From positions 1 through 54,855 of the forward strand of contig NZ_JADEWT010000032.1 in NCBI RefSeq assembly GCF_015207505.1: a DNA stretch of 54,855 bases, in the 5' to 3' direction. This DNA comes from Tychonema sp. LEGE 06208 (lineage in GTDB: Bacteria > Cyanobacteriota > Cyanobacteriia > Cyanobacteriales > Microcoleaceae). Positions 1 through 54,855 of this stretch are shown here, in pieces. Position 1 is the stretch's first letter, and every line of letters begins with the position of its first letter. The position numbers and the translations under genes are program-made. The notes beneath the pieces are model-generated. The model was not told where the DNA came from, ran no database searches, and was given only the letters and a program-made list of their open reading frames with translations.

Positions 1-6
1 CAACCA

Positions 7-77
7 AAGAAACCGGGTTTTTACTGAATCTGTGGGCTATGACAAAGTATTATCGCAAAAAAACCGGTTTCTGACTA
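7..77. repeat. Palindromic AAACCGGGTTT-family element
   Basis: Two arms, AGAAACCGGGTTTT near 8-21 and AAAAAACCGGTTTCT near 60-75, are inverted relative to each other. The same core recurs at about 11950, 25045-25210, 29345 and 41305-41375, so this is a dispersed short palindromic element. The rest of 78-330 holds nothing I recognise as a gene. Confidence 0.6.
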
Positions 78-330
78 TTTTTATGGACTGCTCATGATTA
101 TTTTAGGGTAGGGAAACGGCATTGCCATATCCGAATTTGCTTGGTTTTGAGATAAACCGATCGCACTCCCTACCATATCCTATTCCCAATAGGACCTTTA
201 TAAACTCAATTTATCGTTACCAGGCTCTGCCTGGGAATGCGTATAGCTGGGCGATCGAGTTTTCTTAACTTCTATTTTTGTGGAAGTTTTGCTAGCAAAT
301 TTGTATGAAGATATTCACTTTGATGTTATA

Positions 331-396
331 CCTAATCCGGCTTAAATACCTAGAGGGATTAGGCTTGTCTAAGAGCGGTTTTAACCGCCCACTCTT
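331..396 (-). terminator. Tandem hairpins after the manganese transporter operon
   Basis: Just past the stop codon of the permease gene there are two hairpins: CCTAATCC at 331-338 pairs with GGATTAGG at 356-363, and AAGAG/CTCTT with CGGTT/AACCG at 371-396. They sit where the minus-strand operon should end and are the likely terminator or mRNA 3' end. No long U-run follows, so the mechanism is uncertain. Confidence 0.5.
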
Positions 397-397
397 A

Positions 398-1252
398 TTA
401 ATCGATCGCCCGTGAATTCCTCGCCCTGACTAACAAACCGTGTTTCGGAGCAAAAATCATCGCCAACACAAACAGCAGCGTTTGCAAAACAACAATACAT
501 CCGCCCGTCGCCCCATCTATGTGATAGCTGATATAAGTTCCCATGACGCTAGAAAATACCCCACTCGCCATCGCAATTAGCATCATATGGTCAAAATTAT
601 CGCTCAATAAATAGGCGGTGGCTCCCGGAGTTACCAACATTGCTACTACTAAAATAATCCCGACAGTCTGAAGTCCAGCCACTGCGGTGAGCGATAGTAA
701 AGATAGCAGCACGTAATAGAGAAACGTGATATTTAAACCGATCGATCGCGCGTGAGTCGAATCAAAACAAAACAAAATTAAATCTTTGCGTAAAACTGCC
801 AGCGTCACTAAGCTGATGACACTAATAATTACAGTTTGAACAATATCCGAATCGGAAATTCCTAAGACATTACCAAATAAGATATGCGTCAAGTCGATCG
901 AACTTCTGACTTTAGAAACTAACACCAAACCAAGGGCAAAAAATCCAGTAAACACTAAACCGATTACCGTATCTTCTTTGATGCGAGTTTTCGCTTTGAT
1001 AAAGCCGATCGCAATTACGGATCCCACACCAAACACAAACGCCCCCACCGCCAAAGGAATATTCAGCACATAAGCAATCACCACCCCCGGCATCACCGCA
1101 TGGGAAACCGCGTCACCCATCAATGCCCATCCTTTTAAAGTCATGTAGCACGAAAGCGCCGAACAAACAAGCCCGACTAAAGCACTGATTAAAATTGCTT
1201 TTAGCATAAACTCATGCTGCAACGGCGCGGCAAACCACTGAATTAAATCCAT
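398..1252 (-). CDS. mntB: Manganese (Mn/Zn-type) ABC transporter permease
   Basis: This is an ABC-3 family integral membrane permease of 284 residues with about eight to nine hydrophobic segments and the conserved early stretch GWALMGDAVSHAVMPGV, typical of Mn/Zn/Fe chelate permeases. It should form the membrane channel for the ATPase and binding protein encoded upstream. I chose the ATG at 1252 because GGAG lies 8 bases upstream and the mature-looking start MDLIQWF follows; the frame runs 16 codons further upstream without a convincing start. Gene order (binding protein, ATPase, permease) matches the cyanobacterial mntCAB operon. Zinc specificity cannot be ruled out from this subunit alone; the binding protein argues for manganese. 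Confidence 0.88.
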   Translation of the reverse strand: MDLIQWFAAPLQHEFMLKAILISALVGLVCSALSCYMTLKGWALMGDAVSHAVMPGVVIAYVLNIPLAVGAFVFGVGSVIAIGFIKAKTRIKEDTVIGLVFTGFFALGLVLVSKVRSSIDLTHILFGNVLGISDSDIVQTVIISVISLVTLAVLRKDLILFCFDSTHARSIGLNITFLYYVLLSLLSLTAVAGLQTVGIILVVAMLVTPGATAYLLSDNFDHMMLIAMASGVFSSVMGTYISYHIDGATGGCIVVLQTLLFVLAMIFAPKHGLLVRARNSRAID

Positions 1253-1387
1253 TATTTTTTCTCCAAATCGACTTGAGTTAACTGAGATCGGACACCACAA
1301 TCAATAATCCTATAGGGGCGGGTTCGCGATCGGGCATTAAACCTGCAAACCCACCAAAAAATCCTTTGTTGACATTGCTGCAATATC

Positions 1388-2143
1388 TCAGGTTGACCGA
1401 CTTTTGGCAGAGGAAAAATCGCCAACGGAACCGCCAAAAGTTAGCGAAAGATTTTCCTCTGTAAACACATCAGAGGTATTGCCATAGGCGAGAATGCTGC
1501 GATTAATTAACACTACTTGGTCGCAAAACGTGGTAATAGACTCTAGATCGTGAGTTGAAACGAGAATTGTATGTCCTGTTTGACGCAGTTCCATCAACAA
1601 ATCAATCATCAATTTCTCAGTTTTGATATCGACTCCGGCAAAGGGTTCATCCAGTAGCAAAACCGTTGCCTGTTGCGCCAGAGCCCGCGCAAAAAAGGTG
1701 CGTTTCTTTTGTCCGCCGGATAACTCTCCGATTTGCCGATCGCGCATCGGCCACATTTCCACCCTTTCCAAGCTTTCTCGCACCACTTGTTTGTCCATCG
1801 ATCCAGGAATCCGCAACAGATTCATGTACCCATAGCGCCCCATCATCACCACATCGCGAACATTCACCGGAAAATTCCAATCTACCTCTTCCGACTGAGG
1901 CACATAGGCAACCAAATTGCGTTTTTGCACTTGACGAATCGGCAACCCATTAATTAAAATGCGTCCGGTATTTGGCTTCACAAACCCCATAATCGCCTTG
2001 AACATCGTCGATTTTCCCGCGCCATTCATCCCAACCAAACCGCAAATCGTCCCCGCTTTGAGTTGCAGCGAGGCGCTGTGCAAGGCGACTTTGCCGTGAT
2101 AGGCAACTGTCACATTCTCAAGATTGATGCCGATTTCATTCAT
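1388..2143 (-). CDS. mntA: Manganese ABC transporter ATP-binding protein
   Basis: A complete 251-residue ABC ATPase that would power metal uptake at the cytoplasmic face of the permease. Walker A is GMNGAGKS (38-45), the Q-loop glutamine is near 83 (VPQSEEVDW), the signature LSGGQ is at 141-145, Walker B VLLLDEP is at 161-167 and the switch histidine is His198. The VDWNFPV stretch after the Q-loop is characteristic of the Mn/Zn subfamily. It lies 182 bp after the binding-protein gene and 135 bp before the permease gene, loose spacing for an operon and partly explained by repeats in the first gap. Confidence 0.92.
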
Positions 2144-2239
2144 CTTTTTTATTTTCCTTAAGTAACTTTACTTAATTAAACGTAAGATACAGATGGCTAA
2201 AAAGCTTGCTGTATGAGAATTCTTCCTTCTTCCGACTTC

Positions 2240-2322
2240 CATCGGACTGATGACGTTGGACGGAAAGCTCGGGGGGACAGCATTAATAACTAATGACTAA
2301 TGACTAATGACTAATGACTTCT
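2240..2322. repeat. Dispersed repeat plus ACTAATG heptamer array
   Basis: Positions 2243-2275 carry a sequence (TCGGACTGATGACGTTG then ACGGAAAGCTCGG) that reappears inverted at about 54668-54705. It is followed at 2284-2320 by repeats of the heptamer ACTAATG. Both elements lie inside the mnt operon between the binding-protein and ATPase genes. Confidence 0.7.
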
Positions 2323-2325
2323 TCC

Positions 2326-3342
2326 TTAATTTCCCTGTAACCCTTTTATCAAAGTATTGACATTGTATTCAAGTAACTTAAGATAGGTTGATGCTGGGCC
2401 ATCCGCTGGAGAGAGAGAATCGACATAAAACACGCCAGCAAATTTTGCGCCTGTTTCCTTGGCTACCTGAAGCTGTCCTTCATTGCTGACGGTACTCTCA
2501 CAGAATACAGCAGGTATTTGATTTGCTTTGACTGTATTAATCACCCGTTCGACTTGTTTCGGTGTGGATTGCTGTTCGGCGTTGACAGGCCAAATATAAA
2601 CTTCTTTCAAACCGTAATCGTTAGCAATGTAAGAAAAAGCGCCTTCACAACTTACTATGTAGCGTTTGTCCGGGGGAATGGCAGAAATCGCTTGTTTGAG
2701 TTTTTCGTCGATCGCCCGAATTTGTTCACTGTATTTTGCCGCATTTGCGTCATAGGTTGCAGCATTAGCAGGATCGATACTTCCTAAAGCCTTACGAATA
2801 TTATCAACATAAATCAAAGCATTTTTGGGTGACATCCAAGCATGGGGATTTGGTTTACCTTGATAGGAATCTTCTGAAATATTAACTGGTTGGACTCCCT
2901 CGCTCAAAGTAATGTGAGGAACCTTGGGAAAACTGTTATAAAATCGAGTTGCCCAGCGTTCTAAACTCAAGCCATTGTCTAAAATCACATCGGCTTTTTG
3001 CCCTCGTGTTAAGTCACTGGGGGTGACTTCGTAGCCGTGAATTTCTGCCCCTGGCTTGGTAATAGATTCAACAGTTGCCTTGTCACCGGCGACGTTCTGA
3101 GCCATGTCTGCCAGCACTGTGAAGGTAGTGAGAATGACTTTTTTGTCTTTTCGGGTCAAATCGGTGGCGGTTGGGTCTGAAGCTGGATTTTGGTTGGTTT
3201 GAGGCTGGGTCGTCTGAGTGTTGCACCCGCTGAGACAAACTGCCAGCAACAGCCCGAATCCTAGGAGATGATGTTTTTTACTAGGGGGAGAGTCCGGGAG
3301 GGGGAGAGGGAAATTTAGGGTAATTTGACGGTTTTTCCGCAT
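2326..3342 (-). CDS. mntC: Manganese-binding lipoprotein of the ABC transporter
   Basis: A periplasmic cluster A-I solute-binding protein of 338 residues that captures the metal and hands it to MntB. It has a lipoprotein signal with lipobox LSGC (Cys40). Metal ligands appear as His102, His167, Glu233 and Asp308, and Cys232 and Cys281 match the disulfide pair known from Synechocystis MntC; all six sit at one constant offset from the published numbering, which makes the assignment strong. There is no long histidine-rich loop, which favours manganese over zinc. Oddity: residues 10-22 (FPLPLPDSPPSKK) are encoded by the same purine/pyrimidine-rich repeat found between genes elsewhere, so the N-terminal extension may be repeat-derived; a shorter start is possible. 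Confidence 0.93.
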   Translation of the reverse strand: MRKNRQITLNFPLPLPDSPPSKKHHLLGFGLLLAVCLSGCNTQTTQPQTNQNPASDPTATDLTRKDKKVILTTFTVLADMAQNVAGDKATVESITKPGAEIHGYEVTPSDLTRGQKADVILDNGLSLERWATRFYNSFPKVPHITLSEGVQPVNISEDSYQGKPNPHAWMSPKNALIYVDNIRKALGSIDPANAATYDANAAKYSEQIRAIDEKLKQAISAIPPDKRYIVSCEGAFSYIANDYGLKEVYIWPVNAEQQSTPKQVERVINTVKANQIPAVFCESTVSNEGQLQVAKETGAKFAGVFYVDSLSPADGPASTYLKLLEYNVNTLIKGLQGN

Positions 3343-3539
3343 ATATTCAAAAATTCCAAGTGAACTTCGCTACAGTTTGCTGCTGACGGTACGATCGCCC
3401 GCCGCTATTTTTCATAATCGTTTCATTTTTGACTTTACCACAAAATCACAAAGAATGAAAGGATTATGAAAAAGGAATGAATGCGGGCCCGTGCAGCATC
3501 AGTCTTGTGTCAAAGAACTCAAATAGTGCTAGTATCTCG

Positions 3540-3650
3540 CCTGGTCGATCGGCTGTGATGGCGAAGGGCGATCGAACGTTTGGGGGAAAGTTGGGTGAAA
3601 ATCCGGCGCTGTCCGCCGACTGTAATGGGACGATCGTATGGTTAGTTAGA
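3540..3650 (+). ncRNA. Cobalamin-type riboswitch core
   Basis: Positions 3582-3623 read GGGGGAAAG, then GGGTGAAAATCCGGCGCTG, then TCCGCCGACTGTAA. This follows the conserved cobalamin (RF00174-like) aptamer core GGGAA..GGTGaaAATCC..GCTG.CCCGC.ACTGT in order and spacing. The 3' B12 box that should pair with a loop is only weakly matched (TTAGTTAGATTGAG at 3641-3654), so the element could be a degenerate or shortened class. It would act in cis on the methyltransferase gene starting at 3838. The outer stem was not resolved by eye. Confidence 0.68.
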
Positions 3651-3837
3651 TTGAGATTTTTTTGACCGCAGATATCAGCAGATAAACACAAATGAACGCT
3701 GATGGATTTTTGTGATTTTGATGTCAATTTGTTGCAAAAGTTTGCTTTTTTGGCAGTTCAGTGTTATGAACAGGTATGCAAGGGCTGGGAAGAATTTTAA
3801 CCCTCCCGGAAATCCTTAAATTAATCTAACTTTCTCA

Positions 3838-4698
3838 ATGTCGAAGCAAAAATCAATCTCTATTTCTAAAGTGACTCGCTACCAAAATGCGGCGCTGAAT
3901 TACTATTTGGGGTTGACGGATTCGCCGTATCTTCATTACGGTTATTGGAAATCTCTACCTGTGCCCGCTGAGGATCTCACTATCGGGCGGCTGCGTTTTG
4001 CTCAGCAAGCTTACACAGATAAACTTTTGGATTTTATTCCTAAACAAATTAAGACTGTGTTGGATGTTGGGTGCGGGATTGGCGGAAATGCGGCTTATTT
4101 GCTCGATCGCGCTTTTGCAGTGGAAGGGCTAGCACCAGATCCGTTTCAACAACAGCGCTTTCTTAAGTGTACGGGCGATCGGGCAGTTTTTCACCTCACT
4201 AAATTTGAAGATTTTCAAGCCACCCATTCCTACGATTTGGTTCTCTTAAGCGAAAGCAGCCAATATATGTCTGCTGTCGATATAGCCAAAGGTGCAGCGG
4301 CTGTACTCAATCCTGGAGGCTATCTGCTGCTGGCGGATATGATGCGCTCTAATCCTAATTATACAGAAGGAATGTTTTCTAATTGTCATGTTGTCAAAGA
4401 ACTTAATGCTGCTTTGTTGCAAGCTGGGTTCACGTTAGTAAAAACTGAGGATATTTCGACTCATATTTTACCGACTATTGATTTGTATGTCGATAGTTTT
4501 CGCAGGTACGGACTCAACACAATGATCTATGTTGCGGATTTGATTTCGATTGCGGTTCCGCCCATCCACAAATTCCTGCGCTGGATATTTCGCCGCTGGT
4601 TTAAGAAATTGGTGGTTGAAGGCTTGGAGGCGAGTAAACTTTTTGAAGAGCATCTTTGTTATGAAATTCAACTTTGGCAGTTGACAGTTGATAGTTGA
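3838..4698 (+). CDS. Class I SAM-dependent methyltransferase, substrate unknown
   Basis: A 286-residue protein with SAM motif I VLDVGCGIGGNA (74-85), an acidic ribose-binding region replaced by EGLAPDP (96-102), motif II-like DLVLLSES and LNPGGYLLLADMMR after it. This is the layout of a small-molecule methyltransferase. A hydrophobic, basic stretch near the C-terminus (YVADLISIAVPPIHKFLRW) suggests membrane association. It is the first gene after the riboswitch core, with a leader of roughly 180 nt, so its product may belong to corrinoid or cobalt physiology; that link is inference. No good Shine-Dalgarno precedes the ATG. The downstream CbiO-type gene is 418 bp away across repeats, so co-transcription is uncertain. 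Confidence 0.75.
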   Translation: MSKQKSISISKVTRYQNAALNYYLGLTDSPYLHYGYWKSLPVPAEDLTIGRLRFAQQAYTDKLLDFIPKQIKTVLDVGCGIGGNAAYLLDRAFAVEGLAPDPFQQQRFLKCTGDRAVFHLTKFEDFQATHSYDLVLLSESSQYMSAVDIAKGAAAVLNPGGYLLLADMMRSNPNYTEGMFSNCHVVKELNAALLQAGFTLVKTEDISTHILPTIDLYVDSFRRYGLNTMIYVADLISIAVPPIHKFLRWIFRRWFKKLVVEGLEASKLFEEHLCYEIQLWQLTVDS

Positions 4699-4833
4699 CA
4701 GTTGACAGTTGTTAGTTGTTAGTTGTTAGTTGTTAGTTGTTAGTTGTTAGTTGTTAGTTGTTAGTTGTTAGTTGTTAGTTGTTAGTTGTTAGTTGTTAGT
4801 TGTTAGTTGTTAGTTGTTAGTTGTTAGTTGTTA
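4683..4833. repeat. Heptanucleotide tandem repeat (TTAGTTG)n
   Basis: About twenty nearly perfect copies of the 7-mer TTAGTTG, preceded by a few TTGACAG variants, begin within the last codons of the methyltransferase gene and run to about 4833. This is the short tandemly repeated repetitive DNA class of filamentous cyanobacteria. Remnants (ACTAATG, ACTGATG) continue to about 4900. Confidence 0.95.
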
Positions 4834-5027
4834 GCAGCAACCAATAACTAATGACTGATGACTGGCCTTCGACTTCGCTCAGGCTAAAATGACTGATGAC
4901 TATAGCAATCCTAAATGATTCACAAAATTTGTAGATAGTGCCAAGAATGCCTACCCTGGATGGGGGAAACCGAGCGGGGCATTCTCCCTACAATAAATTA
5001 TACCAATAATCTGAGGATTGCTATAAT

Positions 5028-5116
5028 AAAAGATAACAAATAACAACTAACAACTAACAAATAACAACTAACAAATAACAAATAACAAATAACAAATAAC
5101 AAATAACAAATAACAA
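5028..5116. repeat. Heptanucleotide tandem repeat (ATAACAA)n
   Basis: A second array of the 7-mer ATAACAA/CTAACAA runs straight into the start codon of the downstream ATPase gene; the final unit supplies the A before ATG. It is roughly the reverse-complement type of the array at 4683-4833, so the two could pair across 200 bases. No Shine-Dalgarno sequence lies in this stretch. Confidence 0.93.
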
Positions 5117-5974
5117 ATGACTAATTTCTCACTCCCAATTCTCGAATTCGATTGCACTTTCTACTCCTATCCCTGCGGTTCGCGAGTAGCAATTCAGGAC
5201 TTAAGCCTCAAAGTCCCCGCCGGGAAGCGCTGCGGGCTGATCGGTCAAAATGGCTGCGGCAAAACCACCTTTTTCTTGTTAGCAAATGGTTTGTACCAAC
5301 CGCAACAGGGAATCATTCGCTGGGAAGGTGAACCCTTTCGCTACGATCGCAAATCTCTCACGCAACTGCGCCAACAAATCGGACTCGTGTTTCAAAATCC
5401 CGAACACCAATTAGTAGCTTCTACGGTAGAAGAAGATATCTCCTACGGGTTGTACAATTTGGGTTTGGCAGAACCGGATATTGCGAGAATGGTGCAAGAG
5501 GCGATCGACCAATTCGATCTAAACGAACTCGCCCGCGAACCAATTCACAACCTCAGCTTAGGACAAAAAAAGCGCGTTTCCATCGCCGATATCATGGTTC
5601 TCAAGCCCAAACTGCTGCTGCTAGATGAACCTACGGCCTATCTCGATCCGCGTCACACGCGACAACTGATCGGTTTGCTGCAACAAATTCATGCAGCCGG
5701 AACCACTATCCTTTTAGCAAGTCACGACCTCGATTTCATCTACCGCTGGGCTGATTGGGTGTTTGTGATGGATCGCGGAAAATTGATTCTAGAAGGAACA
5801 CCGGAAGCTGTTTTTGCTCAGCGGGATGTCTTGGAACAGTTGCAGCTTGGCGTACCACTGGCGATCGAGCTGATGGAGCAAATAAGGGCGATATTTGAGA
5901 AAGATAGTAGCTCACAAATCCCCGCTTTCGAGGAATTGCAACAACAAATTTTAGACACGCGGCGACGGCTTTAA
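5117..5974 (+). CDS. ECF-type cobalt/nickel transporter ATPase, CbiO-like
   Basis: A 285-residue ABC ATPase of the energy-coupling-factor group. Walker A is GQNGCGKT (43-50), the Q-loop motif is FQNPEHQL (92-99) which is typical of CbiO/EcfA proteins, the signature is LSLGQ (146-150), Walker B is LLLLDEP (166-172) and the switch His is 203. It would drive uptake with a CbiQ-like membrane subunit and a substrate-specific CbiM-like component, neither of which is in the window. The start codon abuts a heptamer repeat and has no ribosome binding site. Specificity for cobalt is suggested by family and by the riboswitch upstream, not proven. Confidence 0.85.
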   Translation: MTNFSLPILEFDCTFYSYPCGSRVAIQDLSLKVPAGKRCGLIGQNGCGKTTFFLLANGLYQPQQGIIRWEGEPFRYDRKSLTQLRQQIGLVFQNPEHQLVASTVEEDISYGLYNLGLAEPDIARMVQEAIDQFDLNELAREPIHNLSLGQKKRVSIADIMVLKPKLLLLDEPTAYLDPRHTRQLIGLLQQIHAAGTTILLASHDLDFIYRWADWVFVMDRGKLILEGTPEAVFAQRDVLEQLQLGVPLAIELMEQIRAIFEKDSSSQIPAFEELQQQILDTRRRL

Positions 5975-6033
5975 AAATTAAGCAGTTGTGTCATCAGTAT
6001 GGACTGATCATCCCGTGCATACCGGAATTGATC

Positions 6034-6279
6034 TTATGCCCCTTTTGATGACGTTACAGACTGTACAATTGGCTGGGAGGGGGAATGTTGAATCAGTCGC
6101 ATCAATAGGCGCAACCCTTCATTAACTGCGCCAGAATCTGGAAAAATTGTTGCAACATCAGGATCTAGTTGGACTGTTAGGGTGGATTGTTTGCGTCCTT
6201 GACCGCGGGCTACAACAGAGAGTTGAGTAAAGTCATATTCGGGGCGCAAATCATCATCCATTTCAGAGGTCTGACTCAT
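6034..6279 (-). CDS. BrnA-like antitoxin
   Basis: An 81-residue protein beginning MSQTSEMDDDLRPEYDF, with a central VQLDPDVATIFPDSGAVNEGLRLLMRL segment that resembles the ribbon-helix-helix end of BrnA antitoxins. It overlaps the upstream BrnT-like toxin gene by 17 bp, a typical arrangement for this module. It should bind the toxin and repress their shared promoter. Identification rests mainly on the partner and the DLRPEYDF start. Confidence 0.82.
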   Translation of the reverse strand: MSQTSEMDDDLRPEYDFTQLSVVARGQGRKQSTLTVQLDPDVATIFPDSGAVNEGLRLLMRLIQHSPSQPIVQSVTSSKGA

Positions 6280-6538
6280 AAGCTTTACGTTCTTTGCGGG
6301 TAACGGGACGAGCGCTGATTAGGCGCGTGATGCCTGCACGGTCAGTGTAAGCGACAACTAACAATCGTCCTTTGGCTGATTCTCCCATGATAATGAAACG
6401 TTGCTCTTGAAAGGAGTGTTCTGGATCACCAAAGGTTAAAAATAACGGATCGTCAAACACAGAAGTGGCTTCATCGAAAGAAACACTATGCTTAGCAAGG
6501 TTGCTTCTGGCTTTTTCCTCGTCCCAATCAAACAACAT
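6263..6538 (-). CDS. brnT: BrnT-like ribonuclease toxin
   Basis: A 91-residue DUF497 (BrnT) protein. The family pattern is clear: FDWDEEKARSNLAKHSVSF at the start, FDDPLFL in the middle, then LLVVAYTDR, RLISARPVTRKERKAYE at the end. BrnT toxins have a RelE-like fold and cleave RNA, arresting translation. It is first in the two-gene unit, toxin before antitoxin, as in other brnTA operons. Length is normal. Confidence 0.9.
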   Translation of the reverse strand: MLFDWDEEKARSNLAKHSVSFDEATSVFDDPLFLTFGDPEHSFQEQRFIIMGESAKGRLLVVAYTDRAGITRLISARPVTRKERKAYESDL

Positions 6539-7047
6539 GGGTTCAATTTACAACGTCTGCTTTTTCAGATTATACCAGCATATGTGTCGTCCGACTGCAT
6601 AAACTACGCCATGCTTCAGCCTTACTGACCAAACGGGGAGAGCGCACTATGCCCGAAAGGCGATTAACTGCGTCTTCCAAAACTCAAAGAATAACAAAAT
6701 CCCGATCGCCCTGCCGGTGAGAAAAAGTGACAGGCTTTTGTAAAGGTTTGTAAATTGGTAAATTGTTGAGCTAGGGGAAAGAGCGATCGCACTTGCAACC
6801 TTCATTTCCTGTTATTTGGTGAGGAGATGAAGAAGTGACGAGGTGCGATCGCTACTCTAATAACTAGCAGTTTGGCTTACCACTAACTTCTCGGCGGTCG
6901 GTGTGCATGGGCATTGTTAGGCCGCGATGACTAATGCTGCAAGAACTCATAAACACGGCGCATTCTTAGGAATCGAACAATAGATTAGGACGATTTGTAT
7001 TCGGGAATGCCCCCAATAGCAATGGCGACCACTGTTGCCAGAGCTAG
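6539..7047. other. Gene-poor spacer between brnTA and the cell-wall gene set
   Basis: About 500 bp without a credible reading frame. It contains the first copy of the dispersed 60-70 bp repeat (6681-6745) and a pair of HIP1 sites near 6783 and 6847. A GTTAGGC heptamer near 6917 recalls an integron attC end but has no matching partner. Confidence 0.6.
6681..6745 (+). repeat. Dispersed conserved repeat, copy A
   Basis: Shares, with copies at 10041-10103 and 10152-10216, an opening AACTCAAAGAATAA, the block CCCGATCGCCCTGCC, then GGTGAGAAAAAGTGACA and a TTTTGTA end. AAAAG and CTTTT can pair around TGACAGG, giving a small hairpin. All three copies have the same orientation, and they lie on both sides of the 7.0-9.7 kb peptidoglycan gene set. 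Confidence 0.85.
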
Positions 7048-7668
7048 CTAAGAAAAGCCATCTATAGGCGATTTCATTAATCGCTTAATAGTTTTAGAAT
7101 TTTCCCAATCCGTACCTAGCGAACCATCAACATCAAGTGGATCTCCCGGATTATGCTTATTCCAGAGGCTTTGGAAGGCTTTAATTCCTAAACTGCGAAG
7201 ATCGGTCCCTCCCGCAACAAAATCATAATGAGGAGGATCGACAGGTCCAAAATGTCTCCATCCTTGATCTTCGAGGAAAGGTTTCCAAGTCAAGGGTTCA
7301 TTTATGTCTAACGCTAGGCCACTTTCATGGTTGCTGGTTCCGGGTCGAGCAACAGGATTAGGATTGCACCCACCGAGATGCTTCAGGCGGAACAGTAGGA
7401 ACTGTTGGGCAAAAGTTCGATACCCAGAATTAATGCTAAGTGTTATGCCGCGCTTATCGATCGCTGCTTTCAATTTTGCTTTAGCGGTAGGTCCCCCTAC
7501 AAAAGGAACTGCCGCCGCCGCCCTACTGAGAGACACATTGAGATCGTCAATTCTTATGAGTTTACCGGGAGCAACTACATCGAACTCCGCCAGAATCTGA
7601 TCATTGAGACCCTTAATGATTGGGGTAGAGGGACAAAGACGAAGATTAATTTCTTTGAACAATACCAT
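7048..7668 (-). CDS. M15 family D-Ala-D-Ala carboxypeptidase/endopeptidase
   Basis: A 206-residue zinc peptidase with the M15 pattern: SGYRTFAQQ (81-89), SNHESGLALDI with zinc ligands His114 and Asp121, and PHYDF with His147. It should cut the peptide part of peptidoglycan. Residues 160-206 (IKAFQSLWNKHNPGD..DGSLG) resemble a peptidoglycan-binding repeat. There is no signal peptide, although the substrate is outside the cytoplasm. It is the last of four same-strand genes for peptidoglycan-acting proteins; the gap to the preceding gene is about 42 bp. Confidence 0.85.
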   Translation of the reverse strand: MVLFKEINLRLCPSTPIIKGLNDQILAEFDVVAPGKLIRIDDLNVSLSRAAAAVPFVGGPTAKAKLKAAIDKRGITLSINSGYRTFAQQFLLFRLKHLGGCNPNPVARPGTSNHESGLALDINEPLTWKPFLEDQGWRHFGPVDPPHYDFVAGGTDLRSLGIKAFQSLWNKHNPGDPLDVDGSLGTDWENSKTIKRLMKSPIDGFS

Positions 7669-7710
7669 GATATTTACTCACAAAAAATAATGATTTTGGT
7701 TTTTTAGAAC

Positions 7711-7962
7711 TTACTCAGGATCTCGTTCAATCTTTAGCAAGCCCAAAGATTCTAAGACGAAAACACCTGCTACACCATCAGGTGCAAATCCCTGACTGTC
7801 TTCAAAATCGATCACTGCTTGTTCGACTTCTTGACCAAAAAGACCATCAATTTGTCCACTATAAAAGTCAAGTTCTTGTAACTTCTGTTGTAGCTTTTCT
7901 ACATCTGTACCCGTACAGCCTACGTATAAGTTAGGCATCAATTCATTCATTGAATTTGACAT
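7711..7962 (-). CDS. Small peptidoglycan-binding domain protein
   Basis: An 83-residue protein that is almost only one PG_binding_1 domain: VEKLQQKLQELDFYSGQIDG followed by LFGQEVEQAVIDFEDSQGF and DGVAGVFVLESLGL. The frame is open further upstream, but GAGGAA seven bases before the ATG at 7962 and the start MSNSMNEL fix this start. There is no catalytic domain and no signal peptide. It may target or tether its neighbours (lysozyme, M15 peptidase) to the wall. Confidence 0.8.
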   Translation of the reverse strand: MSNSMNELMPNLYVGCTGTDVEKLQQKLQELDFYSGQIDGLFGQEVEQAVIDFEDSQGFAPDGVAGVFVLESLGLLKIERDPE

Positions 7963-7997
7963 GGTTTTGTTCCTCAATTTGATATACCTATACAGTA

Positions 7998-8843
7998 TTA
8001 ATTCCACCCGGCAAACTTCTGAAACCAACCTGCTCGATCTAATACGTCTTTACCGTAATCACCTCCTGCCGTGACCGAATCAACATCAATTCCTCGATCG
8101 AGAGCACGTAAAACGGCTCCAAGTCCGGCATTATAGCTGGCGAGAGTTGCCTTCAGTAGCTGCCTTCCAGTCAACCCTTCACGTTTTTGAACAGCCCTAT
8201 TATCAGCGAGAAGATCGCAACCATAACGAATATTGGCTCTCGGGTCTTTCCAGTTACCAGTTCTAGCGAAATCATGAGCACCATCATCAATTTGCATCAG
8301 CCCACGACCATGCCCAGCATCCCCTGTACCTGCTGCTCCTGGTGGGCTAAGAATTATCCCCCAAAGGGATTCACGCGATCCCACACCGCCAATTACCGAA
8401 GGTTGAATGTCAAAGTCTTCAGCCGCTTCCATGATTAAGGTTTCATAACCACGGCTTCTAATCTCATCAAGTTGAGAGATAATTTCACCTTTGGCATAAG
8501 ATGTTGTGAAAACAAGTCCATCAGGCATCGTAAGTACGTCATAGTAGACATTTGCAGTTTCCTTGCCAATCACACCTCTTAAACTACCGTGATTACCCCC
8601 TGGTAGATGAATGTCCTTAAAGCGGATTACACCTTCATTAGATAGATCCAGTCGCTTTTTTTCAGCAAGGTCAAGAAATTTGAAGAGTGTATCTGCATCA
8701 AGCAAGTCTGAGGAGCCACTAATTTTCAAAAAGTCTTTCTTGAGCTTGCTAAAGCGTTCTATAGGCAAGTTAGTCATGATTGCAAGCGCATTTCTTTGTT
8801 CTTCACTTAGCCCATCACCGATTCCTTCAATTCGTATTGACAT
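7998..8843 (-). CDS. Goose-type lysozyme-like muramidase (GH23)
   Basis: A 281-residue protein whose C-terminal half is a lysozyme-like domain: SRESLWG with probable catalytic Glu158, HGRGLMQIDDGAHDFA (178-193), NWKDPRANIRYGCDLL, and ASYNAGLGAV (235-244). The GLMQID and SYNAG motifs fit g-type lysozymes and lytic transglycosylases. The first 130 residues are not recognised. There is no signal peptide, which is odd for an enzyme acting on glycan strands. It stands between the amidase gene and the small binding-domain gene on the same strand. Confidence 0.82.
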   Translation of the reverse strand: MSIRIEGIGDGLSEEQRNALAIMTNLPIERFSKLKKDFLKISGSSDLLDADTLFKFLDLAEKKRLDLSNEGVIRFKDIHLPGGNHGSLRGVIGKETANVYYDVLTMPDGLVFTTSYAKGEIISQLDEIRSRGYETLIMEAAEDFDIQPSVIGGVGSRESLWGIILSPPGAAGTGDAGHGRGLMQIDDGAHDFARTGNWKDPRANIRYGCDLLADNRAVQKREGLTGRQLLKATLASYNAGLGAVLRALDRGIDVDSVTAGGDYGKDVLDRAGWFQKFAGWN

Positions 8844-8906
8844 ACATTTTCCTCAATTTTGAGACTACTGATTCATATTCACTAGAAGCATTTATTTTAC
8901 ATAGCC

Positions 8907-9737
8907 TTACAGCCGTGCTTTAACGGCTTGTCGAAGGTCTTTTAGCCGAGCTTCTCCCATGCCTGGACAAATTGTATCGACTCGATCGCGGTGTCCAATA
9001 ATACGGGGAAGACTCTTAGGGGAAGGTTCTCTATCCTTATCAATTGGTGTAGAGACTAAAGTCGTTGGATCAGTAATCCCAATTTTTTTACATAGCTGGG
9101 TACACAATGCAACGGTAGAGTCAAATTGCTCATCTGTGATATTGCTTCCCGACAGATGGAAAGACCCTTCCATTGCAATTCCAAAACCATCATTAAATAC
9201 ATCATGTGCACCTTTTTTGCTGTTGGGACGGCCTTCATAGATACGACCACTAGGCATGATCACATAATGATAGCCAATGTCACTAAAGTTTTGGGGAGAC
9301 TTCATTTCTGATGCTTGAATATCTCTCATTCTTTGTTCTTCAGTGGCTTGACTCGCTGTAACAAACAAAGTTGGAAAGACAGTATGATGTATGGTGATAC
9401 GTTTCGGACTAGGAAGATCAGCTAAGGAATTGTTCGGTGGTTTTGCTCCCCAAACCCTTCGAGAAATGATTTTTATCTCGCCGCTTTCCAGACGAAGCGT
9501 AATTTCTGCGCGATCCTGATCCGACGCAATGACCTCAATCTTGCGATCGCCTGTTTGATTAAAAATCAAGGTAATTTCCCATTTACCTCCTTGGACGCGA
9601 GGACGTGCCACTTCAAATTTGTCATCAACTAAGATTAACAACTCATCTCCGTCGTCTACGTTAGTAGTAGTTCCCTTTAAAACAAAGGGTTCGGATGTGT
9701 TGGCTTTTGGGGGAAACTCAGTAATTCTTACAGACAT
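8907..9737 (-). CDS. PGRP/Amidase_2-type N-acetylmuramoyl-L-alanine amidase
   Basis: A 276-residue protein with two parts. Residues 1-90 look like a beta-rich, Ig-like domain (repeated ELLILVDDKFEVARP and WEITLIFN strands). Residues 92-276 are a PGRP/amidase domain: RRVWGAKPP, ITIHHTV with zinc ligand His117, GYHYVI with Tyr156, GHRDRVDTICPG with His249 and Cys257. The cysteine ligand indicates a catalytically competent amidase, not a sensor. No signal peptide is present. It is the first gene of the four-gene set. Confidence 0.87.
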   Translation of the reverse strand: MSVRITEFPPKANTSEPFVLKGTTTNVDDGDELLILVDDKFEVARPRVQGGKWEITLIFNQTGDRKIEVIASDQDRAEITLRLESGEIKIISRRVWGAKPPNNSLADLPSPKRITIHHTVFPTLFVTASQATEEQRMRDIQASEMKSPQNFSDIGYHYVIMPSGRIYEGRPNSKKGAHDVFNDGFGIAMEGSFHLSGSNITDEQFDSTVALCTQLCKKIGITDPTTLVSTPIDKDREPSPKSLPRIIGHRDRVDTICPGMGEARLKDLRQAVKARL

Positions 9738-10040
9738 AATAAACTCCTGTGAACTTATAGCAGGTCGAACAGTTGATGTTTAAAATCAGCCCTACTCTCA
9801 ACTCATAAAGATGTTTGAAGGTAAAGAAAGTATGCTTTCTTATAAATTAGAGCTTGAGTAACCGATTTCAATCTAAGTTAATCATGATTTCAGAACTATG
9901 GGTCACAAGTTACGCCCAAACAGATGCTCAAGCGGTCTAACTTATAATTGCGTCGCAGATGCAGTAAAAGACTCTTCCTAGTCGGTTTATTCCGCACACC
10001 AGCGGTTTATTGAACAGTCTTAACAACTTGTTCTCTGACG

Positions 10041-10103
10041 TAACTTAAAGAATAAACTACCCCGATCGCCCTGCCGGTGAGAAAAAGTGACAAGCTTTTG
10101 TAC
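10041..10103 (+). repeat. Dispersed conserved repeat, copy B
   Basis: Same order of blocks as copy A (AACTTAAAGAATAA, CCCGATCGCCCTGCC, GGTGAGAAAAAGTGACA, CTTTTGTA). The central block of 33 bases is identical to copies A and C. The spacing to copy C is only about 48 bp. Confidence 0.85.
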
Positions 10104-10151
10104 GGCTGAAATCATCAGTTTTGAATAGCCGGAACACCTTCTGATCTGCCT

Positions 10152-10216
10152 TAACTCAAAGAATAAACCCCCCCGATCGCCCTGCCGGTGAGAAAAAGTG
10201 ACATGGTTTTGTAAAC
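10152..10216 (+). repeat. Dispersed conserved repeat, copy C
   Basis: Third copy, with AACTCAAAGAATAA, the invariant central block, and a GTAAA end followed by GTAAATTCC, which also partly matches the tail of copy A. The sequence just before it (GGAACACCTTCTGATCTGCC) is not shared with the other copies. Confidence 0.85.
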
Positions 10217-10474
10217 TTACGTAAATTCCTCGATCGATAATCGATTTTAGATTTGAGATTGTGGAATTAACCTCCTCCCAAGTCCGGCTTAAATATCCCT
10301 CTTACTTCTTAGTCCGCATTGGCGGACTTTGTTTGTGTAAACCTGGTTTCAACCGCCGAATATAAAAGGGACTACGTTGCGGTTAATTAAGTAAATTTGT
10401 TTTCTATCCTGAAAAGCAACCCCCACTCAGAATAATCGGTAAATCTACTGAATTAATCAATCAAAATAACAACT

Positions 10475-11785
10475 ATGACAGCAGAAGAAGCGATCGCCCT
10501 AATCGACCATCTGTTACACGCGAACAACCAGCAAAAACTCACTGACTTTCAATCCTGCGTCTTTCTGGGAACTTGGGAAGGACATTCTTATCAAGAAATA
10601 GCCGATCGCTTAGCCCATCGCTTACTTTATTACGAACACGATTATATCAAACACGTCGGTTCGCATTTGTGGCGAAATCTCTCTCAAATCATCGGCGAAA
10701 AAGTCTCAAAGCAAAATCTGCAAGCAGTCTTGCGCCGCTACCAGCATGGCCGCGCATCAGATAACTGCATCCAAGACTGGGGAGAAGCGATCGATGTTTC
10801 CGAATTTTACAATCGGCAACAGGAACTCGAAACATTAGAAACTTGGATTAGCGGCAATTCTACTCGTCTGATCGGTATTTTTGGACTTGGCGGTATCGGC
10901 AAAACTTCTCTGTCTGTAAAACTCGCTCAGCAAATTCAATCTCAGTTTGAATTCGCGATTTGGCGGAGTTTGCAGCAAGCACCAACCTTAGATGTTATCC
11001 TCAGCAATATTTTGCCGATTTTAACTAATTCAGAACACACAAACAATCACTCTATTGATGCTCTCATGGAACAGTTGCGGCAAAAACGCTGTTTGTTAAT
11101 TTTCGACAATTTGGAGTCGATTTTGCAAGGTGGAAATCGCAGCGGACAATATCAACAAGGCTATGAAGATTACCGACAGTTGTTGGCGCGCATTGCTGAC
11201 GAACCCCACCGAAGTTGTCTGATTTTAACCGGAAGAGAACAACCGGGCGGGTTTGCTGTGCGATCGGGCGAAAATTTACCCGTGCGATCGCTCAAACTCT
11301 TCGGAGTTTCACCGCCAGTATGCCAGCAAATCCTCGCGGCTAAAGGATTAAAGGCAACGCTATTGCAGTGTCAAGATATTGTCAACTACTTTGGCGGCAA
11401 TCCCCTCGCCCTCAAACTTGCTGCAACAACTATTAAAACACTTTTTGGCGGTGATATTCACGCATTTTTAGTGCAAGGAAATACTGTTTTTAGCGATTTG
11501 TGGGATTTGCTCGATCGCCAGTTCGATCGCTTGTCTCCCCTGCAACAAAAAATTATGTACTGGATCGCCATTAATCAAGAAGGAGCGACCCCTGCAAAGT
11601 TAAAAACGGAAATTTTGCCCAAAGTTTCGGGAAGGCACCTGATGGAAGCATTGGAGGCGCTAGCTGAACGATCGCTCATCGAAGATCGGCGATCGCTCAA
11701 TGATACCGCATCAACAAGTTTAATGCTACAACCGGCGATCGTCGAGTATGTCAGAGAATGCTTGCTCCAAACTGCTGAGCAATAA
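10475..11785 (+). CDS. STAND-type NB-ARC ATPase with N-terminal HTH-like domain, no sensor repeats
   Basis: A 436-residue signal-transduction ATPase. Residues 1-90 match the helical HTH-like domain that begins many cyanobacterial NB-ARC and vWA-MoxR-associated proteins (SYQEIADRL...VGSHLWRNLS). The NB-ARC core follows: FYNRQQELETLETW, Walker A GLGGIGKTS (137-145), Walker B CLLIFDNLE (206-214) and the GNPLALKL motif. Most relatives continue into WD40 or TPR sensor repeats; this one stops after the winged-helix part. It faces the peptidoglycan gene set divergently. A paralogue is at 22835. The role is unknown; regulator or defence switch are both possible. Confidence 0.85.
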   Translation: MTAEEAIALIDHLLHANNQQKLTDFQSCVFLGTWEGHSYQEIADRLAHRLLYYEHDYIKHVGSHLWRNLSQIIGEKVSKQNLQAVLRRYQHGRASDNCIQDWGEAIDVSEFYNRQQELETLETWISGNSTRLIGIFGLGGIGKTSLSVKLAQQIQSQFEFAIWRSLQQAPTLDVILSNILPILTNSEHTNNHSIDALMEQLRQKRCLLIFDNLESILQGGNRSGQYQQGYEDYRQLLARIADEPHRSCLILTGREQPGGFAVRSGENLPVRSLKLFGVSPPVCQQILAAKGLKATLLQCQDIVNYFGGNPLALKLAATTIKTLFGGDIHAFLVQGNTVFSDLWDLLDRQFDRLSPLQQKIMYWIAINQEGATPAKLKTEILPKVSGRHLMEALEALAERSLIEDRRSLNDTASTSLMLQPAIVEYVRECLLQTAEQ

Positions 11786-11828
11786 ACGATCGCAAACAAA
11801 CTTACAGCATATTCCAGGTTTATGGAGT

Positions 11829-11857
11829 GTAGGGACACGGCAATGCCGTGTCCCTAC
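11829..11857. repeat. GTAGGGACACGGC palindrome
   Basis: GTAGGGACACGGC and its reverse complement flank a short loop, giving a hairpin just downstream of the NB-ARC gene. A related sequence forms the tandem array at 52241-52335, and a looser relative lies near 108-135. It may double as a terminator. Confidence 0.7.
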
Positions 11858-11988
11858 GGGAATCGAACGATAGGCGGGTGTACTTCATAAACATAGAATC
11901 TGCTGTAACTTTACGAAAATACTGCGTTTTGGCCCGCAGATTCGGTATAAAAACCCGGTTTCTTGGTCGGATTGCGATCGCGAACTGA

Positions 11989-13404
11989 TTAAGTGCGATC
12001 GTACCAACTTTGCAGCGCCAAGCGGTGAACTTCCCGCCAACTAATATTTTTCACTCGCGCAATTTCCGCGCAATCTTCGTATTCCGGTTGCACGTTAACA
12101 ATCGTTTCTCCAGACTTCGCAACTTTGATCTTGACTTCACCGTATTCTGTTGTAACTGTCTGGATTTCTCGATCCAAAATCGTTCTTTGTTGAGTCGAGA
12201 TTCTAATTCCCAGAGTAGTAGTCTCCCGAAACATCACAGCTTCGCAAGCATCCTGAAATTCGGGATGACAAATTGCAGTTAACAAAACCCCCAGCCGCGA
12301 CTTTTTCATCACAACTGGTGCAGTAAAAACATCCAGAGCTCCGGCCGCAAACAAAGCATCAAAAACATAGCCGATCGCCTGCGGACTCAAATCATCAATT
12401 TGCGTTTCCAATACCGCAATAGTTTCTATGGAATTGGTAATCGGTAATTGGGAATCGGGAATGGGGAATTGGGAATTAGTAGCCGTCTTTCTCCCACTCT
12501 CCCACTCTCCCCCTCTCCCCCTCTCCCCCTCTTCCTTCTTCCCAATCCAGAGGCGCAAAATATTAGGAATTGCCAGATTGCGAGAACCCGCACCCAATCC
12601 GATCGCCTGAAGCTGCATCGGCGGCGGCGGGCCAAAAGCAGCAGCGAAAGTACAGGCGATCGCAGTTCCCGTAGGAGTGCACAATTCGCGATCGATCCCG
12701 TTGCTATAAACCGGCACTCGGTGCGTTTCCCACAACCGCATCACCGCAGGCGTGGGCACAGCTAACCTACCGTGGGCGGCCTTCACCGTACCCCCACCAG
12801 TCGGCATCGGCGAAAAGTAAAACTCGTCAATATCCAACCAATCCAAACCCAAACAAGTACCGACAATATCAATAATTGCATCCGTAGCCCCCACCTCGTG
12901 AAAGTGAACCTCGCTTGGGGGTATACCATGTACTGCAGCCTCTGCATCTGCCAATTTGCCAAATACGGCCAAACTCCAAGCTTCCACGCGCGGAGGCAAT
13001 TTTGCAGAGACGATGATTTGCTCAATTTCTGGCAAATGGCGGTGATGACTGTGGCTAATTTCGGCATCTGCTTCGCCGTGACTGTGAGAATGTTCTTCCC
13101 CGTGATGGTGGTGGTGGCGGTTGTCGAAAGTTGGGGATTCAGTTTCCGAGGGATCGAGGGCGGAGTCAGCAGCCGGATTGTTTGATTTTAAGGGCAAATC
13201 GGCAGCTATATCGACATAAAATTTAGTTGCTTGTTGAGTATTCCGGTGGACTAATTGGGCCCGCAATTGGTACTCAGTCGAAATGCCGAGTAAGTTGAGT
13301 TTTTCGATTAGGTAGTCTAAGGGAACGCCCGCGTGGAGTAGGGCTCCGATACACATATCGCCAGCAATGCCGGTGGGACAGTCAAAATAAGCTATTTTAT
13401 TCAT
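11989..13404 (-). CDS. larC: Nickel-pincer cofactor biosynthesis protein LarC
   Basis: A LarC/DUF111 protein of 471 residues that inserts nickel into pyridinium dithiocarboxylic mononucleotide, the cofactor of lactate racemase-type enzymes. The start YFDCPTGIAGDM, the HFHEVGATDAIIDIVG motif, CTPTGTA and the C-terminal ETQIDDLSPQAIGYV, KKSRLGVLL are all family features. A His-rich stretch (about 96-123) suits metal handling. Between the LarC1-like and LarC2-like parts, residues ~288-326 (GKKEEGERGRGG...PITNS) are low complexity and encoded by intergenic-type repeats. The ATG at 13404 is preferred over a TTG three codons upstream. No larA, larB or larE is in the window. Confidence 0.92.
   Translation of the reverse strand: MNKIAYFDCPTGIAGDMCIGALLHAGVPLDYLIEKLNLLGISTEYQLRAQLVHRNTQQATKFYVDIAADLPLKSNNPAADSALDPSETESPTFDNRHHHHHGEEHSHSHGEADAEISHSHHRHLPEIEQIIVSAKLPPRVEAWSLAVFGKLADAEAAVHGIPPSEVHFHEVGATDAIIDIVGTCLGLDWLDIDEFYFSPMPTGGGTVKAAHGRLAVPTPAVMRLWETHRVPVYSNGIDRELCTPTGTAIACTFAAAFGPPPPMQLQAIGLGAGSRNLAIPNILRLWIGKKEEGERGRGGEWESGRKTATNSQFPIPDSQLPITNSIETIAVLETQIDDLSPQAIGYVFDALFAAGALDVFTAPVVMKKSRLGVLLTAICHPEFQDACEAVMFRETTTLGIRISTQQRTILDREIQTVTTEYGEVKIKVAKSGETIVNVQPEYEDCAEIARVKNISWREVHRLALQSWYDRT
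12425..12545. repeat. Intergenic-type repeat inside larC
   Basis: This stretch consists of GGGAATC/GGGAATT units (about 12450-12477) followed by CTCTCCC units (about 12490-12535). The same units occur in non-coding DNA at about 35486-35550 and 54720-54855. Here they remain open in the larC frame and encode a low-complexity linker. Confidence 0.85.
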
Positions 13405-13479
13405 TATTAGCAATTAATTTTCAACATTGATTGTTTTAGCACATTTGTCGATCGCCCACTTAGCCTACAAAATCTTAAC

Positions 13480-14145
13480 ATGGCAATTATTTACGGACTG
13501 CATCCAGTTGCACCCCAAAAAGACAGGATCGAGAAGATTGCAAAAGCTCTTAAAGATGGAGCAGTGATGCTTTATCCCACAGATACAGTTTACGCGATCG
13601 GCTGCGATCTCAACTCCAAATCAGCCGTAGAACGAGTCAGGCGGATCAAGCAACTATCCAATGATAAGCCTTTAACGTTCCTGTGTTCTTCACTGTCAAA
13701 TATCACCGAGTATGCGAGTGTCACGGATGAAGCATATCGAATTATCAAGCGGTTAATCCCCGGCCCTTACACATTTGTGCTACCAGCTACCAAGTTAGTG
13801 CCCAAATTGGTAATGAGTCCAAAACGCAAAACCACAGGTATTCGTGTTCCCGACCACCCGCTTTGTTTTGCACTTGTGGAAGCCTTGGGAAATCCAATTA
13901 TTTCCACATCCGCTCACATTACCACTGATGAAGAAGGTACAGCAGCAGTGCCGTCTGGAAAAGAAGAAAGCTTTGGCAAAGCTGAACTTTTTGATTGTTT
14001 TTTAAAGTTAGTAGATATCATTGTCGATGATGATTCCGATCCCGGTCATCACATTTCTACCATTCTCGATTTAACAGCAAGTGAACCAATTGTTGTTCGT
14101 CGCGGCTTGGGATGGGAAGCAGCCGCTGGTTGGGTAAAAGATTAA
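13480..14145 (+). CDS. Sua5/YciO/YrdC family protein
   Basis: A 221-residue protein with the YrdC fold signature: YPTDTVYAIGCDL near 32-44, RVRRIKQLSNDKPLTFLC (KxR-type nucleotide binding), GPYTFVLPAT, GIRVPDHP and ISTSAHIT. YrdC/TsaC members make threonylcarbamoyl-AMP for the t6A modification of tRNA; the YciO branch shares the motifs but has uncertain activity. The short length without a Sua5 C-terminal domain fits TsaC or YciO. It diverges from larC with 75 bp between starts. Confidence 0.85.
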   Translation: MAIIYGLHPVAPQKDRIEKIAKALKDGAVMLYPTDTVYAIGCDLNSKSAVERVRRIKQLSNDKPLTFLCSSLSNITEYASVTDEAYRIIKRLIPGPYTFVLPATKLVPKLVMSPKRKTTGIRVPDHPLCFALVEALGNPIISTSAHITTDEEGTAAVPSGKEESFGKAELFDCFLKLVDIIVDDDSDPGHHISTILDLTASEPIVVRRGLGWEAAAGWVKD

Positions 14146-14200
14146 AATTTGAGGGGGCGGCTTAAGTGCAAAAATCGCACAAAACCCGCCCCAAATTTTT
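14143..14200 (+). terminator. Strong hairpin terminator after the YrdC-family gene
   Basis: AAAATTTGAGGGGGCGG starts at the stop codon and pairs with CCGCCCCAAATTTT at 14186-14199; an inner TGC/GCA pair closes the loop. The A/T-flanked, G/C-rich stem is a good factor-independent terminator for the plus strand and nearly symmetric, so it may work both ways. Confidence 0.75.
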
Positions 14201-14225
14201 AACTCATCCACTCGTGTGATATCGT

Positions 14226-14385
14226 TTCCGATTGCATCGGTATTGTTCAAATATTCAAATATTCAAATATTCAAATGTCCAAACAGTCAACAGCCAACAG
14301 TTATTTCTGATTGCATTGATCTTGTCCAAATGTCCAAATATTTAAACAGTTAACAGTCAACAGTCAACAATGATTTCTGAATTCA
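14226..14385. repeat. AAATATTC and TCAACAG simple repeats, partly duplicated
   Basis: Three copies of the 8-mer AAATATTC (14250-14273) and several AACAGTC units (14281-14370) occur in a stretch that is itself roughly duplicated (GATTGCAT, then TTGTTCAAA or TTGTCCAAA, then AACAGT). It separates two convergent genes and encodes nothing evident. Confidence 0.75.
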
Positions 14386-14398
14386 ACCGGAATTGATA

Positions 14399-14683
14399 TC
14401 AAGCCTCAACCTTAACTCCTTTCCAAAAAGCAACATATCCTGCAATATTCTTAGCAGCATCTTTTGGAGTAGGATAGTACCAAGCAGCATCCTTATTCAC
14501 TTCCCCGCCGACTTCCACACTGTAGTAACTAGCAACACCTTTCCAACCGCAAGTAGTGTGAGTGCTGCTATCCTTGAAATACTCGCGGTTGATTGCATCC
14601 GCCGGGAAATAATAGTTGTTGTCTACAACTTCGCACTTATCGCTTTCTGCCAAAACGGCACCATTCCAAATTGCTTTCGGCAT
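14399..14683 (-). CDS. DUF427 domain protein
   Basis: A 94-residue DUF427 protein, complete by family standards. Typical features are KAIWNGAVLAESDKCEVVDNN at the start, YYFPADAINREYF, the THTTCGWKGVASYYSVEVGG block and WYYPTPKDAAKNIAGYVAFWKGV. The biochemical role of DUF427 is not established; the conserved Cys/Trp block suggests a small-molecule or metal site. It stands alone on the minus strand between plus-strand genes. Confidence 0.88.
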   Translation of the reverse strand: MPKAIWNGAVLAESDKCEVVDNNYYFPADAINREYFKDSSTHTTCGWKGVASYYSVEVGGEVNKDAAWYYPTPKDAAKNIAGYVAFWKGVKVEA

Positions 14684-14780
14684 CGGTTTCTCTGGTTAAA
14701 TTTAGATTCTCAAATATTGTAACTGTATTTGTGCTCAAAAGACCTAGAATAGGGTAGAAGTCAACAACCAATTACTACAA

Positions 14781-16976
14781 ATGTCAGGGTCGAATCCGCC
14801 AACATCTCTCGCGCCCTCATCCCTCGAACAATCCCTCAAACATTTTTTTGGCTATGACTCTTTCCGCACCGGGCAGCGGGAAATTGTCGAAGCTGCTTTA
14901 CAAAAACGCGATATGATGATTGTCATGCCGACTGGCGGTGGCAAGTCTTTGTGTTTTCAATTACCGGCTTTGTTGAAACCGGGACTGACTGTGGTTGTTT
15001 CGCCGCTGATTGCTCTGATGCAAGACCAGGTGGAAGCTTTGCAGGATAATGGCATTGGGGCGACTTTTCTTAACAGCACTTTGAGCGCGATGGAAACCCG
15101 ATCGCGCCAAACAGCAATTCTCGAAGGTAAAATTAAATTGCTGTACGTTGCGCCCGAAAGATTGTTGGGTGAAAGATTTTTGCCGTTTTTGGATATAGTA
15201 GCAGAAAAGTTAGGAATTTCGGCATTTGCGATCGACGAAGCCCACTGCGTTTCAGAATGGGGACACGACTTTCGACCAGAATACAGGCAAATGCAGCGAG
15301 TGCGCGATCGCTACCCAAACATCCCCATTATGGGACTCACCGCCACCGCCACCGAGCGCGTCCGTGAAGACATCATCCAGCAGCTAAATCTGCGAAATCC
15401 CTACATCCACGTCGCCAGCTTCAACCGCCCCAATTTATACTACGAAGTTCGCCCCAAAACCAAACACAGTTTTGCCCAAGTTTTGCAAATCATCCAAAAA
15501 AAAGGCGGTTCAGGAATCATCTACTGTCTCAGCCGCAAAAAAGTTGACGAAGTTGCCTACAAATTGCAACAAAGCGGCATCCAAGCTTTACCCTATCACG
15601 CCGGCATGAGCGATAGCGATCGCACAACCAACCAAACCCGCTTCATTCGCGACGACGTACAAGTAATGGTAGCAACAGTCGCCTTCGGTATGGGAATCAA
15701 CAAACCCGACGTGCGGTTTGTAATTCACCACGACTTACCCAAAAATCTCGAAGGTTACTATCAAGAATCAGGCCGCGCAGGCCGAGACAACGAACCGTCC
15801 CACTGCACCTTATTTTTTGGATTCGGCGATGTCAAAACCATCGAATACATCATCGAGCAAAAACCAGACGAACAAGAACAAAGAATAGCCCGCCAACAGT
15901 TACGGCGAGTAATTAACTATGCAGAATCCAGCGAGTGCCGCCGCACAGTCCAATTAAATTATTTTGGCGATTCATTTCCCGGCAATTGTGGCAATTGCGA
16001 CAACTGTTGCAACAAAAAACCAGTTGAAGATTGGACAATAGAAGCAATGAAATTTCTTTCCTGCATCGCGAGATGCCAAGAGAAATTCGGCATGAATCAT
16101 ATTATCGACGTACTGCGCGGCTCAAAAAATCAAAAAATATTGCAATACCAGCACCAGCAACTTTCTACTTACGGCATTGGCAAAGACAGAAGTGCAGAGG
16201 ATTGGAAAAGATTGAGCCGTTCGCTGATCAATCAAGGTTTATTAGATGAAAAAACCGACGGTTTTCCCATCTTGAAACTCAACGAGAAAAGTTGGGAAAT
16301 CATGAAACGCCAGCGAACTGTTGAAATTGCCATAGAAGCACAGCGAGAAGTACAGGGAAGAGTGCGGTCTTTGGCTGTAGAAGTCGAAGGTTTATTTGCC
16401 ATACTTCGCACGCTACGAAAACAAATTGCCGACGAACAATTTGTGCCGCCTTACGTAGTTTTTGCCGATAGAAGCTTGCGAGACATGGCAGAAAAACGCC
16501 CGCAAAATCTCACCGAATTTGAGGATGTTTACGGTGTTGGTAGCAATAAACGAAATAAGTACGGTAAGGTTTTTTTAGAGGCAATTCACACTTTTTGTAA
16601 AGAACAAGGATTGTCCACAGGTGCTGCACCTTCTGATGTGGTTAATCCTCCCAATCTTGCTAATGTTCCGTCTTATTCGCAGATGCAAACCTGGGAATTG
16701 CACAAGCAAGGTGTGACTGTAGAAGTTATTGCAGAAATGCGGGGGATGAGCCAGAATACTATTGCGGGACATTTGGTAGAATTGATGGATACGGGCCGGG
16801 AAGTTGATATAAATTTGTTGGTGGAATCGGAACGCCAGCAGGCTATTGTAAACGCTATTGAAGTTATTGGAGATGAACGGTTGAGAGCGATTTATGATTT
16901 TTTACAAGAATGTTATACGTTTGAGGAGATTAAGTTTGTGCGGGCTTGGTGGCGGCAAAATTATGTTAGTTTTTAA
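14781..16976 (+). CDS. recQ: ATP-dependent DNA helicase RecQ
   Basis: A 731-residue RecQ helicase, unwinding DNA 3' to 5' in recombination and fork repair. Walker A is PTGGGKS (50-56), DEAH is 152-155, GLTATAT is 185-191, and helicase motifs IIYCLSRKKV, AFGMGINKPDV and QESGRAGRD follow. The zinc-binding RQC part has Cys residues in SSECRR and NCGNCDNCC. An HRDC domain (VFADRSLRDMA) comes next, then a C-terminal helix-turn-helix extension (HKQGVTVEVIAEMRGMSQNT) seen in longer bacterial RecQs. It appears intact and monocistronic. Confidence 0.96.
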   Translation: MSGSNPPTSLAPSSLEQSLKHFFGYDSFRTGQREIVEAALQKRDMMIVMPTGGGKSLCFQLPALLKPGLTVVVSPLIALMQDQVEALQDNGIGATFLNSTLSAMETRSRQTAILEGKIKLLYVAPERLLGERFLPFLDIVAEKLGISAFAIDEAHCVSEWGHDFRPEYRQMQRVRDRYPNIPIMGLTATATERVREDIIQQLNLRNPYIHVASFNRPNLYYEVRPKTKHSFAQVLQIIQKKGGSGIIYCLSRKKVDEVAYKLQQSGIQALPYHAGMSDSDRTTNQTRFIRDDVQVMVATVAFGMGINKPDVRFVIHHDLPKNLEGYYQESGRAGRDNEPSHCTLFFGFGDVKTIEYIIEQKPDEQEQRIARQQLRRVINYAESSECRRTVQLNYFGDSFPGNCGNCDNCCNKKPVEDWTIEAMKFLSCIARCQEKFGMNHIIDVLRGSKNQKILQYQHQQLSTYGIGKDRSAEDWKRLSRSLINQGLLDEKTDGFPILKLNEKSWEIMKRQRTVEIAIEAQREVQGRVRSLAVEVEGLFAILRTLRKQIADEQFVPPYVVFADRSLRDMAEKRPQNLTEFEDVYGVGSNKRNKYGKVFLEAIHTFCKEQGLSTGAAPSDVVNPPNLANVPSYSQMQTWELHKQGVTVEVIAEMRGMSQNTIAGHLVELMDTGREVDINLLVESERQQAIVNAIEVIGDERLRAIYDFLQECYTFEEIKFVRAWWRQNYVSF

Positions 16977-17056
16977 CCGCAGATGTTGGCTGATGGACGC
17001 TGACAATTAATGGATTGGAGGGGGAAATGAGCATCAATAAAGTAGATTTTTTATAT

Positions 17057-17423
17057 TTTATGAGAGTGGCTTTTTGAACTAATCTATTTTTCTGATTTTG
17101 CCTTACTGGTTGGGGTGTCTGGTGTTGGCAAAATTGAAGTGTTTAAGGGAATTTTGAGGTTGACAAAAATAGCGAATGGTGTTTTGTTAAATGGCTGAGG
17201 GCGGGATATTACATTTTCGACAATTGATGAGGATGTGGAGTACAAATGGCAAGGGAAGTTTGAAACAAAAAGTGACGCTGAGGGGAATTGTCGGATCTAA
17301 AATCCGGCTGATGTTTATAAAGTTGTGTTTTCTAGTAAGGGTTATGATGAGGCACAGTATTGGCTTTTAGAGGATGAGTATGAAGCCGTGGAAAGGCGGC
17401 GCAGAGTGTCGGAGTTGGTTTGA
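17057..17423 (+). pseudogene. Decayed AAA ATPase fragment
   Basis: Reading from 17076 gives ELIYFSDFALLVGVSGVGK then IEVFKGILRLTKIANGVLLNG, a clear P-loop ATPase start, and continues as DITFSTIDEDVEYKWQGKFE and YDEAQYWLLEDEYEAVERRR to a stop at 17421. The frame is broken by TGA at 17196 and TAA at 17298 and by a one-base shift just before 17076; the Walker A threonine is now isoleucine. An intact version would be a small AAA_15/21-type ATPase. It is a remnant, not a gene, and lies just before a toxin-antitoxin-like pair. Confidence 0.75.
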
Positions 17424-17453
17424 ATGATACAGTTCCCAGAGGTCGCGCTTTTT

Positions 17454-17481
17454 GACAATTTGGGATGTAAGGGCGATCGCT
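17454..17481 (+). repeat. 28-bp direct repeat, left copy
   Basis: GACAATTTGGGATGTAAGGG followed by CGATCGCT. The right copy at 18215-18242 differs at one base. The two copies bracket the toxin-antitoxin-like pair at 17547-18100, as expected of a duplicated target or of a recombination-mobilised segment. Confidence 0.8.
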
Positions 17482-17546
17482 AAACTTATCAGGTAATTAT
17501 GGTAATCTCAAAGTTAGGTAACTAGGACTGACAAGAATGGAGGAAT

Positions 17547-17876
17547 GTGACAACACAATTTTTCTGTCCATATCTCGATAGTGAGGTTGAACTCACTGAA
17601 GAGCGAGAACTACATATTGTCGAGACACATCCCGATTTGCTACAATCTTATCAGGAAAGAATTGCTAAAACTCTAGCTGATCCAGATGAGGTTCGATGTG
17701 ATTTACGTTTCGGCAATACTCTTCTATTTTCACAGCAGTCTGGTAAGGGTCGCAAGGGTAGGTATGTTGTAGTAGCTGTTGTGAATGATACAGATCCCAC
17801 ACAGCGCTATTGGATCGTGACAGCTTACTTAACAAAAAATGTTACCCAAGGAGAGATAATATGGCAGAAAAATTAA
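17547..17876 (+). CDS. BECR-fold (PBECR-like) putative RNase toxin
   Basis: A 109-residue protein resembling the phage-barnase-EndoU-colicin-RelE superfamily: ELTEERELHIVETHPDLL near the start, IAKTLADPDEV, a basic GKGRKGRYVVVAVV strand and YWIVTAYLT at the end. These match small standalone BECR nucleases. Translation starts at GTG, supported by GGAGG five bases upstream. Its 3' end overlaps the next gene by 16 bp, the arrangement of a toxin-antitoxin pair. Activity is inferred from fold similarity only. Confidence 0.68.
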   Translation: MTTQFFCPYLDSEVELTEERELHIVETHPDLLQSYQERIAKTLADPDEVRCDLRFGNTLLFSQQSGKGRKGRYVVVAVVNDTDPTQRYWIVTAYLTKNVTQGEIIWQKN

Positions 17877-18100
17877 CTTTTAAATACGATGCTATTGGGG
17901 ATATTTTGTACGTCAATAAATGTTCACCTTATGCAGAGCAAGAATCGCAAGAACTAGACTATGGAATTGTAGCTCGTCTCAATCCTGACACGGAGGAAAT
18001 TGAAAATCTGGAAGTTATGTTTTTCTCAAAGCGGTTGCGAGAAAGTAATGTATTTGAATTACCAATTGTCGGTGATTTGCACTTGAGTTATCAGACTTAA
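17861..18100 (+). CDS. DUF2283 protein, likely antitoxin
   Basis: A 79-residue DUF2283 protein: LTFKYDAIGDILYVNKCSPYAEQ, then DYGIVARLNPDTEEIENLEVMFF. The family is small, beta-rich and repeatedly found next to short nuclease-like or DUF4258 proteins. I chose ATG 17861, where the family start MAEKLTFKYD begins; the frame is open further upstream only inside the preceding gene. It overlaps that gene by 16 bp, so the two are translated together. Confidence 0.75.
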   Translation: MAEKLTFKYDAIGDILYVNKCSPYAEQESQELDYGIVARLNPDTEEIENLEVMFFSKRLRESNVFELPIVGDLHLSYQT

Positions 18101-18150
18101 AAAAGAATGGATTAAATCTGTCTAAAATAGTGTATTCTCAACCGAAACGG

Positions 18151-18182
18151 CACGAAGGCTTGGGATTTTCGTGGCTTTTTTG
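18151..18182 (+). terminator. Hairpin terminator after the DUF2283 gene
   Basis: CACGAA at 18151-18156 pairs with TTCGTG at 18168-18173 and is followed by GGCTTTTTT. The stem is short but the T-run is good for plus-strand termination. Confidence 0.55.
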
Positions 18183-18214
18183 AAAAACACAGGCGAGGGG
18201 CGATCGCACTTTGT

Positions 18215-18242
18215 GACAATTTGGGATTTAAGGGCGATCGCT
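18215..18242 (+). repeat. 28-bp direct repeat, right copy
   Basis: Matches 17454-17481 in 27 of 28 bases (T for G at position 13). It lies 115 bp after the DUF2283 gene, so the duplicated pair spans about 790 bp. Confidence 0.8.
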
Positions 18243-18326
18243 CTTTTTCAGTAACTAGGATTTCAGAAGCTAAGGTTTTGGCTTAATCTCTGGTAATTTA
18301 AAACTTAATTAGTAATATGGATAAAA

Positions 18327-19961
18327 TCAAGGAGTTTCAGTTTTAATTCTGCTGCTTATTATTACATAATTATTCTGATAATCGGCAAGCTTTTCTTTAG
18401 CTTTAACTTCCACAAATGTACCTTGAGGAATAGCATTTAACAAGTTGATCGCCTGCTGCAATTTTGATTGAGCATTCTGCCAGACTTCTTTAGAATGAGG
18501 TGGCTTATTCACGATGACGGCAGCTTCCCATGCTAGTTTTTTGGCGGCTTCTAAATTAGTGGCTGCTTTCTGTTCAGTGACGATTCTATTAGTAATCGCC
18601 TGATAGTTAGTTCGATAAACACTTAGCTTTTCTTGAGCTTGAGTTGCAACAGGCGAACTGTCTGGAATTGCCTCTAACAATTTGATTGATTCCTGCCACT
18701 TCACTTGTACTTGCTGCCAATTTTCTAGTGGATGAGGCGGGTTTTGAGTCATAACGGCAGCTTCCATTGCTAGTTTTTGGGCTGCTGGCAAATTTGTTGC
18801 TGTTGGGTCTGGCGGAGAAGCTGGTGTTAAGGTGGGTGAAGGTTCAGAATTTGTTTTTTGCTCTCCAATACTTAGGGGAATTTCAAAAGTTGCTATCGTC
18901 TGCTGAACCTGTGAAAGTTGAAAGTTAGTTTTCCAGCCGATATAACCCAAAACTCCTAGAGTCAGTGTGGATAGTATCAGTATCCAGCCACTTTTACCCC
19001 CGCGTCTTTGATCAGAAGACATGGTACGCTCAATAGGATTTAGAGATTCTCCTGTCTGTGTATATCTTTCGCTTCGCTTACGACTAGGTTTTTTTTGTTC
19101 CTTGTGACGGCGTTCTTCTTCTAACTGTTTAAGAGATTGTTCGACCTGTCCTCTTAACCTATTAGCCCGGTCAATTAAAGCATTAGCTTTTTCTTTTAAA
19201 GATACACATTCATTGAAGATAATTTCTAATGTTGTAGTTTGACCCTCGTAAGATATAATAAGCCCATGCTCTTCATCAAACCATTCTATCGCAAACACTG
19301 ATTCCCCAAAGTAAGAAATCAAAGCTTTTATGCGCTCAATTGGCTCGACATTACGTTCAAGATATTGTACGAGAATATCCAGTTTTGGGTGAACCTGTTT
19401 TAGCTGTTCTTGAGCTACCTTTATTTGCTGAACCTGTTGCCTTAAACTTTGCTCTTCATCAAAGTCTATGTGAATTCTTAAATTTTCATCAATTTGCCTT
19501 ACTTCTTCTGGGATACTTAGAGATTTCCTTTCCCATTCTAGCTGGATCAATAATTGTGAATCAGTTAAAATATTTTCTGCTATATTCTTTAAACCATCGC
19601 CCCACTCAATTAAGTTTTCAACATTTTCTATTAAGTCAGCAAGAGACGTTTCCTTATCTGGATCGCCCAGTTTTTCAAAAAGTAAGCCACTCCCTGCCGA
19701 TACAAGTGCATCTACTAAAAATCCACCAGGTAGGAACAAGCCGGCAACTGCCCCTAACCAAGGTATCGCTCCCAAGAATCCTTTATTGAATCTCTCATTA
19801 TTTAATACTTCTTCAAGTTCCTTGCCAATAGTATTTAGTCGCTTTATAAGATTATCGATCTTCCCAATTTCACGTCTGATTTCGCTAGGATTGCCAATAG
19901 TAAGTTTCATTGCCTCGGCAATTTCTGGCAGTTGGTTTAGAAGGTTTTCAATGTCAGCCAT
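18327..19961 (-). CDS. Coiled-coil membrane protein with two C-terminal helical repeats
   Basis: A 544-residue protein of unknown function. Residues 1-60 are helical, 61-95 form a Gly-rich hydrophobic segment (GAIPWLGAVAGLFLPGGFL), 100-300 are charged coiled coil, and a single membrane helix (GWILILSTLTLGVLGYIGW) lies at about 330-350. The tail has two ~70-residue repeats, each with AWEAA or AMEAA, PPH, AINLL or SIKLL, and AKEKL or AQEKL; such repeats recur in cyanobacterial envelope proteins. The topology suggests a cytoplasmic N-terminus and extracytoplasmic repeats. It is last in a four-gene minus-strand operon. Confidence 0.7.
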   Translation of the reverse strand: MADIENLLNQLPEIAEAMKLTIGNPSEIRREIGKIDNLIKRLNTIGKELEEVLNNERFNKGFLGAIPWLGAVAGLFLPGGFLVDALVSAGSGLLFEKLGDPDKETSLADLIENVENLIEWGDGLKNIAENILTDSQLLIQLEWERKSLSIPEEVRQIDENLRIHIDFDEEQSLRQQVQQIKVAQEQLKQVHPKLDILVQYLERNVEPIERIKALISYFGESVFAIEWFDEEHGLIISYEGQTTTLEIIFNECVSLKEKANALIDRANRLRGQVEQSLKQLEEERRHKEQKKPSRKRSERYTQTGESLNPIERTMSSDQRRGGKSGWILILSTLTLGVLGYIGWKTNFQLSQVQQTIATFEIPLSIGEQKTNSEPSPTLTPASPPDPTATNLPAAQKLAMEAAVMTQNPPHPLENWQQVQVKWQESIKLLEAIPDSSPVATQAQEKLSVYRTNYQAITNRIVTEQKAATNLEAAKKLAWEAAVIVNKPPHSKEVWQNAQSKLQQAINLLNAIPQGTFVEVKAKEKLADYQNNYVIISSRIKTETP

Positions 19962-20030
19962 GATTTACTCTCCTTTAGAGTGGGGGAATCCCCACTCTAG
20001 TTTATCACTAATGGTTTAACAGCTAGCTAA

Positions 20031-20417
20031 TTAAAACTTCCACTCGTGGTTTGGATCGGCGAGAGCAGCCTGCACAGAAGATAAATTAGCCAGTTCTTTA
20101 AACGGGCTAGACTTAGCAAGCTCTGTAATCGAATCTAATGCTAATCCCAGTTGCTCATTATTACCAGATGCTATTGCTCGATCGACCACATCGAAAAGTT
20201 GCTGAAAATTTTTCGATCGTTCATCAAAGGAGCGATCGAGGTACTCCATTAACAAGTCACGTTGAGCTTTAATCTTGGCGAGGCTTTCCTTTTCCCAGGC
20301 TTTGATTTCACGCCGCTTTGTCCGCTCTTGTTCAGCGATTTGCTTGTACTCAAAGTAATGTGCAGTAAGTTGCTGCAAGGCATCAGCACCGCTAACAAAC
20401 GCTGCCATTTTGCTCAT
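20031..20417 (-). CDS. Small coiled-coil protein of unknown function
   Basis: A 128-residue soluble protein. Residues 15-60 are a charged helix (YFEYKQIAEQERTKRREIKAWEKE), and the C-terminal half has a compact helical pattern (FDVVDRAIASGNNEQLGLAL, ITELAKSSPFKELANL). The ATG at 20417 has GAGGA eight bases upstream and is preferred over a GTG overlapping the previous stop codon. It follows the hydrophobic 320-residue protein by 11 bp. I do not recognise the family; the location suggests a partner or chaperone of its two membrane neighbours. Confidence 0.72.
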   Translation of the reverse strand: MSKMAAFVSGADALQQLTAHYFEYKQIAEQERTKRREIKAWEKESLAKIKAQRDLLMEYLDRSFDERSKNFQQLFDVVDRAIASGNNEQLGLALDSITELAKSSPFKELANLSSVQAALADPNHEWKF

Positions 20418-20428
20418 TGTTAATTTCC

Positions 20429-21391
20429 TCACATATTCCGGTATTTTGCTTGAATATTCGCCACTGTTGAATTCAGATTTCCTTGGCTGTCTAACACAGG
20501 GGTTTTCATAATTTCTACAAGGGCTTTCACTAGCATTAGTGCCTGTTGAAACTTAGCAGCATCTTGAACTATATCAAAGGGTTTTGATTCAAGTTCGTTG
20601 AGAAGTAGAGCAACGCGGCTATCTAAATCAGACACCAATTTGCCTAATTCTTTGACTCGCCGTTCGACTTGTCTGATGAAATCTCTAGCCTCTTCAATTT
20701 TGGCAACTTCAACGTTAACCTGAGCTTCGTATTCACGTGCTTTCGTTAAAGCTTCCTCACCTTTACCTGCAATTTGGAAACCGCCAACAGCTAAAGCAGG
20801 GCCAAGTGCAATACCTCCGAGTACAGCGCCACCTAGTGCCATGCTGCCACCGCCTAACCACGCCGCCACACCAGACATACCGAGTTGAGAAACAGCTACA
20901 TTGGTACTAAACAAGCCAAAAAATTGAGGAACTGCGACTGTCCCAAAAGTTTGCGCCACGCCTACTGCTGTAGCGCCAGCAGCCGCGCCTGCCCCTGCGG
21001 ATGAAGTCACACCTTGGAATACTTCCTGACCTTCCAGCGCGACAGTTTTGTATTCTTTGAGCTGCTGAATTGATATGCCTTCTAGTCCAGCTAAAAATTT
21101 CATATCACTTTGGGAAGCTTTCTGGCCAATGCGTTCGATGAAAGCCACAAACTGCCCAATAGTACGATGCCTTACACGAATTTGCAGTTGACCGTAAACT
21201 TCTGCTAATCTGTTGGCTGCTTCCCAGTCTACTTTTAGATCGCTGACTGCTTTCTCGTGTCGATGTTGGGCTCGTTCTCCTATTTCCTTGGCTTCATTCA
21301 TTTTGCCCATGCCTTCAGAGCCTTTAACCGATCCATACGCAGCCGCAGCCACAGCTAAAGCGCCCATAATAAACGGAATTACAAAAATCAT
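20429..21391 (-). CDS. Helical protein with central hydrophobic hairpin, unknown function
   Basis: A 320-residue protein with an N-terminal hydrophobic segment (VIPFIMGALAVAAAAYGSV), amphipathic helices to about 125, a Gly/Ala-rich hydrophobic centre at about 130-215 (AGAGAAAGATAVGVAQTFG, GGGSMALGGAVLGGIALG), then a charged coiled coil to the end. Long helices around a hydrophobic insertion are the architecture of alpha-helical pore formers and of some membrane-remodelling proteins; this is a topological resemblance only. It is second in a tight operon. Confidence 0.72.
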   Translation of the reverse strand: MIFVIPFIMGALAVAAAAYGSVKGSEGMGKMNEAKEIGERAQHRHEKAVSDLKVDWEAANRLAEVYGQLQIRVRHRTIGQFVAFIERIGQKASQSDMKFLAGLEGISIQQLKEYKTVALEGQEVFQGVTSSAGAGAAAGATAVGVAQTFGTVAVPQFFGLFSTNVAVSQLGMSGVAAWLGGGSMALGGAVLGGIALGPALAVGGFQIAGKGEEALTKAREYEAQVNVEVAKIEEARDFIRQVERRVKELGKLVSDLDSRVALLLNELESKPFDIVQDAAKFQQALMLVKALVEIMKTPVLDSQGNLNSTVANIQAKYRNM

Positions 21392-21417
21392 AAACCACTC
21401 CTTTTATTCCCAGTAAA

Positions 21418-22617
21418 TCAATCACCCAAAGACACGTTTAGCTCCCAATTTTTATCCTTCATCTCTTGATATGAATATGTCAAGTCGCCGCGCCTACCGA
21501 TCTGAATTGTGTAAAACTCTGCTTTTCGTATTCCATTCACTTCGATAGCAAATTGGCAGTGGTTATCAGATATTATTTTACCTGTGCCTAACTCTCCAGT
21601 CGCAATAGTTTCTCCTTTATGATCTTTTACTAGCACCTGCCTACCACTTTTAATATCCCCGTAACCTCCTTTTCCATTACAAAACTGACCCACTCCACCG
21701 AAGAAGTCATCCTTGAGTGTTAGTGAGCCTTTAATATTGTGATTGAAACCTAAAAAAGGTATTCCTTTAAAGGTTAGAGTTGCTAAGACAATAACTCCTA
21801 CTACAATCAAACGTTTTTGACGATCGGGATTTTCATTAAGATAATTTTTGCCGATGTCTAACAATTCTTTAAATTTTCGTTCTCTAAGCAAATCAATAAT
21901 CGGAGTCAATAGATCAGTCAAATTTGCAAATTTATCTGTTGATAATTTTTTTGAATCTGAACTAACCTCTGCCTTTAGCTCAAACTCTCGATTCCAAGCC
22001 GGGAAATCTTCACCCACCTGCTGCCCGTAAACCTTCACAGAAGCGATCGCCCCCGCCTTCAAATTCGTCAACTCCCTGCGGACAATCCTGATAGAAACCT
22101 CCTCATCAGGAACCCGATCGCCCTCCAACATCACCTGCAAACAACCATCTTGCAAACTCGCAGTCGCCGTAATTCCCTTATTTTGCAACGGCAGATTTAA
22201 CAGAGATGCGATCGCCTCCACATCCCCAAGCTTAGCCCGTTCCTTCAAGCTAAGCTGATTGGACTCCGTATTATCACTAGAACTTGCCCGCCCCTGTGTG
22301 ACATTTGCAACAGGCAACTTTAGCCCCGCCACTTCAAACTCTTGACTCCACGCCGGCACCTTTGCGCCCGTCTGTCGCCCGTAAACCTTGACTTTCTCAA
22401 TCGAGGCAGCCCCCAAACCAGCGATCGACTTACTCACCCACGCCGCCAAAACTTGCTGACTAGGCGCTTCTGCCGCTTCCAGCATCACCTGTAAACAACC
22501 ATCCTTAAGGGAAGCTGCGGCGGTGATGCCCTTGGCTTGTAGCTGACGGTTCAGCAGAAGCGCGATCGCCTTTGCATCTCCCTGTTTAGCGAGTTCCAGA
22601 ATATTCGGTTGTGTCAT
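21418..22617 (-). CDS. Two-repeat cyanobacterial membrane protein
   Basis: A 399-residue protein. Two ~85-residue repeats (6-96 and 126-216) share LAKQGDAKAIALLLNRQL-type, KGIT, ASL.DGCLQVMLE, VKVYG and FPAW.EFE motifs; I have seen this repeat type only in cyanobacterial proteins and its function is not known. A membrane helix (VGVIVLATLTFKGIPFLG) lies at 273-290, followed by a ~105-residue domain with GTGKIISDNHCQFAIEVNGI that may be extracytoplasmic. ATG 22617 gives the natural repeat start; the open frame extends 24 codons further upstream. It is first in the four-gene operon and diverges from the NB-ARC gene. Confidence 0.75.
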   Translation of the reverse strand: MTQPNILELAKQGDAKAIALLLNRQLQAKGITAAASLKDGCLQVMLEAAEAPSQQVLAAWVSKSIAGLGAASIEKVKVYGRQTGAKVPAWSQEFEVAGLKLPVANVTQGRASSSDNTESNQLSLKERAKLGDVEAIASLLNLPLQNKGITATASLQDGCLQVMLEGDRVPDEEVSIRIVRRELTNLKAGAIASVKVYGQQVGEDFPAWNREFELKAEVSSDSKKLSTDKFANLTDLLTPIIDLLRERKFKELLDIGKNYLNENPDRQKRLIVVGVIVLATLTFKGIPFLGFNHNIKGSLTLKDDFFGGVGQFCNGKGGYGDIKSGRQVLVKDHKGETIATGELGTGKIISDNHCQFAIEVNGIRKAEFYTIQIGRRGDLTYSYQEMKDKNWELNVSLGD

Positions 22618-22834
22618 AACAGGTAGATACAAGTAGCGCTTAGCATAATCTTTTGCTCTCTTAAGTATAAATCTTTCCCTAAATACCAAAGCTTGTCAAG
22701 CCATATTTAGTCATATTTAGTAGTTTTTTTCCATCCCAACTAGGCCATAAAAAGTAACATTTAGCTGGTTGCTACCGAAAAAGTCATGTTTAGTTGGGTT
22801 ACAATCAAGTCAAACCCTTGCATCTACGTGACTA

Positions 22835-24238
22835 ATGGATATTGAAGATGCCTTAAAATTTACTGACAATCTAGCTTTAACTACTACGGGAAAACACTTA
22901 GATAGCCTGCAAAAAGCTATACTGCGCGGCGCTTGGAACAATCAAAAATATAAAGAAATTGCACAGGAACACCACCGTTCAGAAAAATATGTTAAAGAGG
23001 TTGGCTTCAAATTGTGGAAACTTCTATCAGTTGCATTAGGCGAGGAACAAGTATGTAAAGCAAATTTTAGAGCAAAGCTGGAAAATTTACGAGTTGGCAA
23101 TATCTCGCTTTTTGGCAATGGCTGTATTCATATTGGTAACATCTCTGCTGATAGTTCGCAATCCTCAAAAAAATTACAATCTGAACCTCAAGACAAGGAT
23201 AAGTTTAACGAACCAACAAGCAATACTAAACCAAAAGTTCGTCAAGACTTATCCGATGCACCAGAACCCAACCTATTCTATAACCGCACATCCGAACTTT
23301 CCACCCTCGAAAACTGGATTTTAGGCCGCACCCGTCTCATCACCATATACGGCTTATCCGGTATTGGCAAAACCGCCCTAACACTCCAACTAATCCCACA
23401 AATTCAACACGAATTCGATCGCATAATCTGGCGAAGTCTCCGCGACGCGCCACCGCTGGCTTCACTCCAAACCGACTTAATTAAATTCTGTAGGGGCGGT
23501 GCCCCCGTGCCCGCGCCCTATCCCGAAGAAATGGCAACCACAGGGAGATTGCCCCTACTAGAATATCTACGATCGCACCGCTGTCTCCTAATCCTCGATG
23601 ATATCCAAACCATCTTCAGCAGCCAACAACTCGCAGGAAATTACCAACCAGGCTATGAAAATTACGGCCCATTCTTCAAACAAATAGCAGAATCATCCCA
23701 CAACAGTTGTTTAATCCTCCTGAGTTGGGAAAAACCCAGAGAAATCGCCGCAGTAGAAGGTGAAAACCGCCCCTGCAAATCTCTGCAACTCAACGGTTTA
23801 GGCCCGGAAGCACAGGAAATATTCAGAGAAAAAGGATTAGCAGAACCGGAAAAATGGTCACAACTAATCGACCTTTACCGAGGTAATCCCTTATGGTTAA
23901 ATATAATTGCCACATTAATTCAAGACTTATTCGGCGGCAGCGTTTCCGAATTCCTCTCCTATGATACCCTATTTTTAGGAGACTTAGAATCACTATTGCA
24001 GCAGCAGTGCGATCGCCTAACCGCATCCGAACAACAAGTGATTTATTGGCTAGCAAGTGCGATCGAACCAGCAGACATCTCAAAAAAGCCAGACAACCTG
24101 CAACTATCACCGCCAGAACTCTTGAAAGTCATGCAATCTTTAGGACGACGGTCATTAGTTGAAACAGTCAAGCAAAACGGGCGATCGCACTTCACGATCG
24201 AACCAGCAATCAGAGAGTACATAACAAACAAGAAATGA
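22835..24238 (+). CDS. Second STAND-type NB-ARC ATPase, no sensor repeats
   Basis: A 467-residue paralogue of the protein at 10475. It has the same N-terminal HTH-like domain (KYKEIAQEHHRSEKYVKEVG), a variable linker, then NB-ARC: FYNRTSELSTLENW, Walker A GLSGIGKTA, Walker B CLLILDDIQ, GNPLWLN. It ends after the winged-helix part without WD40 or TPR repeats. A palindromic repeat (23490-23558) is embedded in frame just before Walker B, adding about eight residues to a loop relative to its paralogue. The stop overlaps the start of the exonuclease gene (ATGA), so the two are probably co-translated. Confidence 0.85.
   Translation: MDIEDALKFTDNLALTTTGKHLDSLQKAILRGAWNNQKYKEIAQEHHRSEKYVKEVGFKLWKLLSVALGEEQVCKANFRAKLENLRVGNISLFGNGCIHIGNISADSSQSSKKLQSEPQDKDKFNEPTSNTKPKVRQDLSDAPEPNLFYNRTSELSTLENWILGRTRLITIYGLSGIGKTALTLQLIPQIQHEFDRIIWRSLRDAPPLASLQTDLIKFCRGGAPVPAPYPEEMATTGRLPLLEYLRSHRCLLILDDIQTIFSSQQLAGNYQPGYENYGPFFKQIAESSHNSCLILLSWEKPREIAAVEGENRPCKSLQLNGLGPEAQEIFREKGLAEPEKWSQLIDLYRGNPLWLNIIATLIQDLFGGSVSEFLSYDTLFLGDLESLLQQQCDRLTASEQQVIYWLASAIEPADISKKPDNLQLSPPELLKVMQSLGRRSLVETVKQNGRSHFTIEPAIREYITNKK
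23490..23558. repeat. Palindromic element embedded in the NB-ARC coding sequence
   Basis: GTAGGGGCGGTGCCCCCGTG at the left end and GGGAGATTGCCCCTAC at the right end share inverted GTAGGGGC/GCCCCTAC termini. This is the layout of small GTAGGGGC..GCCCCTAC elements common between cyanobacterial genes. Here it is 69 bp, a multiple of three, and encodes RGGAPVPAPYPEEMATTGRL in frame. Confidence 0.8.
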
Positions 24239-25020
24239 AAATCGCCACCTGGAACGTCAACTCAATCCGCACCCGCATCGAACACGTTACTAACTGGTTG
24301 CAAACCAACCAAATAGACATTCTCTGCTTGCAAGAAACCAAAGTCACAGACAAAGACTTCCCCCTAGAGCCCTTCACCAACCTCGGCTACAACTGTTACA
24401 TTTCCGGCCAAAAATCCTACAACGGCGTAGCTATTTTTAGCCGATCGCCCATGTCACAAATCAGCACCGGATTTTCCCCCCTTCTCGACACCGAAACCGT
24501 CGGCAGCTTCGACGAACAAAAACGCCTCATAGCCGGGGTTATCGACGATATTTGCATCATCTCAGTCTACGTTCCCAACGGTTCCGAAGTCGGTAGCGAG
24601 AAATATGAGTACAAACTGCATTGGCTCAAACTGCTGCAAGAATACCTCAAAATAGCACTAGACAAATCGCCCAACCTGTGCATTTGCGGCGACTTCAATA
24701 TCGTACCGGACGATCGAGATATTCACAATCCCAAAGCTGCTGCAAACTCAGTTGGCCTATCAGTAGCCGAACGCCAAGCATTAACAGAAATCATCGAATT
24801 AGGATTAAACGACCCCTTCCGCAAATTCACCTCAGAAGGCGGCCATTATAGCTGGTGGGACTATCGCGCCGCCGCATTTCCCCGCAACAACGGTTGGAGA
24901 ATCGACCACCATTATCTCAGCCATTCCCTGTACGAAAAAGCAAAAAACTGTACAATAGACATTGCTCCCAGAAAATTAATCAAACCCAGCGACCACACCC
25001 CCGTAATTGTCGAAATTTGA
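24235..25020 (+). CDS. xthA: Exodeoxyribonuclease III
   Basis: A 261-residue endonuclease/exonuclease/phosphatase-fold enzyme of base-excision repair, cutting at abasic sites and degrading 3' ends. Catalytic motifs are complete: TWNVNSIRTR, LQETKV, VYVPNGSEV, CGDFNIVPDDRDIHNP, WWDYRA, GWRIDHHYLS and SDHTPVIVE. The start codon overlaps the stop of the NB-ARC gene by four bases. The coupling to a STAND ATPase is unusual for this repair gene. Confidence 0.95.
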   Translation: MKIATWNVNSIRTRIEHVTNWLQTNQIDILCLQETKVTDKDFPLEPFTNLGYNCYISGQKSYNGVAIFSRSPMSQISTGFSPLLDTETVGSFDEQKRLIAGVIDDICIISVYVPNGSEVGSEKYEYKLHWLKLLQEYLKIALDKSPNLCICGDFNIVPDDRDIHNPKAAANSVGLSVAERQALTEIIELGLNDPFRKFTSEGGHYSWWDYRAAAFPRNNGWRIDHHYLSHSLYEKAKNCTIDIAPRKLIKPSDHTPVIVEI

Positions 25021-25044
25021 ATTGTGAGTTATAAATAAGATTAA

Positions 25045-25210
25045 GGCAAAATAAACCCGGTTTCTACGATAAATCCTAGGTTTAACAACCAGAAATTTAA
25101 GAAACCGGGTTTATTTCTATAATCCTAAGCGATCCTTGGCAAAATAAACCCGGTTTCTACGATAAATCTTAGGTTTAGCAACTAGAAAATCAAGCAACCG
25201 AGTTTCTAAA
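25045..25210. repeat. Two tandem copies of an AAACCCGGTTT palindromic element
   Basis: Copy 1 (25045-25137) and copy 2 (25138-25210) both open with GGCAAAATAAACCCGGTTTC, continue with TACGATAAATC and close with an inverted AAACCGGGTTT-type arm (degenerate in copy 2). The first hairpin could also terminate the upstream operon. Confidence 0.85.
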
Positions 25211-25305
25211 ACCCCTTGCAGAAAATTGCTCGTTCCATCCGTTACATCCGTTACAAAATCCGCTGCCGAACTTCCTTCTCCCATAACAATAAACCCCAAA
25301 AAATT

Positions 25306-26181
25306 ATGTTCTTAGTAACCGGAGCAACAGGCGCCCTAGGCCGCCGAATAGTACGAGAAATCAGACAGCAAGACAAGCCTGTCCGCGCCTTTGTTCGCCT
25401 CGCCTCTCGCTACTCGGAACTAGAAAATCGAGGAGCAGATATTTTTATCGGCGACTTGAAACAAGACAAAGATATTAAAAAAGCCTGCCAAGGAGTCCAG
25501 TACATCATCAGCACCCACGGCACCGGTGGCGACGTTCAAGCAGTACACTACCGCGCCAACATAGAACTTATCGACTGCGCCAAAGAAGCCGGAGTTGAGC
25601 ATTTTGTCTTTATTTCTGTACTGGGAGTCGATCGCGGATACGAAGATTCCGCAGTATTCAAAGCCAAACGAGAAGTCGAAAAATACCTGCAAAACAGCGG
25701 ATTAAACTATACCATTTTGCGGCCCGCCGGTTTTGCTTCCAGCCTGCTGCCACTCGCCGAAAGATTTCGAGAAACCGGACTTTACCTGCTGATTGGCGAC
25801 GCCAAAAACCGCACCTCAGTTGTCAGTACCGACGACTTAGCAAAAATTGCCGTAAACTCGGCAACAGTCGAAGGCGCGCGCAACCAAATTTTAGCAGTCG
25901 GCGGCCCCGATGTTCTGAGCAGAGACGACATTGCCCGGATTTTCGGACGCTTGTTCAATCGTGAACCTGTGGTAATTAATCCCCCCTTGGTTGTGTTTGA
26001 CGGCTTGCGAAATGTCTTGGGTTTGTTGAATCCTCAAGCTCAAAAAAGCTTAGGAACTTTGCGGGTATTGTTGGGTAACGAGTTTTTCTGCACTCCCGAA
26101 GAAGTGCAAAATTTGGAGTCTATCTACAACATGAGAATGGAATCCCTAGAAAGCTTTTTGCGGCGCAATTTAAGCGTTTAA
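25306..26181 (+). CDS. NAD(P)-binding NmrA/Ycf39-like atypical SDR protein
   Basis: A 291-residue atypical short-chain dehydrogenase. It begins with the dinucleotide motif VTGATGALGRRIV (4-16), followed by VRAFVRLASR, the GDLKQDKDI acidic turn, VEHFVFISVLGV, and YTILRPAGFASSLLP. Relatives include Ycf39 (photosystem II assembly) and isoflavone reductase-like proteins; which one applies is not clear. The frame is open 30 codons further upstream through the repeat, but the ATG at 25306 gives the family start. Confidence 0.82.
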   Translation: MFLVTGATGALGRRIVREIRQQDKPVRAFVRLASRYSELENRGADIFIGDLKQDKDIKKACQGVQYIISTHGTGGDVQAVHYRANIELIDCAKEAGVEHFVFISVLGVDRGYEDSAVFKAKREVEKYLQNSGLNYTILRPAGFASSLLPLAERFRETGLYLLIGDAKNRTSVVSTDDLAKIAVNSATVEGARNQILAVGGPDVLSRDDIARIFGRLFNREPVVINPPLVVFDGLRNVLGLLNPQAQKSLGTLRVLLGNEFFCTPEEVQNLESIYNMRMESLESFLRRNLSV

Positions 26182-26323
26182 TATTTTCTAATTTTCTGGC
26201 TTTCTCGTTACCAGGCTCTGCCTGATAATGAATATCTAGAGGCTCTGTTTGGAAATTTGATCGTTTTGCTGGAGACCGATCCAGATGCTCTGCCGGGGTA
26301 CCAATAAGCCATAGAATACCATT

Positions 26324-27481
26324 TTAAACGGACAGAGAAACAGGTTCAGCACCACCAATATATTTGGTAACTGCGATGGGTGGAGAACAAGGCTTAGCAA
26401 TCAAAAAACCTTGAACAAAATCTGCTCCCCGCTGTCGCACCCACTCTAACTCCTCCACAGTTTCCACACCTTCAGCAACAGTTTTAATCTGTAATTGAGC
26501 GGCAACTTCTAACATTTTTTCAGTAATTAGTGCCTTATAAAAATCTTGATGAACGTTGCGAATTAATTGCATATCCAACTTTAGAAAATCCGGTCGCAAC
26601 TGGTGCATCAAATTTAAATTAGAAGAACCGCTACCAAAATCGTCCAAGGCAATTAAAAATCCCGCTTCTCGGTAAAAACTCAGAATTTTAATCAAGTGAT
26701 CCATATCGGGAGGGTGCTGAGATTCCGCTACTTCAAAAACAATATTGCTGTGAGGAATTCCCGATTCATCAATAGCCTGCACCGTCATTCGCAGGCACGT
26801 AGCGGGATCGTAAACAGCAGTCGGAGAGAAATTAATAAAAAGTAGTTCTTCGATCTCGTGTACCTTGGCTTCGCGAATAGCGCGTGTCCGGGCTAAAGCA
26901 TCTAGTTGAAAAATTATACCTGCTGATTCAGCTTGACCAAAAATCCGACCTGGAGGAATTAAGTTTCCTTGCTCGTCAATACCTCGGAGTAGCGCTTCGT
27001 GGGCAAAAATCTTAGAAGTATCTGAGGTATAAACAATGGGCTGAAAATGTGTAGTAATGCGTTCTTCGTACAATAAATCTAACAGCCAATCAGAATTGCT
27101 GAAGTTAATAAAAGAGTCTAAGGAAGTGCTGCGATAAAAATCGCTAAATTGTGGCTGCTCAACTTCCCGCATCCACAAAACTTTTGTTTCTTTCAATTCT
27201 TGATTTGTCAACACCGAGGCTGCTAGGGCACAAAACTTTTCTTTTGCTATTCCCTCCAGGGTAATGTACAAACACTTGCTCTCCTCTAAAAGCTGGAATT
27301 CAAGTTTTGTCTCCCTCAGTGCAGAAATAACCTTGCTCAGCGTGTGCGACACTGGAAACCACAGGTATAAGCCTCCGCGACCCTCTATTTTTTGGGGTAC
27401 TGTTTCGCAGCGAGAACAGGAGCCGAAGGCTTTGCCACTTCTTTGCACTAGAATATCCTCCGATTTTTGGATAAATTTCAC
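26324..27481 (-). CDS. EAL-domain cyclic-di-GMP phosphodiesterase
   Basis: A 385-residue protein whose C-terminal 245 residues are a complete EAL domain that hydrolyses cyclic di-GMP. Key residues are present: HEALLRG (Glu162), FINFSP (Asn217), FEVAES (Glu250), DDFGSG (Asp280, Asp281), Lys301, VAEGVE (Glu337) and Gln357. The N-terminal ~130 residues are unrecognised, with CSRCE near 22-26 that could bind metal. There is no GGDEF domain and no membrane segment, so it is likely a cytosolic enzyme with an unknown input domain. Confidence 0.88.
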   Translation of the reverse strand: MKFIQKSEDILVQRSGKAFGSCSRCETVPQKIEGRGGLYLWFPVSHTLSKVISALRETKLEFQLLEESKCLYITLEGIAKEKFCALAASVLTNQELKETKVLWMREVEQPQFSDFYRSTSLDSFINFSNSDWLLDLLYEERITTHFQPIVYTSDTSKIFAHEALLRGIDEQGNLIPPGRIFGQAESAGIIFQLDALARTRAIREAKVHEIEELLFINFSPTAVYDPATCLRMTVQAIDESGIPHSNIVFEVAESQHPPDMDHLIKILSFYREAGFLIALDDFGSGSSNLNLMHQLRPDFLKLDMQLIRNVHQDFYKALITEKMLEVAAQLQIKTVAEGVETVEELEWVRQRGADFVQGFLIAKPCSPPIAVTKYIGGAEPVSLSV

Positions 27482-27897
27482 AATTAATATAATATTGGTT
27501 ACAATTGTAAGCCTATTCAGCTATTAATATATCTACCTCAAGGTGTAAATATTGATTAAGAAATCGTTAAGAATTACTCTGGCAGTGTTTTTACTTGCCT
27601 CTGGTTTCAAACCTTGGTAAAATTTCTCAGCATCGATCGAGTACATACAATCAAACACAGTCTCGAATCTCAACAAAGAGAGAATATTCAGACTTGCTCT
27701 CTACTGTCTACTGCTGCTCTGATTCTTGACACATTATTCTCTACATTGCTTGGCAAAAATAACCGTTACAGTTGATTTTTAGAGTCAAGAGGGATGAACA
27801 GCCCGATCGACAATTTCAGCTCACTACAAGTATAGACAGCCGGACGATCGCCCGAAACAAACTTACTGGCTGCAGAATATCAAATTTAATTTTAAAA
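27482..27897. other. Gene-free spacer upstream of the EAL gene
   Basis: About 415 bp between the EAL gene start and the tRNA. It is AT-rich near 27482-27620 and presumably holds the minus-strand promoter, but I see no clear box pair, repeat or reading frame. Confidence 0.5.
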
Positions 27898-27971
27898 TCG
27901 GGATGACAGGATTTGAACCTGCGACCCCCTCGTCCCGAACGAGGTGCGCTACCAAGCTGCGCTACATCCCG
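27898..27971 (-). tRNA. tRNA-Pro (anticodon CGG)
   Basis: On the minus strand the 5' arm CGGGATG pairs with CATCCCG at the 3' end (27899-27905). The D-loop contains AGCTTGGTAGCGC, the anticodon stem CCTCG/CGAGG encloses TTCGGGA with anticodon CGG, and the T-arm has GGTTCAAATCC. The discriminator base is A, and CCA is not encoded. Confidence 0.95.
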
Positions 27972-28006
27972 AATTTAGTCACTATATTTTACGATATCAC
28001 ATTCAA

Positions 28007-28034
28007 TTCCAAATTCACCAAGCTCGTATATAAT
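28007..28034 (+). promoter_or_regulatory. Probable promoter of lipA
   Basis: A consensus -10 TATAAT lies at 28029-28034, with TTCCAA at 28007-28012 as a weak -35 at 16 bp spacing. It is 34 bp before the GTG start of lipA, leaving a short leader. Confidence 0.45.
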
Positions 28035-28067
28035 GATTTGTAAAACACTACTCAGGCGGAGACAGGC

Positions 28068-28937
28068 GTGACAGTTAAGCCCCAGTGGTTGCGAGTTAAA
28101 GCCCCCCAGTGGGAGCGCGTCGGCAACGTCAAAGAAATTTTGCGGGATTTATCCCTGAATACGGTTTGCGAAGAGGCGTCGTGCCCCAACATTGGGGAAT
28201 GCTTCAACGCGGGTACTGCGACATTTTTGATTATGGGCCCGGCTTGCACCCGCGCCTGTCCTTACTGCGATATCGATTTTGAGAAAAAGCCCCAAGCTTT
28301 AGATCCGACGGAACCCGAAAGATTGGCGCAAGCTGTGCAGCGGCTAAAACTGAATCACGTTGTGATTACTTCTGTAAACCGGGACGATTTGCCGGATGGG
28401 GGCGCGTCTGTGTTTGTCGAGTGCATTCAAGCGGTGCGATCGACAATGCCCGATACAACCATAGAAGTTTTGATTCCCGACTTGTGCGGCAATTGGCAAG
28501 CTTTAGAAATTATTCTCGCAGCCCGCCCCGATGTACTCAACCACAATACCGAAACTGTAAAGCGACTTTACCGGAAAGTGCGGCCGCAAGGAAAGTACGA
28601 TCGCACGCTGGAACTTTTACAGCGCAGCCGCCAAATCGCACCGGGGGTTTACACCAAATCCGGCATCATGGTGGGACTGGGAGAAACAGACAGCGAAATT
28701 CGGGAGGCGATGCAGGACTTGCGGGCTGTCGGCTGCGATATTTTGACAGTTGGACAGTACCTGCAACCGACTCAAAAGCACTTGAATGTAGAAAGTTTTG
28801 TGCCGCCCGAACAGTTTGATGCTTGGAGAGAGTTTGGCGAATCTTTGGGATTCTTGCAAGTTGTTGCTTCTCCCTTAACTCGCAGTTCGTATCACGCCGA
28901 ACAGGTGAAGGAGTTGATGAAACTTTACCCGCGCTAG
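28068..28937 (+). CDS. lipA: Lipoyl synthase
   Basis: A 289-residue radical-SAM enzyme that inserts two sulfurs into octanoyl groups of lipoate-dependent proteins. The auxiliary iron-sulfur cluster cysteines are Cys34, Cys39 and Cys45 ([12 protein letters not shown]) and the radical-SAM set is Cys60, Cys64 and Cys67 (CTRACPYC). The C-terminal RSSYHA motif supplies the serine ligand. It starts at GTG with GGAG six bases upstream. Cyanobacteria often have two lipoyl synthases; this seems a full-length canonical copy. Confidence 0.96.
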
Positions 28938-29848
28938 CAATTTAAACTCGCGGTGCACTGGCGATCGATCGGGCGCTAGCTCATATCATGTGCGATCGAT
29001 TACCATCAAAAAAGGGTTTGTAGTGCGGACTAAATTCCGCAGTCTGAGAACAAACTGAAGTCCGCACGCGCGCTCCAAGAGTGCGTGCGGTTAATCTAGT
29101 GCACGCCGTATCAAACCCGATCGACCTCCGGTAACAGCAGGAACAACCAGCCCTTTCCGTCCAAGCGCGAGTGCAAAAAACTCGGTTTCCGATGCCGTTT
29201 CTCTTGGGTGAGGTTGAACCAGAAGCCACAGCCAACACCAAAATAATTATCGGCTGCTGTTTCCTCAAAAAAAGCGATTCCGGCAAAAAACCTCGATCGA
29301 TCGAGTTTTTTCCTCAAATTATCAGTTTAAATCCTAAATTTTTGTCGGGAAACCCGGTTTTTTCGTCAGTCGCAACTCGGTATTGAAAATAAGATCAACT
29401 CTGAACCTCATATTCTGCAAGAGATTAAACTTCCATCCACAGCAGGTATTTAGTCGATCGCGCCGAGTTATATAAAGTTTTATTAAAAAAATCCTTAATT
29501 TTCCGAAGTGATCGGGAACCAGGTTATTGGTGATGAAGATTAACTTAACTTCTGACGAACGTCACTTGTTTTTAGCCTGTCACTATCTATACTAGCTATA
29601 CAAACAAAGAAGTACAACGCACTTTTCTGGCCTTCAACCTGTTACATCAGAAAGTTCTTAGGGTTTTCCTGAATCTTTGTAAAAGAAGTGGGGCTGCCAA
29701 AGTTCGATCGAACAACAGCAAAAAAAGTCACGAAAGTTAGTAAAGAAACAAACAGCGGTGATGGTTCGTCTTAATAAAGCGGGCCTCATAATTATAAATA
29801 ACCGCTAAGCGTAGCATCTTTTCACCCGGAGCAACTGAGAAAATCACT
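28938..29848. other. Long intergenic region before sigC
   Basis: About 910 bp. It includes a palindromic element with GTAGTGCGGACT near 29020-29072 and a GGAAACCCGGTTT arm near 29345. The 29450-29820 part is the expected sigC promoter and leader, but I cannot assign boxes with confidence. No credible gene is seen. Confidence 0.55.
29018..29072. repeat. GTAGTGCGGACT-family palindromic element
   Basis: TTTGTAGTGCGGACT at the left and AGTCCGCAC at the right are inverted. Related elements occur at 33970-34030, 37220-37280 and 46500-46558, so it is a dispersed family with a conserved GTAGTG..GGACT / AGTCC..CACTAC plan. Confidence 0.7.
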
Positions 29849-31117
29849 ATGCCAGCCACCTCTTTTTACGCTGAAGCTGAATTCGACGAACAACTGCAAG
29901 TCAATCCATTGCAAGATGTAGATGTGTTGGATGAAGATGCTGAAGAAGCTGGGGACGAACTCATCGACCAACGCGCAGCAGAGATTGAGGATGCAGAGAC
30001 AGCATCCAAATTGCAAAAAAATGCCAGCCGCCGCACTACGGATTTAGTGCGCCTTTACTTACAAGAAATCGGTCGCGTTCGTCTCTTAGGTAGAGACGAA
30101 GAAGTCTCTGAAGCTCAAAAAGTTCAGCGCTATATCAAACTACTGGAATTACGCAGTACCGTCGCCTCTCAGGAAGAAGGGCTAATTGGGCGCTTCGTTC
30201 ATGTAATAGAGGTGCGCGATCGCCTGTCCGCACAGTTGGGACACAAGCCTTCCCTGGAACGCTGGGCATTAACAGCAGGTGTAGGCGACGTGCCAGAACT
30301 AAAACGAATTATGTCCGAAGGCAAGCGCCATTGGGCAGAATTAGCAGAGATGACTGTCGAGGAGATAGAAAGAATTCAAGCTGAAGGCATCGAAGCAAAA
30401 GACCACATGATTAAGGCGAACCTGCGCCTAGTTGTTTCGGTAGCGAAAAAATATCAAAATCGCGGTTTAGAGTTGCTAGATTTAATACAAGAAGGTACTC
30501 TCGGATTGGAGCGAGCCGTCGAAAAATTCGACCCGACGCGGGGCTATCGGTTTAGCACCTATGCCTACTGGTGGATTCGGCAGGGAATTACGCGGGCGAT
30601 AGCTACTCAAAGCCGCACCATCCGCCTCCCCGTTCACATCACCGAAAAACTTAACAAAATCAAAAAAGCCCAGCGCAAAATTTCTCAAGAAAAAGGTCGG
30701 ACAGCTACCATCGAAGATATCGCGATCGAGCTGGAAATGACACCATCCCAAGTCCGAGAAGTTTTGTTGCGAGTCCCGCGCTCTGTTTCTCTGGAAACTA
30801 AAGTGGGCAACGAAAAAGATACAGAATTGGGCGACTTGCTCGAAACCGACAGCATCTCCCCAGAAGAAATGCTGATGCGAGAAGCTCTGCACCGCGACTT
30901 GCAGCAACTTTTGGCAGATTTGACCAGCCGCGAACGAGATGTAATTCTGATGCGCTTTGGTTTGGGCGACGGACACCCCTACTCTCTGGCAGAAATCGGT
31001 CGTGCTCTCGACTTGTCCCGCGAGCGAGTCCGTCAAATAGAAGCTAAAGCGTTGCAAAAACTCCGTCAACCAAAGCGCCGCAACCGCGTCCGTGATTATC
31101 TGGAGTCTCTCAATTAA
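29849..31117 (+). CDS. sigC: Group 2 sigma-70 factor, SigC-type
   Basis: A 422-residue sigma factor. Region 1.2/2 has STDLVRLY-like RRTTDLVRLYLQEIGRVRLL, region 2.3-2.4 has YRFSTYAYWWIRQGITRAIA, region 3 LPVHITEKLNKIKKAQR, and region 4.2 YSLAEIGRALDLSRERVRQI. The opening MPATSFYAEAEF and the LLGRDEEVSEAQKVQRY block match the SigC subgroup of cyanobacteria, not the primary SigA. It would redirect RNA polymerase under nutrient or growth-phase stress. Its leader region is unusually long. Confidence 0.88.
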   Translation: MPATSFYAEAEFDEQLQVNPLQDVDVLDEDAEEAGDELIDQRAAEIEDAETASKLQKNASRRTTDLVRLYLQEIGRVRLLGRDEEVSEAQKVQRYIKLLELRSTVASQEEGLIGRFVHVIEVRDRLSAQLGHKPSLERWALTAGVGDVPELKRIMSEGKRHWAELAEMTVEEIERIQAEGIEAKDHMIKANLRLVVSVAKKYQNRGLELLDLIQEGTLGLERAVEKFDPTRGYRFSTYAYWWIRQGITRAIATQSRTIRLPVHITEKLNKIKKAQRKISQEKGRTATIEDIAIELEMTPSQVREVLLRVPRSVSLETKVGNEKDTELGDLLETDSISPEEMLMREALHRDLQQLLADLTSRERDVILMRFGLGDGHPYSLAEIGRALDLSRERVRQIEAKALQKLRQPKRRNRVRDYLESLN

Positions 31118-31299
31118 ATTAATGGGCGTGCATCTACTGTCGGTTTCTGAATCTAGATAGAAGACGGAAAGCAGAAGTATTGATTTCTACTTCTCAAGGA
31201 TTTCTATGTCTTCTGTCTGGGGCTTTCGGGCCTATTTGCCATCGAAAAATATCAAAAAATAAATTTTTTCCTCAACCTTTTTTCAATAAGCTCGGATAT

Positions 31300-31329
31300 T
31301 TGCACAATATCTCGATCGTTGTGTATGAT
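31300..31329 (+). promoter_or_regulatory. Probable promoter of the Fur-family gene
   Basis: TTGCAC (31300-31305) and TATGAT (31324-31329) are separated by 18 bp and lie 34 bp before the ATG. GAGAGGG is the ribosome binding site. The AT-rich surroundings could hold a Fur box, but I see no convincing one. Confidence 0.5.
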
Positions 31330-31362
31330 TGTCAATAGGCAGACTTTCTTGAGAGGGTCATA

Positions 31363-31890
31363 ATGGCACTTTACACCGCGTCTTCATTCAAATCCGAACT
31401 CAATGACAAAGGCTGGCGGATGACTCCCCAACGGGAAACCATCTTGCACGTTTTTCAAAACCTCCCCAAAGGCAATCACCTGAGTGCCGAGGATTTGTAC
31501 ACTTTGTTAAAAAATCGCGGAGAAAACATTAGCTTGTCCACCATTTACCGAACTTTAAAGTTAATGGCAAGGATGAGCCTACTCCGGGAACTCGAACTAG
31601 CAGAAGGTCACAAACATTATGAAATAAATCAGCCTTATCCGCACCACCACCACCACTTAGTCTGCGTTCAGTGCAACAGAACGATCGAATTTAACAACGA
31701 TTCGATTTTGAAAACAGGTATGAAGCAAGCTGAAAAGTCTGGATTGCACCTGCTAGACTGCCAGCTAACTATTCATACGGTGTGTCACGAAGCTTTGCGG
31801 ATGGGATGGCCGTCTTTGGTTTCGAGCAATTGGTCTTGTCCGAAGTCGATCGCCGAAAACGGCCACAACGTTCTGGAGTCAATCGAGTGA
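31363..31890 (+). CDS. furA: Ferric uptake regulator, FurA-like
   Basis: A 175-residue Fur protein, the iron-responsive repressor. The DNA-binding helix SLSTIYRTLKLMARM and the metal region ELAEGHKHYEINQPYPHHHHH (near 79-98) are nearly those of cyanobacterial FurA. The zinc/redox CVQC motif is Cys101-Cys104. After LTIHTVC the C-terminus is HEALRMGWPSLVSSNWSC.. and about 30 residues longer than the CxxC tail I remember for heterocystous FurA; Cys133, Cys141 and Cys159 are the remaining cysteines. That comparison is from memory and should be checked. Confidence 0.87.
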   Translation: MALYTASSFKSELNDKGWRMTPQRETILHVFQNLPKGNHLSAEDLYTLLKNRGENISLSTIYRTLKLMARMSLLRELELAEGHKHYEINQPYPHHHHHLVCVQCNRTIEFNNDSILKTGMKQAEKSGLHLLDCQLTIHTVCHEALRMGWPSLVSSNWSCPKSIAENGHNVLESIE

Positions 31891-31945
31891 AGGTACACTA
31901 TTTTCGCGTTTCAAGTACAGATTGTTACAATAATTAACAAAAAAA

Positions 31946-31986
31946 CGGCGCAAGTGCGATCGCAGTTACGCCGAAACCGGTTTTTT
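31946..31986 (+). terminator. HIP1-centred terminator after furA
   Basis: CGGCG (31946-31950) pairs with CGCCG (31969-31973) around the palindrome TGCGATCGCA, and a T-run follows at 31981-31986. A HIP1 site thus forms part of the hairpin. The rest of 31891-32202 shows no gene. Confidence 0.6.
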
Positions 31987-32202
31987 AAGGAAAATACATC
32001 ATTTGACGAATGACTCGGAAGTTAGAAACCCGATTTGTTTGATGTAGCGCCCGCAAGTCCCTAAAAAGTTTGTCAACAAATCGTCACTGCTAACGCCGTA
32101 ACTGCGCTGATCTCGATCGAGGGCATATCTCGTCTGAGCATCCAAAACTCCGCTGACGGAACCCCTGTAAAAGCCGAAGTCTTGCAGTCGCCTTTGTCAG
32201 TA

Positions 32203-33642
32203 TTAAATGCTCGATCGACGAGAATTAACAGTGCTGCTAATCGGAACAGCAGGAACAGGCAACCTCCGAGCCAATCTGTTTTGAATTTCGGTCAAAGTTG
32301 CCGGAGTGGCAATACCCGTCGCCGGAGACAAATTGCGTTCCTGCTGAAACGACAGCACCGCCCATTCAGTCTCGGCTCCAAATACTCCGTTCATCGGGCC
32401 GGGATTTTTGCCAAGACTTCTGAGCGCTGATTGAAGCTGTAGCACCGCAGGCCCTCTATCACCCCGCCGGATACCCCTTGCGACTGGCTGCTGCGCCTTT
32501 GCTGCCTGCCTGTGGCCTAGTCGCAAAGCCGATCGAGTGCTGCGATCCACCCGACCAGTCCCGAACATCCCGCTATCTTTCTGAAACCGGATCAAAGCTA
32601 TCTGAGTTGGTCGATCGAACCAACCGTGAATCTGGCTCCTGTAATAACCCAATTGTTGCAGCCGCCGCTGCACAAATTCAACTTCTCGGCCTGTGTCGCC
32701 CAACTCCAGAAAATCTCCAGCATTACTCTGCTCGTCATTTTCTCCAGGATATAAGGTAATTTGATTAGACCTCATCTCGGCATCGATAGCAGTCAAAGTT
32801 GCCGTGTCAGCGCAGCCGTCAGAAACCAAATTATAATCTTGCTGAAAACGAGTCACAGCGTAAAGAGTGCGCTCGCGAAACTTGCCGTCAACGTCGCCTT
32901 CAAAATAACCCAAAGCTTTTAACTGCCGCTGGATCAAGTCTACCGTCGCCCCTCTGTCCCCGAAGCGCAGTCCCTTGCAACCGCCATTTCCCGAAATATT
33001 CCCCCCAGGCGTAGCGGGCGGAATCTGCCCGATGGAGCCAAACAGCAAAGCTAAAGTTTGCCGGTCAGCAACTCCAGTCACCTGCAGCCCATTAATTCGC
33101 TGGAAATATCTCACCGCACGGACAGTAACTTCGCGAAAATTTCCTGTGGGATGAGCGTTGAAGTAGCCTAGCTGCTGCAACCTGCGCTGGAGGGCCGAAA
33201 CCTCTGCACCGGTGTCTCCAAAACTGAGTTCGGTATAGCTATAGTTTGTATAAGTAGTTTTAAAAGGTCGATCGTCCTGGGCTAAACTGTTGAGAGCGAT
33301 CGCTGTAGCTCGATCGGGCCGGCCAGTCAGCGACAATTGATAGTCTCGTTGAAAGTTAGTCAGAGCTTGTCTAGTTACCGGGCCTAGCTGACCGGTGGAA
33401 GATCGGGGAAAATAACCGAGATCCCGCAACCGGTCTTGAACAGAGCGCACATCTGGACTAACAGGATCTATTTGAGCAAAAGCCGAACCGGCCGCGCTCA
33501 AAACCGACAGCATCAAGGCCAGAGACAGCAAACGGACATAAGTATGAGTCGATCGATTTTGCCACTTTGGCCCATCAACAATTTTCGACTCTGCGGGTGC
33601 TTCGCAAACAAGAGCAAGTTCGAGGTAGGCTAGGGATTCCAT
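32203..33642 (-). CDS. Secreted protein with five peptidoglycan-binding repeats
   Basis: A 479-residue protein. After a conserved-looking N-terminal extension (MESLAYLELALVCEAPAE) comes a signal peptide or anchor (LLSLALMLSVLSAAGSAFAQ). Five PG_binding_1 repeats follow; each has a V..VQ/LQ..L..LGY start, a G.F/G.L centre and an A..FQ strand-helix end (e.g. LQQLGYYRSQIHGWFDRPTQ). No catalytic domain is present. It probably binds peptidoglycan in the periplasm. Monocistronic; the function of the pre-signal extension is unknown. Confidence 0.88.
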   Translation of the reverse strand: MESLAYLELALVCEAPAESKIVDGPKWQNRSTHTYVRLLSLALMLSVLSAAGSAFAQIDPVSPDVRSVQDRLRDLGYFPRSSTGQLGPVTRQALTNFQRDYQLSLTGRPDRATAIALNSLAQDDRPFKTTYTNYSYTELSFGDTGAEVSALQRRLQQLGYFNAHPTGNFREVTVRAVRYFQRINGLQVTGVADRQTLALLFGSIGQIPPATPGGNISGNGGCKGLRFGDRGATVDLIQRQLKALGYFEGDVDGKFRERTLYAVTRFQQDYNLVSDGCADTATLTAIDAEMRSNQITLYPGENDEQSNAGDFLELGDTGREVEFVQRRLQQLGYYRSQIHGWFDRPTQIALIRFQKDSGMFGTGRVDRSTRSALRLGHRQAAKAQQPVARGIRRGDRGPAVLQLQSALRSLGKNPGPMNGVFGAETEWAVLSFQQERNLSPATGIATPATLTEIQNRLARRLPVPAVPISSTVNSRRSSI

Positions 33643-33969
33643 AAATTTTTACTGTTAAATTGTGGCTGTGGTGTACGAGCAAACTCAAACTGAGCTTTGG
33701 ATTGCTGCGATTCTATCAAGACTGAGTTTTACCTGTTCGCGCGAAGCAACCCTGTTTGTCTAAAAAAATTGCCTTCAAAAATAATTACAGGTAACAACCA
33801 AGATAGCATCGCTGTTTGTACTGACGCGAGTGTCAGGCAAAAAGTTTGCAGCCACATCTTAACCTCGATCGCCAAAAATGATAAATTTTTGGGTCAGTCC
33901 TGACATACTGCCAAGAATACGGTTTATGCCTCTATCACCGATTGGATTGACAGCACAGGCGCGGTTAAG

Positions 33970-34030
33970 GTTCGTAGTGCTCTCCTTGCATACGCTCCAT
34001 GAAAACAAACTAAAGTCCGCACTACGAAAA
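33970..34030. repeat. GTAGTG-family palindromic element
   Basis: CGTAGTGC (33973-33980) and GCACTACG (34019-34026) are inverted, with AAAGTCCGC inside the right arm. It belongs to the dispersed family listed at 29018. Confidence 0.7.
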
Positions 34031-34124
34031 GTTTGTCTTGCGGTCATCGACCGGAAACGATGTTATGGGTATTTTTGACTAAATTTTTATTTTTGATTGA
34101 GAAAAATATTATTTATTGAAGAAT

Positions 34125-34177
34125 CGATCCAATATCCCACCCTTGCTGGTTGCAAATAGGGGTGGGATCTTGGATCG
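34125..34177. terminator. 18-bp inverted repeat, strong hairpin
   Basis: CGATCCAATATCCCACCC at 34125-34142 pairs with 34160-34177 at 17 of 18 positions around a 17-base loop. It lies about 90 bp downstream of the small membrane-protein gene on the minus strand and could end its transcript, but it lacks a T-run there and may instead be a repeat element. Confidence 0.6.
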
Positions 34178-34263
34178 AGTTTGATCTATTACAATCACAA
34201 AAACCAAATCAAAGGGACACAATATTATTGGTTAAATGTTCGTCTTAAAAATGGGACATTAAC

Positions 34264-34440
34264 TTAAATTAAGCCGAACCGATCGCAAATCAAAGCTACT
34301 CCCGCCGCAAAAACAGTAATTGCCAAAGCTACCAGCGGGTTTTGGCCTCTGCTGACTGCAAAAGAAGTGACCACCCCAGCTCCTAATGCCGCAGTTACAG
34401 CAGCAGTCGCCAAATCTCGATCGGGACGTTTGTCGTACAT
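34264..34440 (-). CDS. 58-residue membrane protein of unknown function
   Basis: A short but convincing reading frame: MYDKRPDRDLATAAVTAALG, then GAGVVTSFAVSRGQNPLVAL, ITVFAAGVALICDRFGLI. A charged N-terminus is followed by two hydrophobic segments, separated by SRGQNP, so it probably forms a membrane hairpin. Codon use matches neighbouring genes and HIP1-type GATCG sites fall in frame. I believe similar small proteins exist in other cyanobacteria but cannot name a family. Confidence 0.72.
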   Translation of the reverse strand: MYDKRPDRDLATAAVTAALGAGVVTSFAVSRGQNPLVALAITVFAAGVALICDRFGLI

Positions 34441-34929
34441 ATCTTTTATTTTTGGTAGCTATTAAGCTGAAAAGTTACCTCTTGGGATCAAAGCTATCAC
34501 TGTTGCTTCTGCCTAGGTCACAAATCCCTCAGTTTTGCAACTAAGCTTAAAATTTTGCTAAGTTTCTTAACATACTCTAATTAATTAGATAGCTTTTACT
34601 TATACAAAGCCTGGTCTGGGGGTGGGATTTTTGGTTAAAAAACCTTTGCGCTGCTTGGCTTTTATGTCAAATTGCTGATTTTGCTCGGACTCGCACCCAC
34701 AGTCTCAGAGTCTCTGATTGCCATCCCAAATATTGCAAATAAACTTTGCTTGACTTTTATAAATAAATGTGATATTGAATTTTAAAATCGGAGATTAAGA
34801 TGAGACTTCTTGCGTAGATTTTCGCTCTCGGAAACCCCAGCTATCAGGCCGATCGACGCTTTCTTAAGGCTGGTAATTTCCCGATCGCGGATCAGGGTTG
34901 TCGTGCAGGACTTGAGATCGGCTATTGTC
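34441..34929. other. Intergenic region without recognised features
   Basis: About 490 bp between two minus-strand genes. AT-rich sequence near 34540-34620 may hold the promoter of the 58-residue protein gene. No repeat or gene is evident. Confidence 0.5.
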
Positions 34930-35391
34930 CTATTCACCTTCGACTTTTGCAGTATTGCCGCCCTTTACCCAACCTTCCCGATTGCCATCCTCAACCCGAA
35001 TTCGCTGCCACTCTTTGTCCGGGGAATCTTCTAAAACTACGACTTTTTCGTTGTAACCGACACCGCCAATCCGGTTTGAGTCTCTGCTCCCACTGTCTCG
35101 GAGAATTAAGCCGATCGGCTGAGTCACTAAAGCTCGGTAAGCTCCCGGTTCTAAGGGTTTCGGAGACTGCTCATCGCTAGATGTAGAAACAGGGCTAGCT
35201 TGCGCTGTAGACTTGGGTTTTGCGCCGGCAACCTGAACTGCTGTTTTGTCGTTGGAAAACATCGGTTTTTCGGGCACAGTAGTTAGCTTAGCGGCAAAGT
35301 AAAGTGCAGCCGCCACGCTAGCGCCTGCCATGAGGACGATCGCTAGCAGAAAACCCACTAAAAACTTGAAAACGCTATATATACTGTTCAT
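34930..35391 (-). CDS. SH3b-domain membrane-anchored protein
   Basis: A 153-residue protein with an N-terminal membrane helix (LVGFLLAIVLMAGASVAAALYF), a Ser/Pro-rich linker, and a bacterial SH3 domain (LVTQPIGLILRDSG, VGYNEKVVVLEDS, EWQRIRVEDGNREGWVKGG). SH3b domains commonly bind peptidoglycan or cell-wall peptides, so the domain is probably periplasmic. The ATG is immediately downstream of GAAGGA-type repeats that may serve as ribosome binding sequence. Confidence 0.85.
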   Translation of the reverse strand: MNSIYSVFKFLVGFLLAIVLMAGASVAAALYFAAKLTTVPEKPMFSNDKTAVQVAGAKPKSTAQASPVSTSSDEQSPKPLEPGAYRALVTQPIGLILRDSGSRDSNRIGGVGYNEKVVVLEDSPDKEWQRIRVEDGNREGWVKGGNTAKVEGE

Positions 35392-35397
35392 ATGAAA

Positions 35398-35555
35398 AAG
35401 GAAGAAGGAAGAAGGAAGAAGGAAGAAGTCATTAGTCAGTAGTCAGTAGTCAGTAGTCAGTAGTCAGTAGTCATCAGGAAGACGGAATCGGGAATCGGGA
35501 ATCGGGAATCGGGAATGGAGGAGTCTGGAATGGAGGAATCGGGAATGGGCGGGAT
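35398..35555. repeat. Simple repeat cluster (GGAAGAA, AGTCAGT, GGGAATC)
   Basis: Three unit types occur in series: GGAAGAA (35399-35428), AGTCAGT heptamers (35433-35471) and GGGAATC (35486-35550). The same units recur at 2284, 12450, 37468 and 54614, showing one family of expanding short repeats. Confidence 0.9.
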
Positions 35556-35627
35556 AGACTCTGGGAGCTAAGTTTTAGCTGCGGGTAAATGGCGAATACT
35601 GACTATCTGCACAATGTCTTCGAGCGA

Positions 35628-37136
35628 CTATCCCTGAATCCGGCGGCTCAGACTGCCGTATCTAGAAGCAAGGCGAGCTTTCCCAGCAGCGGCCCAATCT
35701 TGTAAAAATTGGATTTGCTCGCTCGCCGTTCTGGCTAAGGGTACCATCTGACTGGCTGATTCTAAAATATCATCTGTGGTAAAGTCTCGATTTTGGCTAA
35801 ACCCAATGTGCATGGCTTCAATCAAAGTTTGCTCGATTTCGGCACCCGAAAAATCGGGAGTTTCGTAAGCCAAGCGCTCTAAGTCGTAATTTTTGATACT
35901 GTGCGATCGCAACCGCAATAAATGTACCTCAAAAATTGCCCGCCGTTCCTCCTGACTGGGCAAACCTACAAAAAATATTTCGTCAAACCTGCCTTTTCTG
36001 AGCATTTCCGGCGGCAAAGACTGGATGTTGTTCGCCGTAGCGACTACAAAAACCGGTGAAGTTTTTTCTGCCAGCCAAGTAATAAAAGTCCCGAACACGC
36101 GGCTGGTTGTCCCGGAATCGCCTTTACCGTCCAATCCCGAAAAAGCTTTATCAATCTCATCAATCCACAGCACGCAAGGGGCCAAGGCTTCCGCTAGCTG
36201 AATCATTTGTCTGGTGCGCGATTCCGATTCGCCGACTAATCCGGCAAATAAGCGCCCGACATCCAATCGCAGCAAGGGTAAATGCCAGTGGTGGGCGATC
36301 GCCTTTGCAGTTAAGGATTTGCCTGTTCCTTGAATTCCGACTAACAACAGGCCTCTGGGATGCGGCAAACCGTATTGGCGGGCTCGTTCGGAAAAAGCAC
36401 CGCCGCGCCGCAGCAGCCATTCTTTGAGATTGTCCAAACCGCCGATATCGGAGATGTTTTCGCGGGCTGGGTAAAAATCGAGAATTTGAGTTTGGCGGAT
36501 TGTTTGGCGCTTTTCTTCTAAAATCAGTTCCGCGTCGTCTGGGTGCAGTTCGCCTCTGGTGGCGATCGCCTTTGCCAAAACTCGCCGGATTCGTTCGATC
36601 GACAGACCTTGACAGGAGCGCACTGTTTCGTCCAGCAAACGCCCTTCTATGGCTTGTCCGGTAGACCCTAACAGTCTTTCCACCTCAATTTTTATTTCCG
36701 CCGCCGCAGGCAGGGGAAACTCCAAAACTGTGATTACTTCGCTGAGGTCTTCGGGGATCGAAGTTATTGGAGAGACGATGACAATATTTTTGGGCATCGA
36801 TTTGAGGAGTTTCGCCAAATTCCGCAGCTTGCGGGAAATTGAAACATCTTCTAAAAACCGCTGAAAGTCTCGCAAAATAAAGATCGCCGGCGCGGATGCG
36901 GGCAATTTTTCGAGAAATTCTAAAGCTTGCAGCGGGTTGCGCTTGCCAAAACCGGCATCGTTAGGATTTCCTTGGTAGCCGTCAACAAAATCCCAGATGT
37001 AGACTGCACGAGAACCCTGTTTTTTGGCGCATTGGGCGATCGCTGCTTCGACGCGCTCTTCTTCCCGTGTGGGAATGTAAATTAGGGGGTAGCGCGATCG
37101 TAGCAGCAGTTCAAACTCGTCGCTAAAAATAGTCAT
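35628..37136 (-). CDS. ycf46: AAA ATPase, Ycf46-type
   Basis: A 502-residue Ycf46 family protein. Residues 1-215 form the N-terminal domain (FELLLRSRYPLIYIPTREEE, YIWDFVDGY), related to a degenerate ATPase fold. The AAA module has GGLDNLKEWL, Walker A GIQGTGKS (267-274), Walker B VLWIDEIDK (322-330), sensor ATANN (366-370) and MLRKGRFDEIFFVGLP. Synechocystis Ycf46 has been linked to inorganic-carbon use under low CO2, but its molecular task is unknown. Intact and of normal length. Confidence 0.92.
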   Translation of the reverse strand: MTIFSDEFELLLRSRYPLIYIPTREEERVEAAIAQCAKKQGSRAVYIWDFVDGYQGNPNDAGFGKRNPLQALEFLEKLPASAPAIFILRDFQRFLEDVSISRKLRNLAKLLKSMPKNIVIVSPITSIPEDLSEVITVLEFPLPAAAEIKIEVERLLGSTGQAIEGRLLDETVRSCQGLSIERIRRVLAKAIATRGELHPDDAELILEEKRQTIRQTQILDFYPARENISDIGGLDNLKEWLLRRGGAFSERARQYGLPHPRGLLLVGIQGTGKSLTAKAIAHHWHLPLLRLDVGRLFAGLVGESESRTRQMIQLAEALAPCVLWIDEIDKAFSGLDGKGDSGTTSRVFGTFITWLAEKTSPVFVVATANNIQSLPPEMLRKGRFDEIFFVGLPSQEERRAIFEVHLLRLRSHSIKNYDLERLAYETPDFSGAEIEQTLIEAMHIGFSQNRDFTTDDILESASQMVPLARTASEQIQFLQDWAAAGKARLASRYGSLSRRIQG

Positions 37137-37596
37137 TAGTTATTAGTTATTAGTTATTTGTTATTTGTTATTTGTTATTTGTTATTTGTTGTCCGGTAGA
37201 TTGACCTAGTAAAATTGGAGTTGTGTGGACTTTAGAATACAAAACAATGCGGAATAAAGTCCACACTACGAACCGTTTTTGTTATTGTAATCGACCGGGT
37301 ACGATATCATTAGTCATTGGTGGCTAGTTGGTGTTATTTTTTTGAACTCGTTATTCCACAGTTCTTAGTGGTTAGCTAGGGAAGCATTTGTTTCGGAGAG
37401 TAAAAATATTTTTTGTTTGAGTGCGAGCTAGGACGATCGCACTCACGTGTAAAAGCAAAACTCAAATACTTCATTAGCTAATGACTAATGACTAATGACT
37501 AATGACTAATGACTAATGACTAATGACTAATGACTAATGACTAATGACTAATGACTAATGACTGATGACTAATGACTAATGACTGATGACAACTGA
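37137..37596. repeat. Repeat-filled spacer (TTATTAG, TTATTTG, ACTAATG arrays)
   Basis: TTAGTTA/TTTGTTA heptamers (37138-37190) follow the start of ycf46, then a GTGTGGACTTTA palindrome at 37222-37266, and an array of about seventeen ACTAATG units from 37483 to 37598. There is no gene. Confidence 0.9.
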
Positions 37597-38118
37597 CTAA
37601 GGCAATTGCCGTTTAAGTGCTGCCAAAGAAGCCCAGCGACTGTCCGATAATGTTCCTGAGCTTTCTGTCTCAGCAGCATCATCATCATCATTTATATCTA
37701 TTCCCGGACATTCAGTATCGCATAGATGTTTGTGCGGTAGTTCCAAACACATTTGCTGGTACACCCAATCACTCGGAGAAAAAGAGCCTGTAGGTGGCAA
37801 GTTTTCCACCAAATCTTCTAAATCAACTTCATATTCTCCTGAACTTGCATCGGGCTGAAGTTTTTTTTCTTCCAACCAAATTATTTCAGAAGATAGCAGT
37901 TTTAAACGATGATTGTATTGTTTCAAGCATCTGTGGCAAGTTAGAGTAACAATTGTTTCTGCTTTTGCTTTCACTTCAAGATAATTACCTTGGTGAGCAA
38001 CTTGCAATCGTCCCCGCACCGGAGTGAGAGTTTCTAAATCGGGAATAAATTCTTCAAAATCAATAACCTCTTTCCGCTCTAATTTTGTGAGTAGATGAGG
38101 AATATAAATTGTCTCCAT
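37597..38118 (-). CDS. DUF177/YceD family protein
   Basis: A 173-residue DUF177 protein. ETLTPVRGRLQVAHQGNYLEV, then LTCHRCLKQYNHRL and LELPHKHLCDTECPGI supply the four cysteines of the presumed zinc site; a C-terminal LSDSRWASLAALKRQL is family-typical. The E. coli relative YceD affects 23S rRNA accumulation. I chose the ATG at 38118 (METIYIPHLL); another ATG two codons upstream and an open frame beyond are less likely. It ends the rpmH-yidC cluster, 115 bp after khpB, and its 3' end abuts heptamer repeats. Confidence 0.85.
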   Translation of the reverse strand: METIYIPHLLTKLERKEVIDFEEFIPDLETLTPVRGRLQVAHQGNYLEVKAKAETIVTLTCHRCLKQYNHRLKLLSSEIIWLEEKKLQPDASSGEYEVDLEDLVENLPPTGSFSPSDWVYQQMCLELPHKHLCDTECPGIDINDDDDAAETESSGTLSDSRWASLAALKRQLP

Positions 38119-38232
38119 AATCATCTTTCGCCGTTTTATGCTTTTCGTCTCCAGGCACAAGTCAAAAGTCAAAAGGAATAGCTAATTTTGGGCTGTTTCC
38201 TTTTTCCTTTTTCCTTTTTTCCTTTTTTACCG

Positions 38233-38706
38233 TCAGCGCCGACGCACTACCAAACGCCGATCGGGTTCATGTCCTTGACTGTAAGTTTCTAGATCTTCAT
38301 ATTCGCTCAAAAAACCGTGAACTTGACGGCGTTCTGCTGAAGACAACGATTTTAGTTCAATTTCAGTTCCTGTCGATCGCGCTTGATCTGCGGCATACTC
38401 AGCCATCGAGCGCAATTCCTCTTGGCGGCGGATGCGATAGCCATTGAGTTCCACCGTATAAGGAATGGACTCTTCTGATTCGTTACCGATGTTCGCAATC
38501 GCGTTGCAGAGGTACTGAATCGCATCTAGTGCATCACCGTCAGGCCCGACTAAGATTGCAACTTGTTCGGGAGTCAGATTGCTGTGATCTATGGTCATCC
38601 AATAGCAATCTTTTTGTTGTTCGCATACCACTGTTGAAGGAATTGCGGACAGTTTTAGCAATTCTTCTAACCATTCCTGTCCGCGCTGCATTTGAGAGTC
38701 TTTCAT
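38233..38706 (-). CDS. khpB: KH-R3H RNA-binding protein KhpB/Jag
   Basis: A 157-residue RNA-binding protein with a KH domain (VGPDGDALDAIQYLCNAI, with the GxxG-like loop GPDGD) and an R3H domain (ERRQVHGFLSEYEDLETYSQG). Linkage to yidC is conserved across bacteria. I chose ATG 38706, 11 bp past the yidC stop; a TTG further upstream overlaps yidC. The N-terminal Jag domain of firmicutes is absent, which is normal for cyanobacterial versions. Confidence 0.88.
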   Translation of the reverse strand: MKDSQMQRGQEWLEELLKLSAIPSTVVCEQQKDCYWMTIDHSNLTPEQVAILVGPDGDALDAIQYLCNAIANIGNESEESIPYTVELNGYRIRRQEELRSMAEYAADQARSTGTEIELKSLSSAERRQVHGFLSEYEDLETYSQGHEPDRRLVVRRR

Positions 38707-38717
38707 TTTTGTTAAAA

Positions 38718-39866
38718 TCAAGCCTTTTTCTTAGAACGCTTTGGTTCAAAGGGAAGTGCATCTAATCCCTGTTCTTTTTGAGTTTTCGCCTCTGCTTCGT
38801 CCACGATTTTTTGGAGATTTTCAGGCAGCGGTTCTCTGGACAAAATAAACGCTTGAACTGTTTGGAAGATGTTAGCAATCAGCATATACATCAACACGCC
38901 AGCGGGCAGCGGGAAGAACAAAAACATCCCCGAAAATATGACTGGCGTTAGTTTGTTGACTGTCGCCTGTTGGGGGTTGTCGTTTGGCCCTTGTGCTTGT
39001 CCCGAAAGGGTTTGGTTGATGTACAAACTAATGCCGAAGCCGAGGATCATCACCAAAATATCCCAGTGGATCTTACCATCTGGGTCGATCGCGCCAACGC
39101 GGCCTAGAGCTTCAATAAACAGGAATCCTTTGTTGGCGGCCAATCCGGGGATTATGCCTTCAACAGTGATTTCACCGGGCGCTAAGGCTGTGATGTTGCC
39201 CTGTTCGTCTACGTTGACGAGTTCTTCGCCTTTGATAATTTTCCAGCGGGGTTCAAGGTCTATTTCGGTGTTATTTTCTGCCGCTATGCTTTGAAGAGCC
39301 TTGCCCTCTGAGGTTTGAAAATTTATTTTGGTTGTGTCGCCGACTGCGAGTTTGTTGCCACCTGGAATCACGCCCACAATTGGAGCGTGAAAAGTACCTG
39401 TGAAGTAAATATTTTGGGGCGGTGTAGCAAAAGCTTGCGGTTGAACAGTTTCGATTTGTTCTTTCGGGACAATTTCAAGGTTGACGTTGTAATTTATGTC
39501 AGAAAATGGCGAGCCCCTGAGCGTTGCGAAAAGTGCAAACAGCACTGGCATTTGCAGCACCAACGGGAAGCATCCTGCTAGAGGGTTGCCAAATTCTTTG
39601 TAGACTTGGCTCATTTCCTCCTGCTGTTTAGTAGGATTGTCTTTATAGAGTTTTTGAATTTGATCTACTCGCTCTTTCATCAACGGCTGGGCTACTTTCA
39701 TACGTCGCATATTGCGAAGAGAGCCTGCGTTGAGAGGATAAAGAGCAAAGCGAATCACGAGCGTCAGAGCTACGATAGCTAAACCGTAGCTTGGCACGAT
39801 CCCGTAGAAAAAATCTAGGATCGGCAGCATTAGGTTGTTGGAGAGAAACGAGATACCAAAATCCAT
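38718..39866 (-). CDS. yidC: Membrane protein insertase YidC/Oxa1
   Basis: A 382-residue insertase for plasma or thylakoid membrane proteins. Conserved features are [57 protein letters not shown], and a final membrane pair with [19 protein letters not shown] ~120-residue soluble insertion lies between membrane segments two and three (about 140-255), containing Ig-like text ([19 protein letters not shown]), usual in cyanobacteria. The positively charged tail ends [10 protein letters not shown]. Confidence 0.94.
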
Positions 39867-40234
39867 TCGCTTGTTCGTTAATTTAGCTGCTCTTTGTTTG
39901 CTGTTGAGAACTATTTTTACCCGCTGAAGGCGGGCCGTCTCACTTTTTAGGCTTTTGTCTATATCTTAGGACATTGCCTGTCGATCGACCGCCCGGCCGG
40001 CAGGTTTTTGTAATCAATTGGCTAATACTCGCCCTTACTATCACCCAACAAACGGACACAAGCGCCCGAATTCTGTCGTTAGCAGCCTCTAATTTTAGAC
40101 CTTTGTTCAACATTCCAGATTCATCGGCAGCAAATAAATCTCAAATTTCAAACTTGTTCACTTGCGTTGTCGAAGAATCTGCAAATGCAAAAATAGACTA
40201 ATTTGGGCTTCAAACTAGGGTGAAAACGCTGCGG
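39867..40234. other. Gap within the rpmH-yidC cluster
   Basis: About 370 bp between the PH-domain gene and yidC. No gene is credible. CCTG and CAGG arms around a GC-rich centre (39977-40006) are followed by a T-run on the plus strand only, so this is not an obvious terminator for the cluster. Confidence 0.5.
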
Positions 40235-40627
40235 TTATTTAGTTTTAGCCGCGTTGGCTTTTTGAGCGGCTGCGGGCAGTTTTTCGTTAATGTAATCATA
40301 CATGGCTCGGAATTTCGGAATCGATCGCAATTCTAAGCGGCCGCCATTTTTCATTGTCAGCACCATGTCTCCGTAACTCCCGAAACCGCGAGGTACTGTG
40401 ACCATTTTGACTATATCGGAGTAGATAACATCTGTGCGATCGCGCCCCATCCAACCGCTAGTTATGGAGACACGGCGGCTGGTGATCCGGTAGCGCAGCC
40501 ACAGAGCCCGTACAATTGCTCCTACTGCGAGGGGGATTCCCACGACAGTAAGCCCCAGGAGCAAGTTCACGATCAAGTCTCCAAGCGCGGGGCCGCCTTC
40601 ATAATATACTTCCTCTCGAATTCCCAT
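40235..40627 (-). CDS. PH-domain (YdbT-like) membrane protein
   Basis: A 130-residue protein. Two hydrophobic helices (ALGDLIVNLLLGLTVVGIPL, AVGAIVRALWL) precede a bacterial PH domain: RYRITSRRVSITSGWMGRDR, IYSDIVKMVTVPRGFGSYGD, LRSIPKF. It overlaps rnpA by 29 bp and so belongs to the ribosomal protein L34-yidC operon. This gene position between rnpA and yidC is characteristic of cyanobacteria; its role is not known but membrane biogenesis is likely from context. Confidence 0.87.
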   Translation of the reverse strand: MGIREEVYYEGGPALGDLIVNLLLGLTVVGIPLAVGAIVRALWLRYRITSRRVSITSGWMGRDRTDVIYSDIVKMVTVPRGFGSYGDMVLTMKNGGRLELRSIPKFRAMYDYINEKLPAAAQKANAAKTK

Positions 40628-41006
40628 CTAGTACCTCGGCTTCTACCAACAACTGCTCTAATTCTTGCAGAATTTCTGCATAATTGCACTCTTGTGCGAT
40701 CGGACGCACGACAATTACTAAATCCCACCCAAATTTTAATCTGGGCAATAGCTCTCGCAAAGCTGCCCGAATCTGGCGCTTAATCCGGTTGCGGACTACA
40801 GCGCGCTTGCTCACCTTGAGGCTGATAGAAATACCCGTGCGAGTGGGCGGCACCGATTTCTCGGCTGTCGTTGGTTTGTTTAATTCGAGGCTTTTGGGTT
40901 TGCGAAGAGCTCTTAAGCTGAAATGAGCCGAGTTGCGGCGCATTCCCTTGCGGTAAACGGCGCTGAAGTCTTTTCGGTGCTTGAGTCGGTTTGTAGGAGG
41001 CAACAT
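40599..41006 (-). CDS. rnpA: Ribonuclease P protein component
   Basis: A 135-residue RnpA that assists the catalytic RNA in 5' maturation of tRNAs. It starts LPPTNRLKHRKDFSAVYRKG, has the conserved basic RAVVRNRIKRQIRAALREL and WDLVIVVRP. An extra Pro/Lys-rich stretch (LELNKPTTAEKSVPPTRTG) is inserted between the first strands. It lies 42 bp after rpmH, as in most bacteria. Confidence 0.94.
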   Translation of the reverse strand: MLPPTNRLKHRKDFSAVYRKGMRRNSAHFSLRALRKPKSLELNKPTTAEKSVPPTRTGISISLKVSKRAVVRNRIKRQIRAALRELLPRLKFGWDLVIVVRPIAQECNYAEILQELEQLLVEAEVLDGNSRGSIL

Positions 41007-41048
41007 GGTAGCTGCGATCGTTGAGGCTTCTCCACCAAGGCTGCAGTG

Positions 41049-41186
41049 CTAGACTGCGAGGCGGTGGCGACCTTTGCTGCGGCGGGCTTTGATTACCAAT
41101 CGACCATTTACGGTACGCATTCTGGCGCGAAAACCGGATGTTCTTTTTCTTTTGCGGCTGGTTCCGTGCAGGGTTTGCTGTGTCAT
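41049..41186 (-). CDS. rpmH: Ribosomal protein L34
   Basis: A 45-residue L34: [45 protein letters not shown]. The length and sequence are fully typical, including the [13 protein letters not shown] block. It is the first gene of the cluster rpmH-rnpA-PH protein-yidC-khpB-DUF177. GGGAGAAAT upstream is the ribosome binding site. Confidence 0.97.
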
Positions 41187-41294
41187 TTAGATTTCTCCCG
41201 GCTTGTTACTTTACTTTTGATTAATATTCACAATCTGGTAGTTTACCATAGAGTGGTTTTCTTGGCAAACAAATTTAAATTCATGATATTAGTT

Positions 41295-41397
41295 TGTGGG
41301 TAATTCCCAGAAACCCGGTTTCTTTCGAGATATTTCGTATCCCAATTAAGATTATCGAAGAAACCGGGTTTCTTAGCCTGTGGGTAATTCCCAGAAA
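41295..41397. repeat. AAACCCGG palindromic element flanked by 19-bp direct repeats
   Basis: The inverted arms AGAAACCCGGTTTCTT (41309-41325) and AAGAAACCGGGTTTCTT (41358-41374) enclose an AT-rich centre. Outside them TGTGGGTAATTCCCAGAAA occurs twice, at 41295-41313 and 41379-41397, with no mismatch. It lies in the divergent region between rpmH and the DUF433 gene. Confidence 0.85.
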
Positions 41398-41434
41398 AAG
41401 GTAATATGGATGTAATTTTGGGAGGGTTAGGGAT

Positions 41435-41812
41435 ATGACTCCACAACCGAATGGAAAAGTGACTATCGTCCGCACAGAAAGGGGGCTGACGATCGCGGGA
41501 ACACGCATCACCCTTTATGATGTAATAGATCATCTCAAAGCCCAGTATCCCCCTAAATTCATTCGTGATGTATTTAACCTTACGGATGAGCAGTTCCGCG
41601 CGGCTCTTTCCTACATAGAAGCGCACCAAACAGACGTAGAAGCTGAGTATCAAGAAGTTTTGAAATCAGCCGAAGAGACTCGGCAGTATTGGGAAGAACG
41701 CAACCGCGAACGCTTTGCTCGCATCGCTGCAACTCCCCCTAGCTCTGAATATGAAGCTGTGCGACTCAAACTTCAAGAACGCAGAGCGCAGCGGGAAGCA
41801 ACAAAGCAATGA
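41435..41812 (+). CDS. DUF433 antitoxin with charged C-terminal tail
   Basis: A 125-residue DUF433 protein. The domain TERGLTIAGTRITLYDVIDH (15-34), PPKFIRDVFNLTDEQFRAAL is a winged-helix antitoxin type. The C-terminal 50 residues are a charged helix (ETRQYWEERNRERFARIAAT), which might contact the toxin. Its last four bases overlap the next gene, so the two are co-translated. A similar module is at 46614. Confidence 0.8.
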   Translation: MTPQPNGKVTIVRTERGLTIAGTRITLYDVIDHLKAQYPPKFIRDVFNLTDEQFRAALSYIEAHQTDVEAEYQEVLKSAEETRQYWEERNRERFARIAATPPSSEYEAVRLKLQERRAQREATKQ

Positions 41813-42201
41813 TGATTCTGGCTGACTACAATTTGAATCGGCAAGCTCTTTTGCTTTCTGGAAGTCTGGTGACAGGAGGGTGGTTAGATATTGCTCCCAT
41901 TCGGTTAGTGACATTTCAAGACATTGGCTTACCATCTAATAGCGACGATCGAGTTGTTTGGCGATTGGCTCAATCTAATCAAATGCTTTTATTGACAGCA
42001 AACCGTAATGCAAAAGGTGAAGACTCTCTGGAACAGGTGATGCGGGAAGAAAATCAGCCAACTTCATTTCCGATTATCACGATTGGCGATCCGGATCGCG
42101 TTAACGAATATGATTACCGAGAGCGTTGTGTTGAAAAGCTTGTAGAAATAGCGATCGATATCCAATACTATATGGGAGCAGGTAGGTTATTTATTCCGTA
42201 A
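41809..42201 (+). CDS. PIN/Mut7-C-like (DUF5615-type) putative toxin
   Basis: A 130-residue protein with MILADYNLNRQALLLSGSL at the start, then VVWRLAQSNQMLLLTANRN, which resembles the acidic active-site frame of DUF5615/Mut7-C PIN-like proteins, and ITIGDPDRVNEYDYRERCV. The pairing with a DUF433 gene supports a toxin role. The start may be the ATG at 41809 or the next one at 41812. Confidence 0.68.
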   Translation: MMILADYNLNRQALLLSGSLVTGGWLDIAPIRLVTFQDIGLPSNSDDRVVWRLAQSNQMLLLTANRNAKGEDSLEQVMREENQPTSFPIITIGDPDRVNEYDYRERCVEKLVEIAIDIQYYMGAGRLFIP

Positions 42202-42578
42202 ACATATCTATTAGACATCTCCAATAATTATTGTGGAACAGGCCCTCGTTGCCTGTTCAAAGCTGGCTATTCGGTCGATGTCTGTTAGAGGAAACAGAAC
42301 AACAGCACGATACGGATAGCACGGATACACGGATGATATTGCAAGGGATCTCGCCCTTAAACGAAAAAAATCCGATCCCCGCGGCTAAGGCGCAGTCAGC
42401 GCGATCGTCGCCGCGAGTTTGGTAGTGTCATGGTAGTCTGTAATGAAGTTATACTATAAGTGTCAGCTCAGCTCTTTCTCATCGATCGAGTTGACTTTTC
42501 ACCCCCCGCCCACCTCGATAAGGATGAGCGTTTTGCTGCTTTACGTAAAATTATCAAATTTCTTCACAGAGGTGAGTT
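42202..42578. other. Spacer with GAACAGGC hairpin and a shared repeat
   Basis: GAACAGGC (42236-42243) pairs with GCCTGTTC (42251-42258), a probable terminator or element. CGCCCTTAA at 42352-42360 followed by CGAAAAAAATC begins a motif repeated at 43041 and 43107. No gene is seen. Confidence 0.6.
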
Positions 42579-43004
42579 TTGGATATTATTGAAGTACCAT
42601 TTAATAGTTTTATTGGAATTGAGAGAGCGAGTCACTCCAGCGAAGTTCTGCTTAAACTGAGCAATTCCCCAAATTACAAAAATCACCTGGATACTGTTCA
42701 TGCCAGTGCTCAGTTCGCTCTTGCTGAAGCTTGCAGTGGAGAATATTTATTAAGTCGCTTCAAGGGAAATTTATCTGACTACGTTCCAGTGGTGAGAAGA
42801 GTTGAGGTTAAGTATAAGAAACCAGCGACAGGAGAGATATATGCAAAAGCTCAAGTCTCCGATGACGAATTTCAGAGGTTTATAAATGCTCTACAAACAA
42901 AAAGTAGAGCAATGTTATCTATTAGTGTTGACATCGTTGACTCAAACAATATTGTTACGATGAATGCTTCTATTGAATGGTTTGTTCAGAAACTAAAGCA
43001 ATAG
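42579..43004 (+). CDS. Hotdog-fold thioesterase-like protein (DUF4442-type)
   Basis: A 141-residue protein: NSFIGIERASHS, SPNYKNHLDTVHASAQFALAE, GNLSDYVPVVRRVEVKYKKP, and a final strand VTMNASIEWFVQKL. This is the pattern of DUF4442/YiiD C-terminal hotdog proteins, which may hydrolyse acyl thioesters. Translation seems to start at TTG with AGAGGTGA a few bases upstream; no ATG in frame precedes the conserved region. It is alone on its strand. Confidence 0.68.
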   Translation: MDIIEVPFNSFIGIERASHSSEVLLKLSNSPNYKNHLDTVHASAQFALAEACSGEYLLSRFKGNLSDYVPVVRRVEVKYKKPATGEIYAKAQVSDDEFQRFINALQTKSRAMLSISVDIVDSNNIVTMNASIEWFVQKLKQ

Positions 43005-43040
43005 GGAGCCTAACTTTCCAAAATGAAATTGTAAGGTCGA

Positions 43041-43129
43041 TCGCCCTTAACCGAAAAAAATCAACTCCCCGACTTCTGACGAGAAGTCGGGGATTTCGCC
43101 TGCTAGTCGCCCTTAACCGAAAAAAATCA
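43041..43129. repeat. Duplicated CGCCCTTAACCGAAAAAAAT motif with hairpin
   Basis: A 23-base motif starting CGCCCTTAACCGAAAAAAAT occurs at 43041-43063 and 43107-43129, and a variant at 42352. Between them CCCCGACTTCT (43066-43076) pairs perfectly with AGAAGTCGGGG (43081-43091). The hairpin lies between convergent genes and may terminate both. Confidence 0.8.
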
Positions 43130-43184
43130 AATCCCCAACTTCTAAATTCATCCGTCTATCCGTGTCAACATCCGTGTTCTTCCC

Positions 43185-44861
43185 TTATTTCAGTTCAACA
43201 TTCACTGTAGCAGACATCCCCGGTGCGATCCGAGTTTCGTAGCCTTTAATGCTTTCGGCATCAAACACAACTTTTACCGGAATCCGCTGCACAACTTTGG
43301 TGAAATTTCCAGTAGCATTATCGGGAGGCAATAAGGAGAATTGAGCGCCAGAAGCAGGGGAGAAACTATCGAGATGACCTTCAAATTTGCGGCCACCAAA
43401 AGCATCTAATTTGATTTCTACTTTTTGGCCTGGTTTCATGTTTGCCAGTTGCGTTTCTTTGAAGTTAGCAATTATCCACAAATCATTACTGACGATCGCC
43501 ATTAATGGACTTCCCGGCTGCACCCGCTGCCCGACTTCAACCGATTTGCGGCCGATTTGTCCGGCGGCTGGTGCGGTGATATTCGTGTAGGAAAGTTGCA
43601 GTTGAGCGTCTTTAACCGCAGCTTCCGATTGGGCGATCGCAGCCTTAGCAGCATCATACTGCGATCGGCTGACTTTAGTTTGTTCGCCCGTAGCTTGAGC
43701 TTGTTGCAACCCGCCCTGGGATGCAGCGAGTTTCGCTTCGGCGGTACTGATACCTTCTTGGGCTACGGCGACTTTAGCTTCGGCGCTGGCGATGCCGACT
43801 TTAGCTTGCGCTACTTGGGCTTCGGCTTGTTTTACCCCTTCTTTAGCTTGGGCTACTCCTGCTTGGGCTTCGATTACGCCTTCTTTGGCTTGGGCTAAGC
43901 GCGCTCTAGCTTGGGCAATTCCTTGTTGGGCTGCGGTGGTTTGGCCTCGGGCTACTTCATAGGCGGCTCTAGCTGCGTCTAGTTGCTGGCGGGCGATCGC
44001 ACCTTCTTCTTGCAAGCTTTCGTAACGTTTATAATCGGCTTGCGTTTTAACCAGACTAGCTTGCGCTTGTACTAGCTGAGCTTGCGCGGCCGCAATACCG
44101 GCTTGGGCTTCCGTCACTTTGGCTTGTGCTTGGGGAATTCCGGCTTCGGCTTGGGCGACTTTGGCGATTGCTGCGGGCACGCCGGCTTCGGCTTGGGCGA
44201 CTGCGGCTTCGGCGGCGGGTACGCCTTGTTGGGCTTCTTTAATGGCTGCTTGGGCGGTGGAAATGCCAGCATTGGCGGTGCTGATATCTCCTTGGGCTTG
44301 GGCTGTTTTGCCTTGGCTGGTTTGAGAGGCGAGGGCAATATTGGCTTGGGCTGCTTCGGCTTGGCGGCGGGCGTTTTCTAAGGCTGCTTGGGATTGTTGC
44401 AGTTTAACTTGGTAGTCGCGGGGGTCGAGTTTAATCAGCGGTTGTCCGCGTTTGACTTGTTGGTTGTCTTGCACTAAGACTTCGCCGACTGTACCGTTGA
44501 TGCGGCTGCTGACTTGGTGGATGTGTCCGGCAACTGTGGCGTTGTCGGTTTCTTCGTGGATGGAAGCGTATTGCCAGTAGTGGTAGCCGAAGCTGCCCGC
44601 TGCGATCGCCCCGATGCCCAATACAGCGAAAATTAGTGGTTTCTTGGACTTTTTCTTGGGTGTTTCCGACGGCGGCAGGGGTGGTTGGATTTCTGTTTCT
44701 GGGCCGGTTTTGAGCTCGGTGCTGACTTCTGTTTCTGGGGCGGGGATTACTGGTAGGCTTTTGGCTATGGTGTCATCGATCGGCTTTTCTAATACCGCGA
44801 CTGCTTTACCGTTGCCGTTGCCGTTGAATTCTGCTGGGTTGGTTTCGTTGGTGGGTTTCAT
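43185..44861 (-). CDS. HlyD/EmrA-type membrane fusion protein
   Basis: A 558-residue periplasmic adaptor of a multidrug or secretion pump. A 74-residue Pro-rich cytoplasmic tail precedes one membrane helix (LIFAVLGIGAIAAGSFGYHY). The lipoyl half-domains are INGTVGEVLVQDNQQVKRGQ and ITAPAAGQIGRKSVEVGQRV. Between them lies an Ala/Gln/Glu-rich coiled coil of about 280 residues with seven-residue periodicity (AQAGV, AQAKE), longer than usual for EmrA. AGGAGT is the ribosome binding site. The inner-membrane partner gene is not in the window; a MarR gene lies upstream. Confidence 0.9.
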   Translation of the reverse strand: MKPTNETNPAEFNGNGNGKAVAVLEKPIDDTIAKSLPVIPAPETEVSTELKTGPETEIQPPLPPSETPKKKSKKPLIFAVLGIGAIAAGSFGYHYWQYASIHEETDNATVAGHIHQVSSRINGTVGEVLVQDNQQVKRGQPLIKLDPRDYQVKLQQSQAALENARRQAEAAQANIALASQTSQGKTAQAQGDISTANAGISTAQAAIKEAQQGVPAAEAAVAQAEAGVPAAIAKVAQAEAGIPQAQAKVTEAQAGIAAAQAQLVQAQASLVKTQADYKRYESLQEEGAIARQQLDAARAAYEVARGQTTAAQQGIAQARARLAQAKEGVIEAQAGVAQAKEGVKQAEAQVAQAKVGIASAEAKVAVAQEGISTAEAKLAASQGGLQQAQATGEQTKVSRSQYDAAKAAIAQSEAAVKDAQLQLSYTNITAPAAGQIGRKSVEVGQRVQPGSPLMAIVSNDLWIIANFKETQLANMKPGQKVEIKLDAFGGRKFEGHLDSFSPASGAQFSLLPPDNATGNFTKVVQRIPVKVVFDAESIKGYETRIAPGMSATVNVELK

Positions 44862-45024
44862 GGTAGTTGACTCCTGAGATTTTAATAAGATGCCGTTTGG
44901 TTAGAGTACGTAGTTTTTATTTATTAAGACTGCTGTTTTTAAGAGTGCGTAGTATTTTGCGGTTATTTGTAATTTAGTAGAGGTAGATGCTGCTGCGCTT
45001 CATCCGTGAGAGTGATTTGTCGGT

Positions 45025-45495
45025 TTAGGAAAGATTGGCGATCGCAATATCGATGAGTTCTGAGAAGCGTTCTCGATCAACCGGGGAAATTCCAGTCATT
45101 GACTTCTCTCTGATAGTCGCTACCAGTGGCGGCAGCACGTCTTGCAGTTCCCTGCCTGCATCTGTCAGCCAAATTCGCCAAATGCGCCGATCGCGGGTGT
45201 CTCTCTCGCGGCGGACTAGGCCTCTTTCTTCCATGCGATCGATCACGCCCGTCAGCGTCCCGCCTACCTGTTGCAGTTTGTCGCCAATGCTGGAAGTAGG
45301 CAAACCGTCTTCTTGCCACAAGCAGCACAGTACCAGCCAGTGAAAAGGTGTCAGCCCGAAGGGTTCGAGTATTTCTTGCAGCCTGCGAGTTCCTAGCTGC
45401 CCCAGCAGTTTGAGCCGGTAGCCCAGGCTATGGGGAGCAAGAACGTCGTGCCACTGAGCTAGATATTTGCGATCGACAGTGGATGTAGTAACCAT
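45025..45495 (-). CDS. MarR-family transcriptional regulator
   Basis: A 156-residue winged-helix regulator: LGYRLKLLGQLGTRRLQEIL, FHWLVLCCLWQEDGLPTSSI, DKLQQVGGTLTGVIDRMEER and GLVRRERDTRDRRIWRIWLT, the last being the family's wing. MarR repressors usually respond to phenolic or xenobiotic ligands and control neighbouring efflux genes; the HlyD/EmrA gene 163 bp downstream on the same strand is the likely target and may be co-transcribed. The start at 45495 is set by the promoter at 45524-45552, which excludes the longer frame. Confidence 0.88.
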   Translation of the reverse strand: MVTTSTVDRKYLAQWHDVLAPHSLGYRLKLLGQLGTRRLQEILEPFGLTPFHWLVLCCLWQEDGLPTSSIGDKLQQVGGTLTGVIDRMEERGLVRRERDTRDRRIWRIWLTDAGRELQDVLPPLVATIREKSMTGISPVDRERFSELIDIAIANLS

Positions 45496-45523
45496 CGGCT
45501 TATTACTTAGTGTTCGTACTATC

Positions 45524-45552
45524 AGTGTAAAGTGTATTTTGGAAGTTGTCAA
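45524..45552 (-). promoter_or_regulatory. Promoter of the MarR gene
   Basis: On the minus strand TTGACA (45552-45547) and TACACT (45529-45524) are separated by exactly 17 bp, a near-consensus sigma-70 promoter. Transcription would begin about 20 bases before the ATG at 45495. ACACTTTACACT overlaps the -10 and may hold an operator. Confidence 0.68.
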
Positions 45553-45825
45553 GGGGGAAAGTAGAATTTTTGGTTAGGGCAAATGCTGCGCTAAAACTGC
45601 GAACCCAACCGGGTTGAAACCCCTGGCGTGGCGGACTGGCGAACTCGCCCGCTGGCCGACTCGCCCACTCGCCCAGACTGTGGCGTTGCAGAGGGTGTCC
45701 AACTTTCAACTATCCATCGCGCCCTCAACCACCGTGCAAGCCGGATGTCCTTCTGGGGAAAGGTGTTTACAAATCTTAATTGTTCTTAAACTAGAAAGAG
45801 TACATCTTATTTGCGATCGGACTTT

Positions 45826-46488
45826 ATGTTGCTTCCAGACTCTTTGCGTACCAAGTTAGACGACACCGACGATACACTGTTCTATTCCTCTCCTCGGTTT
45901 GTGACTCATGTAGATGACGGGTTTATTCAGCAACTAACCGATTTGTATCGGGAACGGCTCAAACCCAATACTCGGATTTTTGATATGATGAGCAGTTGGG
46001 TGTCTCACTTGCCGGAAGAAATGGAATTTGCCCATGTCGAAGGCCACGGCATGAATGAAGAGGAGTTAGCAAAAAATCCCAGACTGAATCATTATTTCTT
46101 GCAAAATTTGAACGCAAATCCCAAATTGCCGCTGGCAGATGCAGAATTTGACGCAGTTGTCAACTGCGTATCGGTGCAGTATTTGCAACAGCCGGATGCG
46201 ATTTTTGCTGAAATTCGCCGCATTTTGAAGCCCGGAGGCGTAGCAATTATCAGCTTTTCCAACCGGATGTTTTATCAAAAGGCAATTGCGGCTTGGCGGG
46301 AAGGTGCGGAGGGCGATCGGGTACAATTGGTCAAGAGTTACTTTGATTCGGTCAAAGGAGCGAGCATACCCGGATTTAGCAAACCGGAAGTAGTTAGTAA
46401 ACAGTCTAACTTACCGAGTTTTATGCAAATGCTGGGGATGGGAGGCGGCGATCCATTTTATGCGGTAGTTGCTTACCGCCAAAGTTAG
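45826..46488 (+). CDS. Methyltransferase-like protein (type 11) with altered SAM motif
   Basis: A 220-residue protein. The SAM-binding region reads RIFDMMSSWVSHLPEEM in place of the usual D.G.G.G loop; LPLADAEFDAVVNCVSVQYL and EIRRILKPGGVAIISFSNRM are the later methyltransferase motifs. A related family with the MSSWVSHLP motif exists in plants and bacteria as far as I recall, without a defined substrate. ATG 45826 is chosen over an upstream TTG. Monocistronic. Confidence 0.72.
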   Translation: MLLPDSLRTKLDDTDDTLFYSSPRFVTHVDDGFIQQLTDLYRERLKPNTRIFDMMSSWVSHLPEEMEFAHVEGHGMNEEELAKNPRLNHYFLQNLNANPKLPLADAEFDAVVNCVSVQYLQQPDAIFAEIRRILKPGGVAIISFSNRMFYQKAIAAWREGAEGDRVQLVKSYFDSVKGASIPGFSKPEVVSKQSNLPSFMQMLGMGGGDPFYAVVAYRQS

Positions 46489-46499
46489 AATTTTTTAGG

Positions 46500-46558
46500 T
46501 TTGTAGTGAAGACTTTAGTCCGCTGATTTTTTTAAGGACTAAAGTCCTTACTACAAAC
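46500..46558. repeat. GTAGTG/AAAGTCC-family palindromic element
   Basis: TTTGTAGTGAAGACTTTAGTCC starts at 46500 and pairs with GGACTAAAGTCCTTACTACAAA ending at 46558, so it forms a near-perfect hairpin immediately downstream of the methyltransferase-like gene. It is probably a terminator and a member of the family at 29018. Confidence 0.8.
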
Positions 46559-46613
46559 CGAGCCAAGGTTAGGTTCTTTAAGTTAGAATATATTTAACAG
46601 TTGCTCCTCAAAT

Positions 46614-46850
46614 ATGGAAAACCAACTTTTGCAGCGCATCACACTTGACCCCAATATTTGTCACGGAAAACCCTGTATTCGCGGTCTTAGATATCCAGTA
46701 GAGTTGATTCTTGAATTACTTAGTTCTGGTATGAATTTTCAAGAAATAATAGATGATTATGACGATTTAGAACATGAGGATATTTTAGCTGCTTTGCTTT
46801 TTGCAGCGCGGCTTACTCAAGTAAAAAGCATATATCGAGTATTAGTGTAA
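46614..46850 (+). CDS. DUF433 antitoxin
   Basis: A 78-residue DUF433 protein in canonical form: LQRITLDPNICHGKPCIRGL, RYPVELILELLSSGMNFQEI, DDYDDLEHEDILAALLFAA. This is the common antitoxin partner of DUF5615 PIN-like proteins. Its stop codon overlaps the following start by one base (TAATG), which couples their translation. Confidence 0.9.
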   Translation: MENQLLQRITLDPNICHGKPCIRGLRYPVELILELLSSGMNFQEIIDDYDDLEHEDILAALLFAARLTQVKSIYRVLV

Positions 46851-47203
46851 TGAAGTTTTTGGTAGATGCACAATTACCAGTACGTCTGGCGCGCGTTCTG
46901 CAATCTGCTGGTCACGATACTATTCATACTAAGGATTTACCTCGACAAAACGCAACTCCCGATTCAGAAGTTAACTTGTTTTCAATCCAAGAAGGCAGAA
47001 TTGTTATCACAAAAGATAGAGATTTTATCGATTCATTTATGATTAAGCAGCAACCTTACAAGGTGTTAATATTGACCACGGGCAATATAAATAATAACCA
47101 ACTTATCGACTTATTTATAAATAATTTGTCGCAGTTGACTGAACTATTTCAGCAACATTCATTGATCGAAATGAATCGCGATACAATTGTAGTTCATCAA
47201 TAA
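46850..47203 (+). CDS. DUF5615 PIN-like toxin
   Basis: A 117-residue DUF5615 protein: MKFLVDAQLPVRLARVLQSA, GHDTIHTKDLP, then GRIVITKDRDFIDSFM and VLILTTGNI. Conserved acidic residues in VDAQLP and TKDRDF form the presumed metal-dependent RNase site. It is the second gene of a co-translated pair with DUF433. Confidence 0.9.
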   Translation: MKFLVDAQLPVRLARVLQSAGHDTIHTKDLPRQNATPDSEVNLFSIQEGRIVITKDRDFIDSFMIKQQPYKVLILTTGNINNNQLIDLFINNLSQLTELFQQHSLIEMNRDTIVVHQ

Positions 47204-47227
47204 TAATCAAACAGGTAAAACCTTGAT

Positions 47228-47938
47228 ATGAAACCATATCAGCAAATAGCGATCGATGAATGCGGCGAACCCTTAGTGCCAATTCCCACCGAACATTTTG
47301 CCTTGGAAACGCCGCACCCCTATCAAAAACTGGGTGCTCCTTATCACAACAGCAAAGCAGATTCGCCTTACTATTTGCGGCAAGGAGTTGTCAATAGTTT
47401 AATAAAAGCTAAAACACAACTACAGCAACATTATCCTCATTGGCAAATTCTGATATTTGACGCTTATCGGCCGGTAGAAGTTCAGCAATTTATGATAGAT
47501 TATACTTTCAATCAAATTGCTGTAGCTCAAGGCTGCGAATTTCCGGTTTCCGAAGACAAACGTGAAGTAATTATCCAACACGTATATCAATTTTGGGCTG
47601 TACCGAGTATGGATCTGGCTACGCCTCCGCCTCACAGTACAGGCGCTGCTTTAGATATAACTTTAGTGGATGAAAATAATCAACAAATTGATATGGGTTC
47701 TCCGATTGATGAAACATCAGAACGCTCTTATCCCGATTATTTTGCCAAGAGCAAACAGCCTCACAAACAGGAATATCACCTGCACAGGCAAATATTAAAA
47801 GATGCCATGATAGCGGCTGGTTTTCAGCAGCATCCTAAGGAGTGGTGGCATTTTTGTCTGGGCGATCAAATGTGGGCTTGGTTGACAAATAACAATAATA
47901 GTGGTAAGAAAGTTATCGCTAGATACGGTCGCTATTAA
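47228..47938 (+). CDS. D-Ala-D-Ala dipeptidase, VanX-like (M15D)
   Basis: A 236-residue zinc dipeptidase. The VanX motifs are FDAYRPVEVQQFM (arginine that binds substrate), PPHSTGAALDITLVD (zinc His and Asp), and EWWHFCLGD (catalytic Glu, zinc His). It would hydrolyse D-Ala-D-Ala, recycling wall precursors; in this setting it is more likely a turnover enzyme than a glycopeptide-resistance factor. No signal peptide is seen, as expected for cytosolic VanX. It is 24 bp after the toxin gene but probably independent. Confidence 0.9.
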   Translation: MKPYQQIAIDECGEPLVPIPTEHFALETPHPYQKLGAPYHNSKADSPYYLRQGVVNSLIKAKTQLQQHYPHWQILIFDAYRPVEVQQFMIDYTFNQIAVAQGCEFPVSEDKREVIIQHVYQFWAVPSMDLATPPPHSTGAALDITLVDENNQQIDMGSPIDETSERSYPDYFAKSKQPHKQEYHLHRQILKDAMIAAGFQQHPKEWWHFCLGDQMWAWLTNNNNSGKKVIARYGRY

Positions 47939-48241
47939 ACTATTTGAGATTTTCCATTTTTCGATTTGAGATGACTGAATGCTCGATCGACTATAAATCA
48001 ATTGGACAGCAACCGCCAAGAGACTGAGAAAGTTTTCGCATTGCTCAAACCCTTGCTTTGATTGCTGCTTCCTTCTTCCTTCGTGCTTCTTTTTACCTCG
48101 ATTGAAGCCTTTGAAGCCTTCTTTCTGCTATCGAGGCTATTGCCAGCGGGGTAGCGGTGCTTTAAAATTAACCAGAGCGAACAAGTGCAGGCAAATCGAG
48201 CCAGCACCGCAAACCCTAAAGGATAACTTAGATTTCACCCC
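47939..48241. other. Spacer without recognised features
   Basis: About 300 bp, with a T/C-rich run near 48067-48090 (TTCCTTCTTCCTTCG, a repeat unit shared with 35399 and 2222). I see no gene, tRNA or strong hairpin. Confidence 0.5.
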
Positions 48242-49312
48242 ATGAAAGCACTCATCCTCTCTGGCGGCAAAGGTACACGCTTGCGTCCCCTAACCTATAC
48301 GGGTGCTAAGCAGTTGGTTCCTGTGGCAAATAAGCCGATACTGTGGTACGGAATAGAAGGAATTGTGGCGGCTGGGATTACGGATATTGGGATTGTTATT
48401 AGTCCCGAAACTGGGGAAGAGGTGAAGGCGAAAACTGGAGATGGATCTCGCTTCGGTGCAAAAATTACTTATATCTTGCAATCAGAACCGGCGGGACTCG
48501 CTCACGCGGTGAAAGTTGCCCGACCGTTTTTAGGCGATTCTCCGTTTATTATGTATTTGGGAGATAACTTAATTGAAAATTCGCTAGATCCGTTTTTAGA
48601 GATTTTTCAAAAGCAAAAACTAGACGGTCTAATTTTGTTGCGTCCAGTTGTAAATCCTTCGGCTTTCGGTGTGGCAAAAGTTGATGAAAACGGGCGAGTT
48701 TTGCAGTTGGTAGAAAAACCAAAAGTTCCACCGTCGAATTTAGCACTGGTGGGAATTTACTTTTTTGCTCCTACTATTCATGAGGCGATCGATCAAATTC
48801 AACCTTCGCCCCGCGGCGAACTGGAAATTACTGATGCTATCCAACAGCTCATCAATCAGAAAAAACAGGTAGAAGCCTGTAATTTAGAGGGTTGGTGGCT
48901 GGACACGGGGAAAAAAGATGATTTGCTGAGTGCAAATCAAATCATTTTAGATAGCCGTATCGTAGCTTCATCTGAATTGAAAGTAGAGAGCACAAGTCAA
49001 ATTATCGGGCGCGTGCAAATAGGCGAAGGAACGGAAATTATTAATTCTACAGTTCGCGGGCCTGTGGTAATTGGAGAAAATAGCCGCATTGAAAATTGCT
49101 TTGTCGGGCCTTACAGCAGTATTGGCGATCGCGTGACGATGATTGATGCTGATATCGAACACAGTGTAATATTGCAAGGGGCGAAAATAATTGGCATTCA
49201 TCAGCGAATTGTTGATAGCGTGATCGGGCAGCGAGCTCAACTGATTAATGCGCCGGCGCGTCCAAAGGCTTTGCGGTTTATGATCGGTGATGACAGTCAA
49301 ATTGAGTTATAG
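48242..49312 (+). CDS. Glucose-1-phosphate thymidylyltransferase, long form
   Basis: A 356-residue nucleotidyltransferase that makes dTDP-glucose (or a related NDP-sugar) for polysaccharide synthesis. ALILSGGKGTRLRPLTYTGA is the nucleotide-binding loop, IMYLGDNLI the metal site, FGVAKVDENGRVLQLVEKP the sugar site and GWWLDTGKKDDLL the family end. The C-terminal 110 residues form a left-handed beta-helix (IGEGTEIINSTVRGPVVIGE). The long form is typical of RmlA-like enzymes in antibiotic and exopolysaccharide clusters. It is first in a row of glycan genes. Confidence 0.92.
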   Translation: MKALILSGGKGTRLRPLTYTGAKQLVPVANKPILWYGIEGIVAAGITDIGIVISPETGEEVKAKTGDGSRFGAKITYILQSEPAGLAHAVKVARPFLGDSPFIMYLGDNLIENSLDPFLEIFQKQKLDGLILLRPVVNPSAFGVAKVDENGRVLQLVEKPKVPPSNLALVGIYFFAPTIHEAIDQIQPSPRGELEITDAIQQLINQKKQVEACNLEGWWLDTGKKDDLLSANQIILDSRIVASSELKVESTSQIIGRVQIGEGTEIINSTVRGPVVIGENSRIENCFVGPYSSIGDRVTMIDADIEHSVILQGAKIIGIHQRIVDSVIGQRAQLINAPARPKALRFMIGDDSQIEL

Positions 49313-49530
49313 CATTTCGAGCTCTCATATAAGGTGCCGCTGGGCATAGGCCTCCGTGGGCATACCTCACAACGCGATCGAACCGCTATAGCTTAAGTTG
49401 AGATGATGCCAATATCGGAAGCAATAATCATGATTTAACAAGAGATACATTTTCTTGTGGGGTGGGCATCCTGCCCGCCCTCGAACAGCCAAAACGCCTG
49501 TTCCGTAATAAGTCATACTACGTTATCTCA

Positions 49531-49539
49531 AGGAGGTGA
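49531..49539 (+). promoter_or_regulatory. Consensus Shine-Dalgarno fixing a TTG start
   Basis: AGGAGGTGA at 49531-49539 is a full anti-16S match. The only suitable start at proper distance is TTG at 49544 (4 bases on). It shows that the long upstream open frame, which passes through a GTGGGGTGGGCATCC repeat, is not translated from its first codon. Confidence 0.82.
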
Positions 49540-49543
49540 AAGA

Positions 49544-50077
49544 TTGGAGTCCGAAGAAATACCAACTCAACAAATTATAGATAAATTGCGACAAACTTTG
49601 GAGCCGCGAATTGGTATTGCTGATTCGCTGATGTTTGCAAGAGAAAATAATGCGATCGCCCGAGATGAAGATGACGAGGATATCGCCCTTTTGAAGACTG
49701 GTTTCGACATTTACAACGTCCCCATTACTTCTTACCAAAGGCGACTGGGTTCCGCAGTCATAGCCGTTAGGAAAATCGTCCGAAAATTGCTCAGGCCGGT
49801 ACTCGAACGACAAGTAATTTACAATTTTGCTAATACCCGCGTGGTGCAAACGTTGAGCAGACAGTTGCAAAAATTGCAAGAAAATCAACAAACTCTAGAG
49901 AAAAAAATTGTATCAGAGTTCAATGGCTGTTTTCCCGAAGTTAAAGCACAGCTTGAGACTCAACAACAGGCGATCGCAAATTTTCAGTCAGAAATAGAGG
50001 AAATTAAAGCAGTGCAGCAGCAACATACTGCTATTTTAGAGATGATTACCGCTCAATTGCGCGATCGACAAAAATAA
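49544..50077 (+). CDS. Coiled-coil protein of glycan cluster, unknown function
   Basis: A 177-residue protein starting with TTG after a perfect Shine-Dalgarno. Residues 5-50 are helical and acidic (LRQTLEPRIGIADSL), a middle part has YNVPITSYQRRLGSAVIAVRKIVRKLLRPVLE, and residues 100-177 are a coiled coil (LQKLQENQQTLEKKI). It ends 10 bp before the glycosyltransferase gene, so the two are likely co-expressed. Similar proteins beside glycosyltransferases may act as scaffolds or membrane tethers; I do not recognise a family. Confidence 0.72.
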   Translation: MESEEIPTQQIIDKLRQTLEPRIGIADSLMFARENNAIARDEDDEDIALLKTGFDIYNVPITSYQRRLGSAVIAVRKIVRKLLRPVLERQVIYNFANTRVVQTLSRQLQKLQENQQTLEKKIVSEFNGCFPEVKAQLETQQQAIANFQSEIEEIKAVQQQHTAILEMITAQLRDRQK

Positions 50078-50087
50078 AGCATCAAAA

Positions 50088-52217
50088 ATGACCACACTGC
50101 CAATATGCTCGTTAATTATAGTCAACTATAACGGTCTTCGCCACACGAAAGATTGCTTAAAATCTCTACAAAAACTTGCGTATCCCGAACAGCAACTCGA
50201 TTTACTTGTAATTGACAATTGTTCTAAAGACGATTCGGTTAATGCTTTGCGCGAACTGTTTCCTAAAGTTCGGATATTTGTTAATTCCGCGAACAACTTC
50301 GCCAAAGCTCTCAACCTCGGAATCGGCGAAGCAAAAGGGGAATATATCGCCTTTTTAAATAATGATGCAACCCTTGACAGTCACTGGTTGGAAATATTAG
50401 TAAAACGGCTAGAAACTGACGATAAAGTCGGCGCTGCTAGCGGTAAATTATTGTTTAAAGACGGGCGAATTAACAGCGCGGGAATTCAGCAATTACCTGA
50501 GTTTTATTGGCAAGATATCGGTTTTGGCGAGAAAGATTCGGGACAGTACGATAAAGAAGAAAAAGTCGAGGGACTTTGTTGGGCGGCGGTGCTTTTTCGC
50601 AGGGAATGTCTAGAAGATGTGGGGTCGATTGATGAAGATTTTGTGATGTATTTTGAGGATGTAGAGTTTGCGAAACGCTGCTCTAAACGGGGTTGGAAAA
50701 TGCTTTATGTTCCCGCAGCTATCGCCCATCACGAGTATCGAGGTTCTAGTAAAGGTAGCAAGCTGACTGAGTATTTCTGCAACCGCAATCGGTTTTTGTA
50801 TTTGGCGAAACACGAACCTTTGCAATTAGTTAAGGCGATTCATACTTCAGATTTTTTTTCTAACAAACAGTACAATTTGCTGTTCGAGAGTTTGTTTGTG
50901 GCGATTAAAAAACTGCTAGATTATCAGAAACCGGAAATCATCGCAAATGTACTCCCGCAGTTGTTGGAAAAGTTGGCGGTGATTTACAGCCGCAGCAAGG
51001 TCGATCGCATTTTACCTCGATTGCAGGTGGTTCGGGGCGATCGCAAAATGTCGATCGCCATTTACGATCACGGACTTCATTTTATCGGCGGCGGCCAAAA
51101 ATACGTCGCTACCATCGCCTCCTTGCTGCAAAATGAATTTGATATTACCTTCATCGCCAACAAACCCGTTGCTGTTTCCGACTTAGAATCGTGGTACGGG
51201 CTGAATCTTTCTCGATGCAAAATTAAAATTATTCCGTTGCAGTTTTACGACAAACGCGGAATGCAGTGTATCGATTCCAGCATCATCGTGGAGGACATGG
51301 AAAATCCCTTTGATGAAATTTCCAGAGAAAGCAAAAATTACGATATTTTTATCAATGCTAACCAACTAGAAAAAGTGAAACCGCTATCGCCGATATCAAT
51401 ATTTTTTTGCCATTTTCCCAATGTTTTTCGCAACCGTCACTTTGCTGTGGATGACTACACTTTTATTATTGCCAACAGTCAATTTACTGTCAAGTGGCTG
51501 GAAAAACGCTGGAACTTGCAGCCAACTTTTTTACTTTATCCGCCCGTGGAAATGGCAACGGTGAAAGTGGCGAAAGAAAAGGTCATTTTAGCTGTGGGAC
51601 AGTTTGAAGCTGGGGGAACAAAAAAGCAAATTGAACTAATTAAAGCTTTCCGCAGTTTGCTAGCAGATTATCCCGATCGACTTCAAGGATGGCGGCTGAT
51701 TTTAGCTGGTAGCAGCATTCCAAAAAATCCTTATTTAAAGACGGTTCAAAATTTATTGAGGCAAGATTCAAGGGCGATCGAACTCAAAGTTAATGCTTCT
51801 TTTGAGGAGGTAAAATTGCTTTATGCTAAAGCGAGCATTTTTTGGCACGGCTGCGGTTTGGGTGAAGTGAATCCTCAAAGGTTTGAACATTTCGGGATGG
51901 CGACTGTGGAAGCAATGCAAAACTGTTGTGCTCCGATCGTCTTTGCTGGTGGTGGCCAAGTGGAAATTGTCGAACACGGGCGATCGGGCTTTTTGTTCAA
52001 TACCGTTGAGGAACTTTGCCAGCATTCGCATCAACTAATTGTTAATCCCGATTTGTTAGCTGAACTTCAAGCTGGTGCACAGCAGCGCAGTCAGAACTTT
52101 AGACTTGCAGGTTTTGAGAAAAAAGTCAATAGTTTTTTTGAGATTATTCACCAAGAATATGCTACAATTCGGCTGCCAAATCCTGCTGATATTGCTCAAA
52201 TGCTCGATCGACCTTAA
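50088..52217 (+). CDS. Two-domain glycosyltransferase (GT2 plus GT4)
   Basis: A 709-residue protein. Residues 1-250 are a GT2 rhamnosyltransferase-like domain: SLIIVNYNGLRHTKDCLKSL, DLLVIDNCSKDDSV, IAFLNNDATLDSHWLEIL, and VMYFEDVEFAKRC. Residues 325-700 form a GT4-like domain starting SIAIYDHGLHFIGGGQKYVA, with HFGMATVEAMQNCCAPIVFA as the donor-binding end. Fused transferases often add two sugars of one repeat unit. No membrane helix is seen. It sits in a run of glycan genes from 48.2 to 54.6 kb. Confidence 0.9.
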   Translation: MTTLPICSLIIVNYNGLRHTKDCLKSLQKLAYPEQQLDLLVIDNCSKDDSVNALRELFPKVRIFVNSANNFAKALNLGIGEAKGEYIAFLNNDATLDSHWLEILVKRLETDDKVGAASGKLLFKDGRINSAGIQQLPEFYWQDIGFGEKDSGQYDKEEKVEGLCWAAVLFRRECLEDVGSIDEDFVMYFEDVEFAKRCSKRGWKMLYVPAAIAHHEYRGSSKGSKLTEYFCNRNRFLYLAKHEPLQLVKAIHTSDFFSNKQYNLLFESLFVAIKKLLDYQKPEIIANVLPQLLEKLAVIYSRSKVDRILPRLQVVRGDRKMSIAIYDHGLHFIGGGQKYVATIASLLQNEFDITFIANKPVAVSDLESWYGLNLSRCKIKIIPLQFYDKRGMQCIDSSIIVEDMENPFDEISRESKNYDIFINANQLEKVKPLSPISIFFCHFPNVFRNRHFAVDDYTFIIANSQFTVKWLEKRWNLQPTFLLYPPVEMATVKVAKEKVILAVGQFEAGGTKKQIELIKAFRSLLADYPDRLQGWRLILAGSSIPKNPYLKTVQNLLRQDSRAIELKVNASFEEVKLLYAKASIFWHGCGLGEVNPQRFEHFGMATVEAMQNCCAPIVFAGGGQVEIVEHGRSGFLFNTVEELCQHSHQLIVNPDLLAELQAGAQQRSQNFRLAGFEKKVNSFFEIIHQEYATIRLPNPADIAQMLDRP

Positions 52218-52240
52218 GCATACAAATATGGATGCGGCTA

Positions 52241-52335
52241 AGGACGCGGCAGTGCCGTTTCCCTACGGATCGAGGACGCGGCAGTGCCGTTTCCCTACGG
52301 ATCGAGGACACGGCAGTGCCGTTTCCCTACGGATT
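52241..52335 (+). repeat. Three tandem copies of a 32-bp GTGCCGTTTCCCTACGG repeat
   Basis: Copies start at 52241, 52273 and 52305; each reads AGGACGCGGCAGTGCCGTTT then CCCTACGGATCG, with one G/A difference in the third, which ends near 52335. The unit resembles one half of the GTAGGGACACGGC palindrome at 11829. The array lies between two glycosyltransferase genes and is open in one frame by chance. Confidence 0.9.
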
Positions 52336-52371
52336 ATTCGTTACCCATTAAAATTATTTTTTACTCAAAGC

Positions 52372-53442
52372 GTGTCCAATCAACTTTTAATCAATTTGTC
52401 TTTCTTAACTCCCGAACCTACGGGAATCGGAACCTATGCCGCCAATCTTTTCCCGCAACTACAACAGCTAGAACCAACATTACTCGCTTCCCAGCAAATT
52501 GATAATTATAGTTGCTATCAAATCCCCGAAACTCTGACACCGAATCGCGGCCCGAAAGGACAAATTAACAGGCTGCTGTGGACTCAATTTGAATTACCCC
52601 AAATTTATAATAAATTGCAGTCAAACCTAATTTTTTCCCCAATTCCCGAAGCACCTTTATATTCAAAATGCCGCTACATTGTTACGGTACATGATTTAAT
52701 TCCTTTGCGGTTTCCCCAAAAACTTTCTCGTTTGACGGCTTATTTTCGCTACTACATACCGCAGGTTTTGCGGCAAGCGGAACACATTATTTGTGATTCT
52801 GAAGCAACGGCGACAGATGTTGCTAACTTTTACCAAATCCCGCGTCAGAAAATGACCGCAATTCCCCTAGCTTGCGATAATATTAATTTTAGATATCTCG
52901 ACTTGCCCGCCAAAAATTATTTTCTTTATACCGGCAGACACGATCCTTACAAAAACTTAGAAAGATTAATCGCTGCATTTGCGAGTTTAGCCGATCGCGC
53001 CAACTACGAATTGTGGCTGGCGGGGCCTCCCAACGCCTACACAGCGCAGTCGATCGCCCAAGTTGAAGAATTAGGCTTACAATCTTCAGTAAAGTTTCTC
53101 GGTTACGTTGCCTATGCTCAATTGCCCGTACTAATGAATCAGGCGATCGCCCTCGTATTTCCCACACTTTGGGAAGGATTCGGCTTGCCAATTTTGGAAG
53201 CAATGGCCTGCGGTACACCAGTCATCACTTCCAACCTGTCATCAATGCCAGAAGTCGCCGGAGATGCAGCATTATTAGTCAATCCTTACAGCGTTGGAGA
53301 AATTGCCCACGCCATGCAAACAATAGCCAGAGATTCCAAAGTGCGATCGAACTTAAAAAAAGCTAGCTTAGCACGAGCAAATCAATTTAGCTGGAAAAAA
53401 ACCGGAGAAGCAACCGCCAACATCTTGCAAAAATACCTTTAA
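52372..53442 (+). CDS. GT4-family glycosyltransferase, copy 1
   Basis: A 356-residue GT-B fold mannosyltransferase-like enzyme. It has [20 protein letters not shown] at the start, [36 protein letters not shown], and [20 protein letters not shown] with the two glutamates of the EX7E motif. I start it at GTG 52372, because the paralogue at 53527 begins with the same [11 protein letters not shown]; the frame is open back through the 32-bp repeats but that part has no homology. Ribosome binding sequence is weak. Confidence 0.87.
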
Positions 53443-53526
53443 AACCTCCCTCTCTGCGCCCTCTGCGCCCTCTGCGGTTAAATAAAAAAAAATCCCACCA
53501 CAAAACCGCAATCTAAATATTATCCC

Positions 53527-54609
53527 ATGTCCAATCCCCAATCCAACCTGCTAATTAATCTTTCCTTCCTAATTTCTCAACCAACAGGCTTAGCCATCTA
53601 TGCCAAAAACCTATTTCCCCACCTAAATCCTCTCAATCCCACCTTACTTACAGCCCAGAATTTCCCCAACAATAACTGCTACGAAATTCCCGCCAACCTC
53701 ACACCCGAACAAGGAAGCAGAGGACACATCAATCGATTGCTGTGGACACAAACCCAACTACCCAAAATTTACAAACAGCTAAAATCTAACTTATTATTTT
53801 CTCCAATTCCCGAAGCTCCTTTATTTGCAGGTTGTCGCTATATAATTACAGTACACGACCTAATAGCGCTGCGATTTCCCCGCCGCTTCGATCCGCTGAC
53901 ACCTTATCACCGCTACTACATTCCGCAAGTGCTGCGACAGGCTGAACATATCATCTGCGATTCCGAATCGACGGCCAACGATCTCATGAATTTTTGCAAG
54001 ATTCCCAGTTCTTTGATTTCGCGAATTTTTCCCGGCTATGATGCGAGTTTTTTTAAGTTTCTAGACTTACCAACAAGCAATTATTTTCTTTATATGGGCC
54101 GCCACAATCCCCATAAAAACGTGCAGCGAGTTGTATCAGCCTTTGCAGCTTTACCCAAGAATTCCGAGTACGAATTGTGGATAACAGGTTCCGAAGATCG
54201 GCGCTATACGCCGCTGCTGAAGGCGCAGGTTCAAGAATTGGGATTGTTCGATCGAGTAAAATTTCTAGATTATCTCCCGGCGGCTGATTTGCCCAAAGTC
54301 ATCAATCGGGCGATCGCCCTGCTATTCCCCAGTCTTTGGGAAGGATTCGGCCTCCCCGTACTCGAAGCAATGGCCTGTGGCACTCCTGTTATCACCTCTA
54401 ACCTATCTTCGATGCCAGAAGTCGCGGGGGACGGCGCACTGTTAGTCAATCCCTACAGCCTCCAGGAAATAGCCTCTGCTATGCAAGAGCTTGCAACGGA
54501 TGCCAAAGCTCGATCGCACTTGCGGCAACTCGGTTTGGCCAGAGCAAAACAATTTAGCTGGGAAAAGACAGGCCGGGAAACTGCTGCTATTCTCGATCGA
54601 TATCTTTAA
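53527..54609 (+). CDS. GT4-family glycosyltransferase, copy 2
   Basis: A 360-residue paralogue of the preceding gene, colinear along its length ([72 protein letters not shown]). The stretch [20 protein letters not shown] is identical in both. Third-codon positions differ widely, so the duplication is not recent. The pair may add consecutive similar sugars with different acceptors. Confidence 0.9.
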
Positions 54610-54613
54610 TGAA

Positions 54614-54855
54614 GGAAGAAGTCATTAGTCATTAGTCATCAGTCATTAGTCATCAGTCATTAGTGTTGTCGCCTCCGAGCTTTCCGTACAACGTCATCAG
54701 TCCGAGGGAAGAGGGAAGAAGGAAGACGGGAGAGCGAAGACGGGAGAGGGAGAGGGAAGAAGGAAGACGGGAGAGGGAAGAGGGAAGAAGGAAGAGGGAA
54801 GCAGGAAGATTTTTCCAATCTCCCCCTCTCCCAATCTCCCCCTCTCCCCCTCTCC
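54614..54855. repeat. Repeat cluster at window end
   Basis: AGTCATT heptamers (54622-54663), an inverted copy of the 2243 element (54668-54705), then GGGAGAGGGAAGAAGGAAGA-type purine-rich repeats and CTCTCCC units to the end. It closes the glycan cluster; no gene is visible. Confidence 0.88.

What the first reader, a model, noticed from the sequence alone, without database searches (positions are those of the whole stretch)
7048..10474. Four-gene set of peptidoglycan-acting proteins without signal peptides
An amidase (His117/His249/Cys257), a goose-type lysozyme (Glu158), a single-domain peptidoglycan-binding protein and an M15 peptidase (His114/Asp121/His147) lie on one strand. Together they could cut the glycan strand, the amide bond and the stem peptide. 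None has a visible export signal, and no holin, phage structural or secretion gene is adjacent. Such a set would suit a lytic payload delivered by a particle or released on cell death more than routine wall growth.
Basis: partly seen in the sequence, partly recalled or inferred. Interest (0 to 1): 0.8.

Follow-up and report, generated by a model that had tools for sequence, protein, structure and literature searches.

The report
NLR-linked swappable cell-lysis gene cassette
Four wall-cutting genes in a filamentous cyanobacterium form a swappable cassette beside an immune-receptor-like gene, and close relatives pair the same receptor gene with other, mostly wall-cutting, cargo, which suggests a controlled self-lysis or weapon system.

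Summary
In detail: four closely spaced minus-strand genes (gaps 63, 35, 42 bp) encode an Amidase_2, a goose-type lysozyme, a PG_binding_1 protein and an M15 peptidase, with catalytic residues conserved and no export signal seen.

The missed piece is the divergent gene 10475-11785, a 436-aa NB-ARC (NLR-like STAND) protein. In the genus, 15 of 29 genomes carry it at 81-100% identity. In 10 of 15 the divergent cargo includes peptidoglycan hydrolases, of differing families; others carry oxidases or peroxidases. A 31-bp element lies by the cargo units, on the cargo strand in 34 of 34 copies. In G206, at the same chromosomal site, the four genes are replaced by a C39 peptidase, a muramidase and a 2-TM protein; homology stops near the elements. 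Five of 15 loci encode small membrane proteins of two families, one matching phage holins. Elsewhere in cyanobacteria the same M15 family sits upstream of caspase genes (13 of 60 M15 genes, 0.09 expected).

Best reading: exchangeable lysis or weapon cargo tied to an NLR-like gene. The locus pattern is shown; triggering and function are inferred. Particle delivery is unsupported.

The parts
8907..9737 (-). Amidase_2 (PGRP/T7-lysozyme type) with Ig-like N-domain, 276 aa
   Evidence: Pfam 5.4e-17; PGRP-SD 2rkq E 3.8e-18; His117/His249/Cys257 invariant in 8
7998..8843 (-). goose-type lysozyme, 281 aa, with separate N-domain about 1-105
   Evidence: 1gbs E 1.7e-15 over residues 106-276; N-domain also on GH24 lysozymes
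7711..7962 (-). single PG_binding_1 protein, 83 aa from ATG 7962
   Evidence: Pfam 3.8e-14; start judged from the sequence
7048..7668 (-). M15 (VanY-like) peptidase, 206 aa
   Evidence: Pfam 1.9e-9; His114, Asp121, His147 conserved in 25
10475..11785 (+). divergent NB-ARC (STAND) protein, 436 aa, N-terminal helical domain with weak sigma-70 region 4 similarity
   Evidence: Pfam NB-ARC 3e-11; 14 orthologues of 81-96% in congeners; model and plant NLR matches
10173..10203 (-). 31-bp element, copy 1 (upstream of the amidase, in the divergent intergenic stretch)
   Evidence: exact match; 0 expected in shuffles
10062..10092 (-). 31-bp element, copy 2
6702..6732 (-). 31-bp element, copy 3 (downstream of the M15 gene, upstream of brnT), with an HLR1-like TTTACAAA-CC-TTTACAAA beside it
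6886..10136 (.). stretch exchanged for other cargo in congener G206
   Evidence: blastn window against L282: homology ends at 6885 and resumes at 10137 apart from short repeated patches
5975..11988 (.). whole island (BrnA-like ORF and BrnT toxin, four-gene set, NB-ARC)
   Evidence: flanking orthologues adjacent, 96-221 bp apart, in G153, G001, G166
6034..6538 (-). BrnT toxin gene (6263-6538) and a following 81-aa ORF in the antitoxin position, also in the island
   Evidence: BrnT_toxin 1.2e-27; the 81-aa ORF had no Pfam match

Best explanation
The four genes are the current cargo of an exchangeable cassette locus. A conserved NB-ARC (NLR-like STAND ATPase) gene keeps its place while the divergently transcribed cargo is swapped at a shared 31-bp-plus regulatory element; the cargo is most often a set of leaderless peptidoglycan hydrolases, in some congeners with small holin-like membrane proteins. 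Proposed working (inferred): the NB-ARC protein switches state with ATP on a stress or infection signal, and its N-terminal helix-turn-helix-like domain acts at the element to raise cargo expression. The enzymes build up in the cytoplasm and reach the wall once the inner membrane is breached (by a cassette holin where there is one, by a phage holin, or by other death effectors), so the cell lyses early and sheds the enzymes. Shown: orthology of the NB-ARC gene, element, divergent layout, cargo change at the same site, lack of signals. Inferred: regulation by the NB-ARC protein, trigger, timing, target (own wall or neighbours').
For: 15 of 29 congeners have the NB-ARC orthologue, with dN/dS 0.18-0.31 in seven pairs. 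Elements: 34 of 34 copies on the cargo strand in 15 loci, 0 in 9 non-orthologous NB-ARC loci; at up to 3 mismatches in 14 of 15 orthologue genomes and 3 of 46 other family genomes. PG hydrolases in 10 of 15 cargos. Cargo swap at the same site between this genome and G206; the C39-muramidase cargo occurs at two chromosomal sites, G206 and G216. 69 of 105 pairs share under 10% of the shorter cargo. Small membrane proteins in 5 of 15 loci, one family matching a holin profile at 8e-8. Same M15 family linked to caspase and STAND genes elsewhere. Sigma-70 region 4 plus NB-ARC proteins are described in cyanobacteria (PMC11119718, passages).
Against: No experiment or expression data. The window cassette has no intact holin. 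Across the order NB-ARC genes are not enriched beside M15 genes (3 of 306 near against 2 of 321 far), and no caspase lies beside the window set. Five of 15 cargos lack a firm PG hydrolase; several hold oxidases or peroxidases, so cargo is not only lysis. Ten of 40 element copies lie away from the NB-ARC gene, some in arrays with small, partly toxin-antitoxin-like genes, so the element may be only a dispersed repeat. The sigma region 4 match is below Pfam's cut-off (17.8 against 25.7 bits; 14.3 in the window protein). The NB-ARC protein has no visible sensor repeats.
Confidence: 0.42

Rival explanations
1. Antibacterial or anti-grazer weapons: the cargo (wall enzymes, LodA-like lysine oxidase, vanadium haloperoxidase, DyP peroxidases) is released by leaky or dying cells, or by an unknown export route, and harms other organisms; the NB-ARC gene times its production.
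For: Cargo in G210, G222, G212 and G213 is oxidative rather than lytic; exchangeable cargo fits arms races; no immunity gene would be needed for enzymes kept in the cytosol.
Against: No secretion gene beside the set; sheath genes are rare; holin-like genes in sister cassettes point to the own membrane.
Confidence: 0.25
2. The NB-ARC gene and cargo are neighbours only because both ride in a repeat-rich exchange hot spot; the repeat is a dispersed homology block and the cargo is miscellaneous accessory genes.
For: Satellite element arrays without the NB-ARC gene; BrnT toxin gene in the island; mixed cargo.
Against: Orthologue and element go together in 15 of 15 loci but 3 of 46 other family genomes; element always on the cargo strand; 10 of 15 cargos share one broad activity although their families differ.
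Confidence: 0.2
3. Payload of a contractile injection system or other particle.
For: Leaderless lytic enzymes, as in loaded effectors.
Against: No Phage_sheath_1 gene in this genome and in 13 of 15 orthologue genomes.
Confidence: 0.05
4. Remnant of a prophage lysis module.
For: GH24 and muramidase cargos of sister cassettes resemble phage endolysins, and one small protein matches a holin profile.
Against: The M15 protein has no match in 50,697 phage records; of 28 viral-contig relatives only 2 match over nearly the full length; the element has no exact match in viral contigs; no phage structural gene noted nearby (window read by ORFs, only part profiled).
Confidence: 0.05
5. Ordinary wall turnover enzymes reaching the periplasm by a route not recognised here.
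For: PG hydrolases are needed for growth (general knowledge).
Against: Patchy accessory distribution (g-lysozyme matched in 9 of 195, amidase 35 of 195, M15 51 of 195 genomes), island location, cargo exchange.
Confidence: 0.03

Closest known systems
Cyanobacterial sigma-70 region 4 / NB-ARC fusion proteins (PMC11119718, passages seen)
   Same: NB-ARC domain behind a weak sigma-70 region 4-like N-terminus, in cyanobacteria
   Different: The passages seen do not mention cargo, elements or wall hydrolases; the region 4 match here is below Pfam's cut-off
STAND/caspase conflict systems with variable effectors (Kaur 2020, PMC7159879, and 2021, PMC8195603; passages seen)
   Same: STAND or AP-ATPase hub, exchangeable effectors, preference for multicellular bacteria; one system has EAD1-fused lysozyme and papain-like peptidoglycan peptidase domains
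   Different: Here the cargo is separate leaderless genes beside a conserved NB-ARC gene with a shared DNA element; M15/VanY and amidase were not found in the terms searched in PMC7159879
LypABC, a CARD-NLR-like lysis system of Caulobacter (PMC13236601, passages seen)
   Same: NLR-like ATPase essential for controlled host lysis
   Different: No endolysin or holin was found there; lysis leaves ghost cells
Metacaspase / Amidase_2 fusions (PMC3501461, passages seen)
   Same: Cell-death protease joined to a wall amidase in bacteria
   Different: Single-protein fusions in four non-cyanobacterial genomes, not exchangeable operons
Phage holin-endolysin cassettes
   Same: Leaderless endolysins; a holin-like gene in some sister cassettes
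   Different: Chromosomal, beside an NB-ARC gene, no phage genes around

Membership tests
STAND/NLR-like NB-ARC protein | NB-ARC ATPase domain | tested here: met
   Pfam 3e-11; plant NLR structures top the fold search (model pLDDT 75.7, pTM 0.46)
STAND/NLR-like NB-ARC protein | C-terminal sensor repeats (LRR, WD40, TPR) | tested here: not met
   436 aa, none found by Pfam; the frame ends after the NB-ARC region
Sigma-70 region 4 / NB-ARC fusion | r4_2 domain above the curated cut-off | tested here: inconclusive
   14.3 bits and 17.8 bits in orthologue L248, cut-off 25.7
Holin-endolysin lysis cassette | leaderless endolysins | tested here: met
Holin-endolysin lysis cassette | holin in the same cassette | tested here: not met
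   none in the window cassette; present in some sister cassettes
Holin-endolysin lysis cassette | phage genes around | tested here: inconclusive
   neighbours profiled and orthologues at the site are chromosomal; the rest of the window was not profiled
Caspase-linked M15 operon of other cyanobacteria | caspase gene beside the M15 gene | tested here: not met
   window neighbours; one caspase match in the whole genome
Contractile injection system cargo | sheath gene in the genome | tested here: not met
   0 matches in G000
CARD-NLR / gasdermin defence | gasdermin or CARD partner | not tested
   no gasdermin search was made; PADLOC gave only a weak PDC-S27 match for the NB-ARC protein, 8.8e-4
Integron-like cassette array | integrase and attC-type sites | not tested
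   element arrays seen, no integrase search made

The most novel reading that the evidence does not exclude
A bacterial NLR-type STAND protein that works as a transcription switch for a plug-in socket: a shared promoter element lets whole lysis or weapon cassettes (endolysins, holins, oxidases) be exchanged by recombination while staying under one receptor's control, giving each lineage a different death or attack payload.
Probability: 0.33. Interest if true: 0.9.

Novelty: new variant of a known kind. Interest (0 to 1): 0.74.

Why it matters
How NLR-like proteins of bacteria kill the cell without a gasdermin or nuclease is open (LypABC is a case, PMC13236601, passages). A conserved NB-ARC gene tied to exchangeable wall hydrolases and holin-like proteins would give a direct, testable route from receptor to lysis. 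It would also show a receptor whose output, not its sensor, is the fast-changing part. The caspase-linked operons in other cyanobacteria make the role of orthocaspases in autolysis testable too.

Tried and rejected
Particle delivery: sheath genes are rare and absent here. Prophage lysis end: phage and viral collections do not hold the M15 family in force. A general link of NB-ARC genes with M15 genes across the order: not enriched (3 of 306 against 2 of 321); the link is specific to the orthologue group. HLR1 (RpaB site) as a fixed part of the element: only 6 of 46 copies match a strict consensus and 31 of 46 a loosened one that I wrote, so it is a lead only; the consensus is recalled, HLR1 itself is described in PMC6331805 (passages). 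attC-like boxes in the element: looked at by eye, nothing convincing. A holin remnant after the M15 gene (around 6990-7045): the three-frame reading shows a short hydrophobic stretch, but it was not matched to either small-protein family. The first-pass idea that PG_binding and M15 genes are a split fusion: relatives are M15-PGB fusions but the direction of change is unknown. The second structure job was not used; alignment A3 of the lysozymes led nowhere.

Rows dropped: the 60 M15 genes come from the loci fetched; several weak or stop-broken matches were left out, and one conventional signal-bearing M15 gene is among the 60. The expectation of 0.089 assumes one gene per 1150 bp and half on the same strand, uses one search counts that are capped at 13 scored candidates in some genomes, and ignores shared descent, so its Poisson P (3e-24) is only indicative. 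The control of 9 other NB-ARC loci used local profiles that do not cover muramidase, M74 or C39. One search kept the best 80 of 403 relatives. regions are rough and include some shared intergenic DNA.
Full report
Observation. The four genes are real and correctly placed on the minus strand: amidase 8907-9737, goose-type lysozyme 7998-8843, PG_binding_1 protein 7711-7962 (ATG start) and M15 peptidase 7048-7668, with gaps of 63, 35 and 42 bp and a plausible ribosome-binding sequence before each (by eye). Pfam and PDB matches agree, and the named catalytic residues are conserved. Together they would cut glycan, amide and stem-peptide bonds. NCBIfam gave no match for the lysozyme or amidase.

No export signal. 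A hydropathy screen finds no N-terminal hydrophobic segment in the four. Of 62 ORFs with an M15 domain in fetched loci, 55 are M15-PGB proteins and none has such a segment; two high values lie inside the M15 domain; three conventional M15 proteins do have one. In seven more remote M15 loci, six show an N-terminal membrane segment by eye and L151 does not. This is a screen, not a signal-peptide predictor.

Relatives and linkage. In 195 genomes of the order the g-lysozyme query matched 9, the amidase 35 (7 others with E of 1e-70 or better) and the M15 protein 51 (own genome included). The M15 family is usually fused to PG_binding_1. In G115 one 598-aa protein holds M15, PG_binding_1, Ig-like and amidase domains, that is three of the window's proteins in one. 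In several families the order is GH24-PGB, M15-PGB, caspase, caspase-like/nSTAND1/WD40 on one strand, for example L092, L105, L112 and L080. Of 60 M15 genes in 44 genomes, 13 have a same-strand caspase within three genes downstream, against 0.089 expected. In the same loci 20 of 306 genes near M15 are caspases against 0 of 321 further off, and 18 against 1 are other PG hydrolases; NB-ARC genes are not enriched, 3 against 2. Other loci pair or fuse M15-PGB with Amidase_3-glucosaminidase proteins. Named examples include Microcoleus vaginatus HSN003, Microseira wollei, Nodosilinea nodulosa and Moorena bouillonii; three Microcystis loci pair M15-PGB with a PGB-goose-type lysozyme, and the family also occurs in Myxococcota (best 80 of 403 kept).

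Island. In congeners G153, G001 and G166 the genes flanking the island (ABC ATPase and LarC) are neighbours, 155, 96 and 221 bp apart. So 5975-11988 is an insertion here. In G092 the same site holds another insertion with a different NB-ARC gene (30.6% identical) and an M15-PGB gene 121 bp behind it. In G033 the site is not informative.

The NB-ARC locus. The divergent gene 10475-11785 has 14 orthologues of 81-96% in the genus (15 of 29 genomes with its own; one is cut by a contig end), under purifying selection (dN/dS 0.18-0.31 in seven pairs). Three sit at the LarC site and ten show at least one flank of a second site; two could not be placed. Cargo on the divergent strand, by Pfam or local profile: G000 Amidase_2, g-lysozyme, PGB, M15; G001, G211 and G212 GH24; G153 M74-like, PGB, M15_4, g-lysozyme; G205 M74, DUF2272; G206 and G216 C39_2 and Muramidase; G219 Amidase_2, C39_2; G223 M15-PGB, PGB, Amidase_2-PGB, C39_2; G166 an unassigned protein and C39_2; G221 a PLAT protein at a contig end; G210 ferritin-like, LodA and FAD proteins, haloperoxidase; G222 haloperoxidase; G213 unassigned proteins and DyP peroxidase. 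G212 also has DyP peroxidase and SNase genes further on. So 10 of 15 have a firm PG hydrolase. Nine non-orthologous NB-ARC loci show none by the local profiles.

The element. TGTCACTTTTTCTCACCGGCAGGGCGATCGG occurs three times in this genome, all in the island. In the 15 loci 34 of 34 copies (up to 5 mismatches) lie on the cargo strand; the nine control loci have none. At up to 3 mismatches it is in 17 of 61 family genomes, all in this genus: 14 of 15 with the orthologue (the fifteenth, G219, has a 4-mismatch copy) and 3 of 46 without; the reversed pattern gives none. Ten of the 40 copies are elsewhere, some in same-direction arrays with small, partly toxin-antitoxin-like genes. Conservation extends beyond the 31 bp on both sides, with an HLR1-like stretch before it in part of the copies.

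Exchange. Window against G206: homology of 97% runs through brnT and the element at 6702 to 6885, is absent from 6886 to 10136 apart from short repeated patches, and resumes at 10137 (94%) through the element at 10173 and the NB-ARC gene. In between, G206 has a C39_2 protein, a muramidase and a stretch matching an 84-aa two-helix protein at 78%. The C39-muramidase pair is also in G216 at the second site. Of 105 locus pairs 69 share under 10% of the shorter cargo and 3 share half or more.

Membrane proteins. Two small families occur in 5 of 15 loci: an 84-aa protein with two hydrophobic stretches (G210, G223, G206) and a 78-79-aa protein (G001, G211, G210). The latter matches a PHROG holin family at 8e-8; the former has no holin match. 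A 155-aa protein with two hydrophobic stretches is in G001 and G216. The window cassette has none of these.

NB-ARC protein. The model (mean pLDDT 75.7, pTM 0.46) has an N-terminal bundle of helices, the ATPase and a C-terminal winged-helix-like part (last reading mine). Plant NLR structures rank first (E 2.8e-11, TM 0.44), a MalT complex is further down. Sigma-70 region 4 similarity is weak, but region 4/NB-ARC fusions are described in cyanobacteria (PMC11119718, passages).

Phage origin. The M15 protein has no match in 50,697 phage records; the amidase matches 39, none over 80% of its length; the lysozyme 2. Sister-cassette GH24 and muramidase proteins do resemble phage endolysins (1707 and 602 records, all under 60% identity), so some cargo is probably phage-derived.

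Reading. What is shown is a conserved NB-ARC gene with a DNA element and changing, mostly wall-cutting, leaderless cargo. That the NB-ARC protein controls it, and that the result is lysis, is inference. In passages seen, LypABC shows that an NLR-like ATPase can drive lysis (PMC13236601), and Kaur et al. point to peptidoglycan-attacking effectors in STAND systems (PMC7159879). In Moorena some M15 proteins carry a cytosolic-looking N-domain and one membrane helix before the M15 domain; that this N-domain is a conflict-system adaptor is recalled, not tested.

Print search. Ten searches of the held library showed no paper on an NB-ARC gene with exchangeable holin-endolysin cargo; the library lacks most subscription journals. 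The genus was not named by the tools; by size and neighbours I think it is Microcoleus (recall).

Noticed in passing
L092 1830-10549, L105 2140-10848, L112 1954-10999, L080 5496-14979: Operon-like order GH24-PGB, M15-PGB, caspase, caspase-like/nSTAND1/WD40 in several cyanobacterial families; a candidate caspase-linked autolysis module of its own.
   Followed up: partly
L087 9197-12928, L095 4882-8370, L102 4681-8559: M15-PGB followed by one protein joining a caspase domain to an alpha/beta-hydrolase (DUF7379-like) domain.
   Followed up: partly
L010 205-5547, L011 7547-13021: Giant (about 1800 aa) proteins with a subtilisin-like part and a goose-type lysozyme domain, next to genes that look like M50-peptidase or HlyD-type exporter genes (by eye).
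   Followed up: no
L305 7255-13907, L306 9371-10239: Arrays of the 31-bp element alternating with small same-direction genes, integron-like in layout; no integrase search was made.
   Followed up: partly
L170, L227, L229: Microcystis: M15-PGB next to, or overlapping, a PGB-goose-type lysozyme gene, the layout nearest to the window's lysozyme, PGB and M15 set.
   Followed up: partly
L115 9309-10790, L119 2123-3589, L167 521-1939: Moorena M15 proteins with an N-terminal domain and one membrane helix before the M15 domain.
   Followed up: partly
window 22835-24238: A second NB-ARC gene in the window (467 aa); its neighbours were not profiled.
   Followed up: no
L285 6964-12713: LodA-like lysine oxidase, FAD protein, ferritin-like protein and vanadium haloperoxidase as cargo beside the NB-ARC orthologue in G210.
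   Followed up: partly
L128, L130, L133, L137, L139: In another family the M15-PGB gene recurs next to a 676-aa gene; in L128 it is arginine decarboxylase, probably shared ancestry rather than function.
   Followed up: no
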